Shown here piece after piece: positions 1-60,311 of a DNA stretch of 60,311 bases (positions are counted from its first letter, which is position 1; the number at the start of each line of letters is the position of its first letter). The translations under genes were made by a program, and so were the position numbers. The stretch lies in assembly GCA_014803765.1 (NCBI GenBank), contig JAAVBC010000027.1:1-60311 (forward strand), given 5' to 3'. The notes beneath the pieces were generated by a model, which worked only from the letters and a program-made list of their open reading frames with translations, ran no database searches and had not been told where the DNA came from. Origin of the DNA: Bacteroides sp. (lineage in GTDB: Bacteria; Bacteroidota; Bacteroidia; Bacteroidales; Muribaculaceae).

Positions 1-148
1 ATATCTTGTGTAATAAAACTTAATCTTTTTGGCTAATTTCCAATTGTCAGTCAGTCAGATACTATCGTATCTTCCTTTCTTCCGCATGGAAATTATCTCA
101 AAAATCTTTAAGTTTTATGTACACATTAATTTTCATTACTTACTTATC
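1..148 (-). repeat. Dispersed repeat copy A, truncated by window start
   Basis: Reverse complement of this segment matches 54306-54451 (copy B) and 60194-60311 (copy C) almost base for base. Read on the minus strand it starts with TAAGTAAGTAATG (148 to about 136), carries a GATAC-TATC-GTATC hairpin near 58-72 and a TGACTGACTGAC module near 47-58, and runs off the window at base 1. Copy B continues about 49 bp further, so this copy is probably cut by the contig end. Confidence 0.9.
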
Positions 149-234
149 TGACAAAAGTAATATTTTTTCCTCCATCCGCCAAACAATCATTTTCTTAAAT
201 CAAGATTTATATATTAATTCCTTCGGGCAGCACT

Positions 235-242
235 TAACTTTG
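235..242 (+). promoter_or_regulatory. Bacteroidetes -7 box (TAACTTTG)
   Basis: TAACTTTG fits the TAnnTTTG -7 consensus of Bacteroidetes housekeeping promoters and lies 38 bp before the small membrane-protein gene at 280. I see no good TTTG -33 partner, so this is a partial match. Confidence 0.45.
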
Positions 243-279
243 CAGCATAATTATAACCATTGACAAAACATTCATCATT

Positions 280-570
280 ATGCATAATCCCCGATCTGAC
301 ATGCACCTGCCGGGCATACGTGAAATTATCCTTTACGGAATCGCGATTATCTGCCAGCTGACAGCTATTACGGCAATCTTCCTCAGCATCTATATCGAAC
401 CCAAAGGGGAAATTCATTCCTCGATACTTACGTATTTCGGCATTACCTGCGGATTCTGTGGTTCGATTCTCGGAATCTCCACCCATTATTCCAACGAACT
501 TACCAAATTCAAAACTACAATATTTGACTCTTTAAAAGAAGATTATGAAAAACAAGAAAATTCTCATTGA
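280..570 (+). CDS. Small two-span membrane protein, holin-like topology
   Basis: A 96-residue protein that I do not recognise by family. It has two hydrophobic stretches, about residues 14-40 and 48-68, then a charged cytoplasmic-looking tail ending KEDYEKQENSH. Its 3' end overlaps the start of the downstream amidase gene by 26 bp, so the two are surely co-transcribed and perhaps translationally coupled. Small two-span proteins next to peptidoglycan amidases are often holin-like or spanin-like lysis partners, but that role is inferred only from neighbours and topology. A TAACTTTG promoter box lies upstream. It could equally be an unrelated membrane protein of a mobile-element remnant. Confidence 0.6.
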   Translation: MHNPRSDMHLPGIREIILYGIAIICQLTAITAIFLSIYIEPKGEIHSSILTYFGITCGFCGSILGISTHYSNELTKFKTTIFDSLKEDYEKQENSH

Positions 571-1147
571 CAATGGTCATGGCAAAGAGACTCCGGGCAA
601 GTGTTCTCCCGACGCTTCTCTGCGCGAGTATCAGCACACCCGTGTAATTGCCCGACGCGTAGTCGAAACTCTCCGAAGCAAAGGTCTTGATGCAGTTCTC
701 CTCGTTCCGGAAGAGGCGGATATCCCGCTGAGTGTTCGCGCCTCACGCGTTAACGCCTTCTGCCGGGAACTCGGCAAAGAGAATGTCTGCCTTGTCTCTA
801 TCCACCTGAACGCAGCAGGCTGCGGAGCATGGATGAACGCACGCGGATGGGAAGCATGGACCTCTCCGGGACAGACAGGCGGCGATATTCTCGCTGAATC
901 GCTTTACTCGGCTGCTCACCGATTTCTACCACCTTCCACCCCTATCCGCACAGACTTCAGCGATAAGGATTCTGATAAAGAATCTCGCTTCTATATCCTC
1001 ACGAAGACTCAGTGTGCCGCATGCCTTACGGAGAATCTTTTTCAGGACAATCGCCTTGATGTCGAATATCTCAAATCTGAAGAAGGGATTTCAGCCATCG
1101 TAGCGCTCCACGTAGCCGGCATTGAAAACTACCTCAAAAATCATTGA
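545..1147 (+). CDS. N-acetylmuramoyl-L-alanine amidase (Amidase_3 family)
   Basis: A 200-residue zinc amidase expected to cleave the bond between N-acetylmuramic acid and L-alanine in peptidoglycan. The N-terminal DNGHG (residues 9-13) supplies the first zinc-binding His, SIHLNA near residue 85 supplies a second metal-ligand region, and CLTENLF near residue 160 carries the catalytic Glu typical of Amidase_3. There is no signal peptide and no cell-wall-binding domain, so it resembles phage-type or mobile-element endolysins of Bacteroidales more than secreted housekeeping amidases. It overlaps the small membrane gene upstream and is followed by a 27-residue ORF, an arrangement like the amidase plus tiny-protein cassettes common in Bacteroides genomes. 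Export would need the membrane protein or another route. Confidence 0.85.
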   Translation: MKNKKILIDNGHGKETPGKCSPDASLREYQHTRVIARRVVETLRSKGLDAVLLVPEEADIPLSVRASRVNAFCRELGKENVCLVSIHLNAAGCGAWMNARGWEAWTSPGQTGGDILAESLYSAAHRFLPPSTPIRTDFSDKDSDKESRFYILTKTQCAACLTENLFQDNRLDVEYLKSEEGISAIVALHVAGIENYLKNH

Positions 1148-1215
1148 ATACTTGAATCTCTGAATACTTCAATCTCTGAATACTTTAATACTTTAATCCT
1201 TTAATCCTTTAAATT
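1146..1215 (+). repeat. Tandem AT-rich repeat (GAATACTTnAATCTCT units)
   Basis: Two near-identical 16-bp units (1146-1161, 1162-1177) are followed by decaying shorter units of the type ACTTTAATC/CTTTAATC. It fills the gap between the amidase and the tiny downstream ORF. A simple-sequence expansion is the plainest reading. Confidence 0.75.
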
Positions 1216-1230
1216 TTAATATTAAATATT

Positions 1231-1314
1231 ATGGCAACAATCAAACCTTCTTCCATCCTCGCCTTCCTCCGTGCAATCCTTCATATCCTCAAACTCCTCA
1301 GCAAAAGAAAATAA
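1231..1314 (+). CDS. 27-residue basic amphipathic small protein
   Basis: ATG to TAA encodes 27 residues: a Ser/Leu/Ile-rich segment that could form one amphipathic helix, ending in KLLSKRK. It lies 83 bp after the amidase on the same strand. Bacteroidales amidase cassettes often carry a very short protein at this place (the so-called smalltalk proteins of about 30 residues); the position and size match, but I cannot show homology. The reading frame is clean, with a hydrophobic periodicity unlike random intergenic DNA. Function unknown. Confidence 0.5.
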   Translation: MATIKPSSILAFLRAILHILKLLSKRK

Positions 1315-1320
1315 CCTGCA

Positions 1321-1412
1321 AAGGTCGGAAGCGAAGCGTTGACGCGAGCGGCTCTGCCGCGATCCCATCGCAAAGGGCGGAAGCGAAGCGTTGGCGCGAG
1401 GGGCTCTGCCCC
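1321..1412 (+). repeat. Two tandem hairpin repeats of about 45 bp
   Basis: Two near-copies (about 1321-1361 and 1373-1412), both containing CGGAAGCGAAGCGTTG, each end in a small perfect hairpin: GCGGC-TCT-GCCGC (1348-1360) and GGGGC-TCT-GCCCC (1400-1412). The stems differ by one paired substitution that keeps base pairing, as expected of selected secondary structure. Confidence 0.7.
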
Positions 1413-1432
1413 GTCCGTCTCCCCCGAAAATA

Positions 1433-1465
1433 TAAAAGCGAAGCTTTTATGGCTTCGCTTTTTTA
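1433..1465. terminator. Bidirectional hairpin terminator
   Basis: AAAAGCGAAGC pairs with GCTTCGCTTTT around a short loop, with a T-run on both strands. It can end the amidase/tiny-ORF transcript on the plus strand and the tRNA-Gly transcript on the minus strand. Confidence 0.8.
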
Positions 1466-1468
1466 TTG

Positions 1469-1541
1469 AGCGATAAACGGGGCTCGAACCCGCGACCCTC
1501 AGCTTGGGAAGCTGATGCTCTACCAACTGAGCTACTATCGC
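1469..1541 (-). tRNA. tRNA-Gly (anticodon CCC)
   Basis: The reverse complement folds as a full cloverleaf: acceptor GCGATAG with TTATCGC (one G-U pair), D arm GCTC-AGTTGGTAGA-GC, anticodon stem TCAGC/GCTGA with loop TTCCCAA, and T arm with GGTTCGAGCC. The discriminator base is T, as expected for tRNA-Gly. The CCA end is not encoded. Confidence 0.95.
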
Positions 1542-1566
1542 ATTCTTTTCCTTTAATTAATCGTCA

Positions 1567-1599
1567 CAAAGTTAATAATTTTTTCTTTAATCTCGCCAA
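1567..1599 (-). promoter_or_regulatory. Promoter of tRNA-Gly
   Basis: On the minus strand TAACTTTG (1574-1567) fits the -7 consensus exactly, 26 bp before the tRNA 5' end. A TTG lies 22 bp upstream (1599-1597), slightly further away than usual. Confidence 0.55.
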
Positions 1600-1691
1600 T
1601 ATTACCGTTTTTTTTACTTATTTTGAAACTGAAAGCCGATTTCTCTCCCCATTATCTTCAATTTCCTTTATTACGGCTCTCCATTCAGCCC

Positions 1692-2585
1692 ATGACCCGC
1701 GATCTTTTCAGCAGATATGTTTGGATAATCGACACCCTCTCACGCTATGAGAAATTATCGCGTGAGCGCCTCAACGAACTTTGGCGACGCTCGCATCTTT
1801 CGCAAGGGAGAGACATCCCGGAGCGTACTTTCTATCATTACCGCCGATCCATAGAAGAGAATTTTCATATCGACATCCAATGCAACCGCGCAGGCGAATA
1901 TTATATTGATCCCGCTTCGCTCAACAGGAATAAATCCCTTACCAACTGGATGCTCGACAACTATGCCGTCAATGGCGCGATATCGGATGCTCCCGACGCT
2001 TCGGAGAGGGTAAGTGTGGAGGATGTCCCCTCCGCTCGGGAGTTTCTGCCGCAGGTGCTTGAAGCTATACGCCATTCCGTTAAAATCCGCTTCACCTACG
2101 CCGGCTTCAATCGTTCGCGAGCAGAGAAGGATATTCTTTTCTCCCCCTATTTCCTTAAGCGCTACAAGCAACGCTGGTATATGGTCGGGGAGAAGGAGAA
2201 AAACGGGGATATCCGAACCTACGCACTCGATCGCATCAAAGAACTGCGTATTGCTGATGAAAAATTCAGCCTGCCGGAAGGATTGGATCCGGATTCTTTC
2301 TTCGGAAATATCATCGGCGTGACAACTTCCCATGCCCCGATTCATACAGTCCGCCTCAGAGCCTCCACAACTCAAGCCAAGTATTTCCGCGCCCTTCCCC
2401 TTCATTCCTCGCAGCAGGAGGAGATTCATGATGATTATTCCATCTTTACGTATCAGCTGAAGCTGAATTATGAGCTTGTGCATGAAATAATGGCTCTCGG
2501 CGACGGAGTTAAGGTTCTTGACCCTCCGGAGCTTAAAATAATGGTCACTGAAGCTCTCCGCAATGCCCTCGCCCAGTATGAGTAG
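1692..2585 (+). CDS. WYL-domain transcriptional regulator
   Basis: A 297-residue protein of the WYL family common in Bacteroidales. The N-terminal part, starting MTRDLFSRYVWIID, looks like a winged-helix DNA-binding region (about residues 1-80). A WYL ligand-sensing domain follows (about 115-215), with the typical segment ending YKQRWYMVGEKE and YALDRI, then a C-terminal WCX-like region. I chose ATG at 1692 because the family begins this way; the reading frame extends 23 codons upstream without conserved character. It stands alone, convergent with fabF, so its targets cannot be read from neighbours. WYL proteins often sense nucleic-acid or nucleotide signals; that is family knowledge, not visible here. 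Confidence 0.88.
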   Translation: MTRDLFSRYVWIIDTLSRYEKLSRERLNELWRRSHLSQGRDIPERTFYHYRRSIEENFHIDIQCNRAGEYYIDPASLNRNKSLTNWMLDNYAVNGAISDAPDASERVSVEDVPSAREFLPQVLEAIRHSVKIRFTYAGFNRSRAEKDILFSPYFLKRYKQRWYMVGEKEKNGDIRTYALDRIKELRIADEKFSLPEGLDPDSFFGNIIGVTTSHAPIHTVRLRASTTQAKYFRALPLHSSQQEEIHDDYSIFTYQLKLNYELVHEIMALGDGVKVLDPPELKIMVTEALRNALAQYE

Positions 2586-2663
2586 TTAGGGTATTTAAGA
2601 CTGACAATAATGCGTTCCGGGAAATATGTTCCGGACCTCTTAATGCCATTTCTATAAAAATTG

Positions 2664-2694
2664 CCGGGCAGATTCAAAGATTGAATCTGCCCGG
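2664..2694 (-). terminator. Terminator downstream of fabF
   Basis: A perfect 14-bp stem (2664-2677 with 2681-2694) around the loop AGA, between convergent WYL and fabF genes. On the minus strand it is followed by AATTTTTAT, giving a U-rich tail for the acpP-fabF transcript. Confidence 0.85.
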
Positions 2695-2741
2695 TGTGCA
2701 TTTATTTAGGATCAATTATCTTTCGATATGTAGCGTTGGGA

Positions 2742-4007
2742 TTAACCCTTATATTTTTTAAGGATTAAGCATGCGTTATGACCGCCGAAGCCGAAAGTGT
2801 TTGAAAGCACTGCGTTCAGCTCTCTCTCCTGCGCTTTATTGAAAGTGAAGTTGAGATCATAGTCAACCTCCGGATCATTGTCACCCTCTTCATGGTTGAT
2901 TGTCGGGGGGACAATATTATCGGTCAAAGCCTTAACGCTGAAGAGAGCTTCAAGCGCCCCGGCAGCTCCGAGAAGATGACCGGTCATTGACTTAGTTGAA
3001 CTGAGGTTCATCTTGTATGCGTGATCGCCAAACACCTGCTTGATCGCTTTAGCCTCGGAGATGTCGCCGACAGGAGTTGAAGTGCCGTGCATGTTGATGT
3101 AATCAATATCTTCGGGCTTCATGCCTGCATCGCGCAAAGCATTCTCCATTACGAGACGCGCACCAAGACCTTCCGGATGAGTAGCAGTGATGTGATAAGC
3201 ATCTGCACTCATGCCTCCACCTGCCACCTCTGCATAGATGTGTGCGCCGCGAGCCTTAGCATGTTCAAGCTCTTCGAGCACGAGAGCTGCTGCGCCTTCG
3301 CCGATTACGAATCCATCGCGGGAGCCGCTGAAGGGACGTGATGCACCCTGAGGATCATCATTGCGGGTTGACAGAGCTTTCATGGAATTGAAGCCGCCTA
3401 CACCTGCAGGATAGATAGCCGCTTCCGCCCCGCCTGCCACGATTGCATCCGCATGACCCAATCGAATCAGATTAAATGCATCAATGAGAGCGTTGTTAGA
3501 AGATGCGCATGCTGAAACTGTGCCGAAGTTCGGTCCATGGAAACCATGATCAATGGAGATATGACCAGCAGCTATATCAGCAATCATTTTCGGAATGAAG
3601 AAGGGATTGTATTTAGGACCCTTGTCTGCATTCATGGCATAATAACCTGCCTCCTCTTCGAATGTATGCAGCCCGCCGATTCCGGCTGCGAAGACAACAC
3701 CGACACGATTCTTGTCGATGCCCTCTTCTCCATCGAGTCCTGCATCATCGATAGCCTCCTGCGCCGCTACGAGTGCATACTGGGCGTAAAGGTCAAGCTG
3801 ACGAAGTTTCTTACGATCGAAATGCTCTTCAGGCTTGAAATCTTTGACTTCGCAGGCAAACTGAGTCTTGAAAAGACTCGCGTCGAAATGAGTAATCGGA
3901 CCGGCACCGCTCTTGCCTTCTACTGCCGCCTTCCAGGTATCCTCAACGTTATTGCCGAGCGGAGTCAGCGCACCGAGTCCGGTGACTACAACTCTTTTTA
4001 ATTCCAT
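2742..4007 (-). CDS. fabF: 3-oxoacyl-[acyl-carrier-protein] synthase II
   Basis: Condensing enzyme that extends acyl-ACP with malonyl-ACP in fatty-acid synthesis. It has 421 residues, the usual length. The thiolase-fold active site is complete: nucleophile Cys167 in SACASS, His307 in NMHGTSTP, Lys339 in STKSMTG and His344 in the following MTGHLLGAAG. It lies downstream of acpP on the same strand, the classical pairing, with a 241-bp spacer that is long for an operon. The rnc gene that often follows fabF in Bacteroidales is absent; the next gene is the convergent WYL regulator. Confidence 0.97.
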   Translation of the reverse strand: MELKRVVVTGLGALTPLGNNVEDTWKAAVEGKSGAGPITHFDASLFKTQFACEVKDFKPEEHFDRKKLRQLDLYAQYALVAAQEAIDDAGLDGEEGIDKNRVGVVFAAGIGGLHTFEEEAGYYAMNADKGPKYNPFFIPKMIADIAAGHISIDHGFHGPNFGTVSACASSNNALIDAFNLIRLGHADAIVAGGAEAAIYPAGVGGFNSMKALSTRNDDPQGASRPFSGSRDGFVIGEGAAALVLEELEHAKARGAHIYAEVAGGGMSADAYHITATHPEGLGARLVMENALRDAGMKPEDIDYINMHGTSTPVGDISEAKAIKQVFGDHAYKMNLSSTKSMTGHLLGAAGALEALFSVKALTDNIVPPTINHEEGDNDPEVDYDLNFTFNKAQERELNAVLSNTFGFGGHNACLILKKYKG

Positions 4008-4248
4008 ATATCGGAACGTATTTATGATTCTTTGAAGTGTATAATTATCCTTTAAACAAGTCTGTTGAATAACTTTGCTCCGGCAAGCCGGACTTTATAT
4101 CGACTTCTTTTAAGGAAATAAGAGTCGAACCTTGATATTTTAAGGCCGACTCTTAAGATATTTTGCTCGGAATTTGTCCGGCCAATTTATGCCGATGCTT
4201 TTGGCTTTTCTGCCACAGACCGAACCATTCCGGCTCTCCGGATGGAGA

Positions 4249-4482
4249 TTACTTATGAGATTCGATGTATGACACAGCGTCGCCTACAGTGACGATCTTC
4301 TCAGCGTCCTCATCGGGGATAGAGATGCCGAATTCTTTTTCGAACTCCATGATGAGTTCTACAGTGTCAAGTGAATCAGCACCGAGATCCTTGCTGAATT
4401 CTGCTGTGGGAGTTACTTCAGCTTCGTCTACTGTGAGCTTGTCAACGATGATGTCTTTTACTCTGTTTGCAATATCAGACAT
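4249..4482 (-). CDS. acpP: Acyl carrier protein
   Basis: A small acidic carrier of 77 residues that holds growing acyl chains on a 4'-phosphopantetheine arm. The attachment Ser is residue 37 in [11 protein letters not shown], and the rest follows the four-helix ACP pattern. It lies upstream of fabF in the same orientation. A TTAATTTG box on the minus strand near 4605-4612, within AT-rich DNA, may be its -7 element. Expression is expected to be high. Confidence 0.97.
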
Positions 4483-4754
4483 AATTGTAATTAATTTGAT
4501 GTTAATATTCTGTGTTAGTTTTTTTCTTTTCTAAAAGAGGAAGCGGCTTTTCCCGAATCTATTACGATGCCGGAATTTCGGCGCTTCTCGCATTTCAGAC
4601 TGCAAATTAAACTAATTTATTTCAATTGAGGAAATTTTTTTAGAAAAAAGCGCCTTTTTGTGAGTTTTTCACCCTCTTTCAGATAGTTTTAACTCTGTTT
4701 TAAGCCTTTTTCTCCCTCAATTGAGAGATTTTACACCGAGGCGCCCACTTGGGT
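4483..4754. other. AT-rich intergenic region upstream of acpP
   Basis: No gene seen. It holds a probable acpP promoter on the minus strand (TTAATTTG, one mismatch to TAnnTTTG) and two CTCAATTGAG/TCAATTGAGG-type motifs near 4622 and 4715. Any terminator for korB would also lie here, but I see no convincing hairpin. Confidence 0.4.
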
Positions 4755-5780
4755 TTATTCCACTGTCCAGGTCTCGGACGTAGAAAGAATCATGTCGCGG
4801 AGATTTTTGAAGCCTTTATTTGCTTTCACTTCCTCAACCTGCTTTTCCACATCCGATTCGTAGGTCGGGGCTGCCACATCGCGGATTATGCCGATTGCAA
4901 GCGGGAGAGTTTCTCCATCCATCATTGCGAGTTGCTGATGAAGGAAGTTGGTAGGTGTGGTCGCGTCGTGGACGAGCACATCTTCGATAGTGTATCCATC
5001 CTCTCCGACAGTGACTGCTTTCAGTCCGAATCCATCCTGCACCAGTCCTTTCTCGAGATTCTCGCCAAAGAGCATCTTTTCTCCCTGACGAAGATGAATC
5101 GTGTGCTCCGCGCGGCGTTCCTTATCGCTGAGAGCGGCATGAGAACCCTGATTGAATATCACGCAGTTCTGGCGTATTTCTACGACCGACGCACCTTTAT
5201 GACGAGCGGCAGCCACCAGCACTTCCTTCGTAGTGTCCAGCGCTATATCGATCGAACGGGCAAAGAAGTTGCCGCGTGCTCCGAACACGAGTTCCGCCGG
5301 AATAAAGGGATCCTCGGTAGTGCCGTAAGGTGAAGACTTGGTGACAGCGCCTCTGTCCGAAGTCGGTGAATACTGACCCTTGGTCAGACCATAGATTTTA
5401 TTATTGAAAAGAAGGATATTGATATCAATGTTTCTTCTTACGGCATGAATGAAGTGATTGCCTCCGATTGCAAGTCCGTCGCCATCGCCGGAGATCTGCC
5501 AGACTGTCAAATCGGGACGCGATGTCTTGACCCCGGTCGCGATCGCAGCCGCGCGTCCGTGAATCGTGTGCATACCGTAAGTATTCATATAATAGGGCAG
5601 ACGCGATGAGCAACCGATTCCTGAGATTACGGCTGTCTCATGAGGCGGGATATTGAGTTCCGCCATTGCCTTGTGGAGTACATTCAGAATTGCATGGTCG
5701 CCGCAGCCGGGACACCATCTTACACTCTGTTCGCTCTTATAATCTGCCGGAGCGTAGTTTACTGTTGTGTTATTTTCCAT
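4755..5780 (-). CDS. korB: 2-oxoacid:ferredoxin oxidoreductase subunit beta (KorB type)
   Basis: The 341-residue beta subunit binds thiamine diphosphate and helps decarboxylate a 2-oxoacid, most likely 2-oxoglutarate, to the acyl-CoA with electrons passed to ferredoxin. WCPGCGDHAIL near residue 22 is the family's N-terminal signature, and GDGDGLAIGGNHFIHA (about residues 98-113) is the ThDP/Mg-binding motif. The gene starts 27 bp after the korA stop, in one operon. The length and the two-subunit organisation match the anaerobic Bacteroidales enzyme that replaces the oxidative 2-oxoglutarate dehydrogenase. Substrate preference among 2-oxoacids cannot be fixed from sequence alone. Confidence 0.93.
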   Translation of the reverse strand: MENNTTVNYAPADYKSEQSVRWCPGCGDHAILNVLHKAMAELNIPPHETAVISGIGCSSRLPYYMNTYGMHTIHGRAAAIATGVKTSRPDLTVWQISGDGDGLAIGGNHFIHAVRRNIDINILLFNNKIYGLTKGQYSPTSDRGAVTKSSPYGTTEDPFIPAELVFGARGNFFARSIDIALDTTKEVLVAAARHKGASVVEIRQNCVIFNQGSHAALSDKERRAEHTIHLRQGEKMLFGENLEKGLVQDGFGLKAVTVGEDGYTIEDVLVHDATTPTNFLHQQLAMMDGETLPLAIGIIRDVAAPTYESDVEKQVEEVKANKGFKNLRDMILSTSETWTVE

Positions 5781-5807
5781 GTTATTGGGAATCCTTTTGC
5801 GGTTAGA

Positions 5808-7658
5808 TCATTTCTTTCCGAGATGAGCCTTTACACCCTCTACAATTTCCTTGACCATAAAGGGCTGACCCTCGACCTTGTTGATTCTGAGAATTTCTTT
5901 TCCGGGAAGATGCATCTGAAGATAATCGGCAAACTGACCTGTGTTCAGCTCAGCCACGATGATATTCTTATAGCCTTTCAAGACTTCAAGTGCATTCTTC
6001 GGCAGAGGATTGATATAGCGGAACTGAGCGAAGGCTACGGGAATTCCCTCACCTGCCAATTCTTCCGTCGCTGTGAAGAGATGACCGTAAGTGCCTCCCC
6101 AGCCAACGAGAATTGTGTCGGAATCCTTCTCTCCTTTAACTTCCAATTCAGGAATATCGTTGGCAATTCTTGCCACTTTTTCACGACGGATTTCCACCAT
6201 CTTTTCGTGATTCTTTCCATCCGTGGAGATTGCCGATGTCTTGATATCTTTTTCCAAGCCGCCTACACGATGCATTGCACCCGGAGTTCCGGGCACAGCC
6301 CAGTATCTTACGAGATCCTCATCGCGGTCGAAAGGTTTCCAGCCGTTTTCCAGTCTGTCGGCATCCACAAAGTGCGGGCGGATCTCCGGGAAATCTTCCT
6401 CCTCGGGGATACGCCATGCGGAGCTACCGTTAGCAATGAAAGCATCCGTAAGCAAAATCACCGGCGTCATGTGTTCGATAGCGATGCGGGCAGCCTCGAA
6501 AGCCATAGTAAAGCAATCCGTAGGACTCGCTGCCGCAAGCACACATAGAGGGGATTCGCCATTTCTGCCATAAAGCGCCTGCATAAGGTCAGTCTGCTCG
6601 GTCTTTGTAGGCAGACCTGTCGACGGACCTCCGCGCTGCACGTCAATCACGACCAGAGGAAGCTCTGCCATAACTGCCAACCCGATCCCTTCACTCTTAA
6701 GAGCGAGACCGGGACCGGAAGTTGATGTCACCGCAAGATTGCCGGCGTATGAAGCGCCGATAGCCGAGCAAACGCCGGCGATTTCATCCTCCATCTGACA
6801 TGCCTTTACCCCTAAATCCTTGCGCTTTGCAAGTTCATGAAGAATATCTGTTGCCGGAGTAATAGGATATGAACCAAGGAAGAGAGGACGTCCGCTCTTC
6901 TCCGATGCCATTATAAGTCCCCATGCCGTCGCCGTGTTGCCATTGACGTCAGTGTAGACACCGGGTTTCACCGACTCAGTCTCGATGCGATAGGTCGGCA
7001 TTGAGGAATGGGTGTTATGGCCATAATCCCAGCCTGCCTGAATCACTTTCGCATTGGCTTCATAGACAGCGGGCTTCTTCGCAAATTTCTTTTGAAGTTT
7101 TCTCAACACACTCTCCACCGGGCTATCGAAAAGCCAGCAGATAAGACCCAATGCAAGCATATTCTTGCATTTAAGTATGGATTTCGGATCCATACCCGAA
7201 TCCTCAAGAGTGTGTTTCAGAAGCGTCGTCATCGGCACGAGCATGATGCGATCAGGATTGATGCCCAATTCGCTGACAGGGTCATCTGTCTTATACTCTG
7301 CTTTCTTGAGATCTGCCGGTCTGAACGTATCGACATCACAGATTATGATTCCACCCGGTTTAAGGAATTTCAAGTTTGTCTTCAGTGCGGCAGGATTCAT
7401 GGCGACAAGCACATCAGCTTCATCACCGGGTGTATGCACACCCTTACCCACATTTACCTGAAAACCACTCACTCCGCTCAGCGAACCTTGTGGAGCGCGG
7501 ATCTCCGCCGGATAGTCCGGGAATGTGCTGATCTGACTTCCCTCGCCCGCAGACACATTTGAAAAAATATTGCCTGCCAACTGCATACCATCTCCGGAGT
7601 CTCCGGAGAATCTTACGACTACTCGGTCTAAGGTCTTGACATTAGTGCCCGATAACAT
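5808..7658 (-). CDS. korA: 2-oxoacid:ferredoxin oxidoreductase subunit alpha with fused gamma domain
   Basis: A 616-residue protein with two parts: an N-terminal gamma domain (about residues 10-190, beginning VVVRFSGDSGDGMQLAGNIF) and the alpha domain with the pyrimidine-binding fold (about 240-610; GSYPITPATDILHELAK and QMEDEIAG are visible signatures). This gamma-alpha fusion is the normal Bacteroidetes form. With korB it forms the 2-oxoglutarate:ferredoxin oxidoreductase supplying succinyl-CoA and reduced ferredoxin. The promoter box and a 16-bp-arm palindrome lie 60-120 bp upstream, so transcription likely starts at its own promoter and not from the nuclease operon behind it. Confidence 0.93.
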   Translation of the reverse strand: MLSGTNVKTLDRVVVRFSGDSGDGMQLAGNIFSNVSAGEGSQISTFPDYPAEIRAPQGSLSGVSGFQVNVGKGVHTPGDEADVLVAMNPAALKTNLKFLKPGGIIICDVDTFRPADLKKAEYKTDDPVSELGINPDRIMLVPMTTLLKHTLEDSGMDPKSILKCKNMLALGLICWLFDSPVESVLRKLQKKFAKKPAVYEANAKVIQAGWDYGHNTHSSMPTYRIETESVKPGVYTDVNGNTATAWGLIMASEKSGRPLFLGSYPITPATDILHELAKRKDLGVKACQMEDEIAGVCSAIGASYAGNLAVTSTSGPGLALKSEGIGLAVMAELPLVVIDVQRGGPSTGLPTKTEQTDLMQALYGRNGESPLCVLAAASPTDCFTMAFEAARIAIEHMTPVILLTDAFIANGSSAWRIPEEEDFPEIRPHFVDADRLENGWKPFDRDEDLVRYWAVPGTPGAMHRVGGLEKDIKTSAISTDGKNHEKMVEIRREKVARIANDIPELEVKGEKDSDTILVGWGGTYGHLFTATEELAGEGIPVAFAQFRYINPLPKNALEVLKGYKNIIVAELNTGQFADYLQMHLPGKEILRINKVEGQPFMVKEIVEGVKAHLGKK

Positions 7659-7719
7659 AAAAGTTAGATTAGATTTAAGGATTATTGAGGTGCTCTTCAG
7701 AACCCCTCTAAAATGTCTA

Positions 7720-7749
7720 CAAATTTACTAATAATTTCGAATCCGCAAA
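7720..7749 (-). promoter_or_regulatory. Promoter of korAB
   Basis: On the minus strand TAAATTTG (7727-7720) is a perfect -7 box, with TTTG (7749-7746) 18 bp upstream as the -33 box. The -33 element lies inside the palindrome at 7739-7776. Confidence 0.65.
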
Positions 7750-7776
7750 TAAATATTTCAATTTATTTGCGGATTC
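7739..7776. promoter_or_regulatory. Perfect 16-bp inverted repeat overlapping the kor promoter
   Basis: GAATCCGCAAATAAAT (7739-7754) is repeated inverted at 7761-7776 around ATTTCA. It may end transcription of the nuclease operon or act as an operator for korAB, because one arm contains the -33 box. The minus-strand side lacks a clean T-run. Confidence 0.7.
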
Positions 7777-7835
7777 CTATTATCTTATTTCAATCTTGTT
7801 CAACCCGGACTCTTCCCTGAGTGTCCGATTCCAAT

Positions 7836-9593
7836 TTATTTCACCATCATTTTGCTGACCTTTCCGCCGGAGCAAACCTTGATGTAGATGCCTGCCGGAA
7901 GAGCCAAGCCTTCGGAGTTATTGACCGGTCTGCCATCGAGAGTAAAGATTTTCTCTTCTGCATTTTCAGGCAATATCGGGCGTTCCACTCCGGATGTTAT
8001 TCCCCCTGCATATTTGTAGAGACTCACTTTCTGCTGATTGGAGGTATAGACAGAATAACGCGGCTGAGAGGCATTATACTGAAGAGTGCCGATCTGTTCA
8101 CCGAAATTGATTGAAGCCGTTGAATCGGAATTGATGCTAATCGCCGCCGCTCTTCCGTCGGCAGACAGAGAGAGTTTTTTAGCTTCATTTGTGAGCAGAT
8201 AGCCCTGAGGTCGCATCATCAGGTCATTGACCGCAACGTAATAGAGTCCGCCGCCGTCACTTACAAACTGAATGATTCCTGCGCCATCAGGCAGCCCGGT
8301 AATTACCCCCGCTTCGGGAACTACACTTCCGGAAGCCGTCAGATAACCGGAGGAGGAACTTGAGCGTGCTTCACACCCCATCACGTCAAAGGCTTTTATC
8401 GAGCAGACTATATATAAATCAGATTCATTGATTTCGCTGTCGTCCTCAACGAGTTGCCATTTCGTATTCTTATAATCGGTTGTGGAAGCATCTATGGCAG
8501 TCAGAGTCAATGTTGCGACGGGGCTGCGCAATGCAGCGCCGGTCTTGCTCTGTGCGTAAGCCTTGAGAGTGACAATTTCACCCATAGCCGAAGCTCCGGA
8601 AATCTCAATATTCCCTTCAAGCAGCTGATAATCCTCTGAATCTGTCAGTGTGTAATAGATATCGACATCGGGAGTCGGGCATGAGAGCGCAATATCTGTC
8701 GCTTCCCACCATCTGCCTGTCCATGTATTGAGCGCCGCAAGGTCGTATCCTACAGGCACGGGAGCCTCCGGACGATCGGCAATCGGAGTCATGGCATCTG
8801 CGAGCTTGAAGGGTTGATTCTTCTTGCTGCCCCATATATATTCCGCCAGACCCGGAATTGAAACAAACGGATTTTCGTTGCGCTGCACCTTTGAAACAGC
8901 CACATTGCGCTCGCTTTCGCGGGTATCTACAGGATCCTGCCGCGCCCAATCCAGAAGCATTTCGTAAGCCCAGGGCTGAAGCGTGGGATATGTAGATAAT
9001 TCATACATGCAAGCCGGAGCCGCCTCCCATGTAATATCATCATAGATTGTAAACACATAGAAATATGCTCGCGCGAAATCCCCCTTGAATTGCTCTGCAG
9101 GTTCAAACACACTCTTGGAACCTCCTCCGATGCCGGCTACGGGTGCGCCGATTTTAGTCACGCCATTGCTCCAATTGGGATTCCCGGCGACAATCCCGAG
9201 AGGATTATCATTCTTGCGATTATTCGCATCCGCATCCGAAGGATTCAGATGATGGAGATCTTTATATGCAGCATTCTTAGTGCCTCCCCACCAGGAATTG
9301 GCAACCGCGTGTTCGATATTCATGCCTGAATGACCGGTGGAAACATAGACAAGGCGATTACTATACATATCAAACCAAGCCTCCTGACCTTCTACTATCC
9401 TGACATCACAAGTCGAGAATGCATCCCAGGTCTTATCGCCGTAGCTAATCTCTGTGTGCGTTTTAGCAATTTCCTTGACAGCTGCCTTCAATGCCGCTCC
9501 CGATTTGCCTTCAAGAGAGGAATAGTCTGCGGCGTATGCCACGGAACCCAACATTTGTGCGAGCACTATCGCACCGGCAATTTTCTTAATCAT
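7836..9593 (-). CDS. Secreted endonuclease I family nuclease (paralogue 1)
   Basis: A 585-residue exported nuclease with a signal peptide (about residues 1-21). The endonuclease I (EndA/Vvn, PF04231-type) catalytic region covers about 45-260, with the catalytic pair Glu94-His95 in MNIEHAVANSWWGG and the metal-binding HLNPSDADANNRK segment. After it come a chitobiase-like C-terminal beta domain (about 270-375), a second beta domain ending in a YNASQPRYSVYTSN motif, and a type IX secretion-like tail with LDGRP and LPAGIYIK. The start overlaps the previous gene's stop as ATGA, so the two are translationally coupled. Family members cut DNA and RNA without sequence preference. It is last in the deoC-led operon. 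Confidence 0.9.
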   Translation of the reverse strand: MIKKIAGAIVLAQMLGSVAYAADYSSLEGKSGAALKAAVKEIAKTHTEISYGDKTWDAFSTCDVRIVEGQEAWFDMYSNRLVYVSTGHSGMNIEHAVANSWWGGTKNAAYKDLHHLNPSDADANNRKNDNPLGIVAGNPNWSNGVTKIGAPVAGIGGGSKSVFEPAEQFKGDFARAYFYVFTIYDDITWEAAPACMYELSTYPTLQPWAYEMLLDWARQDPVDTRESERNVAVSKVQRNENPFVSIPGLAEYIWGSKKNQPFKLADAMTPIADRPEAPVPVGYDLAALNTWTGRWWEATDIALSCPTPDVDIYYTLTDSEDYQLLEGNIEISGASAMGEIVTLKAYAQSKTGAALRSPVATLTLTAIDASTTDYKNTKWQLVEDDSEINESDLYIVCSIKAFDVMGCEARSSSSSGYLTASGSVVPEAGVITGLPDGAGIIQFVSDGGGLYYVAVNDLMMRPQGYLLTNEAKKLSLSADGRAAAISINSDSTASINFGEQIGTLQYNASQPRYSVYTSNQQKVSLYKYAGGITSGVERPILPENAEEKIFTLDGRPVNNSEGLALPAGIYIKVCSGGKVSKMMVK

Positions 9594-11116
9594 TTCACCA
9601 AAATTTTAGAGGTTGAGCCATTACGCTTCACTACGATATATACACCCTCAGAAAGGGATTCCAGATCCTCCCCTGCGCTCACGCCCTGAAGTGTATAGAT
9701 TCCGAGGATTCCATCCTCCTCCGCGTCTATAATATCGGTTACGGAAGTCTCGATCTGTTCGTTGTAGCGATAAAGGAAGGGCTTCTCTTGTCCGTTGGAT
9801 GTATAGGTTGTGAATCGCGGTGATGAGGGATTGTAATAAAGCTTACCATTGCTTCCGAAGTCAAATACAGCTCCCTCCGAGGATACGCTGAGGCTGAAAA
9901 GACTTGCTTCCCCTTCGCTTGCGACTGTATTCACATTCTTCGCTGCCGTACAGTTGAAGTAACCGATTAACTTTCCATCCATATCGCTGACAGAAGCCAC
10001 ATAATTCGAGCCTGACGGAATAAACTTCAGAACTGCGCATGAGCTGTTGGGACGCGAAATAGAAGAAGTGCCGTTATTTTCAATTACAGGCATATTTCCT
10101 GTCGGGGTAAAATATTTTGCGTAGGCTGTGCTTCCTCCATCGAGACCCATTGCTACGCCTGCGCTCTTGGCGACAAGAATATATTTATCATCCGCGTTGA
10201 TATCCGCCATCGAATTTACGATTACCCATGAGTTTGCAGGTTCGGGATCAACGCCGGGTTCGGGATCAATGCCCGGATCGGGATCTACACCCGGACCCGG
10301 ATACTCGTAATCTCCGGTGAAGGAATACGGCTGACCTTTTTTGCTGCCCCACACATATTCTGCAAGTTCAGGAGAATCAATATAGGGGTTTCTATTGTGC
10401 TGAATCTTATAGATAGCTTCGTTTCTGTCGATCTCTTTCTGACTGACAGGATCCTGACGATGCCATTTCAAAAGGAGCTCCACAGCCCAGGGCTTGAACA
10501 TGTCCTCACTTCCGACTTCATACATCCAGTTCGTATTTTCCTTCCAGGAGATTGTCTCATAGACAGTGAACATATACATGAATACTCGGGCGAAATCACC
10601 CTTATACTCATCAGCAGGCTCGTAGACATACTTATTTCCGCCTCCCTGTCCGCTGACCGGATTGCCGACAAATGTCACCCCGTTATCCCAGGTGACATTA
10701 CTTATCTCACCCAACGGATAATTGCTCTTGCGACTATTGGCATTAGAGTTGGATGGATTAAGATGAAAGAGATCTTTATACGCATCATTCTTAGATCCTC
10801 CCCACCATGAATTGGCAACGGAATGCTCGATATTCATTCCGGGATGTCCGCTTGAAACCGCTACATTATCCGGGGAATACATATCCCACCATGTCTCTTT
10901 TCCGCCTACGATTCTTACATCCGTAGACTTAAAGGCAGCCCATGTATTATCACCGTAACTTACGGCAGTATGGCTTGAAACTCTCTTGGCGGCAGCCTGA
11001 CGCAGCGCTTTGCCGGTCAGACCTTCAAGTGAATTATAATAGCCATCGGGCACAGCTCCCTGCATGAGGGACGCACCCATCGAAAGCATTAAAAGATTTA
11101 ATATTGTACGCTTCAT
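9590..11116 (-). CDS. Secreted endonuclease I family nuclease (paralogue 2)
   Basis: A 508-residue exported nuclease with a signal peptide (about 1-20) and an endonuclease I domain (about 45-265) containing Glu97-His98 in MNIEHSVANSWWGG. A short Pro-Gly-Asp linker follows, built of repeated PG[VI]DP[DE] units (about residues 274-292). A C-terminal beta domain follows, carrying YNPSSPRFTTYTSN, which closely resembles that of paralogue 1, and the protein ends with a sorting-like tail (LYTLQGVSAG-type turn, EGVYIVVK). It lacks the chitobiase-like domain of paralogue 1. The linker and the shared tail suggest extracellular or surface delivery by type IX secretion, although no such machinery lies in the window. 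Confidence 0.9.
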   Translation of the reverse strand: MKRTILNLLMLSMGASLMQGAVPDGYYNSLEGLTGKALRQAAAKRVSSHTAVSYGDNTWAAFKSTDVRIVGGKETWWDMYSPDNVAVSSGHPGMNIEHSVANSWWGGSKNDAYKDLFHLNPSNSNANSRKSNYPLGEISNVTWDNGVTFVGNPVSGQGGGNKYVYEPADEYKGDFARVFMYMFTVYETISWKENTNWMYEVGSEDMFKPWAVELLLKWHRQDPVSQKEIDRNEAIYKIQHNRNPYIDSPELAEYVWGSKKGQPYSFTGDYEYPGPGVDPDPGIDPEPGVDPEPANSWVIVNSMADINADDKYILVAKSAGVAMGLDGGSTAYAKYFTPTGNMPVIENNGTSSISRPNSSCAVLKFIPSGSNYVASVSDMDGKLIGYFNCTAAKNVNTVASEGEASLFSLSVSSEGAVFDFGSNGKLYYNPSSPRFTTYTSNGQEKPFLYRYNEQIETSVTDIIDAEEDGILGIYTLQGVSAGEDLESLSEGVYIVVKRNGSTSKILVK

Positions 11117-11214
11117 ATTTTAAAGTTTTTCTGTTAGGTAAGTAATGACAGGAGTCTTTATCTTCCTCTCTTCTAACTTACGATAGATTCTATAGATTAT
11201 TTACGTAAATGGAT

Positions 11215-12924
11215 TCAATTCATCAGTTTCACAGGAGTTCCGAGCTCGGGAGCCACAATCACATATACACCCGCAGGCAGCTCTATGAAATCTCCATGCT
11301 TTGCGTTATTGATTTCGCGGATAAGTTTTCCGGTTGTATCGAATACTCGTATCTCTCCAACTGAGGGGAGCTCTGTCAGAACTACAAAGCCTCCTTCCAC
11401 TCTGCCGATCTCCACCTGTGGGGTACCGTTGAGATTATCCACTGCACTCGCCTCCACAAGAACAGAATTTGACATCGGCGACAAGAATCCAAGACGTGAT
11501 GAGACCACACGATAACTCTCTGCCACGTCGGGATTACGATCTGTTATCTTCAGAGAATTTGAAGATGCCTGAAGCTGATCGGTCTCTTCCCCATCCTCAT
11601 TATAGCGCGTACGGTAAAGGATATAATAATCCACAACTTCAGGAGCTTCCTCCCAGCATGCGGTATAAGAAGTCGGAGTGACATCGACAGGGGGCAATGC
11701 CTGTAATTTCGAAAGAGTGGGAGCTTTACACCCCTCACCCTTCAGATTGACACGCACGCTTGACGCCAATCCTCCGTCGTAGAGAGAGAGTGATGCCGTA
11801 TGTTCCCCCTCAGAGGTCGGAGTATAAAGAATCGGGAGCATATATTCTCCGGTAGAATTGATTGAGGAGCCGGAGATGCTTGATTCCGCCGCTTCAAACA
11901 TCTTTCTGTCCGTTCCGCCGATGACGAGACTGATAGGAGACGTGAAGTTTTTGCCTTTGAGAACAAGCCAAGCCGATTGAGTCTGTCCGACGGCGACCTG
12001 GCCGAAATCGAGGGTTTCCCCATTGACGGGGAGTGTCAGTTCGGGGTCTCCGGTGATTGGAGGATTCTCGTTCGAGCCCTGCTCGCTGACATAAAATATT
12101 TCATTTGTACGCTTACCCCAGATAAATTCAGCAAGTTCGGGGAAATCCACAAAGGGGTTTCTATTGCCCTGCGCTTTCTCCACTGCATCATTACGCAGAA
12201 TTTCCTTTTGGCTGACCGGATCTTCCCTGCTCCATTCAAGCAGCATTTCGTATGCCCATTGCCCGAGTGTGGGATAGGAATTGCGGGAGAACATCCAGTT
12301 ATACTGAGGTTGCCAATAAATATCATCATAGACAGTCGCCATGTAGAAGAATCCGCGGGCGAAATCCCCTTTATACTCATCCGCAGGTTCAAACACCTTT
12401 CCGGCGCCTCCACCATAACCGAATTTCGGAGTGCCGACGCGCGTACACCCGTTATCATAATCGGGAGTTCCGGATATTATACCGAGAGGATAATTGCTCT
12501 TTGCCATATTTGCGTCTCCATCGGAAGGATAGAGATTCCACATATCGGAATAAGCGGGAGTATATTCCACATCATTATTCCATTTCCACCAGGATTTGGG
12601 GACACTGTGTTCGCGATTCATTCCGTTGGAGGAGAAGGAGCTCTTGGCGCTCTGATTACTCCTGATCAGAAGCACCTTATTAGAATACATCTCCCACCAT
12701 CGTATCGAACCATTATATTTTTCAGGATAGACATCCGAGTACTGCCAATAATTAGGCAGATCCATATACACAAGCTGAGTGTGTTTGCTGACACAACTTT
12801 TAGCCGCCGCCTTAAGTTGATCCTTTCTTTTCCCATTCATTGCGGAATAATATTCCTGAGAATATTCCGCGTATGCCGATGCACATGCAATCAGGGAAAG
12901 CGCTATAATGAAGAGTTTTCTCAT
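11215..12924 (-). CDS. Secreted endonuclease I family nuclease (paralogue 3)
   Basis: A 569-residue exported nuclease, the most divergent of the three. It has a signal peptide (about 1-19) and an endonuclease I domain (about 45-290) with Glu105-His106 in MNREHSVPKSWW and a WNLYPSDGDANMAKSNYPLG metal-site segment. Then come an Ig-like choice-of-anchor region (about 300-395), a fibronectin type III-like module (about 400-480) and a type IX-like tail (IREINN, LPAGVYVIV). The MNREHS variant resembles classical EndA enzymes more than the other two copies do. It is the first of the three nucleases in transcription order, 112 bp after the DUF5689 lipoprotein. Confidence 0.9.
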   Translation of the reverse strand: MRKLFIIALSLIACASAYAEYSQEYYSAMNGKRKDQLKAAAKSCVSKHTQLVYMDLPNYWQYSDVYPEKYNGSIRWWEMYSNKVLLIRSNQSAKSSFSSNGMNREHSVPKSWWKWNNDVEYTPAYSDMWNLYPSDGDANMAKSNYPLGIISGTPDYDNGCTRVGTPKFGYGGGAGKVFEPADEYKGDFARGFFYMATVYDDIYWQPQYNWMFSRNSYPTLGQWAYEMLLEWSREDPVSQKEILRNDAVEKAQGNRNPFVDFPELAEFIWGKRTNEIFYVSEQGSNENPPITGDPELTLPVNGETLDFGQVAVGQTQSAWLVLKGKNFTSPISLVIGGTDRKMFEAAESSISGSSINSTGEYMLPILYTPTSEGEHTASLSLYDGGLASSVRVNLKGEGCKAPTLSKLQALPPVDVTPTSYTACWEEAPEVVDYYILYRTRYNEDGEETDQLQASSNSLKITDRNPDVAESYRVVSSRLGFLSPMSNSVLVEASAVDNLNGTPQVEIGRVEGGFVVLTELPSVGEIRVFDTTGKLIREINNAKHGDFIELPAGVYVIVAPELGTPVKLMN

Positions 12925-13036
12925 TTTGAGGATAGTTATTCGTTACGCCGGGAAGTCCTGGCAGCCCTTGGTCTTAGGTTATAAACTCGCCCCGCCCGGA
13001 GAGATATCCGCGCGGGGCGAAGTTATCAGGAGTTGT

Positions 13037-14731
13037 TTAATCTATTATTTTTATCTCCGAAATAGCAGAGATACCGAATGTGCCGAGGACGCCTGAAGCG
13101 ACATTGCATCGTATCAGCACTTTCTTGCCGTAAAGCTCAGGATGCTGCAGCAGATCCATCTGATCGCGGAATGTGCTTCCGGTCAGATTGACGGGAATTG
13201 CGTTTTCGACTGTATTCGTATCTTTGGTATCGCCAAGTATAAAGTTATTGCCGCCGAAGTTCTTATCGACGAAGTCATTGCTGAAGTTAGCACCCTTTTC
13301 ATAGGTTCTGCCCTCGACGAAGCCTACGATATATCCTTCCACCCAGGCATCGGAAAGTGCTTCGCCAACCTTAACGATATAGCTCGGCTTGAAGGGGTCG
13401 GATTCCGAACCTGTGCCCAGACCATCCAGACCACCGACATTAATACCTTCTATAGTAAATACTGATAAGCCGTCGGCTATGCCGGTGATGCCATGCATTC
13501 CGAGATATTCCGTAAGATTACCCACCACGTTGAGTTTATGACCCAATACTTCCGGGTTATCAAGAAGGTTGGCATAGCGGCGTATCTTGGTATTGGCAGG
13601 GAGATCTACCACCATCATCTCCTCAATATTCCGACAATCCTGTGTCGGAGCGATGACAAGGTTATTGTCAAGGTCAGTGGCATCAGCAGTGAAGTTAATG
13701 TCGCTGAGTGAAGTGACAGTGCCTACACCGGAAGCCACGCTACCGATAATGTAACCCTCAACCCAGGCGTTGCGACCTGAATTATCGAGAGCGATCGCCT
13801 CCTCAACAGTGAATGGATCGTTGCGCATACCCTTCGTCGAGAAGTCTACGTCCTCGATTCCGCGCAGCATGAGCTGCCAGTCCGAACCATAGCGGGAAAG
13901 GATACCGCGAATTGTGCCGATACCATCCGGCAGTGGGTCGTTCCAGAATGAGCTATAGCCCGAGCAACGCACATTGAGACGCTGACCGGAAGTATCGCAG
14001 ATATAGCGGTCTTCAGTATTCTGGTATGTCGCGAAAGTGACAGCAGGAGTCTGACCTGCATCTTCGAAGCTTACGTTGGGAATTTCCACGAGCTGACTCA
14101 TAATCTGAAAATATTCTTCCGAGTCGGCTACGATACTGTTAAGATCCTGAAGACTTATGCGTGTTATATACGCATTATCGGCAGGAGTAGGATCGCCGAA
14201 GTTAATAGTCTTGAAATCCTGATTGGGCAGACCATTCTTCTCTGTATGATTATTGAAGATATCGTATGCCATGAAAGTGATCTGAGGCGTGCCGTTGTAT
14301 TGACCCAGCCAACCCATCTGAAGAAGACTATTGTATTGACCCATCCAGAGATCAGTGGCGTTGATGACTACCTCCTGACCCAGACGATAATCCACATACA
14401 TCGAACTCTGATTGATTGAGAAGGCGAGCGCACCCGTCTCATCCTGAATCACGAGTGATTTATAGATATTACCTGAGGCATCACTTGAAATGACACGTCC
14501 CTTAAGGATATAAGGAGTCTCTGTTTCTCCATCCTTATAAGGAGTCAGAACTGCCACTTCATCGCCAAATTCTGCCTTGAATTCAGCTAATGTTGTGTTA
14601 GGAATCAGAGTTGCCTGAGGCACCTCCAAAGCCGGCTCATCAAAAGAATCCTGACAGCCTGTCAGCGCGCCCGAGATTGCCGCTGCTCCAAGCATCATGC
14701 CGACCGGATATATATATTTCCTGAAATTCAT
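13037..14731 (-). CDS. DUF5689/DUF6359-type surface lipoprotein
   Basis: A 564-residue lipoprotein with lipobox LTGC (Cys26), followed by an acidic stretch (QDSFDEP) of the kind that exports Bacteroidetes lipoproteins to the outer surface. DUF5689 covers about residues 38-270, with OB-fold-like KGRVISSDASGNIYKSLVIQD. Two DUF6359-like modules follow (about 300-410 and 430-560), each opening with DPFxVxEAI/KPSYIVKVGEAL and AWVEGYI[IV]G. These families commonly neighbour secreted nucleases and TonB receptors. A role as a nucleic-acid or nucleotide binding partner of the receptor is inferred; no biochemical function is visible in the sequence. Confidence 0.85.
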   Translation of the reverse strand: MNFRKYIYPVGMMLGAAAISGALTGCQDSFDEPALEVPQATLIPNTTLAEFKAEFGDEVAVLTPYKDGETETPYILKGRVISSDASGNIYKSLVIQDETGALAFSINQSSMYVDYRLGQEVVINATDLWMGQYNSLLQMGWLGQYNGTPQITFMAYDIFNNHTEKNGLPNQDFKTINFGDPTPADNAYITRISLQDLNSIVADSEEYFQIMSQLVEIPNVSFEDAGQTPAVTFATYQNTEDRYICDTSGQRLNVRCSGYSSFWNDPLPDGIGTIRGILSRYGSDWQLMLRGIEDVDFSTKGMRNDPFTVEEAIALDNSGRNAWVEGYIIGSVASGVGTVTSLSDINFTADATDLDNNLVIAPTQDCRNIEEMMVVDLPANTKIRRYANLLDNPEVLGHKLNVVGNLTEYLGMHGITGIADGLSVFTIEGINVGGLDGLGTGSESDPFKPSYIVKVGEALSDAWVEGYIVGFVEGRTYEKGANFSNDFVDKNFGGNNFILGDTKDTNTVENAIPVNLTGSTFRDQMDLLQHPELYGKKVLIRCNVASGVLGTFGISAISEIKIID

Positions 14732-14784
14732 TTCTTTGGAATTTAATATTATTTGTTAATAGGCTTAAGCTCTCTGCCCTGAAT

Positions 14785-16353
14785 TTACTCTTCTACGAGC
14801 TCGAAGAGCACAGCGCAATTATTTGACACATAATTTCCGCTATTCGGAGCTACATTCATAAAGCTCGGATTGAACTCCAGATGATAGCCGCGCAGATAGC
14901 TTACCATTATGTATTTTCCGGCTGATTCAGTAATCTTCCATGAAGTCTGGAGATCACTGTAGCTTCCCTGCCAGCCGAACTGGAATGTGCTGTGGGTAGC
15001 ATCGTCATCCATATAGATCAGACGCCCTTCAGAGTCGCGAATCTGCCAGTAATCTTCTTCTACATTTGTGAATGTGAAGGCATCCTCGACGCTCACACGG
15101 AACTCTGTCTCCTGCTCATTCGTGAATTCGATTTCTTCGACATTGAGTCTGCCATAACCGGAGCCGGATGTAGCGGGGATCGCGACATATTCATTATCAA
15201 ACAGCATTGCATATTTCTTGCCTGACTCAAGTTTATCAGCCTTGCGGTAGGTGCCGATTGATGAGGGATCGACTGTGATCCACTCGTCGGGATTCGCACC
15301 GCCGAAGTTAAAGTCTGTCATGTAGAAATCGGAAGAGTTGCCGCTACCGCCTCTTTCAGCCTTATAGCGGAATGCGATATAAATCTTGCCTGAGAATTCG
15401 GAGAGATCGATATCTCCTGAAGAGAGCCATACGCCGTCAGTGGAGCTGACAGGACATTCCAGATGCACGGGTTCGCAGCTGAGCGGATTCTTATGGGTCA
15501 GGACGAACACATCGAATGAAGTGTCTGCCACTTTTCTATAGACCTCAGTGCGGAAGCTGACAATTTTTTCTTCCACGTTATCAAGATTGAGCGCCGGAGA
15601 TACAAGCCAGTTGATGTACGGACCTCCCGTTGCTGTGCCGTAGTAAGCCGACATTCCGACATAGCACATTCTGTTATTCTCAGTTACAGTGAACCCGGTC
15701 ATTCCGCCCTTTTCCATAAACTGGCTCCAGCCTCTTTCCTCATAATATGTGAAATCATGACTTGCGCTGAAGTTGCAGAAATACTGACCCTCGATAGGAG
15801 TGATGGGTTCTTCATATTTACCCTTCGCGCCCCAGTTATATTCATAGGCTGAGCGCAAGCCGTAGGCACCCATATATTTGGAGCCGGTCGTGCCGCGCAG
15901 GCTGACCTGTCGGTTGAAGTTATCCGGATGATCGGAAAGATTGACCACCGAGCGGCAGACACCCGAAGGGAGCTGCACGGGGATACAATCATCAATCGTA
16001 TATCCCAGCTTATCCCACTCGTCTTCATCATAAGGATATTGAGCGAGAATCACATTATTATTTTTGATCGCCTTTGTCTCTCCATCGGCGATTACAGCCG
16101 AAGCCATCGTGTTGTTGATATCGCTGTTGACGTAGCCGACGATATAACCCGTCACCCAGTTGGTCGTTCTGCCGTCGGGGGTAGTGCCGAGATGAGCCTG
16201 CCAGGTCTGCATCGGATCGCTCCATACACCCGTGCCGATTTCGGGATAGGGCTGCTGTGAGGGTGCCTGGGCGAAGTCCTCATTACATGATGTCAGTCCG
16301 ACTGCGCCCGTCAGGGCTGCGACTGCTATCAGTGATTTTATTATTATGTTCAT
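14785..16353 (-). CDS. DUF6359/choice-of-anchor type surface lipoprotein
   Basis: A 522-residue lipoprotein with lipobox LTSC (Cys23) followed by acidic NED. The first part (about 40-165) is a DUF6359-like module with NWVTGYIVGYVNS. The middle (about 185-350) resembles a choice-of-anchor J jelly-roll domain. The C-terminal part (about 360-520) is a beta-trefoil-like segment with repeated WxI and a YHLEFNPSFMNVAPNS motif, echoing the tail domain of the nucleases at 7836 and 9590. It lies 48 bp after the TonB receptor gene, so it could take the place SusD holds in sugar loci. That partner role is inference. Confidence 0.8.
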   Translation of the reverse strand: MNIIIKSLIAVAALTGAVGLTSCNEDFAQAPSQQPYPEIGTGVWSDPMQTWQAHLGTTPDGRTTNWVTGYIVGYVNSDINNTMASAVIADGETKAIKNNNVILAQYPYDEDEWDKLGYTIDDCIPVQLPSGVCRSVVNLSDHPDNFNRQVSLRGTTGSKYMGAYGLRSAYEYNWGAKGKYEEPITPIEGQYFCNFSASHDFTYYEERGWSQFMEKGGMTGFTVTENNRMCYVGMSAYYGTATGGPYINWLVSPALNLDNVEEKIVSFRTEVYRKVADTSFDVFVLTHKNPLSCEPVHLECPVSSTDGVWLSSGDIDLSEFSGKIYIAFRYKAERGGSGNSSDFYMTDFNFGGANPDEWITVDPSSIGTYRKADKLESGKKYAMLFDNEYVAIPATSGSGYGRLNVEEIEFTNEQETEFRVSVEDAFTFTNVEEDYWQIRDSEGRLIYMDDDATHSTFQFGWQGSYSDLQTSWKITESAGKYIMVSYLRGYHLEFNPSFMNVAPNSGNYVSNNCAVLFELVEE

Positions 16354-16401
16354 CTTTTCTTACTATTTGTTTCTGTAATTTTCAAATCTGACTTTCTCTA
16401 C

Positions 16402-19209
16402 TCAGAAGCGGATACCGAAGTTGAAGAAAACTCGGATGCCCTGCGCATAATAATAGCGGTTGGGGAACTTGTTGAGATTATAGTTGGTGTAGTCAAGTTT
16501 GGACTCCTGGAAACCACCTGTCTGGATATTGCGGTTGTTCAGGAGATTGTTGATGCTGAGGTTGAAATTCAACGCGCCGAACTTGGTATAGATGAGCTTG
16601 CCGATTGAGAGATTCATTACAAATGAGTCCTTCTGCTTATCCTGAGCGGCAAATTCCGCCAGACGCTCGCGATATTCCTCTTCTGATGTACAGAATTTCC
16701 ACAGTCCGGGCAACTCCTCATGGCGTGTGGGAGCGAGATCAACGTAGCCGTCGCAGAAATAGTTGGCGTTAACTTCAAAGAACCAGTTCTTGGGTGCGGC
16801 ATAATTCAGAGCCAGACCGTATGCCTGTTGGGGTGTGCCGCCGATATAATAGTTCTTAAGATATGTCACACGCTCTACATCCTCCATCGCGCCGTTCTGA
16901 GCAGAACGTACGCCTGTCGGGTTATTCTTGTAGTTATAGCGTGAGAATGCGCCCGTAGCACGAACGCTGAGTCCGGAGAGAATCTTATATTCCAGACCTA
17001 CTTCCACACCCTTATGTTCAGACTGTATGCCTGCCAGAGTGTAGGTCATCATTGTAGCCAGGTCATAGTCATAGAAGAAGCGCTGCGACATGCCGTCCCA
17101 GAGTTCTGTCCAGAATCCTGTCACCGAACCGCGGAAACGATTGTAGTTCCAGGTATAAGAGAGGTCGGCGGCAAGATATGTTTCTGATTTGAGATTACGC
17201 ACTGCTTCATCCTTGATTCTTGCATTGACGTATGCATTCTGAATCATGGGAGCGCGTGAGCCGTAGCCGATATGACCGACGATATAGTTACGTCCGTTGA
17301 TTTTATATGTGGCGCCTGCCTTGATACCGCCGTTGAGGAAGTTATGGCTTTTCCCCTTGCCGAGCGACTGATCGGGGAATCGACCATTCTGCATGTGACC
17401 CTCACGAACGAAATTGGTGTTGCTGATTTCAGCAGCGTAGTTCACATTCCAGTGAGTTGTGTTCCATTCATTCTGGAGCCATGCTCTTGCCTTAACGGCG
17501 TGCATGTTGTAGTTATATCCATAGATGTCCCCTTCGTAGACTTTGCGGTTGGGGTAGCGGATATCATTCTGGAGTTTATCCTGATCGCCGGCGAAATCGC
17601 GTTCTGAGAAGTTGTCGACATCACGCCAGAACTCGCCGCCGAGAAGATCTTTCACTGTCTCATAATAATGAGCGTTCGTATAGTTCACACTCACACCACC
17701 CTGAAGTGTAAGAATATCGCTCAGGCGATGATTGAGATAGGAATTGAGCATCCAGACTGTCTGGTCGGTGTGTTCATCCTTAAGGATATAGGAAGACTGA
17801 CCTTTCAGCTCGCTGTCGCGGTCGAAATATTCGCGGTTGAGGAGATTCGCCTGATAGATTCCATCCCAGTCGATCTGGCGCACGCTTTCATTGTTTTTCC
17901 ACTGATTATAGATATAATCGTATTGAGTCTGCTGAGCGAGATAAAGCTGGGATTCCTGCGAAAGGGGATCTGAAGGATCAAACACTGCGTCAGGAAGGAA
18001 GTAGGAGGGAAGATTACGATAATAGTTCGGACGGGGGTCAGCAGCCTGATACCAGTCGAACGAAGAGCGGGCATAAGCATTATGACGGAATGCAATCGCC
18101 GTGTTGAGGGTTGTGCCCATGCGCGGATTCCAGAGCCAGTTGAGCATTACGGAGGGGTCGAATGTCTTGTAAACTCTGTCGGATCTCTTCTTGCCGTTGA
18201 AATAGCCCCATGACGGATTGTAGAGATTGGAGCCTGCCAGGTCATAAGCCTCCTGAGTCGCGGCATTATTGCCCGCACGCATTGTCGGCGCACCCCATGT
18301 TGTCAGGTTAAGGCTATGGGCATCGTTGATGACTTTCTGAATCGCGAGCTGATAACCGAATGAATTATACCATGTGCCTTTCACTACACCTTCAGGAGCG
18401 TATCTTCCGATCACACTTCCTGAGAATGCCCAACCGTGTTTGTTCAGACCTGTGGAATACTGCAGCATCGCACGCAGCATATAGTTTGAATTGGTGTAGC
18501 TGACATTGCCGCGGAAGCCGGGTGCATACTGAGATGCATAAGTCGTGAAGTTCTGCGAGCCGCCGATGGAGCCGAAGCCATAGGCTGAAGATGCCAACCC
18601 GATTTCAGTGCTCTTATTGCGGAATGCGCTGGAAGTCATACCGCCCAGACCGGAGAAATTGAATGAGCCGCGCATGAGGTCGTTGTATTCCACGCCATTG
18701 ATATAGCCGTTCTGCCAGTTGGAATCCAGACCGCGCATACGATAACGCACTGTGCTGTATTGATAGGAGGCTGCCTGATAGAAAATATCATCAGTAGCGC
18801 CCTGAATTGTGCCGATGCTCTGCATTGCGCTTTCATCGTCTGCAATCTGCTCCTCATCAAATATGAATGAATCGGAGTTCATTGTCTGACCATCGTAGCC
18901 GGAGACCTCCATTTTCAGAGTCCCGAGATTCTTCACCATGTCGCGGATTATATCGACATCGAGGTAGAGATCATCGTAGCCATAGGCTATGACATGAAGT
19001 TCATCGCTTCCGGATTGCGCGTTGGTAATCTGGAAATTGCCATAAGTATCAGACGTCACCATAATCGCCTGATTGCTCAACAGGATATTGGCATCTTCAA
19101 TCGGCTTGCCTGACTGCGCGTCGACCAGAGTGCCTTTCAGTCCTGTCGGTGCCGCTGACGCCATCGCTGCAGTTGCGGCAAAGAGAATGAAAGATAATAT
19201 TTTTCGCAT
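16402..19209 (-). CDS. TonB-dependent outer-membrane receptor
   Basis: A 935-residue outer-membrane transporter. It has a signal peptide (about 1-19), a carboxypeptidase-like regulatory domain (about 22-100, GLKGTLVDAQSGKPIEDANI), a plug (about 110-230) and a beta-barrel ending in GIRVFFNFGIRF with a terminal Phe, the outer-membrane insertion signal. No SusD homologue is adjacent, so it is not a standard SusCD pair. It sits between the secreted endonuclease/exonuclease/phosphatase (22-bp gap) and the DUF6359 lipoprotein (48-bp gap). The context suggests import of DNA-derived oligonucleotides, nucleotides or phosphate. The cargo cannot be read from the sequence. Confidence 0.92.
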   Translation of the reverse strand: MRKILSFILFAATAAMASAAPTGLKGTLVDAQSGKPIEDANILLSNQAIMVTSDTYGNFQITNAQSGSDELHVIAYGYDDLYLDVDIIRDMVKNLGTLKMEVSGYDGQTMNSDSFIFDEEQIADDESAMQSIGTIQGATDDIFYQAASYQYSTVRYRMRGLDSNWQNGYINGVEYNDLMRGSFNFSGLGGMTSSAFRNKSTEIGLASSAYGFGSIGGSQNFTTYASQYAPGFRGNVSYTNSNYMLRAMLQYSTGLNKHGWAFSGSVIGRYAPEGVVKGTWYNSFGYQLAIQKVINDAHSLNLTTWGAPTMRAGNNAATQEAYDLAGSNLYNPSWGYFNGKKRSDRVYKTFDPSVMLNWLWNPRMGTTLNTAIAFRHNAYARSSFDWYQAADPRPNYYRNLPSYFLPDAVFDPSDPLSQESQLYLAQQTQYDYIYNQWKNNESVRQIDWDGIYQANLLNREYFDRDSELKGQSSYILKDEHTDQTVWMLNSYLNHRLSDILTLQGGVSVNYTNAHYYETVKDLLGGEFWRDVDNFSERDFAGDQDKLQNDIRYPNRKVYEGDIYGYNYNMHAVKARAWLQNEWNTTHWNVNYAAEISNTNFVREGHMQNGRFPDQSLGKGKSHNFLNGGIKAGATYKINGRNYIVGHIGYGSRAPMIQNAYVNARIKDEAVRNLKSETYLAADLSYTWNYNRFRGSVTGFWTELWDGMSQRFFYDYDLATMMTYTLAGIQSEHKGVEVGLEYKILSGLSVRATGAFSRYNYKNNPTGVRSAQNGAMEDVERVTYLKNYYIGGTPQQAYGLALNYAAPKNWFFEVNANYFCDGYVDLAPTRHEELPGLWKFCTSEEEYRERLAEFAAQDKQKDSFVMNLSIGKLIYTKFGALNFNLSINNLLNNRNIQTGGFQESKLDYTNYNLNKFPNRYYYAQGIRVFFNFGIRF

Positions 19210-19231
19210 GATGTTATTGTGTTTTCATGAA

Positions 19232-20311
19232 TTATTTTACCTCCTTCACCAGGAAGATCTCTGTCGGGAAATGGTCGGAATATCCGTTTGTCCACGCTCC
19301 GCCTGAGAATGTGCGGTGAGGATAGCCGCGATATTGACCATCCTGCTGCTTGAGGAATTCCTTATTCAGCACCTGCGCGCTGCGGAATTCGAGCCCTCCG
19401 GCGCCGACAAGCAGATTATGGTTGATGATTATCTGATCAAAGAGGTCCCATTGTCCTCTGTAGATGTAAGATCCGATACCCTCGTCGAGTTTTTTCCAGA
19501 AAGGATTGTAGAATCCTCCGGGCTGACAATCGGCGGGATTCTTCACAGCGCCCAATGTCTGTGCGCAGGATTTATCCGAGGGATCGTCGTTAAGGTCGCC
19601 CATTACGATGATTCCCATCTTGGGATCAACCTGTAGGAGGGAGTCGGCGATGGAACGCGAAAGAGCCGCCGCAGCTTCACGCAGATAGCTGCTCTGCTGG
19701 GAGCCGCCGCGTCGTGAGGGCCAGTGATTCACGATGACGGCCACTCGCGAACCTCCGAGCAAACCGACAACACACATCTGGTCGCGGGTCTTGAACCAGG
19801 GCATATCGGGAATGACGAGTGTATGATTCGTCACATTGATCGGACGGAAGAAGCGGGGATTGTAGAGCAAGCTGACATCCACGCCGCGACGATCCGGACT
19901 GTCGTGATGAATCACCTGAAGATTCCAATCCTTGATGGCATCCTGCTTTACGAGATCCTGCAGCACCGTGATATTTTCAATCTCACTACATCCGATCACT
20001 GCCGGACCCATCGGAGTCGTCGGAGTTGTCATCTGCGAAATGGCATACGAGAGATTACGCAGTTTCGAACGATATTTATGACCGTCCCAATTATTCTTTC
20101 CCTGAGGAGAGAATTCGAGGTCATACTTACCATTATTGTTGATAGTGTCAAAGAGGTTCTCCAGATTATAGAACGCTACTCCAAACATCTGCATGCGCTT
20201 CTTTCCCGGCTCATCTTTAGGAGAAGCCGTAGCGGACATGAAGCAAGAGGCAACCCCTCCGGCTATTATCACAGCCGGAAGAAGAAGCCTCAGAATTCCT
20301 TTTCGTTTCAT
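19232..20311 (-). CDS. Secreted endonuclease/exonuclease/phosphatase family protein
   Basis: A 359-residue metal-dependent phosphodiesterase or nuclease of the DNase I-like fold. An N-terminal hydrophobic segment ends in VASC (Cys23), a possible lipobox, so it is probably a lipoprotein. Catalytic landmarks are in order: YNLENLFD, CSEIEN (metal-binding Glu), HHDSPDRRGVDV, NHWPSRRGG, MGDLNDDP (Asp/Asn) and YSDHFP (catalytic His) near the C-terminus. Bacteroidales proteins of this type occur repeatedly with TonB receptors and DUF5689 proteins. Substrate could be DNA, oligonucleotides, or phosphodiesters such as lipids; its neighbours favour nucleic acid. It starts 39 bp after deoC and 22 bp before the receptor. 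Confidence 0.88.
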   Translation of the reverse strand: MKRKGILRLLLPAVIIAGGVASCFMSATASPKDEPGKKRMQMFGVAFYNLENLFDTINNNGKYDLEFSPQGKNNWDGHKYRSKLRNLSYAISQMTTPTTPMGPAVIGCSEIENITVLQDLVKQDAIKDWNLQVIHHDSPDRRGVDVSLLYNPRFFRPINVTNHTLVIPDMPWFKTRDQMCVVGLLGGSRVAVIVNHWPSRRGGSQQSSYLREAAAALSRSIADSLLQVDPKMGIIVMGDLNDDPSDKSCAQTLGAVKNPADCQPGGFYNPFWKKLDEGIGSYIYRGQWDLFDQIIINHNLLVGAGGLEFRSAQVLNKEFLKQQDGQYRGYPHRTFSGGAWTNGYSDHFPTEIFLVKEVK

Positions 20312-20350
20312 AATTTAGGGTTAGTCAGAATATAGTCAGGGGATGAGAAA

Positions 20351-21229
20351 TCAGAAGTATTTTGTCTCTTCGCCGAGAATGCTTGAAAGCAGGCTGTTGG
20401 CAAGAGAGGAAGCTCCGATACGGAAAAGATCGGTAGTGAGCCATTCATCGCCGAGAATCTCTTTTACCAGTGTGTAGTATTTCACTGCATCTTCTGAAGT
20501 GCGGATACCTCCGGAAGCCTTGAAACCTACCTTTCTGCCGGTCTGCTGATAATATTCCTTGATGCACTGACACATCACGTAGGCTGCCTCAAGCGAAGCG
20601 CCGGGATAGATTTTACCGGTAGATGTCTTCAGGAAGTCTGCTTCCGAGTAAAGGGAGAGGATTGAGGCTTTCTTGATATTTTCAGCCGACTTCAATGCGC
20701 CGGTCTCGAGAATAACCTTAAGACGCGCATCTTTTGCCGTGTGCTTGAGTTCGATGATTTCATCGCTGAGGTCTTCATAATTGCCGTCAAGGAATTGTCC
20801 GACATTAAACACTATGTCCACCTCGTTAGCCCCTCCGGCACATGCCAGAGCAACATCGGCAACCTTCACAGCCTGAAATGTCTGGCTGGAGGGGAAGCAA
20901 CCGGCTACAACAGCTATGTCCACTCCCGGCACATCCAGGTGAGTCTTCACTACTTCCGCAAAATTGGAGTAAACGCAGATCGCCGCTACATTCTTCAGTT
21001 GCGGATAATCATTGTCGAAATCATTAACACGCTGTGTGAAACGAGCTACGCTTGACACTGAATCTTCTGTAGAAAGAGTCGTAAGGTCGATCGAACTCAG
21101 AAGGAAACGATAGACATCCTCGTTCGCGTTCTCTGATGCCTTTTCTACAATTTTAGCTACAGCTGCCGCAACTGCTGCGTCATCGCTGATGACCTGACTG
21201 CGGCTGATTACTTCCTGATATTTATCCAT
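20351..21229 (-). CDS. deoC: Deoxyribose-phosphate aldolase
   Basis: Cleaves 2-deoxyribose-5-phosphate to glyceraldehyde-3-phosphate and acetaldehyde, the last step of deoxynucleoside breakdown. It has 292 residues with the class I aldolase barrel. The Schiff-base lysine is Lys201 in FLKTSTGK, the proton-relay lysine is Lys237 in GFKASGGIRT, and Asp138 lies in NEVDIVF. It is cytoplasmic, with no signal peptide. It is the first gene downstream of a strong promoter and is followed after only 39 bp by seven genes for secreted nucleases, lipoproteins and a receptor, which gives this otherwise housekeeping enzyme a clear place in a DNA-degradation route. Confidence 0.97.
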   Translation of the reverse strand: MDKYQEVISRSQVISDDAAVAAAVAKIVEKASENANEDVYRFLLSSIDLTTLSTEDSVSSVARFTQRVNDFDNDYPQLKNVAAICVYSNFAEVVKTHLDVPGVDIAVVAGCFPSSQTFQAVKVADVALACAGGANEVDIVFNVGQFLDGNYEDLSDEIIELKHTAKDARLKVILETGALKSAENIKKASILSLYSEADFLKTSTGKIYPGASLEAAYVMCQCIKEYYQQTGRKVGFKASGGIRTSEDAVKYYTLVKEILGDEWLTTDLFRIGASSLANSLLSSILGEETKYF

Positions 21230-21255
21230 GGGTTTAGAATTTATTTCTGACTCTT

Positions 21256-21272
21256 ACATCATGCTATGATGT
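21256..21272. promoter_or_regulatory. Operator-like palindrome upstream of deoC
   Basis: ACATCAT-GCT-ATGATGT has perfect 7-bp arms. It lies between the -7 box (21283-21290) and the deoC start at 21229, the place where a repressor site or a 5' UTR stem would act. Confidence 0.55.
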
Positions 21273-21282
21273 GTCTAATTTG

Positions 21283-21313
21283 CAAATTTATCTCAGTTTT
21301 TGGAAATAATCAA
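21283..21313 (-). promoter_or_regulatory. Promoter of the deoC-led operon
   Basis: On the minus strand TAAATTTG (21290-21283) is a perfect -7 box and TTG (21313-21311) lies 20 bp upstream as the -33 element. A transcript from here could cover eight genes down to about 7836. Confidence 0.65.
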
Positions 21314-21413
21314 TTTTTTTACGCTAAAAATGATTAATCAATTCCCCAATCAGGCATACATTTATGTTATCTAAGCAAGATTTATTATTTTTGCAATATA
21401 AAAGAATTGAATT

Positions 21414-21743
21414 ATGTTTATCTACAATGTCACTTTCATGGTGGATAATTCCATCAAAAATGATTTCCTTCTCTGGATGCGTTCCTCAGCTCTCTCTATG
21501 CTTGTGAATGCGGAATCTCCGGCACGCGAACCGCGTCTGACACTTGTGGCGGAGGTGCCCGGCGACCCTGAATTTGCCAAGCAGGCTTGCTCTTTCGCTT
21601 TTCAGGCGGAATTTCCGGATATGCCGACTGCGAAGAAATGGGCGGAGATATATCTAATGCCTGTTCTGGGGAATTACACCGAGAAGTTCGGCGCGGAGCG
21701 CGCTCTGTCGTTCACTACAATTCTGGAGAATGTCGAATTGTAA
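21414..21743 (+). CDS. DUF4286 family protein
   Basis: A 109-residue protein of the DUF4286 type, found widely in Bacteroidetes and often just before ruvC. It has no signal peptide or membrane span. The start [21 protein letters not shown] and the end [21 protein letters not shown] have the ferredoxin-like alpha/beta rhythm of the family. It overlaps or abuts ruvC (14-bp overlap if the upstream ruvC start is used), so the two are co-expressed. The molecular role is unknown. Confidence 0.82.
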
Positions 21744-21747
21744 GGGG

Positions 21748-22332
21748 ATGGATAGCGAAATCAGAAACTACGAGCGCATAATCATGGGAATAGACCCGGG
21801 CACAAATGTCATGGGCTATGGCGTCCTGGGCGTTAATGGCAAGAAGCCGGAGCTGATTGTGATGGGCGTAATCAAGCTTTCTAAATTCGAGAGTCATTAT
21901 CTGCGCCTGCGCAGGATTTTCGAGAGAGTGACATCGCTTGTGGATCAGTATCTCCCGGATGAGTTGGCAATCGAGGCACCATTTTTCGGAAAGAATGTGC
22001 AGTCGATGCTAAAATTAGGTCGCGCACAGGGGGTAGCCATGGCAGCCGTGCTGGCGCGGGACATCCCTATTGCCGAGTATGCGCCTCTGAGCATCAAGCA
22101 GGCAGTCACCGGAAGCGGCTCGGCATCGAAAGAGCAGGTGGCGAATATGCTCAAGCATATCCTTCATATTCCTGAAGAGAAAATGCCATCGCTGCTGGAT
22201 GCTACGGATGCACTTGCAGCAGCTCTTACTCATTTTTATGAGACAGGGAAGCCCGCACTGCCGAAGGGTCCGGCGTCATGGGCTGATTTTATCGCCCGCA
22301 ATCCCGACCGCATAGCTCCGCGCAGGAAATAA
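21748..22332 (+). CDS. ruvC: Holliday junction resolvase RuvC
   Basis: Dimeric endonuclease that cuts Holliday junctions in recombinational repair. From the ATG at 21748 it has 194 residues; an ATG at 21730 in the same frame would give 200. The four acidic catalytic residues are present: Asp in MGIDPGTN, Glu in AIEAPFF, and two Asp in [10 protein letters not shown] (residues 22, 82, 157 and 160 counted from the longer start). I prefer 21748 because it follows the DUF4286 stop (TAA at 21741) by four bases, but the choice is open. RuvA and RuvB are not in the window. Confidence 0.95.
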
Positions 22333-22464
22333 AGCCTACAAATAGGATAGCATGGATGGAGGGAAAAAAGGGAGGTGGGTAAAGGTGGGGAAAAGGAAAT
22401 AAAAAAACGGCGCATTTTCGCAAATACACCGCCAAAACAAAATTATGAAAAACATTCAACGCTT

Positions 22465-22482
22465 GTACTGCCGAAGCAGTAC
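22465..22482 (-). other. cUUCGg tetraloop hairpin
   Basis: On the minus strand GTACTGC-TTCG-GCAGTAC forms a perfect 7-bp stem capped by the extra-stable C(UUCG)G loop, about 90 bp downstream of tRNA-Thr. A T-run follows at a short distance, so it may protect or end the tRNA precursor. A second small hairpin (GAAAAGA/TCTTTTC) lies between it and the tRNA. Confidence 0.5.
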
Positions 22483-22571
22483 CTCACAAATTATAACCAT
22501 TATTGAACGGATGCCCTTTCACAAGGGGAATTCCCTCAATAAGAAAAGATTTCTCTTTTCCAACTTGCTTG

Positions 22572-22645
22572 AGCCTCTTGTCGGATTCGAACCAACGACC
22601 CCGAGATTACAAATCACGTGCTCTGGCCAACTGAGCTAAAGAGGC
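22572..22645 (-). tRNA. tRNA-Thr (anticodon UGU)
   Basis: The reverse complement folds as a 74-base tRNA: acceptor GCCTCTT/AAGAGGC, D arm GCTC-AGTTGGCCAGA-GC, anticodon loop TTTGTAA (anticodon TGT) on a stem with one T-T mismatch, and T arm GGTTCGAATC. The discriminator is T. CCA is not encoded. Confidence 0.94.
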
Positions 22646-22750
22646 AAATGGATGAGCTAACCACATCGCACCGCTACGACCAAACGCCTTTGCTTCGGTC
22701 AAGATCTGGAGGATTCAATGGGAGCTGGTCGTGTAGGACTCACCCGAGCA

Positions 22751-22780
22751 CAAAGGTACGCATTTTTTTTGACCCGGCAA
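22751..22780 (-). promoter_or_regulatory. Promoter upstream of tRNA-Thr
   Basis: On the minus strand TACCTTTG (22758-22751) fits TAnnTTTG exactly and TTG (22780-22778) stands 19 bp upstream, an ideal Bacteroidetes promoter. Confidence 0.7.
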
Positions 22781-22800
22781 TAGTTTTCTCAAAAAAAATG

Positions 22801-22848
22801 AAAAAAAATCGCGATTTTGGGCTTTTTTAGCCTGAAATCGCGATTTTT
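22801..22848. terminator. Bidirectional terminator with AATCGCGATT arms
   Basis: Arms of 15 bp (AAAAAATCGCGATTT and its inverse) enclose GGGCTTTTTTAGCC-type loop bases. A-runs and T-runs flank both sides. It probably ends the glycosidase transcript coming from 22951 on the minus strand. Confidence 0.85.
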
Positions 22849-22950
22849 TCATCTATTTTCCCCTGATTTGGGAATTTTATCGTTGACTTTTCTCAGTTCT
22901 CACATCTCAGGAATTGCAAATCTTCATTTGCAATTATTGAGTAGAGAATC

Positions 22951-25236
22951 TCAGTGGCGCACTACCCGCAATCTGTCGACGAGCGCATGATTCATAGTCA
23001 GATTCATATTGCTGTCCTCCGGACGATATTCGAGACCGACTATGTGCTTTCCTGATGTGAGAGGAACGATGACTTTGTTGGTCACTCCCCAATCATTCCA
23101 GTTGGCTACGCCGCGTGTCGGCATCACGATTGTGCCTGCCTTTGCGCCATCTACTGTCAGAGTGCGGATCGCACACTTGTTTTCAGTATTAACCGGACCA
23201 TTGCCGTTGGCATAGAAATATTCCAATGCGTATTCGCCCGGCTCCGCCACTTCAATCTCAATTTCCAAAGGCGCGGAGGTCTGAGAGATTTCGGCAAACC
23301 CTTCGCCGCGATACCCTTCAACAGGCGATTTGGGCTGATAACTTACTTCAGCCGATGCGGGCGATGTCAGAAGATTCTGCGGCTTGTAGTCAGTAGCCTG
23401 TCGGTTGCTCTGAGGGGCGGACGCGAATGATTCGATGCCTTCCCCACTGACTCCGATAACCTGCCAGACTCCCTGCTCGGAAAGGGGTAGAGAAGTTGTG
23501 CGCGTACGCTTGTATTCCTTGCCATCTTTCATTACTATATACTCCGCAATATATTCCAGAGGATCCCACTGAAGAAGCTGCTGACCCGCCGGATCAGTCA
23601 CAAGGCGCGCTATGGGAGTCCACGGAGCCTTGCGGTTGGGCTGACGATTAATCGCCATCTCAGGAATGGGCTGATTGTCCATCACAACCCGGATCGTATG
23701 ATTTCCTTTAAGCTTTGAGGCAGGAATCACCTTTTCCGGATCGATTTTTTTGCCATCGAGATACATCTGCGCAACTTTCGCGCCATACCCCTCCACTTCA
23801 ATGTCAAGTCTGCCTCCTCGATAGGGATAGTTTTCGAGCTGACGTGTGCCGGCAAATACTTCGGGGACAAAGGGCTTTATAAGAAGTCCCTCTTTTTCGT
23901 AATTGATGCCGAAAAGGATTCTGTTGGTCATCGCCAGATTTCCGCTCAGACACCACAGCATGTTGGAGGAGTTCAGTTCTGTGAAGTAATCTCCGTTATC
24001 GAGATTCAGATTCTCTTTATTGGTCGTAAAGAGGGCTGCCGGGCGGAAAATACTACCGATTGACTCTACGACTCCCGCTTCATTCCCCTCTTTAGCCTGA
24101 GCCAGTCCCCAATATGCGGCGACGAAAGGCCAGAGGGCATTGTTATGGTAGGAGGGCATATCTGAAATCTGAGGATAGAAAATCGGGGCGCCGAAGGGTG
24201 TGACAGGCTGCCCTTCCGACATTCTGCGCGCCCTTTCCGGCGACGCTACGTCATAGAGAATAGCAATAGCACTTCCGAGAGTCTCCGCGCGCGGATTGAG
24301 AATCTTATAGTCGTCGCCGTAGGTGTACATTCCCCAATAATCTTTGCCCGGGATATCAAACACTTTCTCCATCGCCATAGCCATCTTATCAGATTGCTCG
24401 CGATAAGCCACTGCTTCTTTCTTCTTTCCGAGAAGTTCAGCCATATCGGAAGCACATCTGAGGGCAGCGACATAGAGAGCGTTTGTACTCATGGCTTCGC
24501 TCTGAGAGATATCTACGGTCTGCATCCATTTCGGATAGCTCTGCTCGCGCCAGTCGATAAAGGAGGTCTCCCCTTTCACGAGTCCGTTGTCGCTGTAGAT
24601 TGTCTGATCATCTTTGGCAAGACTGCGTTCCACTATGGGATAGACTTTCTTTATCCAGTCCTTATCTCCGGTCACTTTATAGATTTCCCAGGCTGCCACA
24701 GTCCAGATCATTCTGTCGGTGGAGACAGGCCATGCGCCGCCGCTTCCCGTGTCCTGGATTATCTGTCCTTCCGGATTTACTTTCTTCATCAATGAAATCA
24801 TCGAAGCCTCCGGCTGAAGTGCTGCCATGGAAAGAATGATGGAATAGCTGACATCGCGTGTCCAGACACCTGCCCACTCTTTTCCTGTACGCAGAGTCGT
24901 GTCAGGTTCTACAGCATTCACCATTTCATCCAGACCGAGATTATAGACTGCCTGATGGAGCATATTGTCAGTCTGAAGGCGAGGATATGAGGAAAGATCA
25001 TTCTTACGCTTCCAGGTCTGCTCTACGGGCATGAAAAAGCCGGGGCGACCTTTGTAGGTGCTACGAAGCTCATAAGGATTTTCTGCCCACGCTTTAAACT
25101 CGTTCTGAAAGATTGTGTCTCCCTGCCATCTGTAGGCATCAGTCTGTACAAACACTTTGTCAGCAGCCTCTCCGGCGAGAGGAGCCAGAATCAGGGAGGC
25201 GAATACGCCTCCCGAAATCATCTTGAAGTTTTTCAT
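22951..25236 (-). CDS. Secreted six-hairpin glycosidase-like protein
   Basis: A 761-residue exported protein with a signal peptide (about 1-24). The middle (about 80-480) is an (alpha/alpha)6-barrel of the glycogen-debranching/MGH1 type: GVWTRDVSYSIILSMAAL, GGAWPVSTDRMIWTVAAWEI and SYHNNALWPFVAAYWGLAQ are typical acidic and aromatic active-site segments. The C-terminal quarter is beta-rich, with a carbohydrate-binding-like fold (EIEVAEPGEYALEYFYANGNGPVNTENKC). The likely role is hydrolysis of an alpha-linked glycan in the periplasm or outside; the exact linkage is not readable. It stands alone, 54 bp after rnr, with three TATAATAC-containing tandem units directly before its ATG. Confidence 0.7.
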   Translation of the reverse strand: MKNFKMISGGVFASLILAPLAGEAADKVFVQTDAYRWQGDTIFQNEFKAWAENPYELRSTYKGRPGFFMPVEQTWKRKNDLSSYPRLQTDNMLHQAVYNLGLDEMVNAVEPDTTLRTGKEWAGVWTRDVSYSIILSMAALQPEASMISLMKKVNPEGQIIQDTGSGGAWPVSTDRMIWTVAAWEIYKVTGDKDWIKKVYPIVERSLAKDDQTIYSDNGLVKGETSFIDWREQSYPKWMQTVDISQSEAMSTNALYVAALRCASDMAELLGKKKEAVAYREQSDKMAMAMEKVFDIPGKDYWGMYTYGDDYKILNPRAETLGSAIAILYDVASPERARRMSEGQPVTPFGAPIFYPQISDMPSYHNNALWPFVAAYWGLAQAKEGNEAGVVESIGSIFRPAALFTTNKENLNLDNGDYFTELNSSNMLWCLSGNLAMTNRILFGINYEKEGLLIKPFVPEVFAGTRQLENYPYRGGRLDIEVEGYGAKVAQMYLDGKKIDPEKVIPASKLKGNHTIRVVMDNQPIPEMAINRQPNRKAPWTPIARLVTDPAGQQLLQWDPLEYIAEYIVMKDGKEYKRTRTTSLPLSEQGVWQVIGVSGEGIESFASAPQSNRQATDYKPQNLLTSPASAEVSYQPKSPVEGYRGEGFAEISQTSAPLEIEIEVAEPGEYALEYFYANGNGPVNTENKCAIRTLTVDGAKAGTIVMPTRGVANWNDWGVTNKVIVPLTSGKHIVGLEYRPEDSNMNLTMNHALVDRLRVVRH

Positions 25237-25277
25237 CGAAGTATTATAATCGAAGTATTATAGAGGTATTATAATAG
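25237..25277 (-). repeat. Three tandem TATAATAC units before the glycosidase start
   Basis: CGAAGTATTATAAT, CGAAGTATTATAGA and GGTATTATAATAG repeat with a 14-bp period, touching the start codon of the gene at 25236. It is a simple tandem array in the 54-bp gap after rnr. Confidence 0.7.
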
Positions 25278-25290
25278 CCGTCGTTTAAGT

Positions 25291-27531
25291 TTATTTTTTC
25301 TTGCCGCCACGCTTGCGCGGTGTGTTTCTGCCATGACTCTTATTGCGCTCCTTGCGGGGTTTGTTGGGATTCCCCTCATCCGAAATCAGAGCGAAATCGA
25401 GTTGCTTGCGATCAAGATCAGCGCGTGCAACCTGCACTTTCACCTTGTCACCGAGTGTATATTTGTTATGATGCGCTCTGCCGATCAGACAGTAGTTTTT
25501 CTCATCAAGCTCATAGTAATCATCATTCAGGTCGCGGACAGGCACGAGTCCTTCACACATATTCTCATCAAGCTCCACGTAGAATCCCCATTCCGTCACG
25601 CCTGAAATAACGCCTTCGTAGATTTCTCCCATCTTGGTCTGCATGAATTCTACCTGTTTGTAGCGTATCGAAGCCCTCTCGGCATTGGATGCGAGTTGCT
25701 CCATATCGGAAGAGTGCTTGCATTGCTCGTCGAGTTTCACCTTGTCGGCGGAGCGACCTCCATCGGCATACTTGGCAAGCAGACGATGCACCATCATGTC
25801 CGGGTATCGGCGAATCGGAGATGTGAAATGCGTATAGTAATCGAGTGCCAATCCATAGTGACCGATATTGTCGGTCGTGTAGACGGCTTTCGCCATTGAG
25901 CGGATTGCAAGGATAGAGAGCATATTTTCCTCCCCTTTCCCTTTAACGTCGCGGAGCAGACGATTCAGACCCTTGTTGACCTCTTTGGCTGTGCCTTCCG
26001 GATTCACGCGATAGCCGAAGCGTGAGGCGATATGTGAGAAGTTTGTGATCTTCTCCTGATCAGGTTTGTCATGCACCCGATACACGAAGTTTTTGGCTTT
26101 CTTCCCTTTTCCGACCTTACCGATGGATTCGGCTACAGTCAGATTGGCAAGGAGCATGAATTCCTCAATAAGCTTGTTGGCATCTTTGGATTCCTTGAAA
26201 TAAACACTGATAGGATGTCCGTTCTTATCGATTTCAAATCTCACTTCCGCGCGGTCGAATTCCAGCGCACCGGCGTCGTAACGTCTGCGGCGCAGTTTCT
26301 TCGCAAGCCCATCCAGGGTCAGCACCTCTTTGGAGAACTCTCCCTCTCCCGTTTCGATTATTTCCTGCGCTTCTTCGTATGTGAAGCGGCGATCAGACTT
26401 AATGACTGTCCTGCCTATGCGATAGTTGACGACGTGAGCATCCTTATCAAGCTCGAAGATTGCCGAGAAGGTCAGTTTCTCCTCATTCGGACGCAGAGAG
26501 CAGATGCCGTTGGAAAGGCGTTCAGGGAGCATCGGGATGGTGCGGTCTACGAGATAGACACTCGTAGCGCGCTGACGCGCCTCCTTGTCGATTATGGAAT
26601 GGGGAGTGACATAGTGAGTCACATCGGCAATGTGGACACCGACCTCCCAGTTGCCGTTGGCAAGCTGGCGGATGCTGAGTGCATCGTCGAAGTCCTTGGC
26701 ATCACGCGGGTCGATAGTGAAGGTTGTGACATTCCGGAAGTCTTCGCGTTTCGCCACTTCTTCAGGTGTGATTCCTGCATCTATCTTCTCGGCAGCCGCC
26801 TCCACATTTTCGGGATATTTGTAAGGGAGACCGAACTCGGCAAGAATAGCGTGCATTTCTGCGTTGTTCTCACCCTTCTTACCTAAGATATCGATAATCT
26901 CTCCGCGGGGGTTCATCTGATCATCGCTCCACTGAGTGATGCGGGCAATTACCTTGTCACCCGTCTTTCCCCCCTTAAGCTGCCGACGCGGAATGATAAT
27001 ATCCGCAGCCAGGAATTTGGAATCTGTCACTACAGCTGCGTAATTCTTCTCTACGTTCAGTGTGCCGATAAACACCTGATCCTTGACTTCCAGAATTTCG
27101 AGCACTTTTGCCTCTGTGTCCTTTCCGGGCACGGCTGCCGAAATTTCCACTCTTACCTTATCGCCGTTGAGAGCATGCATTGAATTGCGCTCTGCCACCA
27201 TTATCTGCTCTTCGCCATCATTGATGATGACGGCATTCTTGCCATTGGCACGACGCACGAATATACCTTCTGTCTCCGAGGCGCGCGTCGCAGCAGCTCT
27301 ATATTTCCCGAGACTTACCTCAATTATATTTTCAGCAGCGACGAGTTCATCCAGCATATTGAGCACATCCAGACGCGCGCGTTTATCAGTCACGTCTATG
27401 CCGAATGCAATCTGTTTATAATTGAAAGCCTGTGATTTATTCGCTTTCAGAAATGACATTATCTTGTCCCGGAGATCTGCTTTCTTCAGCCTTCCTCCAG
27501 CGTTACGTTCTTTTAAAGTTTTGGTATTCAT
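25291..27531 (-). CDS. rnr: Ribonuclease R
   Basis: A 746-residue processive 3'-5' exoribonuclease degrading structured RNA. Domain order is an N-terminal helical region (about 1-75), cold-shock domains (about 80-225), the RNB catalytic domain (about 255-590) with the metal-binding Asp cluster in TIDPRDAKDFDDALSI, an S1 domain (about 635-720; YEGVISGVTEWGFYVEL) and a Lys/Arg-rich tail. Length and order match RNase R. It faces the same way as uvrC, with a 177-bp gap containing a cre-like palindrome at 27655. Confidence 0.96.
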   Translation of the reverse strand: MNTKTLKERNAGGRLKKADLRDKIMSFLKANKSQAFNYKQIAFGIDVTDKRARLDVLNMLDELVAAENIIEVSLGKYRAAATRASETEGIFVRRANGKNAVIINDGEEQIMVAERNSMHALNGDKVRVEISAAVPGKDTEAKVLEILEVKDQVFIGTLNVEKNYAAVVTDSKFLAADIIIPRRQLKGGKTGDKVIARITQWSDDQMNPRGEIIDILGKKGENNAEMHAILAEFGLPYKYPENVEAAAEKIDAGITPEEVAKREDFRNVTTFTIDPRDAKDFDDALSIRQLANGNWEVGVHIADVTHYVTPHSIIDKEARQRATSVYLVDRTIPMLPERLSNGICSLRPNEEKLTFSAIFELDKDAHVVNYRIGRTVIKSDRRFTYEEAQEIIETGEGEFSKEVLTLDGLAKKLRRRRYDAGALEFDRAEVRFEIDKNGHPISVYFKESKDANKLIEEFMLLANLTVAESIGKVGKGKKAKNFVYRVHDKPDQEKITNFSHIASRFGYRVNPEGTAKEVNKGLNRLLRDVKGKGEENMLSILAIRSMAKAVYTTDNIGHYGLALDYYTHFTSPIRRYPDMMVHRLLAKYADGGRSADKVKLDEQCKHSSDMEQLASNAERASIRYKQVEFMQTKMGEIYEGVISGVTEWGFYVELDENMCEGLVPVRDLNDDYYELDEKNYCLIGRAHHNKYTLGDKVKVQVARADLDRKQLDFALISDEGNPNKPRKERNKSHGRNTPRKRGGKKK

Positions 27532-27654
27532 ATAGTATTTTACTTATTTTCAGGGTTATATATTAATTTTCGGGTTATCTACAGATTTATAGCGGACTTC
27601 TCGATCAAGGCGTATAGCCTTCTTATGTACACAAATTTTTATTTGCTACTATAT

Positions 27655-27668
27655 TGTAAACGCTTACA
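27655..27668. promoter_or_regulatory. LacI-type/cre-like palindrome
   Basis: TGTAAACGCTTACA fits the TGWAANCGNTNWCA pattern bound by LacI-family regulators. It lies between uvrC and rnr on the minus strand, about 125 bp before the rnr start. Binding is unproven. Confidence 0.3.
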
Positions 27669-27708
27669 TATAGGGGTTTTATTGTCAATAGTTTGATTTT
27701 TATCTTCA

Positions 27709-29634
27709 TCAAGTCTGATTTTTATCCTCAGCATGGAAGTAATCATAGATAATTTTCCCTTTTGCTTTTCCGACAACGTCCTGTATATCTGACAATTCTG
27801 CCTCTTTCACTCGTTTCAGACTCTTGAACGCCTGCATCAGGGTCTTCTGAGTTGCCTCGCCGACACCCTTAATTGCATCCAGCTCTGAGCGAACCTGCCC
27901 TTTTGAACGTCGGTCGCGATGATGGGTAATGCCGAATCTGTGCGCCTCATCACGCATGTGCTGTATGACACGCAGAGATCTGGATTTTTTGTCGATGTAG
28001 AGAGGAAGTGAATCCCCCGGAAAATAGATTTCTTCAAGGCGCTTGGCAATACCTGCGAGCGCAACCTGACCGCGGATGCCCATTTCGTCAAAAGCCTCCA
28101 CGGCGGCACTTAATTGCCCCTTGCCGCCATCGACGACTACAAGCTGAGGCAGCTCTTCTCCCTCTGCCATCAGGCGTGTATAGCGTCTGTGGAGCACTTC
28201 CTTCATTGACGCGAAATCATCCGGACCTTCCACCGTCTTTATGATGAAATGACGATAATCGCGTTTCGAGGGTTTGCCGTTGCGAAACACCACACAACTG
28301 GAGACAGGATTTGTGCCCTGGATGTTCGAGTTATCGAAACATTCAATATGTGTCGGCAGTACACTCAGACGGAAATCCTGCTTCATCTGTTCCATAAGTT
28401 CTTTGGTGCTCTTTTCAGGATCGACACTTTCAAGCTGCTTCTCCCTATCCGCCATATATTGCCGCGCATTCTTCATTCCGACTTCAAGAATCTTCTTTTT
28501 ATCCCCTCTCTGCGGAATTATGAATTCCACACCCTTGAACTCCACGTCAGGCATGAACGGGACTATTACTTTATCAAATTTTCTGTCAAAGCGTCTGCCG
28601 ATTTCGCTTATAGCCATTGAGAGAATCTCTGCAGGAGTCTCTGCAAGCCTGCGCTTGAATTCAAGATTCAGGCTCTGCACGACCGCCCCTCTGTGGAGAT
28701 GCATGAAGCAGACGAATGCCGTAGTCGCAGTCTCGACGTAAGCGAACATATCGACATCCTCTTCTTCCGTGCGGGCGATTACGGATTTGGCATTATATTT
28801 TGTGACAGCTTCATATTTTTCCTTCACAACCTGTGCTTCCTCAAATTTCCAATCCTCAGCGAGTCTTTCCATCTCTTCCTTGAGATGGCGTTCAAGCATT
28901 ATTGTCTCTCCTTTCAGTATCTGACAGACTTTTCCAATCATCTCATTGTAGTCCTCCTGATTGACGAGTCCACGGCATGCCCCTCCGCATTTCTTTATAT
29001 GATAATCGAGGCAAAGAGAAAATTTATTACGCGCTATCCCTTTTTCATCGAGATAATGCCTGCAACTGCGAATCGGGAATATTTCGCGAATCAGCTGCAA
29101 TACGACCTTTGCCGACTGCTGATTGGAATAGGGTCCGAAATATCTCCCTGCCTCCCCTTTCGTGCGTGTCATGAAGACACGCGGAAAGGGTTCTTTGGTC
29201 ACTACAATCCAAGGATAGGATTTGTCATCTTTCAACAACACATTATAGCGCGGCTGATACTCTTTAATCATCGCGTTCTCCAGATGCAGGGCATCTTCTT
29301 CGGAGGCAACGACGATGAAACGCATATCTACTATATTTCTTACGAGGAGATTCGTGCGGATGGAATCATGCCGACGATTGAAATATGATGAGACACGCCT
29401 CTTCAGACGCTTTGCCTTGCCGACGTAAATCACCTGCCCGTGGCGATCCAGATACATATACACTCCGGGAGATTCCGGGAGTGCAAGAATTTTTCTGCGC
29501 AGGTTTTCTCCCGGACGATTATCACGCAAATCTTCGGGCGTGCGATCAGGAGTGATTTCAAGTCCGAAACCACCGCTTTCATCGATTGTTCTGCCGAATC
29601 CGGCAAGTATCTCTTCAATCTTTTTCTCTTCCAT
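27709..29634 (-). CDS. uvrC: UvrABC system protein C
   Basis: A 641-residue excision nuclease subunit making both incisions in nucleotide excision repair. A GIY-YIG domain for the 3' incision lies at about residues 50-130 (PGVYMYLDRHGQVIYVGKAK). A UvrB-interacting UVR motif lies near 240-270. The RNase H-like domain for the 5' incision covers about 420-570 (CFDNSNIQG, VVVDGGKGQL, DEAHRFGITHHR). A C-terminal helix-hairpin-helix (about 580-635; LDAIKGVGEATQKTLMQAF) completes it. Length is normal. No partner genes are nearby. Confidence 0.97.
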   Translation of the reverse strand: MEEKKIEEILAGFGRTIDESGGFGLEITPDRTPEDLRDNRPGENLRRKILALPESPGVYMYLDRHGQVIYVGKAKRLKRRVSSYFNRRHDSIRTNLLVRNIVDMRFIVVASEEDALHLENAMIKEYQPRYNVLLKDDKSYPWIVVTKEPFPRVFMTRTKGEAGRYFGPYSNQQSAKVVLQLIREIFPIRSCRHYLDEKGIARNKFSLCLDYHIKKCGGACRGLVNQEDYNEMIGKVCQILKGETIMLERHLKEEMERLAEDWKFEEAQVVKEKYEAVTKYNAKSVIARTEEEDVDMFAYVETATTAFVCFMHLHRGAVVQSLNLEFKRRLAETPAEILSMAISEIGRRFDRKFDKVIVPFMPDVEFKGVEFIIPQRGDKKKILEVGMKNARQYMADREKQLESVDPEKSTKELMEQMKQDFRLSVLPTHIECFDNSNIQGTNPVSSCVVFRNGKPSKRDYRHFIIKTVEGPDDFASMKEVLHRRYTRLMAEGEELPQLVVVDGGKGQLSAAVEAFDEMGIRGQVALAGIAKRLEEIYFPGDSLPLYIDKKSRSLRVIQHMRDEAHRFGITHHRDRRSKGQVRSELDAIKGVGEATQKTLMQAFKSLKRVKEAELSDIQDVVGKAKGKIIYDYFHAEDKNQT

Positions 29635-29750
29635 CGAATATTTTTGTGTTAATGCGTCCTGAGATTAATTTCATTATTCCATCATTTATAACAACGCCCA
29701 TTCCCGATTTTCTTATTAAAAGTTAAAAAGAAAAACGCCCGATAAAGTCC

Positions 29751-29799
29751 CCAAAAAGAAAAAACACTCCGAAATGATGCGCAGATCATTTCGGAGTGT
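29751..29799 (-). terminator. Terminator downstream of apt
   Basis: A perfect stem, ACACTCCGAAATGAT (29764-29778) with ATCATTTCGGAGTGT (29785-29799), followed on the minus strand by TTTTTTCTTTTT. A textbook intrinsic terminator for the apt transcript. Confidence 0.93.
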
Positions 29800-29821
29800 C
29801 ATGATTGCTGACTGATGCAGC

Positions 29822-30346
29822 TTAATATTTGAGAAGGGATGTGATTTCGCAATCCTTGGGAAGATTCTCTCTGCCGTTGAGCGCAGTCAATTCTACGATA
29901 AAGTTGATGTAGATTTTCTTCGGGTTCATCGATTTTACGAGCTGATATGCCGCATTCATCGTGCCGCCGGTAGCGAGCAGGTCGTCATGCAGAACGACGA
30001 TGTCATCAGATGTGATGGCATCGCTATGGAGTTCGATTGTATCTACGCCATATTCTTTCGCATAGGAAGCTTTGATAGTGACGGAGGGGAGTTTACCCGG
30101 TTTGCGCGCGGGCACAAATCCGCATCCAAGCTCATATGCCAGGATACTTCCTCCGATGAAACCGCGACTTTCTATACCGACCACCTTTGTCACACCCTTA
30201 TCTTTGTAAAGGTCTGCCATTGCTTCGCTCATCACATGGAGAGCTTCGCCATTCTTAATCATTGTCGTCAGATCGCGGAACACAATCCCCTTCGAGGGGA
30301 AATCAGGCACATCGCGAATCGTAGCCTTCAGTTCTTCAAGTTGCAT
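29822..30346 (-). CDS. apt: Adenine phosphoribosyltransferase
   Basis: Purine salvage enzyme that makes AMP from adenine and PRPP. It has 174 residues, the usual length. The PRPP-binding loop is VVLHDDLLATGGTMNAA (about residues 120-136), and GIESRGFIGG and FVPARKPGKLP are adenine-specific family segments. It is cytoplasmic. It lies downstream of mnmG on the same strand, separated by 143-183 bp of AT-rich DNA that contains the parS-like site, and ends at a strong terminator. It might salvage adenine released from imported DNA, but it is not in that operon. Confidence 0.97.
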   Translation of the reverse strand: MQLEELKATIRDVPDFPSKGIVFRDLTTMIKNGEALHVMSEAMADLYKDKGVTKVVGIESRGFIGGSILAYELGCGFVPARKPGKLPSVTIKASYAKEYGVDTIELHSDAITSDDIVVLHDDLLATGGTMNAAYQLVKSMNPKKIYINFIVELTALNGRENLPKDCEITSLLKY

Positions 30347-30501
30347 AATTGTTTTAGTTTTTAGGTTTATCTAATTTTAACTTATTTTTTAAATTTTATC
30401 CGATTTCATCGAAGATTTTAAGGTGTTTTCGGAGCACTCTCCTTCGACGCCGAATTCGATGATTCCACACTCTAAAGTGCTGTAACACCACGTTTCATGA
30501 A

Positions 30502-30517
30502 TGTTCCACGTGAAACA
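30502..30517. promoter_or_regulatory. parS-like centromere site
   Basis: TGTTCCACGTGAAACA is an exact match to the ParB-binding consensus TGTTNCACGTGAAACA. It sits in the gap between mnmG and apt. In many bacteria parS sites cluster near the origin and next to mnmG (gidA). A 16-bp site of this type is rare by chance. Confidence 0.85.
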
Positions 30518-30529
30518 CTCCGGCGGAAA

Positions 30530-32491
30530 TCAACGCCCGTGAAGCATGAGCAGAATATTTATATCCGCAGGCGAAACACCCGGGATTCTTGACGCCTGAC
30601 CAAGTGTCTCCGGGCGATGCAGACTAAGCTTCTGGCGAGCCTCTGTACTCAGCGCTTTCATCGAATTATAATCTATATCTTTCTTCAATCGGATGTCCTC
30701 AAGACGCATCGTCTTCTCTGCCAATTCCCTTTCGCGAATGATATATCCGTCATACTTGAGGAGAATCTCTGCAGCTTCCGCAATCTCATACCCCCTACCC
30801 TCGGGAAGAGCGTGAAGCCTTTTATCAAGACGTGGAGAAATTTCACGAAGCATCTGAAGATTCAATTGAGGGCGTTTCAAAAGTTCCACAAGACGGAGCC
30901 CGGCAGTCAACGGGGTCGTCCCTTTGGACTCCAACCATTGATTCACTTTCTCAGAGGGGCTGACCTTTTCTCGTTTTAAAAACTCGATAAGTTCATCGCG
31001 CGCATCTCGCTTTTCAACCATTGCCCCATAACGCTTCTCGTCAGCCAATCCAATTTCATATCCGATCGGTGTCAACCGCATATCAGCATCGTCCTGACGA
31101 AGCAAAATGCGATATTCAGCGCGGGAAGTAAACATTCGATATGGCTCATCCACACCCTTTATCACAAGGTCGTCGATAAGCACTCCAATATACGCCTGAT
31201 CGCGCTTGAGTACTAACGGCTTCTCTCCTTTAGCATCTCGCGCTGCGTTGATTCCTGCCATCAAGCCCTGCGCAGCAGCCTCCTCATAACCGGTCGTGCC
31301 GTTAACCTGACCCGCGAAATAGAGACCCTTAACAAGCTTCGTTTCGAGAGAATGATTCAGCTGGGTCGGAGGAAAATAATCATACTCGATCGCATATCCC
31401 GGACGATAGAAATGCACATTTCTCAGAGACGGAATAGACTGCAAAGACTTAAGCTGCACCTCCCATGGGAGAGAACTTGAGAAGCCGTTGATGTAATATT
31501 CATCCGTAGTCTCCCCCTCCGGTTCGAGAAATAACTGATGACTATCCTTATCTGCAAAGGTCACAATCTTAGTCTCTATCGAAGGACAATAACGCGGACC
31601 GATGCTCTGAATATCGCCATTATAGAGGGGGGAATCGGCAAGATTATCATGTAGAATGCGATGAGACTCGGGATTCGTATGAGTAGTGAAACAAGGGCGC
31701 ACATTCAATCCTCTGGCTACATTCGGCAGAAATGAAAACTTATGAGGATCGCGACTCTCGGGAGTGACAGCGCAGGGATTAGAAATATTCTTTATATCCC
31801 CTACGGGATCATCACCATCCTGACGTTCGCAGAGTGTAAAATCAATTGATTTACCCGAAATACGTGCCGGGGTGCCGGTCTTCATTCTCCCGACCTCAAA
31901 CCCGATTTCAGCCAATTGCGCCGTAATACCCTCGGAGGAGGATTCTGAGATTCTTCCCCCTTTAACCTTAGTGGAGCCGAAGTGCATCAACCCTCCGAGG
32001 AATGTGCCGGCAGTCAGGACAACATGAGCGGCATAGAAGCTCATTCCAAGATCGGTCGTCACACCTTTTATCCGGTATTTCGCATCCTCCGAATCCTCTA
32101 CAGGCTCCATTATCAACTCCTTTACCATTCCCTGAAATAATTCAAGATTCGGGGTTGCATCAAGAATCCTGCGCCATTCATCAATAAATCGAGTGCGATC
32201 AGACTGCACTCTGGGCGACCATACAGCCGGACCTTTCGAACGATTAAGCATACGGAATTGAATGGCACTCAGATCGGCGACGATTCCCGTCTGACCACCT
32301 AAAGCGTCAATCTCACGCACAATCTGACCCTTTGCAATCCCGCCGATGGCAGGATTACACGACATCTGAGCGACTCGGTTCAGATCCGCCGTAATCAGCA
32401 ATGTCGAAGCCCCAAGCCTGCCAGCAGCTGCCGCCGCTTCACATCCGGCATGACCGGCTCCGACTACTATCACATCGTAATTAAATTTCAT
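30530..32491 (-). CDS. mnmG: tRNA uridine-5-carboxymethylaminomethyl modification enzyme MnmG
   Basis: FAD enzyme that, with MnmE, modifies the wobble uridine of certain tRNAs. The start chosen is ATG at 32491 (MKFNYDVIVVGAGHAG), giving 653 residues; a 17-codon upstream extension has no FAD-binding character and lies inside ybeY. The dinucleotide-binding GAGHAGCEAAAAAGRLG is at residues 11-27. CNPAIGGIAKGQ, the long signature G[GA]LMH...TGTP region and the C-terminal MnmE-binding helices are present. It overlaps the ybeY stop by 11 bp, so the pair is coupled. Confidence 0.97.
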   Translation of the reverse strand: MKFNYDVIVVGAGHAGCEAAAAAGRLGASTLLITADLNRVAQMSCNPAIGGIAKGQIVREIDALGGQTGIVADLSAIQFRMLNRSKGPAVWSPRVQSDRTRFIDEWRRILDATPNLELFQGMVKELIMEPVEDSEDAKYRIKGVTTDLGMSFYAAHVVLTAGTFLGGLMHFGSTKVKGGRISESSSEGITAQLAEIGFEVGRMKTGTPARISGKSIDFTLCERQDGDDPVGDIKNISNPCAVTPESRDPHKFSFLPNVARGLNVRPCFTTHTNPESHRILHDNLADSPLYNGDIQSIGPRYCPSIETKIVTFADKDSHQLFLEPEGETTDEYYINGFSSSLPWEVQLKSLQSIPSLRNVHFYRPGYAIEYDYFPPTQLNHSLETKLVKGLYFAGQVNGTTGYEEAAAQGLMAGINAARDAKGEKPLVLKRDQAYIGVLIDDLVIKGVDEPYRMFTSRAEYRILLRQDDADMRLTPIGYEIGLADEKRYGAMVEKRDARDELIEFLKREKVSPSEKVNQWLESKGTTPLTAGLRLVELLKRPQLNLQMLREISPRLDKRLHALPEGRGYEIAEAAEILLKYDGYIIRERELAEKTMRLEDIRLKKDIDYNSMKALSTEARQKLSLHRPETLGQASRIPGVSPADINILLMLHGR

Positions 32492-32900
32492 CGTATAATG
32501 CAAGTGCCTTATCTTCTGCTGCTTCCATCTTTTCTCTCTCACCCGGCTCCTTATCCTTCAATCCGCAGAGATGCAAAACCCCATGTATGATAACCCTATG
32601 AAGCTCACGCGAATAGGGGACACCGAGTGATTCTGCATTTGAAGCGACAGTGTCAAGAGATATTAGCATATCTCCCCCAATTTTCTTTCCGAGAGTATAA
32701 TCGAATGTGATTATATCCGTATAATAATTATGTCCGAGAAATTCTATGTTTGTCTTAAGAATTGCATCATCATTACAAAATCGATAACACAGATTCCCGA
32801 CAAGCTTGTCATAGCTCCCCGCGACTGCCGAAATCCATTTCGAAATCTTAGCAGTGTCAATAGTCGGCATCTCAACGCCGTCCACTTGAAATTCTACCAT
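32481..32900 (-). CDS. ybeY: Endoribonuclease YbeY
   Basis: A 139-residue zinc endoribonuclease for 16S rRNA 3' maturation and ribosome quality control. The metal motif HGVLHLCGLKDK (about residues 108-119) keeps the first two His; the third His of the common HxxxHxxGxDH form is replaced in the Lys-Asp-Lys segment, a variant also usual in Bacteroidetes. The upstream part has TDIITFDY. A TATATTTG box at 32983-32990 on the minus strand fits its promoter. The next gene, mnmG, starts within its last codons. Confidence 0.92.
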   Translation of the reverse strand: MVEFQVDGVEMPTIDTAKISKWISAVAGSYDKLVGNLCYRFCNDDAILKTNIEFLGHNYYTDIITFDYTLGKKIGGDMLISLDTVASNAESLGVPYSRELHRVIIHGVLHLCGLKDKEPGEREKMEAAEDKALALYDEI

Positions 32901-33382
32901 TTCTTTTCGTATTTATAAATTCTTGTGATGACAAAAAATCAAGCACAAAGTCGTGCGCACTTGAATAAATTGTTTTAACTTGCAAATATACATAATTTTT
33001 TCCATTATTCCTCCTCCGGCTTCAAATTGCCTCATAATTGATTTTCTGAGACAATCTTTCGACAATATCTCAAAATCCGGCTTCTAAATGCAGTCTCCCC
33101 ATTCACCTGTCAATAACTTTCATATTTATCTATATATCAACACAATAATACTAAAGCACGCCATTCTTAAGGCTTCTACAATCGAATATTCTCTTTCGTT
33201 TGACTAATTATACATGATTTCAGGCTTCTCAACCGACTTTTTTTCGTTTACATTTATGACAAGAAGGGATATATAAGTGGTAGAAATTTTGAGGTAACAA
33301 AAAAAATCTTAAAAAATGTTTTTCACATTATCAATTCACGAAGGTTTTTCACTAACTTTACATTTCAAATAGAAAATTCACA
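32901..33382. other. Divergent AT-rich intergenic region between ybeY and rsmH
   Basis: No gene seen in about 480 bp; this is where mraZ would normally stand. It holds a minus-strand -7 box for ybeY (32983-32990), a weak plus-strand -7-like TAACTTTA for rsmH (33353-33360), and a pair of direct repeats TCCGGCTTCnAAnTGC (near 33016 and 33076) that bracket a TGAGA...TCTCA inverted repeat. Confidence 0.6.
32983..32990 (-). promoter_or_regulatory. -7 box for ybeY-mnmG
   Basis: Reverse complement TATATTTG fits TAnnTTTG, 83 bp before the ybeY start. No clear -33 partner. Confidence 0.4.
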
Positions 33383-34309
33383 ATGCAAGATAATTCTGAC
33401 ACTATAATATATCACACTCCCGTGCTCTTTGAAGAATCAATCAGAGCACTGGATATTCATCCCGACGGGATTTACGCGGACTCCACATTTGGGGGTGGCG
33501 GACACTCGCGCGGCATCATCACCCGGCTCTCCCCTGCCGGACACCTCTACGGATTTGATCAGGATGTCGATGCCATTGAGAACGCTCTTCCGGATGAGAA
33601 CTTCACATTTGTCAGATCCAATTTTGAATTCATGCCGAATTTCTTAAGATTTTACGGCGTGGACAAGGTGGATGGGATTCTGGCAGATCTCGGAGTATCC
33701 TCCCATCATTTTGATGATGCCGAAAGAGGATTCTCTTTTCGTGCGGACGCTCCGCTTGATATGCGCATGAATCGCCGCGCACCTCTGACGGCAGCCGACA
33801 TAATCAACGACAGCAGCGAAGATGAACTGATACGTATATTCCGTCTGGGCTCCGACCTTAATAATATAAAGGGATTTGCCAAAGCTATCATAAAGAAAAG
33901 GGGAGAACACCCTATTCTGACCACTACGGAATTGATATCCGCTGTCAGTCCGTTGATTAATCCCCGGAGTGAGAAAAAGGATCTTGCACAAGTGTTTCAA
34001 GCCCTGCGCATAGCTGTGAATAAAGAGATGGATGTCCTAATCCGTTTCCTTCAGTCTGCGTCAGAAATGCTACGCCCGGGAGGAAGACTCGCCGTCATAA
34101 CATATCATTCCCTTGAAGACAGGCTTGTAAAAAATCTTATGAAGACCGGCAATGTGGAGGGGAAAGTGGATAAAGACTTTTTCGGAAAGGTCTCTACCCC
34201 CTGGAAACTGATCACCCGCTCCCCCATCACTCCGACCCCGGAAGAACTCGAACGGAATCCGCGGGCGCGAAGCGCCAAGCTGCGTGTAGCCGAGCTCCTG
34301 CCTCAATAA
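33383..34309 (+). CDS. rsmH: 16S rRNA (cytosine-1402-N4)-methyltransferase
   Basis: A 308-residue SAM-dependent methyltransferase (also called MraW) that opens the division and wall cluster. DSTFGGGGHSRGII (about residues 33-46) is the SAM-binding motif I of the family; DLGVSSHHFDDAERGFSF and the C-terminal TYHSLEDRLVKNLM are signature segments. The gene usually follows mraZ; here mraZ is missing and rsmH begins the transcript after a 480-bp gap. ftsL follows 45 bp later. Confidence 0.96.
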   Translation: MQDNSDTIIYHTPVLFEESIRALDIHPDGIYADSTFGGGGHSRGIITRLSPAGHLYGFDQDVDAIENALPDENFTFVRSNFEFMPNFLRFYGVDKVDGILADLGVSSHHFDDAERGFSFRADAPLDMRMNRRAPLTAADIINDSSEDELIRIFRLGSDLNNIKGFAKAIIKKRGEHPILTTTELISAVSPLINPRSEKKDLAQVFQALRIAVNKEMDVLIRFLQSASEMLRPGGRLAVITYHSLEDRLVKNLMKTGNVEGKVDKDFFGKVSTPWKLITRSPITPTPEELERNPRARSAKLRVAELLPQ

Positions 34310-34354
34310 TCTTTTTTCGATAACGCGCAAGTAAAAAGAAAACTCCTCGGGAAA

Positions 34355-34765
34355 ATGGCAACAAAGAAAGAATCCTCTGCTGATAAGAAGACAAAGACTA
34401 AAAGAAAGAGGGACGAAAATAAACTCCTCGCCGCTGCGGGAATGAAGTCCTCTGAAATCGTTCGCGATATGCGTTACGGTCAGTCTGTCTCTATTGAATT
34501 TTTCCAACGCAATGCGTGGCTGCTGATTGTGATTGTAGTCGCGATTATCTCCTTGATAGGTCTGCGTTATAAGACGAAGACAAAGATGATTGAAATTAAG
34601 AAACTGACCCGTGAACTCAATATAGCGGAGTCCAACAAACTTCAGGAGAAAGCCGCTTATATGTCGCTTATCCGAGAGACTGAGATGCGGCGCCTGACTC
34701 ACGAAAAGCAGCTCGGACTCGTCTTTCAGGAGCAACCTCCATACGAAGTGGAGCTCGCGAATTAA
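34355..34765 (+). CDS. ftsL: FtsL-like division protein
   Basis: A 136-residue bitopic membrane protein. The N-terminal cytoplasmic part (about 1-50) is highly basic, a single membrane span covers about 53-73 (NAWLLIVIVVAIISLIGL), and the periplasmic part (about 78-125) is a heptad-rich coiled coil. Sequence conservation in FtsL is low; identification rests on topology and on the position between rsmH and ftsI. FtsL with FtsB and FtsQ activates the septal peptidoglycan synthase. Confidence 0.85.
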   Translation: MATKKESSADKKTKTKRKRDENKLLAAAGMKSSEIVRDMRYGQSVSIEFFQRNAWLLIVIVVAIISLIGLRYKTKTKMIEIKKLTRELNIAESNKLQEKAAYMSLIRETEMRRLTHEKQLGLVFQEQPPYEVELAN

Positions 34766-34766
34766 A

Positions 34767-34884
34767 CCCTTCCTCTTCCCTATTCTCTCTTCTCTCTACT
34801 CACTCCCTCTTCTAATTCCTCACTCCCCTCTTCTAACTCCTCCCGACTCTCTTCTTTGACTCTCTTCTTTGACTCTCAACTCCG
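34767..34884 (+). repeat. Pyrimidine-rich repetitive spacer before ftsI
   Basis: About 115 bp made almost wholly of C and T on the plus strand, with repeated CTCTTCTAA(C/T)TCCT and GACTCTCTTCTTT units. It forms the whole gap between ftsL and ftsI. Confidence 0.8.
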
Positions 34885-34893
34885 ACAATAATA

Positions 34894-37032
34894 ATGACTG
34901 CTACTCGAAAAAAGAATAATAAATCAAACATACTTTTCCGCTACGGAATAATCTCGGTAGGCTTTCTGCTTTTTGCAATCCTTATCGGGATGAAGCTTTT
35001 TAACACCACTATCATTCAGGCTAACGCCTGGAATGAACGAGCACGCCGCGACTTCAACAAAATTGATACACTCAAGCCTGAACGCGGCAATATTCTTGCC
35101 GACAACGGGAATATTCTTGCATGCAATCTTAAGGTCTATGACATTAAAATTGACTTGCGCCATGACCGTGTGAAGAAACGCAAACTCAATTGGGCTCAGA
35201 TCGATTCTCTCGCTGATTCCCTTGACAGATATTACCCAAGAATTCCCGATCTGATGTCGCGCCATCCGGATACTATCAAGAAATATTCCTGGCATCGCAA
35301 ACTTAAATATGAGTTTGAGAAAGATCCTGACAAACGCACCCGTTCGCTAAGATTTGTCAAAAAGGGCTCGCTTTATGATTTCGAGGTTATAAAAGGATTC
35401 CCCTATTTGCGAGATTTTAAGGGGAAAGGTTCTCGAAATCCTCTTTATAAGGAGGAGCGCAATGTGCGTATCTATCCTTACGGCCGCATGGCTTACCGAA
35501 GCATCGGACGCGTCAATGAGAACGATAAAGGGGAATTCCACGGCTATTCCGGACTGGAAGCGGATCTGGATTCCCTCCTCTACGGCAAGGAGGGTTATGC
35601 CAAGAAGGTCACTCTCACTTCGGGCATATCCAACTGGGTCACAAAGCCGACTCAGAGAGGATATGACGTGCAGACCACAATCAATATCGATCTGCAGGAT
35701 ATGCTGGAGGAGCAGCTTCTTCAGATATGCCGCGATTCACACGCGGAATGGGGAACTGCGATTCTGATGGAGGTCGAGACGGGGGAGATCAAAGCTATCG
35801 CGAACCTTGAGAATATCAATGGAGAGTATGGCGAGGCTCTTAACAGAGCTGTGAGAGGATTCGAGCCGGGTTCTGTCATGAAGCCAATTTCGATGATGAT
35901 TGCTTTTGAAGACGGCCTCGTGAAGAGTGTCAACGACATGATTGACTGCAGTCCATTCCAGCGTACGTCTGACCCTCATGCGCCGACAGTAAAAAGCATG
36001 AAGCAGGTTATTGAAATGTCGTCAAATACAGGTATTTCCCGAGTTATTTTCCGTGGATATGCACAAAATCCGGAGAAATTCCACGATCGTCTTGCCTCCA
36101 TCGGATTCTTTGAGCCGATGCATTCAGGTATAGCCGCGGAAAACATTCCGATGGTCCGCAGACTCGTCGATAAGGATTCCAAAGGGAATAATATCACTAT
36201 GACTGCCCGCCATCTCGACCTTGCGCGTCAGGCTTATGGATATAACACGACAATCCCTCCCCTCTACACTCTGGCATACTACAATGCCATAGCAAATAAG
36301 GGGAAAATGGTGCGTCCCCACCTCATGAAGCGTCTTATCGGGAATGGAGTGGATTCCACACTCAAGATCAGCTATATCCGGGAGCAGGTTTGTTCGGAAG
36401 AGACTGCCGAGAAGGTGAAAATCTGCCTGAAGGAACCTGTCTGGGGACCGCATGGCACGGCTCGCGCCGTGCAGGATGAGCGCGTTGTCATTGCCGGAAA
36501 GACCGGCACGGCTTATCCTGTCTTTGAGAAAGGGGGAGGATATGATCATTCACGCCGCCGATATGCTTTTGCGGGATTCTTTCCCTACGATAATCCCAAA
36601 TATAGCTGCATCTGTCTTATCCTCGCACCCTCCGGCACTTCTGCCAATCGCACTTCCGGACAGGTCGTGAAAAATATGGCGCTGAAAATGTACTCCCGCG
36701 GTCTGCTTGACAATATATCAACTTACACGGAGAAACGCGGAGATGACGCCCCGATAGTCGCGGCATCCTCTAAAGCGTCCCCCGCGGAGGCTGTAAAAAT
36801 CACTAAATCTAATAAAACGAAGAGTATCAAGGTCGAAAATCCGAAACATAAACTGGCTATCAACGCAATGCCCGATCTCTCCGGCTACGACGCGCCCTCT
36901 GCCATCAAGATTCTTGAGGAGCAGGGAGTAAACGTGAAATGCAACGGAGCAGGGCGTGTAGTGGCTCAGTCTACGCCTCCGGGCGCAGAACTCCGTAAAG
37001 GAGCGAGCGTCATCCTGACCCTGAGAAATTAA
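34894..37032 (+). CDS. ftsI: Septal penicillin-binding protein with PASTA domain
   Basis: A 712-residue transpeptidase for septal peptidoglycan cross-links. One N-terminal membrane anchor (about 14-36) precedes a PBP dimerisation region (about 60-250) and the transpeptidase domain (about 280-600), with the catalytic Ser327 in EPGSVMKP, the SSNTG motif near residue 375, and Lys536 in AGKTGTAY. A single PASTA domain forms the C-terminus (about 650-712, MPDLSGYDAPSAIKILEE). One C-terminal PASTA is usual for Bacteroidetes FtsI. A Lys-rich linker (about 625-645) separates it. Confidence 0.95.
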   Translation: MTATRKKNNKSNILFRYGIISVGFLLFAILIGMKLFNTTIIQANAWNERARRDFNKIDTLKPERGNILADNGNILACNLKVYDIKIDLRHDRVKKRKLNWAQIDSLADSLDRYYPRIPDLMSRHPDTIKKYSWHRKLKYEFEKDPDKRTRSLRFVKKGSLYDFEVIKGFPYLRDFKGKGSRNPLYKEERNVRIYPYGRMAYRSIGRVNENDKGEFHGYSGLEADLDSLLYGKEGYAKKVTLTSGISNWVTKPTQRGYDVQTTINIDLQDMLEEQLLQICRDSHAEWGTAILMEVETGEIKAIANLENINGEYGEALNRAVRGFEPGSVMKPISMMIAFEDGLVKSVNDMIDCSPFQRTSDPHAPTVKSMKQVIEMSSNTGISRVIFRGYAQNPEKFHDRLASIGFFEPMHSGIAAENIPMVRRLVDKDSKGNNITMTARHLDLARQAYGYNTTIPPLYTLAYYNAIANKGKMVRPHLMKRLIGNGVDSTLKISYIREQVCSEETAEKVKICLKEPVWGPHGTARAVQDERVVIAGKTGTAYPVFEKGGGYDHSRRRYAFAGFFPYDNPKYSCICLILAPSGTSANRTSGQVVKNMALKMYSRGLLDNISTYTEKRGDDAPIVAASSKASPAEAVKITKSNKTKSIKVENPKHKLAINAMPDLSGYDAPSAIKILEEQGVNVKCNGAGRVVAQSTPPGAELRKGASVILTLRN

Positions 37033-37060
37033 TCATGAACCTTATAACCCACAATCATAT

Positions 37061-38521
37061 ATGCTGAAACTCAAGACTCTTATCGATGCTATCCGTCCGC
37101 TGGAAGTAATCGGTGAAACTGACAAAAATATCATATCTCTGCAGAGTGACTCCAGAAAGACAGAGAAAGGTGGAATGTTTGTAGCCGTGCGCGGCGTCAC
37201 GACCGACGGCCATAAGTATATACCCGTCGTCGCAAGCTCACACGTCGGAGCAATCGTATGTGAGGAACTCCCGGCTTCTTTTGAGCAGGATGTCACTTAT
37301 ATCCGTGTGAAGGACTCAGCCGTAGCGTTGGGCATATTGGCGTCCACATGGTTTGGCAACCCTTCCGAGAAGCTGAAACTCGTCGGAGTGACAGGCACAA
37401 ACGGCAAGACCACTACCGCTACCCTACTCTATGAGATGGCACGCCTGGAGGGGTATCGCGCAGGTTTGCTCTCGACTGTCTGCAATTACATCGACAATGA
37501 AGCCGTCGCCGCCACTCACACGACACCCGACCCTATCTCCCTTAATTCCCTGCTGGCAAGAATGGTGGAGAAAGGATGCGACTATGCCTTTATGGAGGTC
37601 TCTTCCCATGCAGCCGCCCAGCATCGCATTGCGGGGCTGAAGTTTGCCGGAGGTGTATTCTCGAATCTGACTCGCGACCATCTGGATTATCACGGCACAG
37701 TGGAGAACTACATGAATGCCAAAAAATCTTTCTTCGATATGCTACCTGCCGACGCATTCGCTCTCGTGAATGCGGATGATAAGGCGGGCGCCTATATGCT
37801 TCAGAACACTAAAGCGAGAAAATATACATATTCTCTGCGGAGCGACGCTGATTTTCGCGGCAGAATACTTGAAACACGCCTTGACGGCACTCTGCTGATG
37901 CTTAACGGAAGGGAAGTCGAGGTGCAGTTTACAGGTAAGTTTAACGCCTATAATCTCACGGCTGTCTATGGCGCATCTATTCTGACCGGTTTTGACCCGG
38001 AGGAGGTGCTTGTTAATATGAGCCGTCTGGTTCCCGTCGCAGGTCGCTTCCAGACCTTCCGCGGAGGTGATGTCACAGCGATCGTCGATTATGCCCACAC
38101 TCCTGATGCACTTGTCAATGTCCTTGACACAATACGCGAAATCGTCGGAGCCGGGGGAGAGATAACTACAGTCGTCGGATGCGGAGGCAACCGCGATCAC
38201 GGCAAGCGCCCGATGATGGCACACGAAGCGGCTCTGCGTTCGGATCATCTCATTCTGACTTCAGATAATCCGCGCGACGAGGAGCCGGAGGCAATTATCA
38301 CTGACATGAAGGAGGGATTGAGCGCTACGGATATGCGCAAGACATTGTGTATCACCGATCGTCGCGAAGCAATCAAGGCTGCTGTGCGTGCTGCCAGACC
38401 CGGGTCTGTAGTGCTCATTGCCGGGAAAGGACATGAACCCTATCAGGAAGTGAAGGGTGTGCGCCATCACTTTGACGACCGCGAGGAAGTCGCTGAAGCC
38501 CTTAAGGAACTTGATGCTTGA
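37061..38521 (+). CDS. murE: UDP-MurNAc-L-Ala-D-Glu:2,6-diaminopimelate ligase
   Basis: A 486-residue ATP-dependent ligase adding the third residue of the stem peptide. The P-loop is VTGTNGKTTTATLLYEM (about residues 110-126). The C-terminal SDNPRDEEPE contains the DNPR motif that selects meso-diaminopimelate rather than lysine. Mur ligase N, central and C domains are all present at normal lengths. It lies 28 bp after ftsI and 43 bp before mraY. Confidence 0.97.
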   Translation: MLKLKTLIDAIRPLEVIGETDKNIISLQSDSRKTEKGGMFVAVRGVTTDGHKYIPVVASSHVGAIVCEELPASFEQDVTYIRVKDSAVALGILASTWFGNPSEKLKLVGVTGTNGKTTTATLLYEMARLEGYRAGLLSTVCNYIDNEAVAATHTTPDPISLNSLLARMVEKGCDYAFMEVSSHAAAQHRIAGLKFAGGVFSNLTRDHLDYHGTVENYMNAKKSFFDMLPADAFALVNADDKAGAYMLQNTKARKYTYSLRSDADFRGRILETRLDGTLLMLNGREVEVQFTGKFNAYNLTAVYGASILTGFDPEEVLVNMSRLVPVAGRFQTFRGGDVTAIVDYAHTPDALVNVLDTIREIVGAGGEITTVVGCGGNRDHGKRPMMAHEAALRSDHLILTSDNPRDEEPEAIITDMKEGLSATDMRKTLCITDRREAIKAAVRAARPGSVVLIAGKGHEPYQEVKGVRHHFDDREEVAEALKELDA

Positions 38522-38564
38522 TTTTGGAGAATTAACAGGTAATTTTTTCTAACTCAGTCAGAAA

Positions 38565-39836
38565 ATGTTTTATTCAATCTTTCAGAAATATCTTGAATCG
38601 ACAGATATTCCCGGACGCCATCTGATGGATTTTATTACTTTCAGAGCGGGCATTGCATTCGCGCTTGCGCTGCTGTTAGCCCTGGTGTTCGGACAGACCG
38701 TCATCCATCGCCTGCAGAAGATGCAGATAGGGGAGGATATACGCGATCTCGGGCTTGCAGGGCAGATGGAAAAGAAGGGGACTCCCACTATGGGCGGGAT
38801 TATTATAATCCTCTCCATCCTTATCCCTTGCCTTCTGATTGGCAATCTGAGCAATATCTACATGAGCCTTATGCTGATAGCCACAGTGTGGATGGGCACA
38901 ATAGGCTTTCTCGATGACTACCGCAAGATAAAATTCCACAATAAGGATGGACTGAAAGGGAAATATAAGGTGGCAGGTCAGGTGGGTCTCGGTCTGATTG
39001 TCGGATTGTCAATGTGGTTTTCTCCGCAGATTGTCATGAGTGAGAATGACGAGGTGATGAACCTCGATCGCCATGAGACGGAGATTGTGCACTCCCCTAT
39101 CATGGAGAAAACTCCGCAGACCACAATCCCCTTCGTAAAGAATCATAATTTCAATTATGAATGGCTGACCAAATGGATGCCCTCGGAGGAAGCGGCTGAG
39201 ACTGCCGGATGGATAGCGTTCGTAATCATCGTTATATTTGTCGTGACGGCGGTCAGCAATGGCGCCAACCTCACCGACGGACTTGATGGATTATGCGCCG
39301 GGACTTCGGCGATAATCGCCGTAGCGCTGCTCATAATGGCTTATTTGAGCGGCAATCTTATCTACTCGGGCTATCTGAATATCATGTATATTCCGGGGAG
39401 TGAGGAGATGGTGGTCTACGGCGCTGCCTTCGTCGGTGCTCTGGTCGGGTTCCTATGGTATAATGCCTTCCCGGCACAGGTGTTTATGGGCGACACGGGT
39501 TCGCTGATGCTCGGAGGAGTAATAGCCGTTTTTGCCATCCTGATTCGCAAGGAATTGCTGATACCCCTCCTATGCCTTATCTTCTTCATCGAAGACCTGT
39601 CGGTGATGTTGCAGGTGGCATACTTCAAGCATACGAAAAAACGCTATGGAGAGGGACGCAGAATATTCAAGATGACCCCTCTGCATCATCATTTCCAGAA
39701 GGATGCTCCCGCAGGTTCGATGGTGCTCTGGAAATATCCGCGTATTCCGATGCCCGAACCGCGCATCGTGGTCAGATTCTGGATTGTCGGCATCCTGCTC
39801 GCAGTGCTGACCTTCGTGACTCTTAAAATCAGATAA
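38565..39836 (+). CDS. mraY: Phospho-N-acetylmuramoyl-pentapeptide transferase
   Basis: A 423-residue polytopic inner-membrane enzyme that forms lipid I. About ten membrane spans can be traced; GTPTMGGIIII, the FLDDYRK Asp-Asp pair, the NLTDGLDGL substrate loop and the C-terminal LHHHFQ (metal/substrate His cluster) are present. It is longer than the enterobacterial enzyme (about 360) because of a central insert of about 60 residues (about 165-215), a usual Bacteroidetes feature. Confidence 0.97.
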   Translation: MFYSIFQKYLESTDIPGRHLMDFITFRAGIAFALALLLALVFGQTVIHRLQKMQIGEDIRDLGLAGQMEKKGTPTMGGIIIILSILIPCLLIGNLSNIYMSLMLIATVWMGTIGFLDDYRKIKFHNKDGLKGKYKVAGQVGLGLIVGLSMWFSPQIVMSENDEVMNLDRHETEIVHSPIMEKTPQTTIPFVKNHNFNYEWLTKWMPSEEAAETAGWIAFVIIVIFVVTAVSNGANLTDGLDGLCAGTSAIIAVALLIMAYLSGNLIYSGYLNIMYIPGSEEMVVYGAAFVGALVGFLWYNAFPAQVFMGDTGSLMLGGVIAVFAILIRKELLIPLLCLIFFIEDLSVMLQVAYFKHTKKRYGEGRRIFKMTPLHHHFQKDAPAGSMVLWKYPRIPMPEPRIVVRFWIVGILLAVLTFVTLKIR

Positions 39837-39880
39837 TCGCGCCGGGAAGCCGGCAATTAAATTTGAATAAGCAGATAATT

Positions 39881-41227
39881 ATGAAATCATATAAAAATTT
39901 GGTAGTATTAGGCGGGGGAGAGAGCGGCGTCGGAGCTGCTGTGCTCGGTATAGCCAAAGGGATGGAAGTCTTTGTCAGCGACTTCGGAACTATCTCAGCC
40001 AAACATAAAGATGAACTTATCCGCCGCGGAATCCCCTTCGAGGAGGGGAGACACTCGGAGGAGCGCATCATGCAGGCTGACATAGTCGTAAAGAGTCCCG
40101 GCATACCCCCTACGGCACCGATTGTAAAGCGGCTTGCCGAGAAAGGAACCCCCATAGTTTCCGAAATCGAATTTGCGGGATATTATACTGATGCCACAAT
40201 GATTTGCATCACGGGCTCTAACGGAAAGACCACCACTACCCTACTGACTTATCATATCCTCCGGGATGCCGGACTCAACGTCGGACTCGCCGGTAATGTC
40301 GGCTTCAGTCTGGCGCGCCAGGTAGCTGAGGATCCGCATGATTTCTATGTCATCGAACTCTCCAGCTTCCAGCTTGAGAATATGTATGACTTCAAAGCCC
40401 ACGTCGCTGTCATTCTCAATATCACCCCCGACCACCTCGACCGCTATGAGCATAAGATGGAACTTTATACTGCCGCCAAATTCCGCATCCTGCAGAATCA
40501 GACGAAAGATGACTATTTCATCTATTGGCTCAATGACCCGATAATTGCGGAGCAGATAAAGAGTGTGCAGACCGAGGCTATGCACCTCCCCTTCAGTGAA
40601 TTCAAGTCCGAAGAGACGGCAGCCTGGACCGAAGATGGCATCGTCAGATTCTCCACCCCCCGTGACGTCTGGGAAATTCCCCGCGACCGCCTTTCGCTGA
40701 CCGGACTCCACAACCTGTATAATTCAATGGCGGCAGGACTCTCTGCGACTGTGCTTGATATCAGGAATGAGTCTATCCGCCGGTCGCTTTCCGATTTTGA
40801 AGCTGTGGAGCATAGACTGGAATTCGTAAAGGAGGTGGACGGAGTCAGATATATCAATGACTCTAAAGCCACTAATGTCAACTCGACATGGTATGCGCTG
40901 GAGAGCATGACTACTCCGACAGTTCTTATCCTCGGGGGTAAGGATAAAGGGAATGATTATTCCGAGATTCTTCCCCTCGTAGAGGAGAAGGTGAAGGCTA
41001 TCGTCTGCATGGGCGCAGATAATACGAAACTTCTGGATTACTTCTCCGGGAAAGTCCCTGAAATTCGTGACACTCACTCACTGGAAGAGGCTGTGGAGGC
41101 TTGTCGGCAATTAGCCGAACCGGGCGATACTGTGCTTCTCTCCCCTTGCTGCGCAAGCTTTGATTTATTCACCTCATACGAAGACCGCGGCTGCCGCTTT
41201 AAGGACGCTGTCAGAGCTATTAAGTAA
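39881..41227 (+). CDS. murD: UDP-N-acetylmuramoyl-L-alanine:D-glutamate ligase
   Basis: A 448-residue Mur ligase. I start at ATG 39881 (MKSYKNLVVLGGGESGVG); a TTG 18 bp upstream is open but less likely. The P-loop is ITGSNGKTTTTLL (about 110-122), with ILNITPDHLDRY and YINDSKATN as further catalytic signatures. The stop is followed by a second in-register TAA within TAAGTAAGTAAT-like sequence. Operon position between mraY and ftsW. Confidence 0.97.
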   Translation: MKSYKNLVVLGGGESGVGAAVLGIAKGMEVFVSDFGTISAKHKDELIRRGIPFEEGRHSEERIMQADIVVKSPGIPPTAPIVKRLAEKGTPIVSEIEFAGYYTDATMICITGSNGKTTTTLLTYHILRDAGLNVGLAGNVGFSLARQVAEDPHDFYVIELSSFQLENMYDFKAHVAVILNITPDHLDRYEHKMELYTAAKFRILQNQTKDDYFIYWLNDPIIAEQIKSVQTEAMHLPFSEFKSEETAAWTEDGIVRFSTPRDVWEIPRDRLSLTGLHNLYNSMAAGLSATVLDIRNESIRRSLSDFEAVEHRLEFVKEVDGVRYINDSKATNVNSTWYALESMTTPTVLILGGKDKGNDYSEILPLVEEKVKAIVCMGADNTKLLDYFSGKVPEIRDTHSLEEAVEACRQLAEPGDTVLLSPCCASFDLFTSYEDRGCRFKDAVRAIK

Positions 41228-41287
41228 GTAATCATAATTTATAATACACTTTATTTCTCAAATCAATAAATGAACTGATCTATCAGG

Positions 41288-42649
41288 ATGGATAAAGAAA
41301 AAATCATAATCAAAGAGACGATCGACGGAGTGCCTGTCGAGGAGACCTCAGCGGCTTCCTCACGCAAGACCTCCGCTCCCAAATCGCGCGCTCCAAAAAG
41401 TCTGCGCAAGGCGGATCCTTTTATCTGGGGAATATATATTCTGCTGTTGATAATCTCAATCGTAGAACTCTTCAGCGCGTCATCGTCGGAAGTGACCTCC
41501 TCGAATGTCTACGACCCGCTAATTCGCCACGCCATATTCCTGGCAATAGGATTAGTGCTTGTTATTGCCCTGCAGAACACCCACTTCGGATATTTCAGCC
41601 GATTCGCGTTATTCTTCGCATTCATATCATTCGTACTCCTGGCGATATCGACCTTCTTCGGAGCTGAGATTAATGGAGCGCAACGCGCAATCAAGATCGC
41701 AGGCTTCACGATTCAGCCCCCGGAGATAGTGAAGCTGGCAGTCGTAGTCCTGCTTGCCACTATATTGGGGCGCAATCAGCGTCCCGGCGGAGTGGCGACA
41801 CATGCCGTGATATATGTGGCAGTCGTAGTCATCGCGTTCGCCGGTATGTTATGGGTCAATGGTTTGACGAATACGATTCTTCTTATGGGTGTGAGCATCA
41901 GCATGTTCCTCATAGGTGGAATCCAGATGAAGAAGCTCGGAATGGTGCTTGCCGTCTACGCTGTCTGCGGCGGACTCCTCGTTGCAGTAAAGTATATGAC
42001 TCCCAAATCCACTGAATTCGATCAGGCATCGGAAGGAGTGGAGATGGTGCAGGCATCCGGCGGCACGGGCAGACAGGAGACTCATATCCAGCGAATAATG
42101 CGCTTTATCCGCGGCGTAGACCCGACGGATCCAATCGACGACATGAACCGCCAGGTCGTATTCGCCAATATGGCGCAAGCCAACGGCGGACTCCTCGGAC
42201 AGGGTCCGGGTAATTCGCGCGAGAACGCCCGCCTCCCCCTCGCTTTCTCCGACTATATCTACTCAATCATCATTGAAGACACCGGATTTCTCGGTGGTAT
42301 TGCTCTGATGATCTTATATCTCTTTCTTTTAGGACGCGCCGGGAGAATAGCCTGGAAATGCAATCGTGCCTTCCCGGCTTTCCTGATTATGGGATGCGCC
42401 GTGCTGATTGTCTTTCAGGCTCTCGTACACATGGCAATCGTCACCGGTGTGTTCCCCGTCAGCGGGCAGCCTCTCCCCTTTATTTCCAAGGGAGGAACAT
42501 CCATTATAGTCATGTCGATGGCTATCGGAATAATGCTCTCCGTCAGCCGATATGCCACAACCGATGCCGACCGCAAAGCCAATAAGGAAGAACTCGCACA
42601 ACTTCCCGAGGATATGCGCGCTGCCAATATCTCCTCTATTAATCAATAA
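41288..42649 (+). CDS. ftsW: Septal peptidoglycan polymerase FtsW
   Basis: A 453-residue SEDS-family membrane glycosyltransferase that works with FtsI. A cytoplasmic N-terminal tail (about 1-45, Ser/Lys-rich) precedes about ten membrane spans. The catalytic-region sequence GLLGQGPGNSRENARLPLAFSDYIYSIIIEDTG and the C-terminal PVSGQPLPFISKGGTS are characteristic. The tail and a long extracellular loop (about 235-285) are normal for Bacteroidetes. It ends 22 bp before murG. Confidence 0.96.
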   Translation: MDKEKIIIKETIDGVPVEETSAASSRKTSAPKSRAPKSLRKADPFIWGIYILLLIISIVELFSASSSEVTSSNVYDPLIRHAIFLAIGLVLVIALQNTHFGYFSRFALFFAFISFVLLAISTFFGAEINGAQRAIKIAGFTIQPPEIVKLAVVVLLATILGRNQRPGGVATHAVIYVAVVVIAFAGMLWVNGLTNTILLMGVSISMFLIGGIQMKKLGMVLAVYAVCGGLLVAVKYMTPKSTEFDQASEGVEMVQASGGTGRQETHIQRIMRFIRGVDPTDPIDDMNRQVVFANMAQANGGLLGQGPGNSRENARLPLAFSDYIYSIIIEDTGFLGGIALMILYLFLLGRAGRIAWKCNRAFPAFLIMGCAVLIVFQALVHMAIVTGVFPVSGQPLPFISKGGTSIIVMSMAIGIMLSVSRYATTDADRKANKEELAQLPEDMRAANISSINQ

Positions 42650-42671
42650 TCACCCGACAATCACCCGCATC

Positions 42672-43775
42672 ATGGCAAAGAAATATAAAATATTGATTTC
42701 CGGAGGGGGCACAGGAGGTCACATCTTCCCTGCCCTGTCGATCGCCAACGCACTGAAATCCCGACTGAATGCCGACATTCTTTTCGTCGGTGCCGACAAT
42801 AGAATGGAGATGGAGCGTGTCCCGGCAGCAGGGTATCCCATTAAGGGACTCCCCGTCGCAGGATTCGACCGCAAGAATCTCCTGAAGAATATCGGAGTTC
42901 TGATCAAACTGGGGAAAAGCATTCGAATGGCGCGCAATATCATCAGAGATTTTCAACCCGATATCGCTATCGGGGTCGGAGGATATTGCTCCGGACCAAC
43001 TTTGAAAGCAGCCCAGAGAAAAGGGATACCGACCCTGATTCAGGAACAGAACTCTTATGCAGGAGTAACCAACAAGCTGCTGGCGGCGAAAGCCCGGAAG
43101 ATTTGCGTGGCATATCATGATATGGAACGCTTCTTCCCTGCCGATAAGATTGTACTGACCGGAAATCCTATCCGTAAGGATCTTCTCGATCATTCGATGT
43201 CGAAGGGGGAGGCTCGCCGGCGTTTCGGACTGGACCCCAACAAACCGACAGTCCTTGTCATTGGAGGAAGTCTCGGCGCTCTGACAGTCAATGAAAGTCT
43301 GGAGAAGGGGCTTCGCCGACTGGTCGATGCCGGACTCCAGGTGATATGGCAGACCGGCAAGAATTTCGGAGATCGCGCCAAAGCTGCCGCCAAGGGGCTC
43401 AAAGGGGTCGTAGTGACTCCGTTCATCTCCGATATGAGCGCAGCTTATGCAGCGGCAACTCTCGTGGCATCACGCGCCGGAGCGGGCTCTATATCCGAAC
43501 TGGAGGTGCTCGGCTTACCCGTAATCCTTATCCCTTCTCCGAATGTAGCGGAAGATCATCAGACTAAGAACGCAATGGCTTTGTCCACCCGCGGCGCTGC
43601 TGTGCTCGTCAGGGACGCTGACGCAAGAGAGACTCTTGTCGATGAGATTCTGAGAGTAGCGACGGATGCCGATCTGCTGAAATCCATGAGCCGCGAAATA
43701 TCGGCGCTCGCACTGCGCGACAGCGATGAAAAGATTGTAGATGAAATCGTGTCAATTCTTGAACCACAAAAATGA
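42672..43775 (+). CDS. murG: UDP-GlcNAc:lipid I N-acetylglucosaminyltransferase
   Basis: A 367-residue GT-B enzyme that makes lipid II on the inner face of the membrane. Start at ATG 42672 (MAKKYKILISGGGTGGH); the frame is open 40 codons further upstream but only as a shadow inside ftsW. GGGTGGHIFPALSIA and GVGGYCSGPT are the membrane-side loops, and SRAGAGSISEL is the donor-binding G-loop. Its stop overlaps the murC start in ATGA. Confidence 0.97.
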   Translation: MAKKYKILISGGGTGGHIFPALSIANALKSRLNADILFVGADNRMEMERVPAAGYPIKGLPVAGFDRKNLLKNIGVLIKLGKSIRMARNIIRDFQPDIAIGVGGYCSGPTLKAAQRKGIPTLIQEQNSYAGVTNKLLAAKARKICVAYHDMERFFPADKIVLTGNPIRKDLLDHSMSKGEARRRFGLDPNKPTVLVIGGSLGALTVNESLEKGLRRLVDAGLQVIWQTGKNFGDRAKAAAKGLKGVVVTPFISDMSAAYAAATLVASRAGAGSISELEVLGLPVILIPSPNVAEDHQTKNAMALSTRGAAVLVRDADARETLVDEILRVATDADLLKSMSREISALALRDSDEKIVDEIVSILEPQK

Positions 43776-45151
43776 AATTTCCCGATAAATTATACTTTGT
43801 AGGCGCCGGCGGCATAGGCATGGCTAACCTCATCAGATATTTTCTTTCAAAGGGTGCCGAAGTGGCTGGCTACGACCGCACCTCTACCCTGCTCACTGAC
43901 GCTTTGCGCTCCGAGGGGGCGGAAATCATCTTCGAAGATGATGCGAATCTTATTCCGGCGGCTTTCCGCGATCCGGAGAAGACACTCGTCGTCTATACTC
44001 CCGCTGTCGGAGCTGACAACAGAATTCTCTCTTATTTCCGCGACAACGGGTTTGAAGTCATCAAGCGTGCGCGTCTGCTGGGAATAATCACGCGTCATTC
44101 AAAGGGAATATGTGTCGCCGGCTCACACGGCAAGACCACCACGACCTCTATGATCGCCAATATAATGCGACGCTCCCCCGCCGGAGTCAACGCTTTCCTC
44201 GGCGGAATTCTGCGCAATATCGGTTCGAATCTCGTCATCTCCGAGAAATCGGAGTATTCCGTAGTAGAGGCGGATGAGTATGATCGCTCCTTCCATCAGT
44301 TCTCCCCTTTTATTGCCGTGATCACTTCCTGCGACCCCGATCATCTCGACATATATGGCGATGAGGAGCATTATCTCGAAGCTTTCAGCATCTTCACCTC
44401 CCTGATTCAGCCCGGAGGAAAACTCATCATGCACACCGGATTGAAACTGCGCCCCGATGTCAGCGAGAGCGTCGCCGTAGAGACCTATTCCGGAGGCAGC
44501 CAAGGAGACTGGCATGCCGAAGATATCACCTACGGCGAAGGGACCCTTTCATTCACTCTCTGCTGCCCTGACGGGAAGCGACTGCCGCATCTTGAACTTG
44601 GCGTCCCCGTAGAAATCAATATCGACAACGCTGTAGCCGCCGCTGCAGCCGCTCTGAGCGCCGGCGCGAGTGAAGATGATGTCAGACTCGGATTAAAAGA
44701 TTTCATGGGCGCAAAACGCCGATTTGAGATATGGATGAAGGGGGAAGAGGGGACTCCAGCTCTTATTGACGACTATGCCCACAGCCCTAACGAAGTGAAG
44801 GCATCCATATCCTCTGTCAGAAAACTCTATCCCGGCAGAAAGATAAGTGTCATTTTCCAACCCCATCTCTACACCCGCACACGCGATTTCGCTCCTGAAT
44901 TTGCCGAAGCTCTCTCAGCCGCTGATGAAGTGATCCTCCCTGAAATCTATCCCGCACGCGAACTCCCCATCCCCGGAGTCGACAGCAATCTGATATTAAA
45001 AGATGTAAAGTGTGAAAATAAAAGATTTTGTGAGCGAAAAGATTTGCTGAATCTCATAAAAAATAGTAATTTTGAAGTATTGATTACTTTGGGAGCAGCC
45101 GATCTGGATGTGCTCCTTCCGGAAATCAAGGAAATTCTGTCGACTCGCTGA
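43772..45151 (+). CDS. murC: UDP-N-acetylmuramate:L-alanine ligase
   Basis: A 459-residue ligase adding the first stem-peptide residue. N-terminal Rossmann motif FVGAGGIGMANLIRY, P-loop VAGSHGKTTTTSMIANIM (about 112-129), and the VIFQPHLYTRT segment in the C domain are visible. The start codon overlaps the murG stop by 4 bp, so the two are translationally coupled. The last 50 codons are more AT-rich than the rest. Confidence 0.97.
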   Translation: MKFPDKLYFVGAGGIGMANLIRYFLSKGAEVAGYDRTSTLLTDALRSEGAEIIFEDDANLIPAAFRDPEKTLVVYTPAVGADNRILSYFRDNGFEVIKRARLLGIITRHSKGICVAGSHGKTTTTSMIANIMRRSPAGVNAFLGGILRNIGSNLVISEKSEYSVVEADEYDRSFHQFSPFIAVITSCDPDHLDIYGDEEHYLEAFSIFTSLIQPGGKLIMHTGLKLRPDVSESVAVETYSGGSQGDWHAEDITYGEGTLSFTLCCPDGKRLPHLELGVPVEINIDNAVAAAAAALSAGASEDDVRLGLKDFMGAKRRFEIWMKGEEGTPALIDDYAHSPNEVKASISSVRKLYPGRKISVIFQPHLYTRTRDFAPEFAEALSAADEVILPEIYPARELPIPGVDSNLILKDVKCENKRFCERKDLLNLIKNSNFEVLITLGAADLDVLLPEIKEILSTR

Positions 45152-45208
45152 GCAAAATGCCCGGCAGGCCGGCAATTCACGTTGTATATATGCCGAGAGG
45201 ATAATTAA

Positions 45209-46078
45209 GTGACACACACTGCAAAAACCATATTGAAATGGACGATTCTGACCCTGCTGCTGGCATACGTAGTCGGTATGGGGATATGGGCTCGGGGCGA
45301 AGCGGAACGCAATACGTGCCGCTCCATCGTCATATCAATGGGAGAAAAAGGATTGTCGGACACGATCACAGTGCGCGGCGTGCGTCAGGAACTCATGAAA
45401 TATCCCGGGCAGATTATCGGCGCGAAAGCAAATACAATCAATACTCTCGACATCCGGAATTATCTGATGCGGCTAAATAATTTTGAGGATGTAGAGTGTT
45501 ATCTGTCGACCGACGGCAAGCTGCATATCCGCATCTCTCCGATGGTGCCGGAAATACGCGTCTTCGACGGCAGCAATTCTTATTATGTCAATAAGAACGG
45601 GAAACGCATCAGTTCGAATGCCGAGTTCTTCACGGATGTGCCCGTTGTCAGCGGCAATTTCTCCTCGACGCCTCCGGAGACAGTGCTCCCCGTAGTGAGA
45701 TTCGTGGAGAAGGATAAGGAACTTCACGACCTTATCGGGATGTATTACGTCCAGGATGCCGACAATATCATCCTTGTGCCCAGAATCACGGGTCACGTCA
45801 TCAATTTCGGCGATACAACACGCCTTGAGGAGAAACGCCGGATGATACTGACAGCCTACCGCAATATCATCCCCTACAAGGGATGGAACGAATATGACAC
45901 TATCTCAGTCCGTTTCCGCGGACAGATAGTCGCCACCCGCCGCAATAAAGCTCCTCTCTATCCGATAGAGACGGTCTTCGAGGAGATTGACCCGGAAGAT
46001 GCCACTTTGCCGGAAGCTAATCCTGCCGACACTGCGCGCGTTCACTCCCCTGCTCCCCAACCTAATCCTCAACCTTGA
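45209..46078 (+). CDS. ftsQ: Cell division protein FtsQ
   Basis: A 289-residue bitopic division protein starting with GTG. A single membrane span covers about residues 8-27 (LKWTILTLLLAYVVGMGIW), and a periplasmic part with a POTRA-like beta domain covers about 35-110, followed by the FtsQ beta domain (about 120-250). The C-terminus is a Pro-rich tail (PAPQPNPQP). Assignment rests on topology, length and place between murC and ftsA. No alternative ATG lies near the start. Confidence 0.85.
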   Translation: MTHTAKTILKWTILTLLLAYVVGMGIWARGEAERNTCRSIVISMGEKGLSDTITVRGVRQELMKYPGQIIGAKANTINTLDIRNYLMRLNNFEDVECYLSTDGKLHIRISPMVPEIRVFDGSNSYYVNKNGKRISSNAEFFTDVPVVSGNFSSTPPETVLPVVRFVEKDKELHDLIGMYYVQDADNIILVPRITGHVINFGDTTRLEEKRRMILTAYRNIIPYKGWNEYDTISVRFRGQIVATRRNKAPLYPIETVFEEIDPEDATLPEANPADTARVHSPAPQPNPQP

Positions 46079-46107
46079 ACCCTATAGCCAAAACCTTACT
46101 CCATACA

Positions 46108-47442
46108 ATGAGCGAAGATAGATATGTAGCTGCAATTGAAATCAGCAGTTCGAAAATAATCGGTGTCGTCGGACGCGCCAACCGCAACGGTCAGGTCGAC
46201 ATCATCGCTGTCGAGCAGGAAAAGAGCATCGAGAGCGTGCGCTATGGTATCATCCAGAATCTGGAAGAGACCTCCATGCGCATCGCACGCATCCTTGAAA
46301 AACTCGAACGCCGTCCGAGCATCGCACCTAAAAAAATAAGCTCGGTGTTCGTCGGAATGTCCGGACGCTCTCTCAGAAGCATCCCGACGACCGTACGCCT
46401 GAATCTGCCGGAAGAGACTGAAATATCGGATGAAATTATCGCCCGACTTCGAAAAGACGCCTATTCCGTAGCAATTGATAATACGCTGGAAATTGTAGAT
46501 GCCGAGCCACGCCGCTATCGCATCGGAACTCTGGAGACTCTCTCCCCTAAAGGTGTGATCGGAAATGAAATACGCGCCGATTATGATATCGTCGTGTGTC
46601 GTCCGGAACTGAAACGCAATATCCAGCGTGTGATTCAGGATAAGGTCGGAATCGGAATCAGCGGTTTTGTCGTCACTCCCCTCGCCACAGCCCACCTGAT
46701 TCTGACCCAGGAGGAGAAACGCCTCGGATGTCTGCTCGTCGATATAGGCGCCGAGACCACTACTGTCTGCATCTTCCGCAATGGAGCTCTCTGCTACTTC
46801 GCGACTCTCCCCTTCGGCGGACGAAATATCACCCGTGATATCACTACCCTCAGCCTGCTTGAAGAGCGCGCGGAGGAGATTAAGATAACGTCGGGCAACG
46901 CCATAGCCCCCGAGAATCCGTCTTCGCTTAACCTTAACGGAGTTAAATTGTCGGATGTCTCGAATCTCGTCGTGGCACGCAGCGAGGAGATTGTAGCAAA
47001 CATCACTGAGCAGATTCTCTACGCAGGACTCAAGGAGAAGGATCTGCCGGGAGGTGTGATATGTATCGGAGGTGGCACTAAACTTAATGGCATGACGGAG
47101 CTGCTTTCCCGTCAGCTGGGTCTGCCCGTGAAAATAGGGCGTCTCCCCTCTTATGTACATATTGAGGATATTAAGGGTCCGTCGTCGGAAATTATTGAAG
47201 TCGCAAGTGTGCTTTATGCCGGCGCGACCCACACTGATGCCCAATGTCTGGAACTTCCCCGACGCGAGGAAATGCCGGTCATAGGCTCAGCCCCGGATGA
47301 CGAACAGACTCAGGGATATTCCGGCGATGAACGCCGGGAGCGCATCTCTAACCCCAATAGTTTTGCCAACAGACTCAAAAAGGGATTAACCCGTCTCTTC
47401 TCCAATCCGGAGGACGATGATGATGAATCCGGCTTATTATAA
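46108..47442 (+). CDS. ftsA: Cell division protein FtsA
   Basis: An actin-like membrane tether for FtsZ, 444 residues from ATG 46108 (MSEDRYVAAIEISSSK). A TTG at 46075 would add 11 codons overlapping ftsQ. ATP-binding motifs are LVDIGAETTTVCIF (about 215-228) and VICIGGGTKLNGM (about 310-322). The SHS2 insert (1C subdomain) is present. The C-terminal ANRLKKGLTRLF is the amphipathic membrane-targeting helix, followed by an unusually acidic end (PEDDDDESGLL). Confidence 0.96.
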   Translation: MSEDRYVAAIEISSSKIIGVVGRANRNGQVDIIAVEQEKSIESVRYGIIQNLEETSMRIARILEKLERRPSIAPKKISSVFVGMSGRSLRSIPTTVRLNLPEETEISDEIIARLRKDAYSVAIDNTLEIVDAEPRRYRIGTLETLSPKGVIGNEIRADYDIVVCRPELKRNIQRVIQDKVGIGISGFVVTPLATAHLILTQEEKRLGCLLVDIGAETTTVCIFRNGALCYFATLPFGGRNITRDITTLSLLEERAEEIKITSGNAIAPENPSSLNLNGVKLSDVSNLVVARSEEIVANITEQILYAGLKEKDLPGGVICIGGGTKLNGMTELLSRQLGLPVKIGRLPSYVHIEDIKGPSSEIIEVASVLYAGATHTDAQCLELPRREEMPVIGSAPDDEQTQGYSGDERRERISNPNSFANRLKKGLTRLFSNPEDDDDESGLL

Positions 47443-47490
47443 TCCTTTCTCCGGCGGAAATCTCTCCCCCGCCTTAATATCAATCAGCAA

Positions 47491-48894
47491 ATGAGCGAAA
47501 ACATCAATATAGCGGAAAATTTCGACTTCCTCACTGATTCCAATCAGGATATTATCAAGGTGATCGGAGTCGGTGGTGGCGGCGGCAACGCTGTCAATTA
47601 TATGTACCGCCAGAACATACCGAATGTGAACTTCGTGGTGTGTAACACGGACGAGCAGGCGCTGCGCCGCTCCCCCGTGCCACATAAACTTATTCTGGGT
47701 CCCAATATCACCAAGGGTCGCGGAGCGGGCAATCGTCCGGAAGTCGGCAGGGAGTGTGCGGAAGCGAGCATCGAGGAAATTAAAAGCCTCTTTGATGATC
47801 AGACGGAAATGGTCTTCGTCACTGCCGGCATGGGAGGCGGAACAGGCACAGGTGCCGGTCCCGTCGTGGCGCGTCTTGCCAAAGAAGCGGGAATGCTGAC
47901 TATCGGTATCGTCACTATCCCCTTCCTCTTCGAGGGTGAACGCAAGATTCTGAAAGCCATAGAGGGCGCGAAAGAGATGAAGAAACATGTCGATGCCCTT
48001 CTCATAATCAATAACGAGAACCTCGTCGACCTTTATAAGGATCTGACCCTACTCAATGCTTTCGAACGCGCCGACGATACACTCGCCGACGCCGCGCGAT
48101 CCATATCTGAGATTATATCAGAAAACTGCTATATCAACGTGGATTTCCAGGATGTGAAGACTATCCTGAAGGATTCAGGCACTGCAATTATCTCCACTGC
48201 TATAGGCGAAGGGGAAAATCGCATCACTAACGCCATAAATAAGGCACTTCACTCCCCGCTTCTGAAAGCTCACGATATTAAGACCTCCAAGCGTCTGCTC
48301 TTTAAGTTCGTGCACTCAAAGGATGCGAAGAATCCACTTAAGGCTGACGAAATCAATGAAATCACTCAGTTCACCAACAATCTCCCCCCGAGCATCGATG
48401 TGAAATGGGGTATCGGTGATAACCCCGAACTGGGCGATGCCGTGAAAGTCACAGTGCTTGCTTCGGGCTTTGACATGACTATCGTCGAAGAGGAGAAACG
48501 CCGCAACAATGATAGCGGTGTACTCGTTTTTGAGTCTGAAATGGATGAGCCGAAAGAGGAATCAGCTCCCTCAGTCAATGATAACTCTAAGGAAATCATG
48601 GCTGAAATGTATGGCGCTGACAAACTCGCCAAGCAGGTGCGCGATGCCGCAAAGGTGAAATATGCCGTCCTCTCCCCCGAGCAATTCGATGACCATGAGG
48701 TGATTGCCATGCTTGAACGCACTCCGACTTTCAATCGTAACCCGCGCTTTAATGTCGAATTGCGCAAACTCGCCCACGGAGAGGAGACTATCCCGCAGCG
48801 ATCAAACCCCGGCACTCAACACTCCCCTCACCGTGCCGCCGGAACTCCCGGAGACCTCCCGGCAGGCAATGAATCCAATAAAATTTCTTTCTAA
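47491..48894 (+). CDS. ftsZ: Cell division protein FtsZ
   Basis: A 467-residue tubulin-like GTPase forming the division ring. GVGGGGGNAVNYM (about residues 27-39) and the tubulin signature GMGGGTGTGAGP (about 114-125) bind GTP; the T7-loop region IINNENLVDLYKD-NAFERADD follows. The GTPase core ends near residue 340; an acidic linker (about 345-400) and a tail follow. The tail ends GNESNKISF; a canonical IPxFLR-type end that binds FtsA is not obvious. Confidence 0.97.
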   Translation: MSENINIAENFDFLTDSNQDIIKVIGVGGGGGNAVNYMYRQNIPNVNFVVCNTDEQALRRSPVPHKLILGPNITKGRGAGNRPEVGRECAEASIEEIKSLFDDQTEMVFVTAGMGGGTGTGAGPVVARLAKEAGMLTIGIVTIPFLFEGERKILKAIEGAKEMKKHVDALLIINNENLVDLYKDLTLLNAFERADDTLADAARSISEIISENCYINVDFQDVKTILKDSGTAIISTAIGEGENRITNAINKALHSPLLKAHDIKTSKRLLFKFVHSKDAKNPLKADEINEITQFTNNLPPSIDVKWGIGDNPELGDAVKVTVLASGFDMTIVEEEKRRNNDSGVLVFESEMDEPKEESAPSVNDNSKEIMAEMYGADKLAKQVRDAAKVKYAVLSPEQFDDHEVIAMLERTPTFNRNPRFNVELRKLAHGEETIPQRSNPGTQHSPHRAAGTPGDLPAGNESNKISF

Positions 48895-48924
48895 GATATC
48901 CCGGCAAAATATTATATAAGTAAG

Positions 48925-50505
48925 ATGGAAAACACTTTTCCGATGGTGGCTAAGACCTTTCAGGGTCTTGAGAATGTATTGCGCGATGAGCTTATAGCTC
49001 TCGGCGCCGAGAATGTTGAGACAGGGCTGCGAATGGTGTCGTTCGAGGGTGACCTGGAGATGATGTATAAAGCGAATCTCTGCTGCCGCACAGCGCTGAG
49101 AATCCTCAAGCCTATTCTGAAATTCACTGCGTATGACCCTGATGAACTCTATGATCGCATCCGCGATATAGATTGGGAGAAATACATGTCTGCCGATTCC
49201 ACTTTCGCAATTGATTCAACAGTGAACTCCGCAGGGTTTACTCACTCTAAATATGTCACTTACAGAGTTAAGGATGGAATAGTCGACCATTTTACCGACC
49301 TTTGCGGACGCCGCCCTTCAATTCGTCTTTCAGGCGCGGACGTAATCCTTAATGTCCACATCGCGGATTCCCGCGTGACAATCTCGATGGACTCCAGCGG
49401 CGAACCCCTTTCCAAGCGTGGCTATCGCGTGGAGCAGACGGAAGCTCCTATCAATGAAGTGCTCGCCGCCGGAATCATCATGATGACCGGATGGCATGGC
49501 GAGACCGATTTTGTTGATCCCATGTGCGGCTCCGGCACATTCCTCATTGAGGCTGCCCTGATTGCCGGAAATATTAATCCGGGCATCTATCGCGAACATT
49601 TTGCGTTCGAAAGATGGCAGGATTTTGATAAGGAACTGTTTGAGTCTCTCTATAATGATGATTCTGCAGAACGCGACATAACATGCCGAATCTCCGGAGG
49701 TGATATTGATCCGGAAGCCGTCGGAATAGCCAAGAAGAATGTGAAATCCGCCCGCCTGGAGCAGAATATTTCTATCGTCTGCAAGCCGATGCAGGAATGG
49801 GATGAGAATGAAAGCGATGGCGGAACTCTCATTACTAATCCTCCCTACGGCGAACGCCTGCGCCCGGACGATATGGAGACGCTCTATCGCCAGCTTGGGG
49901 AAACTCTCAAATTCCATTTCCAGGGATGGAACGCATGGATTCTCGGTTATCGTGACGAGCATTTCTCCGCTATAGGATTGAAACCCTCCGTAAAATATCC
50001 GATTCTCAACGGTGCGCTTGAGTGTTCGTTGCGCGAATATGTGCTCTTCAGCGGAAAATACAATGAATTCCGCGCTGAAGGGGGGAGTGTCTCCAATAAA
50101 GAATTCAATCGAGAAAGCAAACATCATACCCGCCGGATATCCGATGAAGAATGGGAGCGCGATGCTATCCCTGCACGCGGCGAAAGAAAAGCTGCGCGCA
50201 AATCCGACTTCAAAAAGGGCGAGTTTAAGAAAGGTGATTCCAAGAAATCCGAGTTCAAGAAAGGGGAATTCAAGAAAGGGGATTATAGAAAATCTGATTT
50301 CGGAAGGGGAGAGCGCTCTGATTTTAAGAGAGGTAAAAAAGGGGAGAGCGGTAAGAATTTCCGCTCTAAAAACTCTTCTCCCTCTAAAGAGTATAGACCT
50401 GCAATAGAAGTTTCCGATAAGGGACCGAAGATATCCGAGGATAAGACTACTTTCTCAAGTCCTGTATATATGCGCAGTCGCCGCGTTTGGAAGAAAAAGG
50501 AATGA
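48925..50505 (+). CDS. THUMP-domain class I rRNA methyltransferase (RlmL N-terminal type)
   Basis: A 526-residue SAM-dependent RNA methyltransferase. A THUMP RNA-binding domain covers about 45-160, and the methyltransferase domain about 165-385, with VDPMCGSGTFLIEAALIA (motif I) and ITNPPYGERL (NPPY catalytic motif). This matches the m2G2445 half of RlmL. The last about 140 residues are not part of the family core: from about residue 420 they are Lys/Gly/Phe-rich with repeated FKKGEFKKGD-like units, probably an RNA-binding tail. The stop overlaps the next gene in ATGA. Confidence 0.9.
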   Translation: MENTFPMVAKTFQGLENVLRDELIALGAENVETGLRMVSFEGDLEMMYKANLCCRTALRILKPILKFTAYDPDELYDRIRDIDWEKYMSADSTFAIDSTVNSAGFTHSKYVTYRVKDGIVDHFTDLCGRRPSIRLSGADVILNVHIADSRVTISMDSSGEPLSKRGYRVEQTEAPINEVLAAGIIMMTGWHGETDFVDPMCGSGTFLIEAALIAGNINPGIYREHFAFERWQDFDKELFESLYNDDSAERDITCRISGGDIDPEAVGIAKKNVKSARLEQNISIVCKPMQEWDENESDGGTLITNPPYGERLRPDDMETLYRQLGETLKFHFQGWNAWILGYRDEHFSAIGLKPSVKYPILNGALECSLREYVLFSGKYNEFRAEGGSVSNKEFNRESKHHTRRISDEEWERDAIPARGERKAARKSDFKKGEFKKGDSKKSEFKKGEFKKGDYRKSDFGRGERSDFKRGKKGESGKNFRSKNSSPSKEYRPAIEVSDKGPKISEDKTTFSSPVYMRSRRVWKKKE

Positions 50506-51473
50506 ATCGCACTATCCTTACTCCGGCAACAATTATAACGGTAGTCCTCCTGTCCATTCTTATGTGGATAGGGGGCTCTGTCGTTTCCGACTTATTCCAT
50601 GACGGCAACTTCGGATTATGCTTCCCGTCTCCAAATCTGTGGGTGGCAACGGGGAGTTGGAGCTCCGCGCTCAACGCTCTTCTTATAATCCTTATATGCA
50701 TAACTCTTTTTCTGACCAACAAGCGTTATAATCTTTTGAAGAGCGGATTGCCCGTCTGGGCACTTTTCGCATTGCCGATTATCTTTTCCATGCTCCCGGT
50801 CGGGGGTACGTTCACATCGATGCCGATAGTGACATGGGGCGCCCTGCTGACAATAATCCCTTTGTTCGACTCTTATAGAGCCGGCAACGCTACGCGCAAC
50901 GTGTTCTTCGCTGCAACATGGATCGGCATAGGATCCATGATGGAATATGCCATGCTGATATTTTTACCGGCTCTGATAGTCGGTCTGTTCTGTATGCATA
51001 TCGCACGCCTGAAAGAGTTAATCGCAGTGATTCTGGGAGTTATCACACCTTATTGGATTGCAATGGGGCTGGGATTGGTTGGTCCGGAAGATTTCCATAT
51101 ACCGCAGATTCAGCCGATTTTTTCGGCAGGATTGAATCCGCGTCTTTTCCCATTCTCACTTTCGTGTGGGATTCTTATGCTGACTTCTGCATTGCTGACC
51201 CTCTATAATGGGATGAAATTATATGCCGGCAATTCGCGTATCAGAAATTATAATGAGGTAATCAACCTCTTCGGATTATCGACAGTCCTCGGATTACTTA
51301 TAGACACTGATAATTATCGCGCTTACTGCGGAGTGTTCGCAATATGGGCGGCATTGCAGTTCGCCAACCTCTTCACATTGTCGCAGTTCCCCCGTCAGCG
51401 TTTTGTCTATGTGATAATCCTCCTGCTTATAGCGGGGTCTGCCACATCTCAGTTCCTCTATCTCTTCGGATAA
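50502..51473 (+). CDS. Multi-pass membrane protein of unknown function
   Basis: A 323-residue protein, starting at ATG 50502 in an ATGA overlap with the methyltransferase. Some nine or ten hydrophobic segments fill almost its whole length. Nothing enzymatic is visible. Such a protein occurs in Bacteroidales near pdxB and division genes, but I cannot name a family with confidence. It lies 31 bp before pdxB, so it is likely in the same transcript. Confidence 0.75.
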   Translation: MNRTILTPATIITVVLLSILMWIGGSVVSDLFHDGNFGLCFPSPNLWVATGSWSSALNALLIILICITLFLTNKRYNLLKSGLPVWALFALPIIFSMLPVGGTFTSMPIVTWGALLTIIPLFDSYRAGNATRNVFFAATWIGIGSMMEYAMLIFLPALIVGLFCMHIARLKELIAVILGVITPYWIAMGLGLVGPEDFHIPQIQPIFSAGLNPRLFPFSLSCGILMLTSALLTLYNGMKLYAGNSRIRNYNEVINLFGLSTVLGLLIDTDNYRAYCGVFAIWAALQFANLFTLSQFPRQRFVYVIILLLIAGSATSQFLYLFG

Positions 51474-51504
51474 CCCTATCCGCTATTTTTTCTATTAGTA
51501 AGTA

Positions 51505-52548
51505 ATGAAAAGACTTATAATCGATGATGCAATCCCTTTTCTTGAGGGGAGACTCGAAAATGACTTCGAGTGCATATATATGCCGGGGGAGAAAATCACC
51601 CGTAATGATCTTCTCAATGCCGATGGACTCCTGGTGCGCACACGCACACGCTGCGACCGCAACCTTTTGGAGGGGACTCCGGTGAAGTTTGTGGCGACAG
51701 GCACTATCGGACTGGATCATATTGACACTCATTACTGCGACTCGGCTGGTATCCGCTGGCAGAATGCTCCGGGATGCAACGCGCCGGCTGTAGCCCAATA
51801 TGTGTGGCGCGCACTACTCGAACTCGGTTTTGACCCTAAGAGGATGACGTTGGGTGTAGTGGGCAAAGGGAATGTCGGGAGTGTTGTCGTCGACTGGGGA
51901 CGCCGACTGGGGGCGAAAGTCATCGTCTGCGACCCTCCGAGAGCGGAACGCGGCTTGAAGGATGAGGATTATATCCCCTTGCAGCAGCTTATGAGCGAGG
52001 CGGATGCCGTCAGTTTCCATACCCCCCTGATTAAATCTGCCGGACTCGACCCGTTCGGCTATTTTATGCAACCCACGCTTCATCTCGCCGATGAAGCAGC
52101 CCTGAAATGCCTGCGTCCAGGCGCCATTCTCGTAAATGCAGCCAGAGGGGGAGTCGTGGATGAAGTTGCCTTGGGGAAAATTCGGGATGAGAAAGGATTG
52201 AAGACGGCGATTGACACCTGGGAGAGTGAACCCCGCCTTAATCCCGCACATCTGCCTTTTGCGGACATTGCGACATTCCATATCGCCGGCTATTCGCGTC
52301 AAGGGAAGGAGCGGGCGACGTATGCTATCCTTGCGGGGCTCGAAAAGCATTTTGGGATAGTTCTCCCCAAAGACAATCTTGAAGCGCCCTATAAGGCATC
52401 TGAAAACCTCTCGGAGGCATCTATCATAGCATCTTACGATATTAAGGCGGATGATAGTCTGATGAGAAAGGAATATCCGGACTTTGAGCGTCTCCGCAAC
52501 ACGTATCCACTCCGGGAAGAGACTGAATCCATAGGCAAGCGACACTGA
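51505..52548 (+). CDS. pdxB: Erythronate-4-phosphate dehydrogenase
   Basis: A 347-residue NAD-dependent dehydrogenase of the D-2-hydroxyacid family, second step of the DXP-independent vitamin B6 pathway. LGVVGKGNVGSVVVDWGRRLG (about residues 115-135) is the NAD-binding motif, AARGGVVDEVAL carries the catalytic Arg region, and HIAGYS supplies the catalytic His. The N-terminal sequence MKRLIIDDAIPFLEGR and the C-terminal dimerisation domain distinguish it from SerA. RNase H1 begins 4 bp later. Confidence 0.92.
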   Translation: MKRLIIDDAIPFLEGRLENDFECIYMPGEKITRNDLLNADGLLVRTRTRCDRNLLEGTPVKFVATGTIGLDHIDTHYCDSAGIRWQNAPGCNAPAVAQYVWRALLELGFDPKRMTLGVVGKGNVGSVVVDWGRRLGAKVIVCDPPRAERGLKDEDYIPLQQLMSEADAVSFHTPLIKSAGLDPFGYFMQPTLHLADEAALKCLRPGAILVNAARGGVVDEVALGKIRDEKGLKTAIDTWESEPRLNPAHLPFADIATFHIAGYSRQGKERATYAILAGLEKHFGIVLPKDNLEAPYKASENLSEASIIASYDIKADDSLMRKEYPDFERLRNTYPLREETESIGKRH

Positions 52549-52552
52549 ACTC

Positions 52553-53236
52553 ATGGCAAAAAATACGAAATATTATGTGGTCTGGAACGGCAGGAATACG
52601 GGCGTCTACGATAACTGGGACGACTGCCTCGAACAGGTGAAGAATTACCCGAACCCTCTCTATAAGGCTTTCCCAAGTCCGGAAGCTGCCGCGCGGGCAT
52701 ACCGAGAGGGGGTTGCTAAGGAGGATAGAAATGATTTGTCGGGGCTGCTCAACGGTGTGGCACATCATCGTGAGGCTACTCATGGCGTGAGGGATTATTT
52801 TGACAATCCTGAAGTGGATCTGAAGGCATGGGCTGTAGATGCCGCATGTTCCGGAAATCCGGGTCCGGTAGAATATCGCGGTGTGGAATTGATGACCGGG
52901 AAGGAGTTATTTCGTATCGGACCTCTGGAGGACGGCACCAATAATCTCGGCGAGTTCCTTGCCATAGTCCATGCCTTGGCGCTGATGGATAAGATGGGGG
53001 AGACGCATCCTATCTATTCCGACTCCGTCAGCGGGATGGCGTGGGTGCGTAATCGCTGCATAAAGACCACCCTTCAGCGCACACCTCGCAACGAAAAACT
53101 CTTTAATATGCTGGAGCGGGCAATGAATTGGCTGAACACTCATTCTTATTCCGCAAGGATTATGAAGTGGGACACTCCCCGCTGGGGTGAGATCCCTGCC
53201 GATTTCGGAAGAAAAGGGGGAGGAAAGGGGATTTAG
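52553..53236 (+). CDS. rnhA: Ribonuclease H1 with viroplasmin-like N-terminal domain
   Basis: A 227-residue RNase H that degrades RNA in RNA-DNA hybrids. The N-terminal domain (about 5-50; YYVVWNGRNTGVYDNWDDC) is the hybrid-binding domain shared with eukaryotic RNase H1. The catalytic domain (about 90-225) has Asp in AVDAACSGNPGP, Glu in NNLGEFLAI, Asp in YSDSVSGMAW and the final Asp in IPADFGRKGG. The gene is 4 bp after pdxB. Confidence 0.93.
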   Translation: MAKNTKYYVVWNGRNTGVYDNWDDCLEQVKNYPNPLYKAFPSPEAAARAYREGVAKEDRNDLSGLLNGVAHHREATHGVRDYFDNPEVDLKAWAVDAACSGNPGPVEYRGVELMTGKELFRIGPLEDGTNNLGEFLAIVHALALMDKMGETHPIYSDSVSGMAWVRNRCIKTTLQRTPRNEKLFNMLERAMNWLNTHSYSARIMKWDTPRWGEIPADFGRKGGGKGI

Positions 53237-53280
53237 ATTTAGGTTGTAGGTTGTAGGTTATAGGTATTAGGTTTTGGGAA
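53237..53280 (+). repeat. Short tandem TAGGTTG-type repeat
   Basis: Imperfect tandem units AGGTTGT/AGGTTAT/AGGTATT fill the 44-57 bp between rnhA and queG. Simple repeat, no gene. Confidence 0.65.
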
Positions 53281-53292
53281 GTGAGAATTGAG

Positions 53293-54276
53293 ATGACTGA
53301 TGATATTCTTAAACGGACCGGGGCTATTGCTTTCGGAGCAGCGGAGGCGGGGCCGCTGAATTATGACGTACATGGAGTGAAGTTGCAACGCTGGCTCGAT
53401 GCGCATCATAATGCCGGGATGGAGTATATGACCCGTTATGCCGAGCTTCGTCTTAATCCCGATTTGCTTCTGGAGAATACGAGGACAGTCATTTCTTTTG
53501 CGTTTAATTACACCCCCTCCACGCGCCGTGCCCCCTCGCTCCCTCAGATCGCTTCTTTCGCCTTTGGCGACGATTACCATGACGTTATACGCCGAAGACT
53601 CTCCGAAGCCGCAGATGAGCTTAAAAATGCGTTAGGAGGGGAGTGGAGAATATGTGTCGATTCGGCACCGATCTTTGAACGCGCATGGGCTGAGATTTGC
53701 GGAGTAGGGAGGAGATGTGATAATGGCTTGATTGCCGTAAGAGGGGCAGGCACACGAGTGCTCCTTGCGGAAATGCTGACGACTCTAAGTATTGATGAAT
53801 TGGGTTTATGTTCGCGGGGTGAGTCAGATGTAGCCCCCTACACTTACCATAGCGTTGAAATAGCGACCGGCAGGGGGGGAGACCGGTGTCTTCATTGCGG
53901 ACGTTGCCTGAAGGCGTGTCCTGCGGGGGCATTGCAGGAGGATTCCACAGTCGATGCGCGGAAATGCCTTAGCTATCTATCGATAGAACATAAGGGAGAA
54001 CTGCCGGAATGGACTGAGGATGTGGCGTTCCCTCTGTTTGGCTGCGATATATGCCAGAATGTCTGTCCGCTGAATGACCCGGACCGCTACCCCATCTTTG
54101 CCACTCAACAGCCTGAATTCGCTCCGCGCGAAGGTATCCTGACCCTCACCGCGCAGGAAGTCCTGAATATGACCCAACCCGAATTCTCCGCACGCTTCAA
54201 GAACTCCCCCGTCAAGCGCTCCAAATTAGCCGGACTCCGCCGCAACGCAGCCACCGCCCTGAAGACTGAGGGTTGA
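53293..54276 (+). CDS. queG: Epoxyqueuosine reductase
   Basis: Cobalamin- and Fe-S-dependent enzyme for the last step of queuosine synthesis in tRNA. From ATG 53293 it has 327 residues; GTG at 53281 would give 331. Two 4Fe-4S cluster motifs are visible: CLHCGRCLKACP (about 197-208) and CDICQNVCP (about 254-262). It has the core catalytic length but lacks the C-terminal HEAT-like repeats of the longer QueG forms, as usual in Bacteroidetes. Repeat copy B lies 30 bp after its stop. Confidence 0.92.
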   Translation: MTDDILKRTGAIAFGAAEAGPLNYDVHGVKLQRWLDAHHNAGMEYMTRYAELRLNPDLLLENTRTVISFAFNYTPSTRRAPSLPQIASFAFGDDYHDVIRRRLSEAADELKNALGGEWRICVDSAPIFERAWAEICGVGRRCDNGLIAVRGAGTRVLLAEMLTTLSIDELGLCSRGESDVAPYTYHSVEIATGRGGDRCLHCGRCLKACPAGALQEDSTVDARKCLSYLSIEHKGELPEWTEDVAFPLFGCDICQNVCPLNDPDRYPIFATQQPEFAPREGILTLTAQEVLNMTQPEFSARFKNSPVKRSKLAGLRRNAATALKTEG

Positions 54277-54305
54277 GAGCGAAGTCAATGAGTGATTTCG
54301 TCTAT

Positions 54306-54500
54306 TAAGTGAGTAATGAAAATTAATGTATATATAAAACTTAAAGATTTTTGAGATAATTTCCATGCGGAAGAAAGGAAGATACTTAAGTATTTGACTG
54401 ACTGACAATTGGAAATTAGCCAAAAAGATTAAGTTTTATTACACAAGATATTCCATTCCTACTTGCTTTATAATATCGCTTAATTTTCCTTACTTACTTA
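54306..54500 (+). mobile_element. Dispersed repeat copy B: 195-bp element with terminal inverted repeats
   Basis: The left end TAAGTGAGTAATGAAAATTAA (54306-54326) and the right end TTAATTTTCCTTACTTACTTA (54480-54500) are inverted copies with 2 mismatches in 21. The first 146 bp match copies A and C. Inside are a hairpin ATACTTAAGTAT near 54391, TGACTGACTGAC near 54400, and a 12-codon ORF. It is small, non-coding in the usual sense, with inverted ends, so MITE-like. No clear target duplication. It cannot be told from the sequence whether it moves. Confidence 0.65.
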
Positions 54501-55754
54501 TAATTCCAATGAATTTTCTTTCAAGAGGAAATCGTATATGCTTATTAGGGTGATTCCTGACTCATTATGCAAGACCGGGGTATATTCTCCGAGAATAATG
54601 ATTTTCTTGAATGAATCATCAATGTTTCGTAATGACGCTTCTTCCTGTTTGATTTTATCCTCGTCAATCATGCGGTATGCTGATTGGATATAGTAGCGCC
54701 GACTACCTTGATTGCAGACAAAATCCACTTCGAGATAATTGCGAACGACATCTCCGTTATCATCGCGATTTTGTTTAGCCACTACACCGACGTCTACACT
54801 GAAGCCACGTGCTATCAGTTCATTGTATATGACGTTTTCGAGTAGGTGTGTATATTCAACTTGACGGAAGTTCAGACGCATATTCCTAAGGCCACAATCC
54901 GTAAAGTAATATTTGTATGGACTTTCGATATAGCGCCTGCCTTTGATATCATATCTGCTCGCTTTTTCGGTGAGGAACGAGTCACATATGTATTCAAGAT
55001 AATTCGCTATGGTATTTCGGCTGACCTTTTCATGCTTTACACTTACAAAGGTATTCGCAAGTTTGGTTGCGTTTGTCAAACCTCCAATTGATGAAGCAAG
55101 GATATCGAGCAACTCATCGAGAACCTCGGTGTTGCGTATTTTATAACGAGCTACGATATCACTGACATAGGTGTTTTCAAATAGTGCTTTAAGAAGCTCA
55201 ACCTTTTCTTCGTGCGAGTCTTTAAGAACTACTTGTGGAAGTCCACCATAAATCATATAATCTCTTAAAGCATCGGCGTTATCTTTCTTGACAACCGTGG
55301 TGAATTCCTTAAACGTCAGAGGATGCAGCCTTACTTCTTCACCTCGACCGGCAAATTGAGTGCGTACCTGCTTGGAAAGGAATTTTGCATTACTCCCCGT
55401 AACGTACACATCCGCATTAGGCATATTTAAATAGCTGTTCAGTACGTCCTCAAATTCAGGAACCAGCTGAATTTCATCGACCATTACATAATGCATTTGG
55501 TCATCGGTCAGTTTTGAGTCGATGAAAGCAAGCAGTGCATCGGGATCGCGCAGCGCTTTGTTTCGTCTATCTTCAAGATTAATATTGATGATGTGTGAAT
55601 CATCAACACCCCGGCTCCTTAACCAATTGGCATAAATAGTTGACAACAGGAAAGACTTGCCGCAACGTCGAATACCGGTCACAATCTTTATCTTTCCGTT
55701 GTGCCGTTTCGCAATCAGCTTTTTGAGATAAGAATCACGCTCAATTATCATCAT
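54498..55754 (-). CDS. AAA-family ATPase with DUF4143 C-terminal domain
   Basis: A 418-residue protein of a broad prokaryotic family. An AAA_14-like ATPase (about 1-190) has a P-loop GIRRCGKSFLL (about 27-37) and a Walker B MVDEIQ, then DUF4143 (about 200-380), which has a PD-(D/E)XK nuclease-like part (LEVDFVC, about 345-351). Start at ATG 55754; the frame continues to a GTG at 55781. The gene is AT-richer than its neighbours. Its TAA stop is the first TAA of the right end of repeat B, so element and gene touch exactly. Such genes are often horizontally spread; role unknown. Confidence 0.88.
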   Translation of the reverse strand: MMIIERDSYLKKLIAKRHNGKIKIVTGIRRCGKSFLLSTIYANWLRSRGVDDSHIININLEDRRNKALRDPDALLAFIDSKLTDDQMHYVMVDEIQLVPEFEDVLNSYLNMPNADVYVTGSNAKFLSKQVRTQFAGRGEEVRLHPLTFKEFTTVVKKDNADALRDYMIYGGLPQVVLKDSHEEKVELLKALFENTYVSDIVARYKIRNTEVLDELLDILASSIGGLTNATKLANTFVSVKHEKVSRNTIANYLEYICDSFLTEKASRYDIKGRRYIESPYKYYFTDCGLRNMRLNFRQVEYTHLLENVIYNELIARGFSVDVGVVAKQNRDDNGDVVRNYLEVDFVCNQGSRRYYIQSAYRMIDEDKIKQEEASLRNIDDSFKKIIILGEYTPVLHNESGITLISIYDFLLKENSLEL

Positions 55755-55781
55755 ACTAAAAAAATATGCTACATGTAACAC

Positions 55782-56127
55782 TTATTTTCAGTACAAAGAT
55801 AGCGTTTATACCTGAAACAATCAAAATATACATAGAAAAAGTGAGATCAGGGTAATCCATCTGATATCTCGGTCATTATTCTTAAAATTGTAAGAAATAA
55901 GGTTCGCGCGGAATCGGCAAGGGGCTTCTCCGCTTAAGCCTTCATTCGCCGAATTGGCGGAAATTTCGCGGAATTTTTTTATAAATTTTTATTCTCCACT
56001 ATTTTTTTAGCAGACAGTACTGACAGTAATGTTATGGAATAGTGTAAGAGTTCCGGAATTGAACAATTGTGTTAAATTCTGTGTTTGAATGATAGCAAAT
56101 ACATTCAACCATTAAAGAGACAAAATT
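55782..56127. other. AT-rich intergenic region
   Basis: No gene seen in 346 bp between the ATPase and the hypothetical gene. It contains the ATPase promoter near 55794-55825 and a GC-richer patch with small inverted repeats near 55917-55975 (ATTCGCCGAATTGGCGG region) followed by a T-run, perhaps a terminator. Divergent gene starts make two promoters expected. Confidence 0.5.
55794..55825 (-). promoter_or_regulatory. Promoter of the AAA/DUF4143 ATPase
   Basis: On the minus strand TATCTTTG (55801-55794) fits TAnnTTTG and TTTG (55825-55822) stands 20 bp upstream. The ATG at 55754 lies about 35 bp downstream of the expected start of transcription, which supports that start. Confidence 0.6.
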
Positions 56128-56484
56128 ATGAATACAGAAAAATTATATCTTGTAAGTTTCGGTGACTCAAAGAAATATATACTCAGAGATACATCTTCAG
56201 GGAAAGATTCAAAATTAGCGACTATTGAATCTGAATTGAATTCTTTCCTTAAGGAGAAGTTTCCTAACGCATCATTCACTTATTTCACTTCTCCCCATGT
56301 TTCAGATATTGAAAATGCCGCGGATTATCAGGGCTATCCCGAATTGGACTCAGCTGCGTTGGAGTCAATCAAAAAGGTTCTGACCAGAGAAGTAGAGAAC
56401 ATGGAAGAGCAATCGAAGCTCGACCTTAACGCGCCCTACTCAAACGTAAATCCGGCAGCTGCCGACATCTCCAACATACTCTGA
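56128..56484 (+). CDS. Hypothetical protein of 118 residues
   Basis: A soluble, acidic protein that I do not recognise. Its first 45 residues look like two beta strands and a helix (KLYLVSFGDSKKYILRD, then an amphipathic helix); the last 35 are Asn/Ala-rich and probably disordered (LDLNAPYSNVNPAAADISNIL). It has no signal peptide or membrane span. Codon use fits a real gene, and an AT-rich promoter region precedes it. Its neighbours (a DUF4143 ATPase on the other strand and REP-like palindromes) give no functional hint. Confidence 0.55.
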   Translation: MNTEKLYLVSFGDSKKYILRDTSSGKDSKLATIESELNSFLKEKFPNASFTYFTSPHVSDIENAADYQGYPELDSAALESIKKVLTREVENMEEQSKLDLNAPYSNVNPAAADISNIL

Positions 56485-56789
56485 TACACTCTCATACGGC
56501 ATCTAACCCACTCCCTCCCTCACAACCCGCGGAGCGGGTTGCCTAACCGGGAACCTCAACGCAACCTTGTACTCAACACTGATACAGCAGTGAGGCAACC
56601 CGCTCCGCAGGTTGGTTGATAGTATATCAGGTTACAATCCGCGGGTTTCAGCCCTACGGGCTTCAGCCCGCGGTTTAGGGTGAGGCAACCCGCTCCGCGG
56701 GTTGTTCCACGCCCCTTTCATAGGGGGGGGGTATGACGGGGTGTATTCTGCTCCACTCGCCTTGCTCGGGAGGAGGTGAGGGAGACGTT
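56485..56789. repeat. Cluster of REP-like palindromes
   Basis: No gene. Three related GC-rich units of the type GAGGCAACCCGCTCCGCGGGTTG lie at about 56523-56543 (inverted), 56592-56615 and 56682-56704. Between them lies a nested hairpin CCGCGGG...AGCCC-TAC-GGGCT...CCCGCGG at 56639-56673. They follow the hypothetical gene and precede the galM stop. Confidence 0.8.
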
Positions 56790-57848
56790 TTAGAGCGGCA
56801 GAAACCGATAGATGATAGTGCGGCGATAGGGATTTGCCGGATCTACGCTTTGGGAGGGGAACTCAGGATGATTCGGGGCATCCGGAAAACCTTGTGCCTC
56901 TATGGCAATCCCTTCATAATCCTGATAGGATCTGCCGCTTCTGTTCAGGGGGGAACCCGCCAGCCAATTGCCGCTGTATAGCTGCACGCCGGGCTGATCC
57001 GTATCGATATGCAATTCCCTGCCGCTTTCAGGCGAACGCATCACTACCGCATCGCGAATCATTTCCTCCTTGCCATCTGCCTGTCCGCCATCAAGCACCC
57101 AGCAATTATCATAACCTTTCCCATATTTCAGCGCCGGAAAATCCTCTTCAAGTTCCTGACCTACAGCCTTGAACTCAGTGAAATCCATCGGCGTATCCTT
57201 TACCTCCGCGTATTCTCCGGTCGGCGCGAGTGTGGAATCAGTCGGGAGCCAACGCGAAGCCTTCATCTTCACTTCATGATGAAGAGCATTGCCGGAATCC
57301 GCTCCATCCAGATTCCAATAGGCATGATTAGTAAGATTCACAACAGTCGGTGCATCCGCAACCGCCTCAAAAGAGATAGAGAGCTCATTATCATCACTCC
57401 AGCGATATTCTACCGCTACTTTTAATTCAGCCGGATAATTCTCATCGCCGTCAGGGGAGAGATAGCTGAACCGCACACCGTTCGACAGCAATTCCACATC
57501 CCAAATCTTATTCTGAAACCCCTCCGGACCGCCATGCAGATGATGCGGACCACAATTGACTGCCAACTGATAATCCTGCCCGTCGACCCTCAGCTTACCC
57601 TCGCAAATGCGATTGGCATATCGCCCTGCCGTCTTCCCCATTGTCGGAGCATCATGAAGATAATCCTTGGCATCAGCGTATGCCAGACAGATATTCTCTA
57701 TCTTCCCCGACTTATCAGGAACTTGCACTCCGACTATACCCGCACCCAGCGAGGAGAGCAGGACACTCCTGCCGCGTGAGTTCGTAACTCTGATATATGT
57801 AATCTCTCCTGCCTCGGAGGGATATTTCTCTGCTTCTATTGTAGCCAT
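56790..57848 (-). CDS. galM: Aldose 1-epimerase (galactose mutarotase)
   Basis: Interconverts alpha and beta anomers of galactose and glucose. It has 352 residues. The galactose mutarotase signatures are GRYANRI (about 76-82), NHLHGG-like CGPHHLHGG near residue 100 (catalytic His), NLTNHAYWNL near residue 172 (second catalytic His) and the QLYSGNW C-terminal segment with the preceding Glu region. There is no signal peptide. It is a monocistronic gene with a TTAATTTG -7-like box upstream. Confidence 0.94.
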   Translation of the reverse strand: MATIEAEKYPSEAGEITYIRVTNSRGRSVLLSSLGAGIVGVQVPDKSGKIENICLAYADAKDYLHDAPTMGKTAGRYANRICEGKLRVDGQDYQLAVNCGPHHLHGGPEGFQNKIWDVELLSNGVRFSYLSPDGDENYPAELKVAVEYRWSDDNELSISFEAVADAPTVVNLTNHAYWNLDGADSGNALHHEVKMKASRWLPTDSTLAPTGEYAEVKDTPMDFTEFKAVGQELEEDFPALKYGKGYDNCWVLDGGQADGKEEMIRDAVVMRSPESGRELHIDTDQPGVQLYSGNWLAGSPLNRSGRSYQDYEGIAIEAQGFPDAPNHPEFPSQSVDPANPYRRTIIYRFLPL

Positions 57849-57899
57849 TGTTATTGATTAAGGATAACAAATTAAATAATTGCTCCGGCGGATAATCTG

Positions 57900-57921
57900 C
57901 GGACGCACGAGCCGTGCGTCC
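57900..57921. repeat. GC-rich hairpin GGACGCACG-AGC-CGTGCGTCC
   Basis: A perfect 9-bp stem followed by CTACAAG, between galM and serB. This resembles small REP-type palindromes scattered in many genomes. It has no T-run for a terminator. Confidence 0.6.
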
Positions 57922-57971
57922 CTACAAGTTGCCGATGTCTATGAAGAATATGTATCTACGGATTTACAGAC

Positions 57972-59195
57972 TCACGCATTCTCCATGTAGGAATCCTTGA
58001 ATCCGAGGAAGTATAACACTCCGTCAATCCCTATTGTCGATATGCTCTGCGATGCTTCGGCTTTAACCTTCGGTTTTGCATGGAAGGCGATTCCAAGCCC
58101 GGCTGTGGAGAGCATCGGGAGATCATTCGCCCCGTCTCCGACAGCTATCGTCTGAGCGATATCGATATTCTCTACCTGGGCTATAAGACGCAAAAGCTCT
58201 TTCTTTCGCTGTCCGTCGACTATATCTCCGACATACCGACCGGTCAGCTTCCCATCTTCTCCGACCTCCAGCTCGTTCGCATAGACATAATCGAACCCGA
58301 AACGCTGCTTGAGATATTCTCCGAAATATGTGAAGCCACCCGAGAGGATAGCGGTCTTATATCCGGAGCGTTTCAGCACCTTCATCAATCGCTCTACACC
58401 CTCCGTAATCGGGAGGTTCTCGGCAATATCTTTCATCACGCTGATGTCAAGCCCCTTCAGCAATTCAACTCTGCGGCGGAAACTTTCGCGAAAGTCTATC
58501 TCTCCGCGCATTGCTGATTCTGTGATAGCCCTGACCTCCTCTCCGACACCTGCCCTGTCTGCCAGCTCATCAATCACTTCCGTGCGAATCAATGTCGAAT
58601 CCATATCAAAGCAGATAAGGCGTCGGCTTCTGCGATACATATTATCCTCCTGAATGGAGATATCGAAATTCAATTCATTTGCGAGACGCATGAAGTCTGC
58701 CTGCATACCCTCCTTATCCTGAGGAGTGCCACGGACCGACATTTCTATACACCCCTTCGCCATAGGGCGCTCCGATTCATTCAGCGGCATTCTACCTGTA
58801 AGGCGCAGAATTGTCTCTATATTCAGTCCTTGCGCTGTGATTATTTTGGAGACTTCCGAAATCTGGCGTGCTGTAATCTCTCTGCCGAGAATTGTGACAA
58901 TGTAGCGACCTTTACCCTGTCGGCTGACCCAGTCATTATAGGCTTCTTCGCTGACGATATCGAAGTTCACCTGAATCTGCAGGTCGCGGGTTTTAAACAG
59001 TAGTTCCTTGAGGATATTGCCCGATTTGGTGTCATCCGTCTTAATAAGTATGCCCATAGCGAGCGTATGATGAATGTCCGCCTGTCCGATATCAAGGATT
59101 TTGGCATCATAGCGGGCGAGAATATCTGTCAGTTCCGCCGTGATTCCACTTCGGTCCGGTCCGGAAATATTCAATAGTATCAGTTCAGTCTTCAT
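57972..59195 (-). CDS. serB: Phosphoserine phosphatase with N-terminal ACT domains
   Basis: Last step of serine synthesis. From ATG 59195 (MKTELILLNISGPDRSG) it has 407 residues; the frame extends 11 codons upstream without conservation. Two ACT-like domains (about 3-80 and 95-175) precede the HAD phosphatase (about 190-400), with the nucleophile Asp in ICFDMDSTLIR, and ILSGGF, and VGDGANDLPML as the other HAD motifs. The ACT domains suggest regulation by serine. Confidence 0.95.
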   Translation of the reverse strand: MKTELILLNISGPDRSGITAELTDILARYDAKILDIGQADIHHTLAMGILIKTDDTKSGNILKELLFKTRDLQIQVNFDIVSEEAYNDWVSRQGKGRYIVTILGREITARQISEVSKIITAQGLNIETILRLTGRMPLNESERPMAKGCIEMSVRGTPQDKEGMQADFMRLANELNFDISIQEDNMYRRSRRLICFDMDSTLIRTEVIDELADRAGVGEEVRAITESAMRGEIDFRESFRRRVELLKGLDISVMKDIAENLPITEGVERLMKVLKRSGYKTAILSGGFTYFGEYLKQRFGFDYVYANELEVGEDGKLTGRYVGDIVDGQRKKELLRLIAQVENIDIAQTIAVGDGANDLPMLSTAGLGIAFHAKPKVKAEASQSISTIGIDGVLYFLGFKDSYMENA

Positions 59196-59347
59196 AGCGT
59201 AAACAGCTTTTAGATGAGGATTTCGCAAGGTTTCAGATCATCTCCTGCTCCCTCCTCCAAAATTAGCAATAAAACCCCAATCCGCCAAATTCGCGCCCGC
59301 CTCCACTCAATTACCCCCTTATTTTTTAAGTACCCGAATCCTTCAGA

Positions 59348-59372
59348 TTTGCAATTCGCGAATTGCAAATCT
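59348..59372. promoter_or_regulatory. Palindrome GATTTGCAATTCGCGAATTGCAAATC
   Basis: A perfect palindrome centred on TTCGCGAA, in the middle of the divergent serB/sigma-factor gap. It is long enough to be an operator for either gene or a simple cruciform. A shorter relative (TTGCAAATCTTCATTTGCAATT) stands near 22914. Confidence 0.5.
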
Positions 59373-59445
59373 ATTAAGAATATATGAAATTATACAAATC
59401 ATTTACCCTTTTATTTCTTACACACGTCGGGAAATAGAACAGGAA

Positions 59446-59476
59446 TTTGAGAAATATACTTTTTTGCCTATATTTG
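59446..59476 (+). promoter_or_regulatory. Promoter of the ECF sigma factor
   Basis: TTTG (59446-59449), a 19-bp spacer and TATATTTG (59469-59476) match the Bacteroidetes -33/-7 consensus exactly, 86 bp before the start codon. Confidence 0.8.
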
Positions 59477-59562
59477 TGAAATATTTTTCGACAGGATGGG
59501 AGTTTTCGCGGAAACATGCGTCCTCGTAAAGGAGAGGGGGAGGACTCTTTGGTAATCCGGAT

Positions 59563-60078
59563 ATGAATAGATTTGATTTTGACAAAAATTATCGGTTGAT
59601 ATATATGCCTTTAGGTATGTATGCTCTGCGTATTGTCGGAAATGCGGAGGATGCTGATGATATTGTCCAGAATGCGTTTATAAAAGCGTGGCAGCAGATC
59701 TGCTCCGGAAAGGATATAGAGAACTTCAAAAGTTTTATGTATAGAGTAGTCAGAAATGACTGCATCTCCTTCCTCCGCAATCAAAAACCGGCAGCCGACC
59801 TTGACAATATCCCTGAAGTGGATGAGGAGGTTGTAGACACATCGGAGCGCGATGCCCGAATCTGGCGTGCTATCGACGATCTGCCCGAAAAATGCCGACG
59901 CGTATTCCTGCTCAGCAAGCGCGACGGACTCTCAAATCAAGAAATTGCCGAGGAGATGGGAATCTCCGTCAAGACCGTCACCAATCAAATGACCAAAGCT
60001 TTCCGCCGCCTGCGCGACGCCCTCTCTTCCGGCAAAGGTTCTTACCGCGCCGACGTCTTCTTCCTACCCTTCCTATAA
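59563..60078 (+). CDS. ECF-family RNA polymerase sigma factor
   Basis: A 171-residue sigma70-family factor with region 2 (about 15-80; AEDADDIVQNAFIKAWQQ) and region 4 helix-turn-helix (about 110-160; LPEKCRRVFLLSKRDGLSNQEIAEEMGISVKTVTNQ). It lacks regions 1 and 3, as extracytoplasmic-function factors do. Genes of this kind in Bacteroidales usually pair with a FecR-like anti-sigma and a SusCD locus; here repeat copy C follows at once and the window ends, so partners may lie beyond. Its own promoter is of the housekeeping type. Confidence 0.93.
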   Translation: MNRFDFDKNYRLIYMPLGMYALRIVGNAEDADDIVQNAFIKAWQQICSGKDIENFKSFMYRVVRNDCISFLRNQKPAADLDNIPEVDEEVVDTSERDARIWRAIDDLPEKCRRVFLLSKRDGLSNQEIAEEMGISVKTVTNQMTKAFRRLRDALSSGKGSYRADVFFLPFL

Positions 60079-60193
60079 TACCCTGAGGTTTACTTACCAT
60101 CAACCCTTACGATTTCAGGAGCGCCGAGCTGAACAATTCTTCCCCTCGGTTTGTAATTATGTATATAATTATCCACCCGCCGTAACGGCATGA

Positions 60194-60311
60194 TAAGTAA
60201 GTAATGAAAATTAATGTGTATATAAAACTTAAAGATTTTTGAGATAATTTCCATGCGGAAGAAAGGAAGATACGATAGTATCTGACTGACTGACAATTGG
60301 AAATTAGCCAA
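60194..60311 (+). repeat. Dispersed repeat copy C, truncated by window end
   Basis: 118 bp matching copies A and B. It begins TAAGTAAGTAATGAAAATTAATG and includes the GATAC-GATA-GTATC hairpin and the TGACTGACTGAC module before the window ends at TTAGCCAA. It differs from copy A by a single base in the 12-codon ORF. Confidence 0.9.

Follow-up and report, generated by a model that had tools for sequence, protein, structure and literature searches.

A run of eight minus-strand genes in the window (the whole 60,311-nucleotide stretch of Bacteroides sp. DNA analysed here) is best explained as one operon, which we consider, with slightly better than even confidence, to specify a DNA importer of the outer membrane; in this bacterium the importer would serve chiefly for scavenging, and deoC would be a leader gene that was captured. 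Judged by sequence comparison, the predicted functional core is wider than deoC and consists of three genes, namely: an EEP nuclease, a TonB-dependent receptor of diverged sequence and a surface lipoprotein with DUF5689. In the mechanism that we infer, which covers DNA as the cargo, the compartments of the cell and the use as food, the lipoprotein would bind extracellular DNA, and perhaps RNA too; the receptor would then carry the bound DNA across the outer membrane for EEP to cut in the periplasm. Up to three secreted endonuclease I (EndoI) enzymes would be a clade-specific addition that first cuts DNA outside the cell, which would suit feeding rather than gene uptake. deoC would be a gene resident where the module sits, lying behind the promoter and heading the transcript, and dispensable to the module.

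The earlier note had described eight same-strand genes separated by gaps of 39, 22, 48, 53, 112 and 98 bp and one 4-bp overlap, and the eight open reading frames lie in that order at exactly those distances. In the direction of transcription, the features are:

21283..21314, minus strand: Bacteroidota-type promoter by motif match, with -7 element TAAATTTG at 21290-21283, -33 element ATTG and a spacer of 20
20351..21229, minus strand: deoC, first in the run, encoding deoxyribose-phosphate aldolase (open reading frame and family match)
19232..20311, minus strand: EEP (PF19580) nuclease/phosphatase with an N-terminal signal sequence, core gene 1 (family match)
16402..19209, minus strand: diverged TonB-dependent receptor with an N-terminal CarboxypepD_reg domain, core gene 2 (domain and profile matches)
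14785..16353, minus strand: lipoprotein with a DUF6359 and a choice-of-anchor J domain, in which acidic residues come after LTSC
13037..14731, minus strand: surface-type lipoprotein with DUF5689 and two DUF6359 repeats, core gene 3
11215..12924, minus strand: EndoI copy 1, secreted-type, with a type IX secretion (T9SS) sorting-domain match under the cut-off
9590..11116, minus strand: EndoI copy 2, secreted-type, with a T9SS sorting-domain match under the cut-off
7836..9593, minus strand: EndoI copy 3, secreted-type, with no sorting-domain match listed
7739..7776, no strand assigned: 16-bp hairpin past the last gene, a possible transcript end (fold z of -7.3 for 7725-7800), with no T-run on the operon strand

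The family scores are 144 bits for TIGR00126 deoC (cut-off 117), 360 bits for PF19580, 174 bits for PF18942 and 138-161 bits for PF04231 across all three nucleases. In deoC, EVDIV, KTSTG and GFK..GG, which we take to be catalytic motifs, are invariant across 10 aligned orthologues. The next gene beyond the run is porA. The order deoC-EEP-receptor was found again in 28 other distinct loci, and thus the arrangement is not a matter of chance. It should be noted that the source genome (G000) is a metagenome assembly and is 58% complete.

The EEP-receptor-DUF5689 trio, with homologous core genes, recurs across the phylum. Among loci with room, EEP lies at most 3.5 kb from the receptor in 44 of 59 named, 19 of 19 genus, 6 of 7 order and 17 of 20 phylum loci, and is absent near the receptor in 15 of the 59 named and 3 of the 20 phylum loci. 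The gene immediately after the receptor is of DUF5689/DUF6359 type in 79/79 named, 21/21 genus, 7/8 order and 19/20 phylum loci with room. A lipobox is present in 100 of 115 DUF5689 proteins, and 93 of those 100 carry at least two acidic residues after the Cys. Four of the five EEP motif patterns that we made match 59-70 out of 70, and one matches 4 out of 70; for EEP enzymes, other phosphoesters are also possible substrates. Profile searches of the PDB matched only the N-terminal domain of the receptor, gave nothing significant with DUF5689 or DUF6359, and returned no match for EEP at E 0.1. CarboxypepD_reg is the sole Pfam match of the receptor, with neither a Plug nor a barrel match. The idea of a 'plugless' receptor was dropped because its profile-profile alignment with plug-type receptors, nearly full length at a probability of 100%, spans the plug region. 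The distant paralogues L062-L070 (about 21-26% identity) were also rejected as module members, the two that were scanned (L065 and L066) being Plug-type receptors.

The earlier note had not seen that the receptor and the DUF5689 lipoprotein share the make-up of a gene pair from Riemerella anatipestifer. As reported in the main text of PMC8459023, deleting either RA0C_RS04915 or RA0C_RS04920 abolishes natural transformation, which drops from 5.4e-5 to an undetectable level (about 4e-10); the screen there yielded genes unlike known competence machinery, and the receptor is reported from Flavobacteriaceae only. A tonBA mutant is described as reduced in transformation without an iron-uptake defect. 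Like the Riemerella pair as described there, the window has a CarboxypepD_reg receptor lacking a Pfam Plug match and a DUF5689 lipoprotein beside it, with a DUF6359 lipoprotein between them; unlike that pair, it adds EEP, the second lipoprotein, the EndoI enzymes and deoC. The same domain make-up and gene order as in the published pair are found in genome family f30, where, in all 7 genomes searched, each DUF5689 match adjoins this receptor. We take f30 for the Riemerella/Chryseobacterium family since an NCBIfam model that carries the name of a Riemerella gene gives 749 bits with one f30 lipoprotein (two others score 395 and 375, under the cut-off of 475). Receptor identities between f30 and f31 are 32-36.5%, in line with the 32-35.7% printed in PMC8459023 for Riemerella against six genera; the 59.6% printed there for Flavobacterium exceeds every f30-f31 value seen, and the family match is thus incomplete. 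The window pair, likened to the Riemerella pair by domain make-up and via the f30 genomes, would be its orthologue. Between window and f30, receptor identity is no higher than 29-30% and DUF5689 identity no higher than 27-28%, so the cargo may have changed.

This pair make-up makes DNA import a more precise interpretation than analogy with a polysaccharide utilisation locus. More tentatively, and at somewhat less than even odds, EEP, receptor and DUF5689 lipoprotein may be the general device by which Bacteroidota bring polymeric nucleic acid across the outer membrane: a DNA receptor driven by TonB and equipped with a periplasmic entry nuclease of its own. Feeding would be the older use of this device, and transformation a use in some lineages. 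If so, this would be a TonB-dependent receptor with DNA itself as cargo. For DNA crossing of the Bacteroidota outer membrane, the Riemerella-type genes, as far as that report describes them, are now connected with a conserved module that has a nuclease as partner, and also with an operon of feeding type in gut bacteria. Whether DNA is taken up 'for food or for genes' becomes a gene-deletion question inside one phylum, and EEP is a candidate for the entry nuclease of Riemerella-type uptake.

The tie between EndoI and the surface module that had been proposed for this run is borne out by co-occurrence: EndoI is found in 24/24 module-bearing vs. 3/13 module-less genus genomes (Fisher p 8e-7, which overstates independence because these genomes are related), and at 85% completeness or more in 14/14 vs. 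1/9. All three window copies belong with the endonuclease I family (Vvn, EndA) by PF04231, and each contains EHSV or EHAV; these and the Asn motif, which in copy 1 was aligned to 1oup, are presumably functional motifs of the enzyme. Unlike Vvn and EndA, the window copies are about twice as long, with extra C-terminal parts, and two of them have T9SS sorting-domain matches below the cut-off (TIGR04183 at 19.1 and 17.6 bits for copies 1 and 2, against a required 23, with no match listed in copy 3). The T9SS component SprA is present in 21/21 genomes. As in a polysaccharide utilisation locus (SusC/SusD), a TonB-dependent receptor, surface lipoproteins and secreted hydrolases share one operon; unlike such a locus, the run has no SusD, no SusC/RagA model match, no glycoside hydrolase and no sensor gene. 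Of the nucleic-acid counterpart proposed earlier, the link between endonuclease I and the surface module is supported, and the part given to deoC as its key is not.

The Bacteroidota -7 motif is TANNTTTG. Its one minus-strand occurrence across the run is at 21290-21283, where ATTG lies 20 bases further upstream; the next is at 7727, ahead of porA. The earlier placing of a promoter ahead of the run is supported, since the position of this motif is conserved: of 28 distinct related loci, 26 (30 of 32 if four duplicate records are counted) have it upstream of deoC and 0 have it in the deoC-EEP gap, from which deoC probably heads a single transcript. A sigma-70 scan was uninformative (27 found vs. 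24.5 expected), and neither the sigma-70 promoter nor the terminator scans gave an excess over shuffles.

This placement is also an argument for deoC as a working part of a DNA-catabolic locus, in which DNA would be cut and imported and its deoxyribose passed to glycolysis. The motif precedes only 2 of 6 deoC genes away from the module, so that the promoter goes with the joint operon; it lies upstream of the receptor in 1 of 12 loci of the deoC-linked clade vs. 38 of 68 others. The deoC-EEP junction is kept in 29 of 29 rows, while RuvC was found to share the stretch in no more than 17 of 28 (locus L032 begins at deoC). Adjacency of deoC also extends beyond the source genome, to 21 of 23 assessable module-bearing genus genomes. 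We nevertheless regard this reading, with deoC as a working part, as unlikely. The link is confined to one clade, a single group on the receptor tree (29/29 rows); 12 of the best 80 named loci have it and 68 do not, nor do any of 8 order-level or 20 chosen phylum loci. Five of six tested genus genomes without the module retain deoC, beside RuvC in L200, L201 and L204 and followed by porA in L202 and L203, and G028 has the module with no deoC match. On the deoC tree, L201 and L202/L203 fall among module-bearing rows, which points to probable loss of the module and retention of deoC in these three, although this is a single gene tree and transfer is also possible. Canonical phosphopentomutase (deoB), which would feed deoC, is above the cut-off in 0 of 21 genomes, with 3 weak partial matches. 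The run shares deoC with the deo nucleoside-catabolism operon, but no other deo gene, deoB or nucleoside phosphorylase stands beside it. Thus, deoC does not emerge as the functional key claimed earlier, and resembles an adjacent gene carried along more than it does the purpose of the system.

The readings weighed here overlap, and our confidences in them need not add up to one. As improbable as a working deoC is a role for the module in natural transformation here as well, at the outer-membrane step and with EEP as the entry nuclease in the periplasm that provides single strands for ComEC. The domain make-up matches the Riemerella pair as published, EEP adjoins the pair across the phylum, the main text of PMC8459023 names no entry nuclease (the word 'exonuclease' does not occur there, and its nuclease and phosphatase passages, covered at 12 of 13 places, mention no EEP neighbour), and the source genome has both ComEC (G000:C19) and DprA (G000:C17). 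However, the secreted EndoI enzymes go along with the module and would break down long DNA, and ComEC itself does not track the module (19/24 module-bearing vs. 10/13 module-less genus genomes, p 1.0), being not found in G011 and G038, two good module-bearing genomes. Riemerella has a short helix-hairpin-helix DNA-binding protein, and frames of 424-475 aa with repeated HhH are present in 3 of 3 f30 genomes. No short multi-HhH frame was seen among the 37 genus genomes, where HHH_3 occurs in 23, always in long frames of 546-1279 aa; this absence is weak, since the other 14 gave no HHH_3 match even in long frames and G000 is 58% complete.

That the module instead serves LPS or another surface phosphoester, with an indirect effect on transformation in Riemerella, is very unlikely: the NCBIfam DUF5689 lipoprotein family is named for M949_1556, cited as LPS-associated in PMC6142336, and EEP plus receptor alone is no proof of DNA cargo, but the module co-occurs with EndoI, which is a nuclease family and sits near it in further lineages (L111, L131 and L193), and the OB-fold nucleic-acid family PF01336 is weakly matched by 9/30 DUF5689 domains vs. 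0/27 DUF6359 domains.

The gene order and gaps that the earlier note gave for the eight genes are borne out, with minus-strand open reading frames running from 21229 down to 7836, namely:

deoC, first gene of the run, minus strand, by family match
EEP nuclease/phosphatase, minus strand, matching PF19580
TonB-dependent receptor, minus strand, recognised solely by its CarboxypepD_reg domain
DUF6359 lipoprotein, minus strand, by family match
DUF5689 and DUF6359 lipoprotein, minus strand, by family match
three endonuclease I (EndoI) genes, minus strand, with PF04231 in each

The source assembly is incomplete (58% complete, 1.5 Mb), and the named genomes closest to it are metagenome assemblies with the titles Porphyromonadaceae, Bacteroidales or Muribaculaceae.

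The EEP, receptor and DUF5689 genes form a module found across the phylum. Among the best 80 named receptor loci, a DUF5689/DUF6359 gene follows the receptor in 79 of the 79 with room for it, and 44 of 59 loci with room have EEP no more than 3.5 kb away. The corresponding counts for 20 chosen phylum loci are 19 and 17. At E 1e-20 the phylum receptor search matched 133 of 395 genomes, more distant receptors included. Several Muribaculaceae-type loci (L082, L088, L097-L101 and others) carry two DUF5689 lipoproteins in tandem after the receptor. A second receptor (L064-L070), about 21-26% identical to that of the window, is found in the genus whether or not the genome has the module; it is followed by a large protein of 665-935 aa in 7/7 loci, and has a Plug domain in the two scanned.

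A lipobox followed by acidic residues is a surface-lipoprotein pattern; 100 of 115 DUF5689 proteins have a lipobox, with at least two acidic residues after it in 93. EEP proteins have hydrophobic N-termini, with a lipobox in 9/70. Nine of 30 DUF5689 domains weakly match the OB-fold nucleic-acid-binding family PF01336 (best E 0.0007), as do none of 27 DUF6359 domains, and PDB profile searches with both domains gave nothing significant. The PF18942 family search also found DUF5689 in the Bacillus subtilis control genome, possibly in the wall-bound nuclease YhcR.

In the passages of PMC8459023 examined, the Riemerella gene RA0C_RS04915 encodes a CarboxypepD_reg outer-membrane protein and adjoins RA0C_RS04920 (DUF5689 and DUF5017); markerless deletions of these genes brought transformation below the detection limit, and no EEP is described there. 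In f30, taken here for the Riemerella/Chryseobacterium family, all DUF5689 matches adjoin this receptor type in 7/7 genomes, and one lipoprotein scores 749 bits against an NCBIfam model carrying a Riemerella gene's name. Receptor identities (44-96% within f30, 32-36.5% between f30 and a second family, f31) agree with most values printed in that paper's table, the comparison being made via f30, but the printed 59.6% for Flavobacterium does not fit if f31 holds Flavobacterium. According to PMC8383284, loss of tonBA lowers transformation with no iron defect. The module is probably a nucleic-acid import module of the kind known to matter for Riemerella transformation.

The link between deoC and the surface apparatus, the earlier note's key hint, is real and clade-wide, extending beyond the source genome; the metabolic role proposed for deoC is weakly indicated. 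deoC adjoins EEP in 21/23 assessable module-bearing genus genomes (exceptions G018 and G028; G020, whose locus ends at a contig end, is not among them). It lies within 4 kb of the receptor in 12 of the best 80 named loci, 0/8 order loci and 0/20 chosen phylum loci. In the receptor tree, the 29 rows with deoC linked all fall into a single group (SH-aLRT 99), and the link is probably single in origin.

A search of 26 genus genomes gave one deoC in 23, two on two contigs in G010, and no match in G022 and G028. Five of six module-less genus genomes tested have deoC, adjoining RuvC or porA. At two module-less loci (L202, L203) porA/porB follow deoC at 183 and 311 bp, and the upstream side differs. 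Three deoC of module-less genomes fall among module-bearing rows in the deoC tree, so the module was probably lost in these genomes and deoC retained. deoB is above cut-off in 0/21 genomes. Overall, deoC heads the run as a conserved leader, and its part in the function is putative.

Across the run, TANNTTTG, the Bacteroidota -7 promoter motif, occurs once on the operon strand, 5′ of deoC, with ATTG 20 bases upstream. The motif precedes deoC in 30 of 32 related loci (26 of 28 distinct; 3.4 expected by chance over the 32) and is absent from the deoC-EEP gap in all 32 (28 distinct; 0.95 expected over the 32). Close upstream of the receptor it occurs in 1/12 deoC-clade loci (0.6 expected) and in 38/68 loci outside that clade (10.6 expected). 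From this distribution, the module in the deoC clade seems to depend on the promoter 5′ of deoC. Away from the module, 2/6 deoC genes have the motif. A strong hairpin (7739-7776) follows the last gene; the operon strand has no T-run there. Elsewhere in the window, a long inverted repeat (22803-22849, 20 pairs) with T-rich sequence after it is a candidate terminator; it lies between tRNA-Thr and a gene resembling glycoside hydrolases.

Of the 37 genomes compared in the genus, 24/24 with the module have EndoI vs. 3/13 without (p 8e-7, optimistic owing to kinship); for ComEC the counts are 19/24 vs. 10/13 (p 1.0). G038 (locus L053) is 99% complete and carries the module but gave no match to ComEC, a hint that transformation is not needed for the module to work. 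The operon pairs the putative import module with secreted-type nucleases and thus points to scavenging as its use. In some genomes EndoI is present at a site away from the module (e.g. G017, G018 and G028); outside the genus it lies near the module at L111, L131 and L193, and at L193 it is the sole EndoI of its genome.
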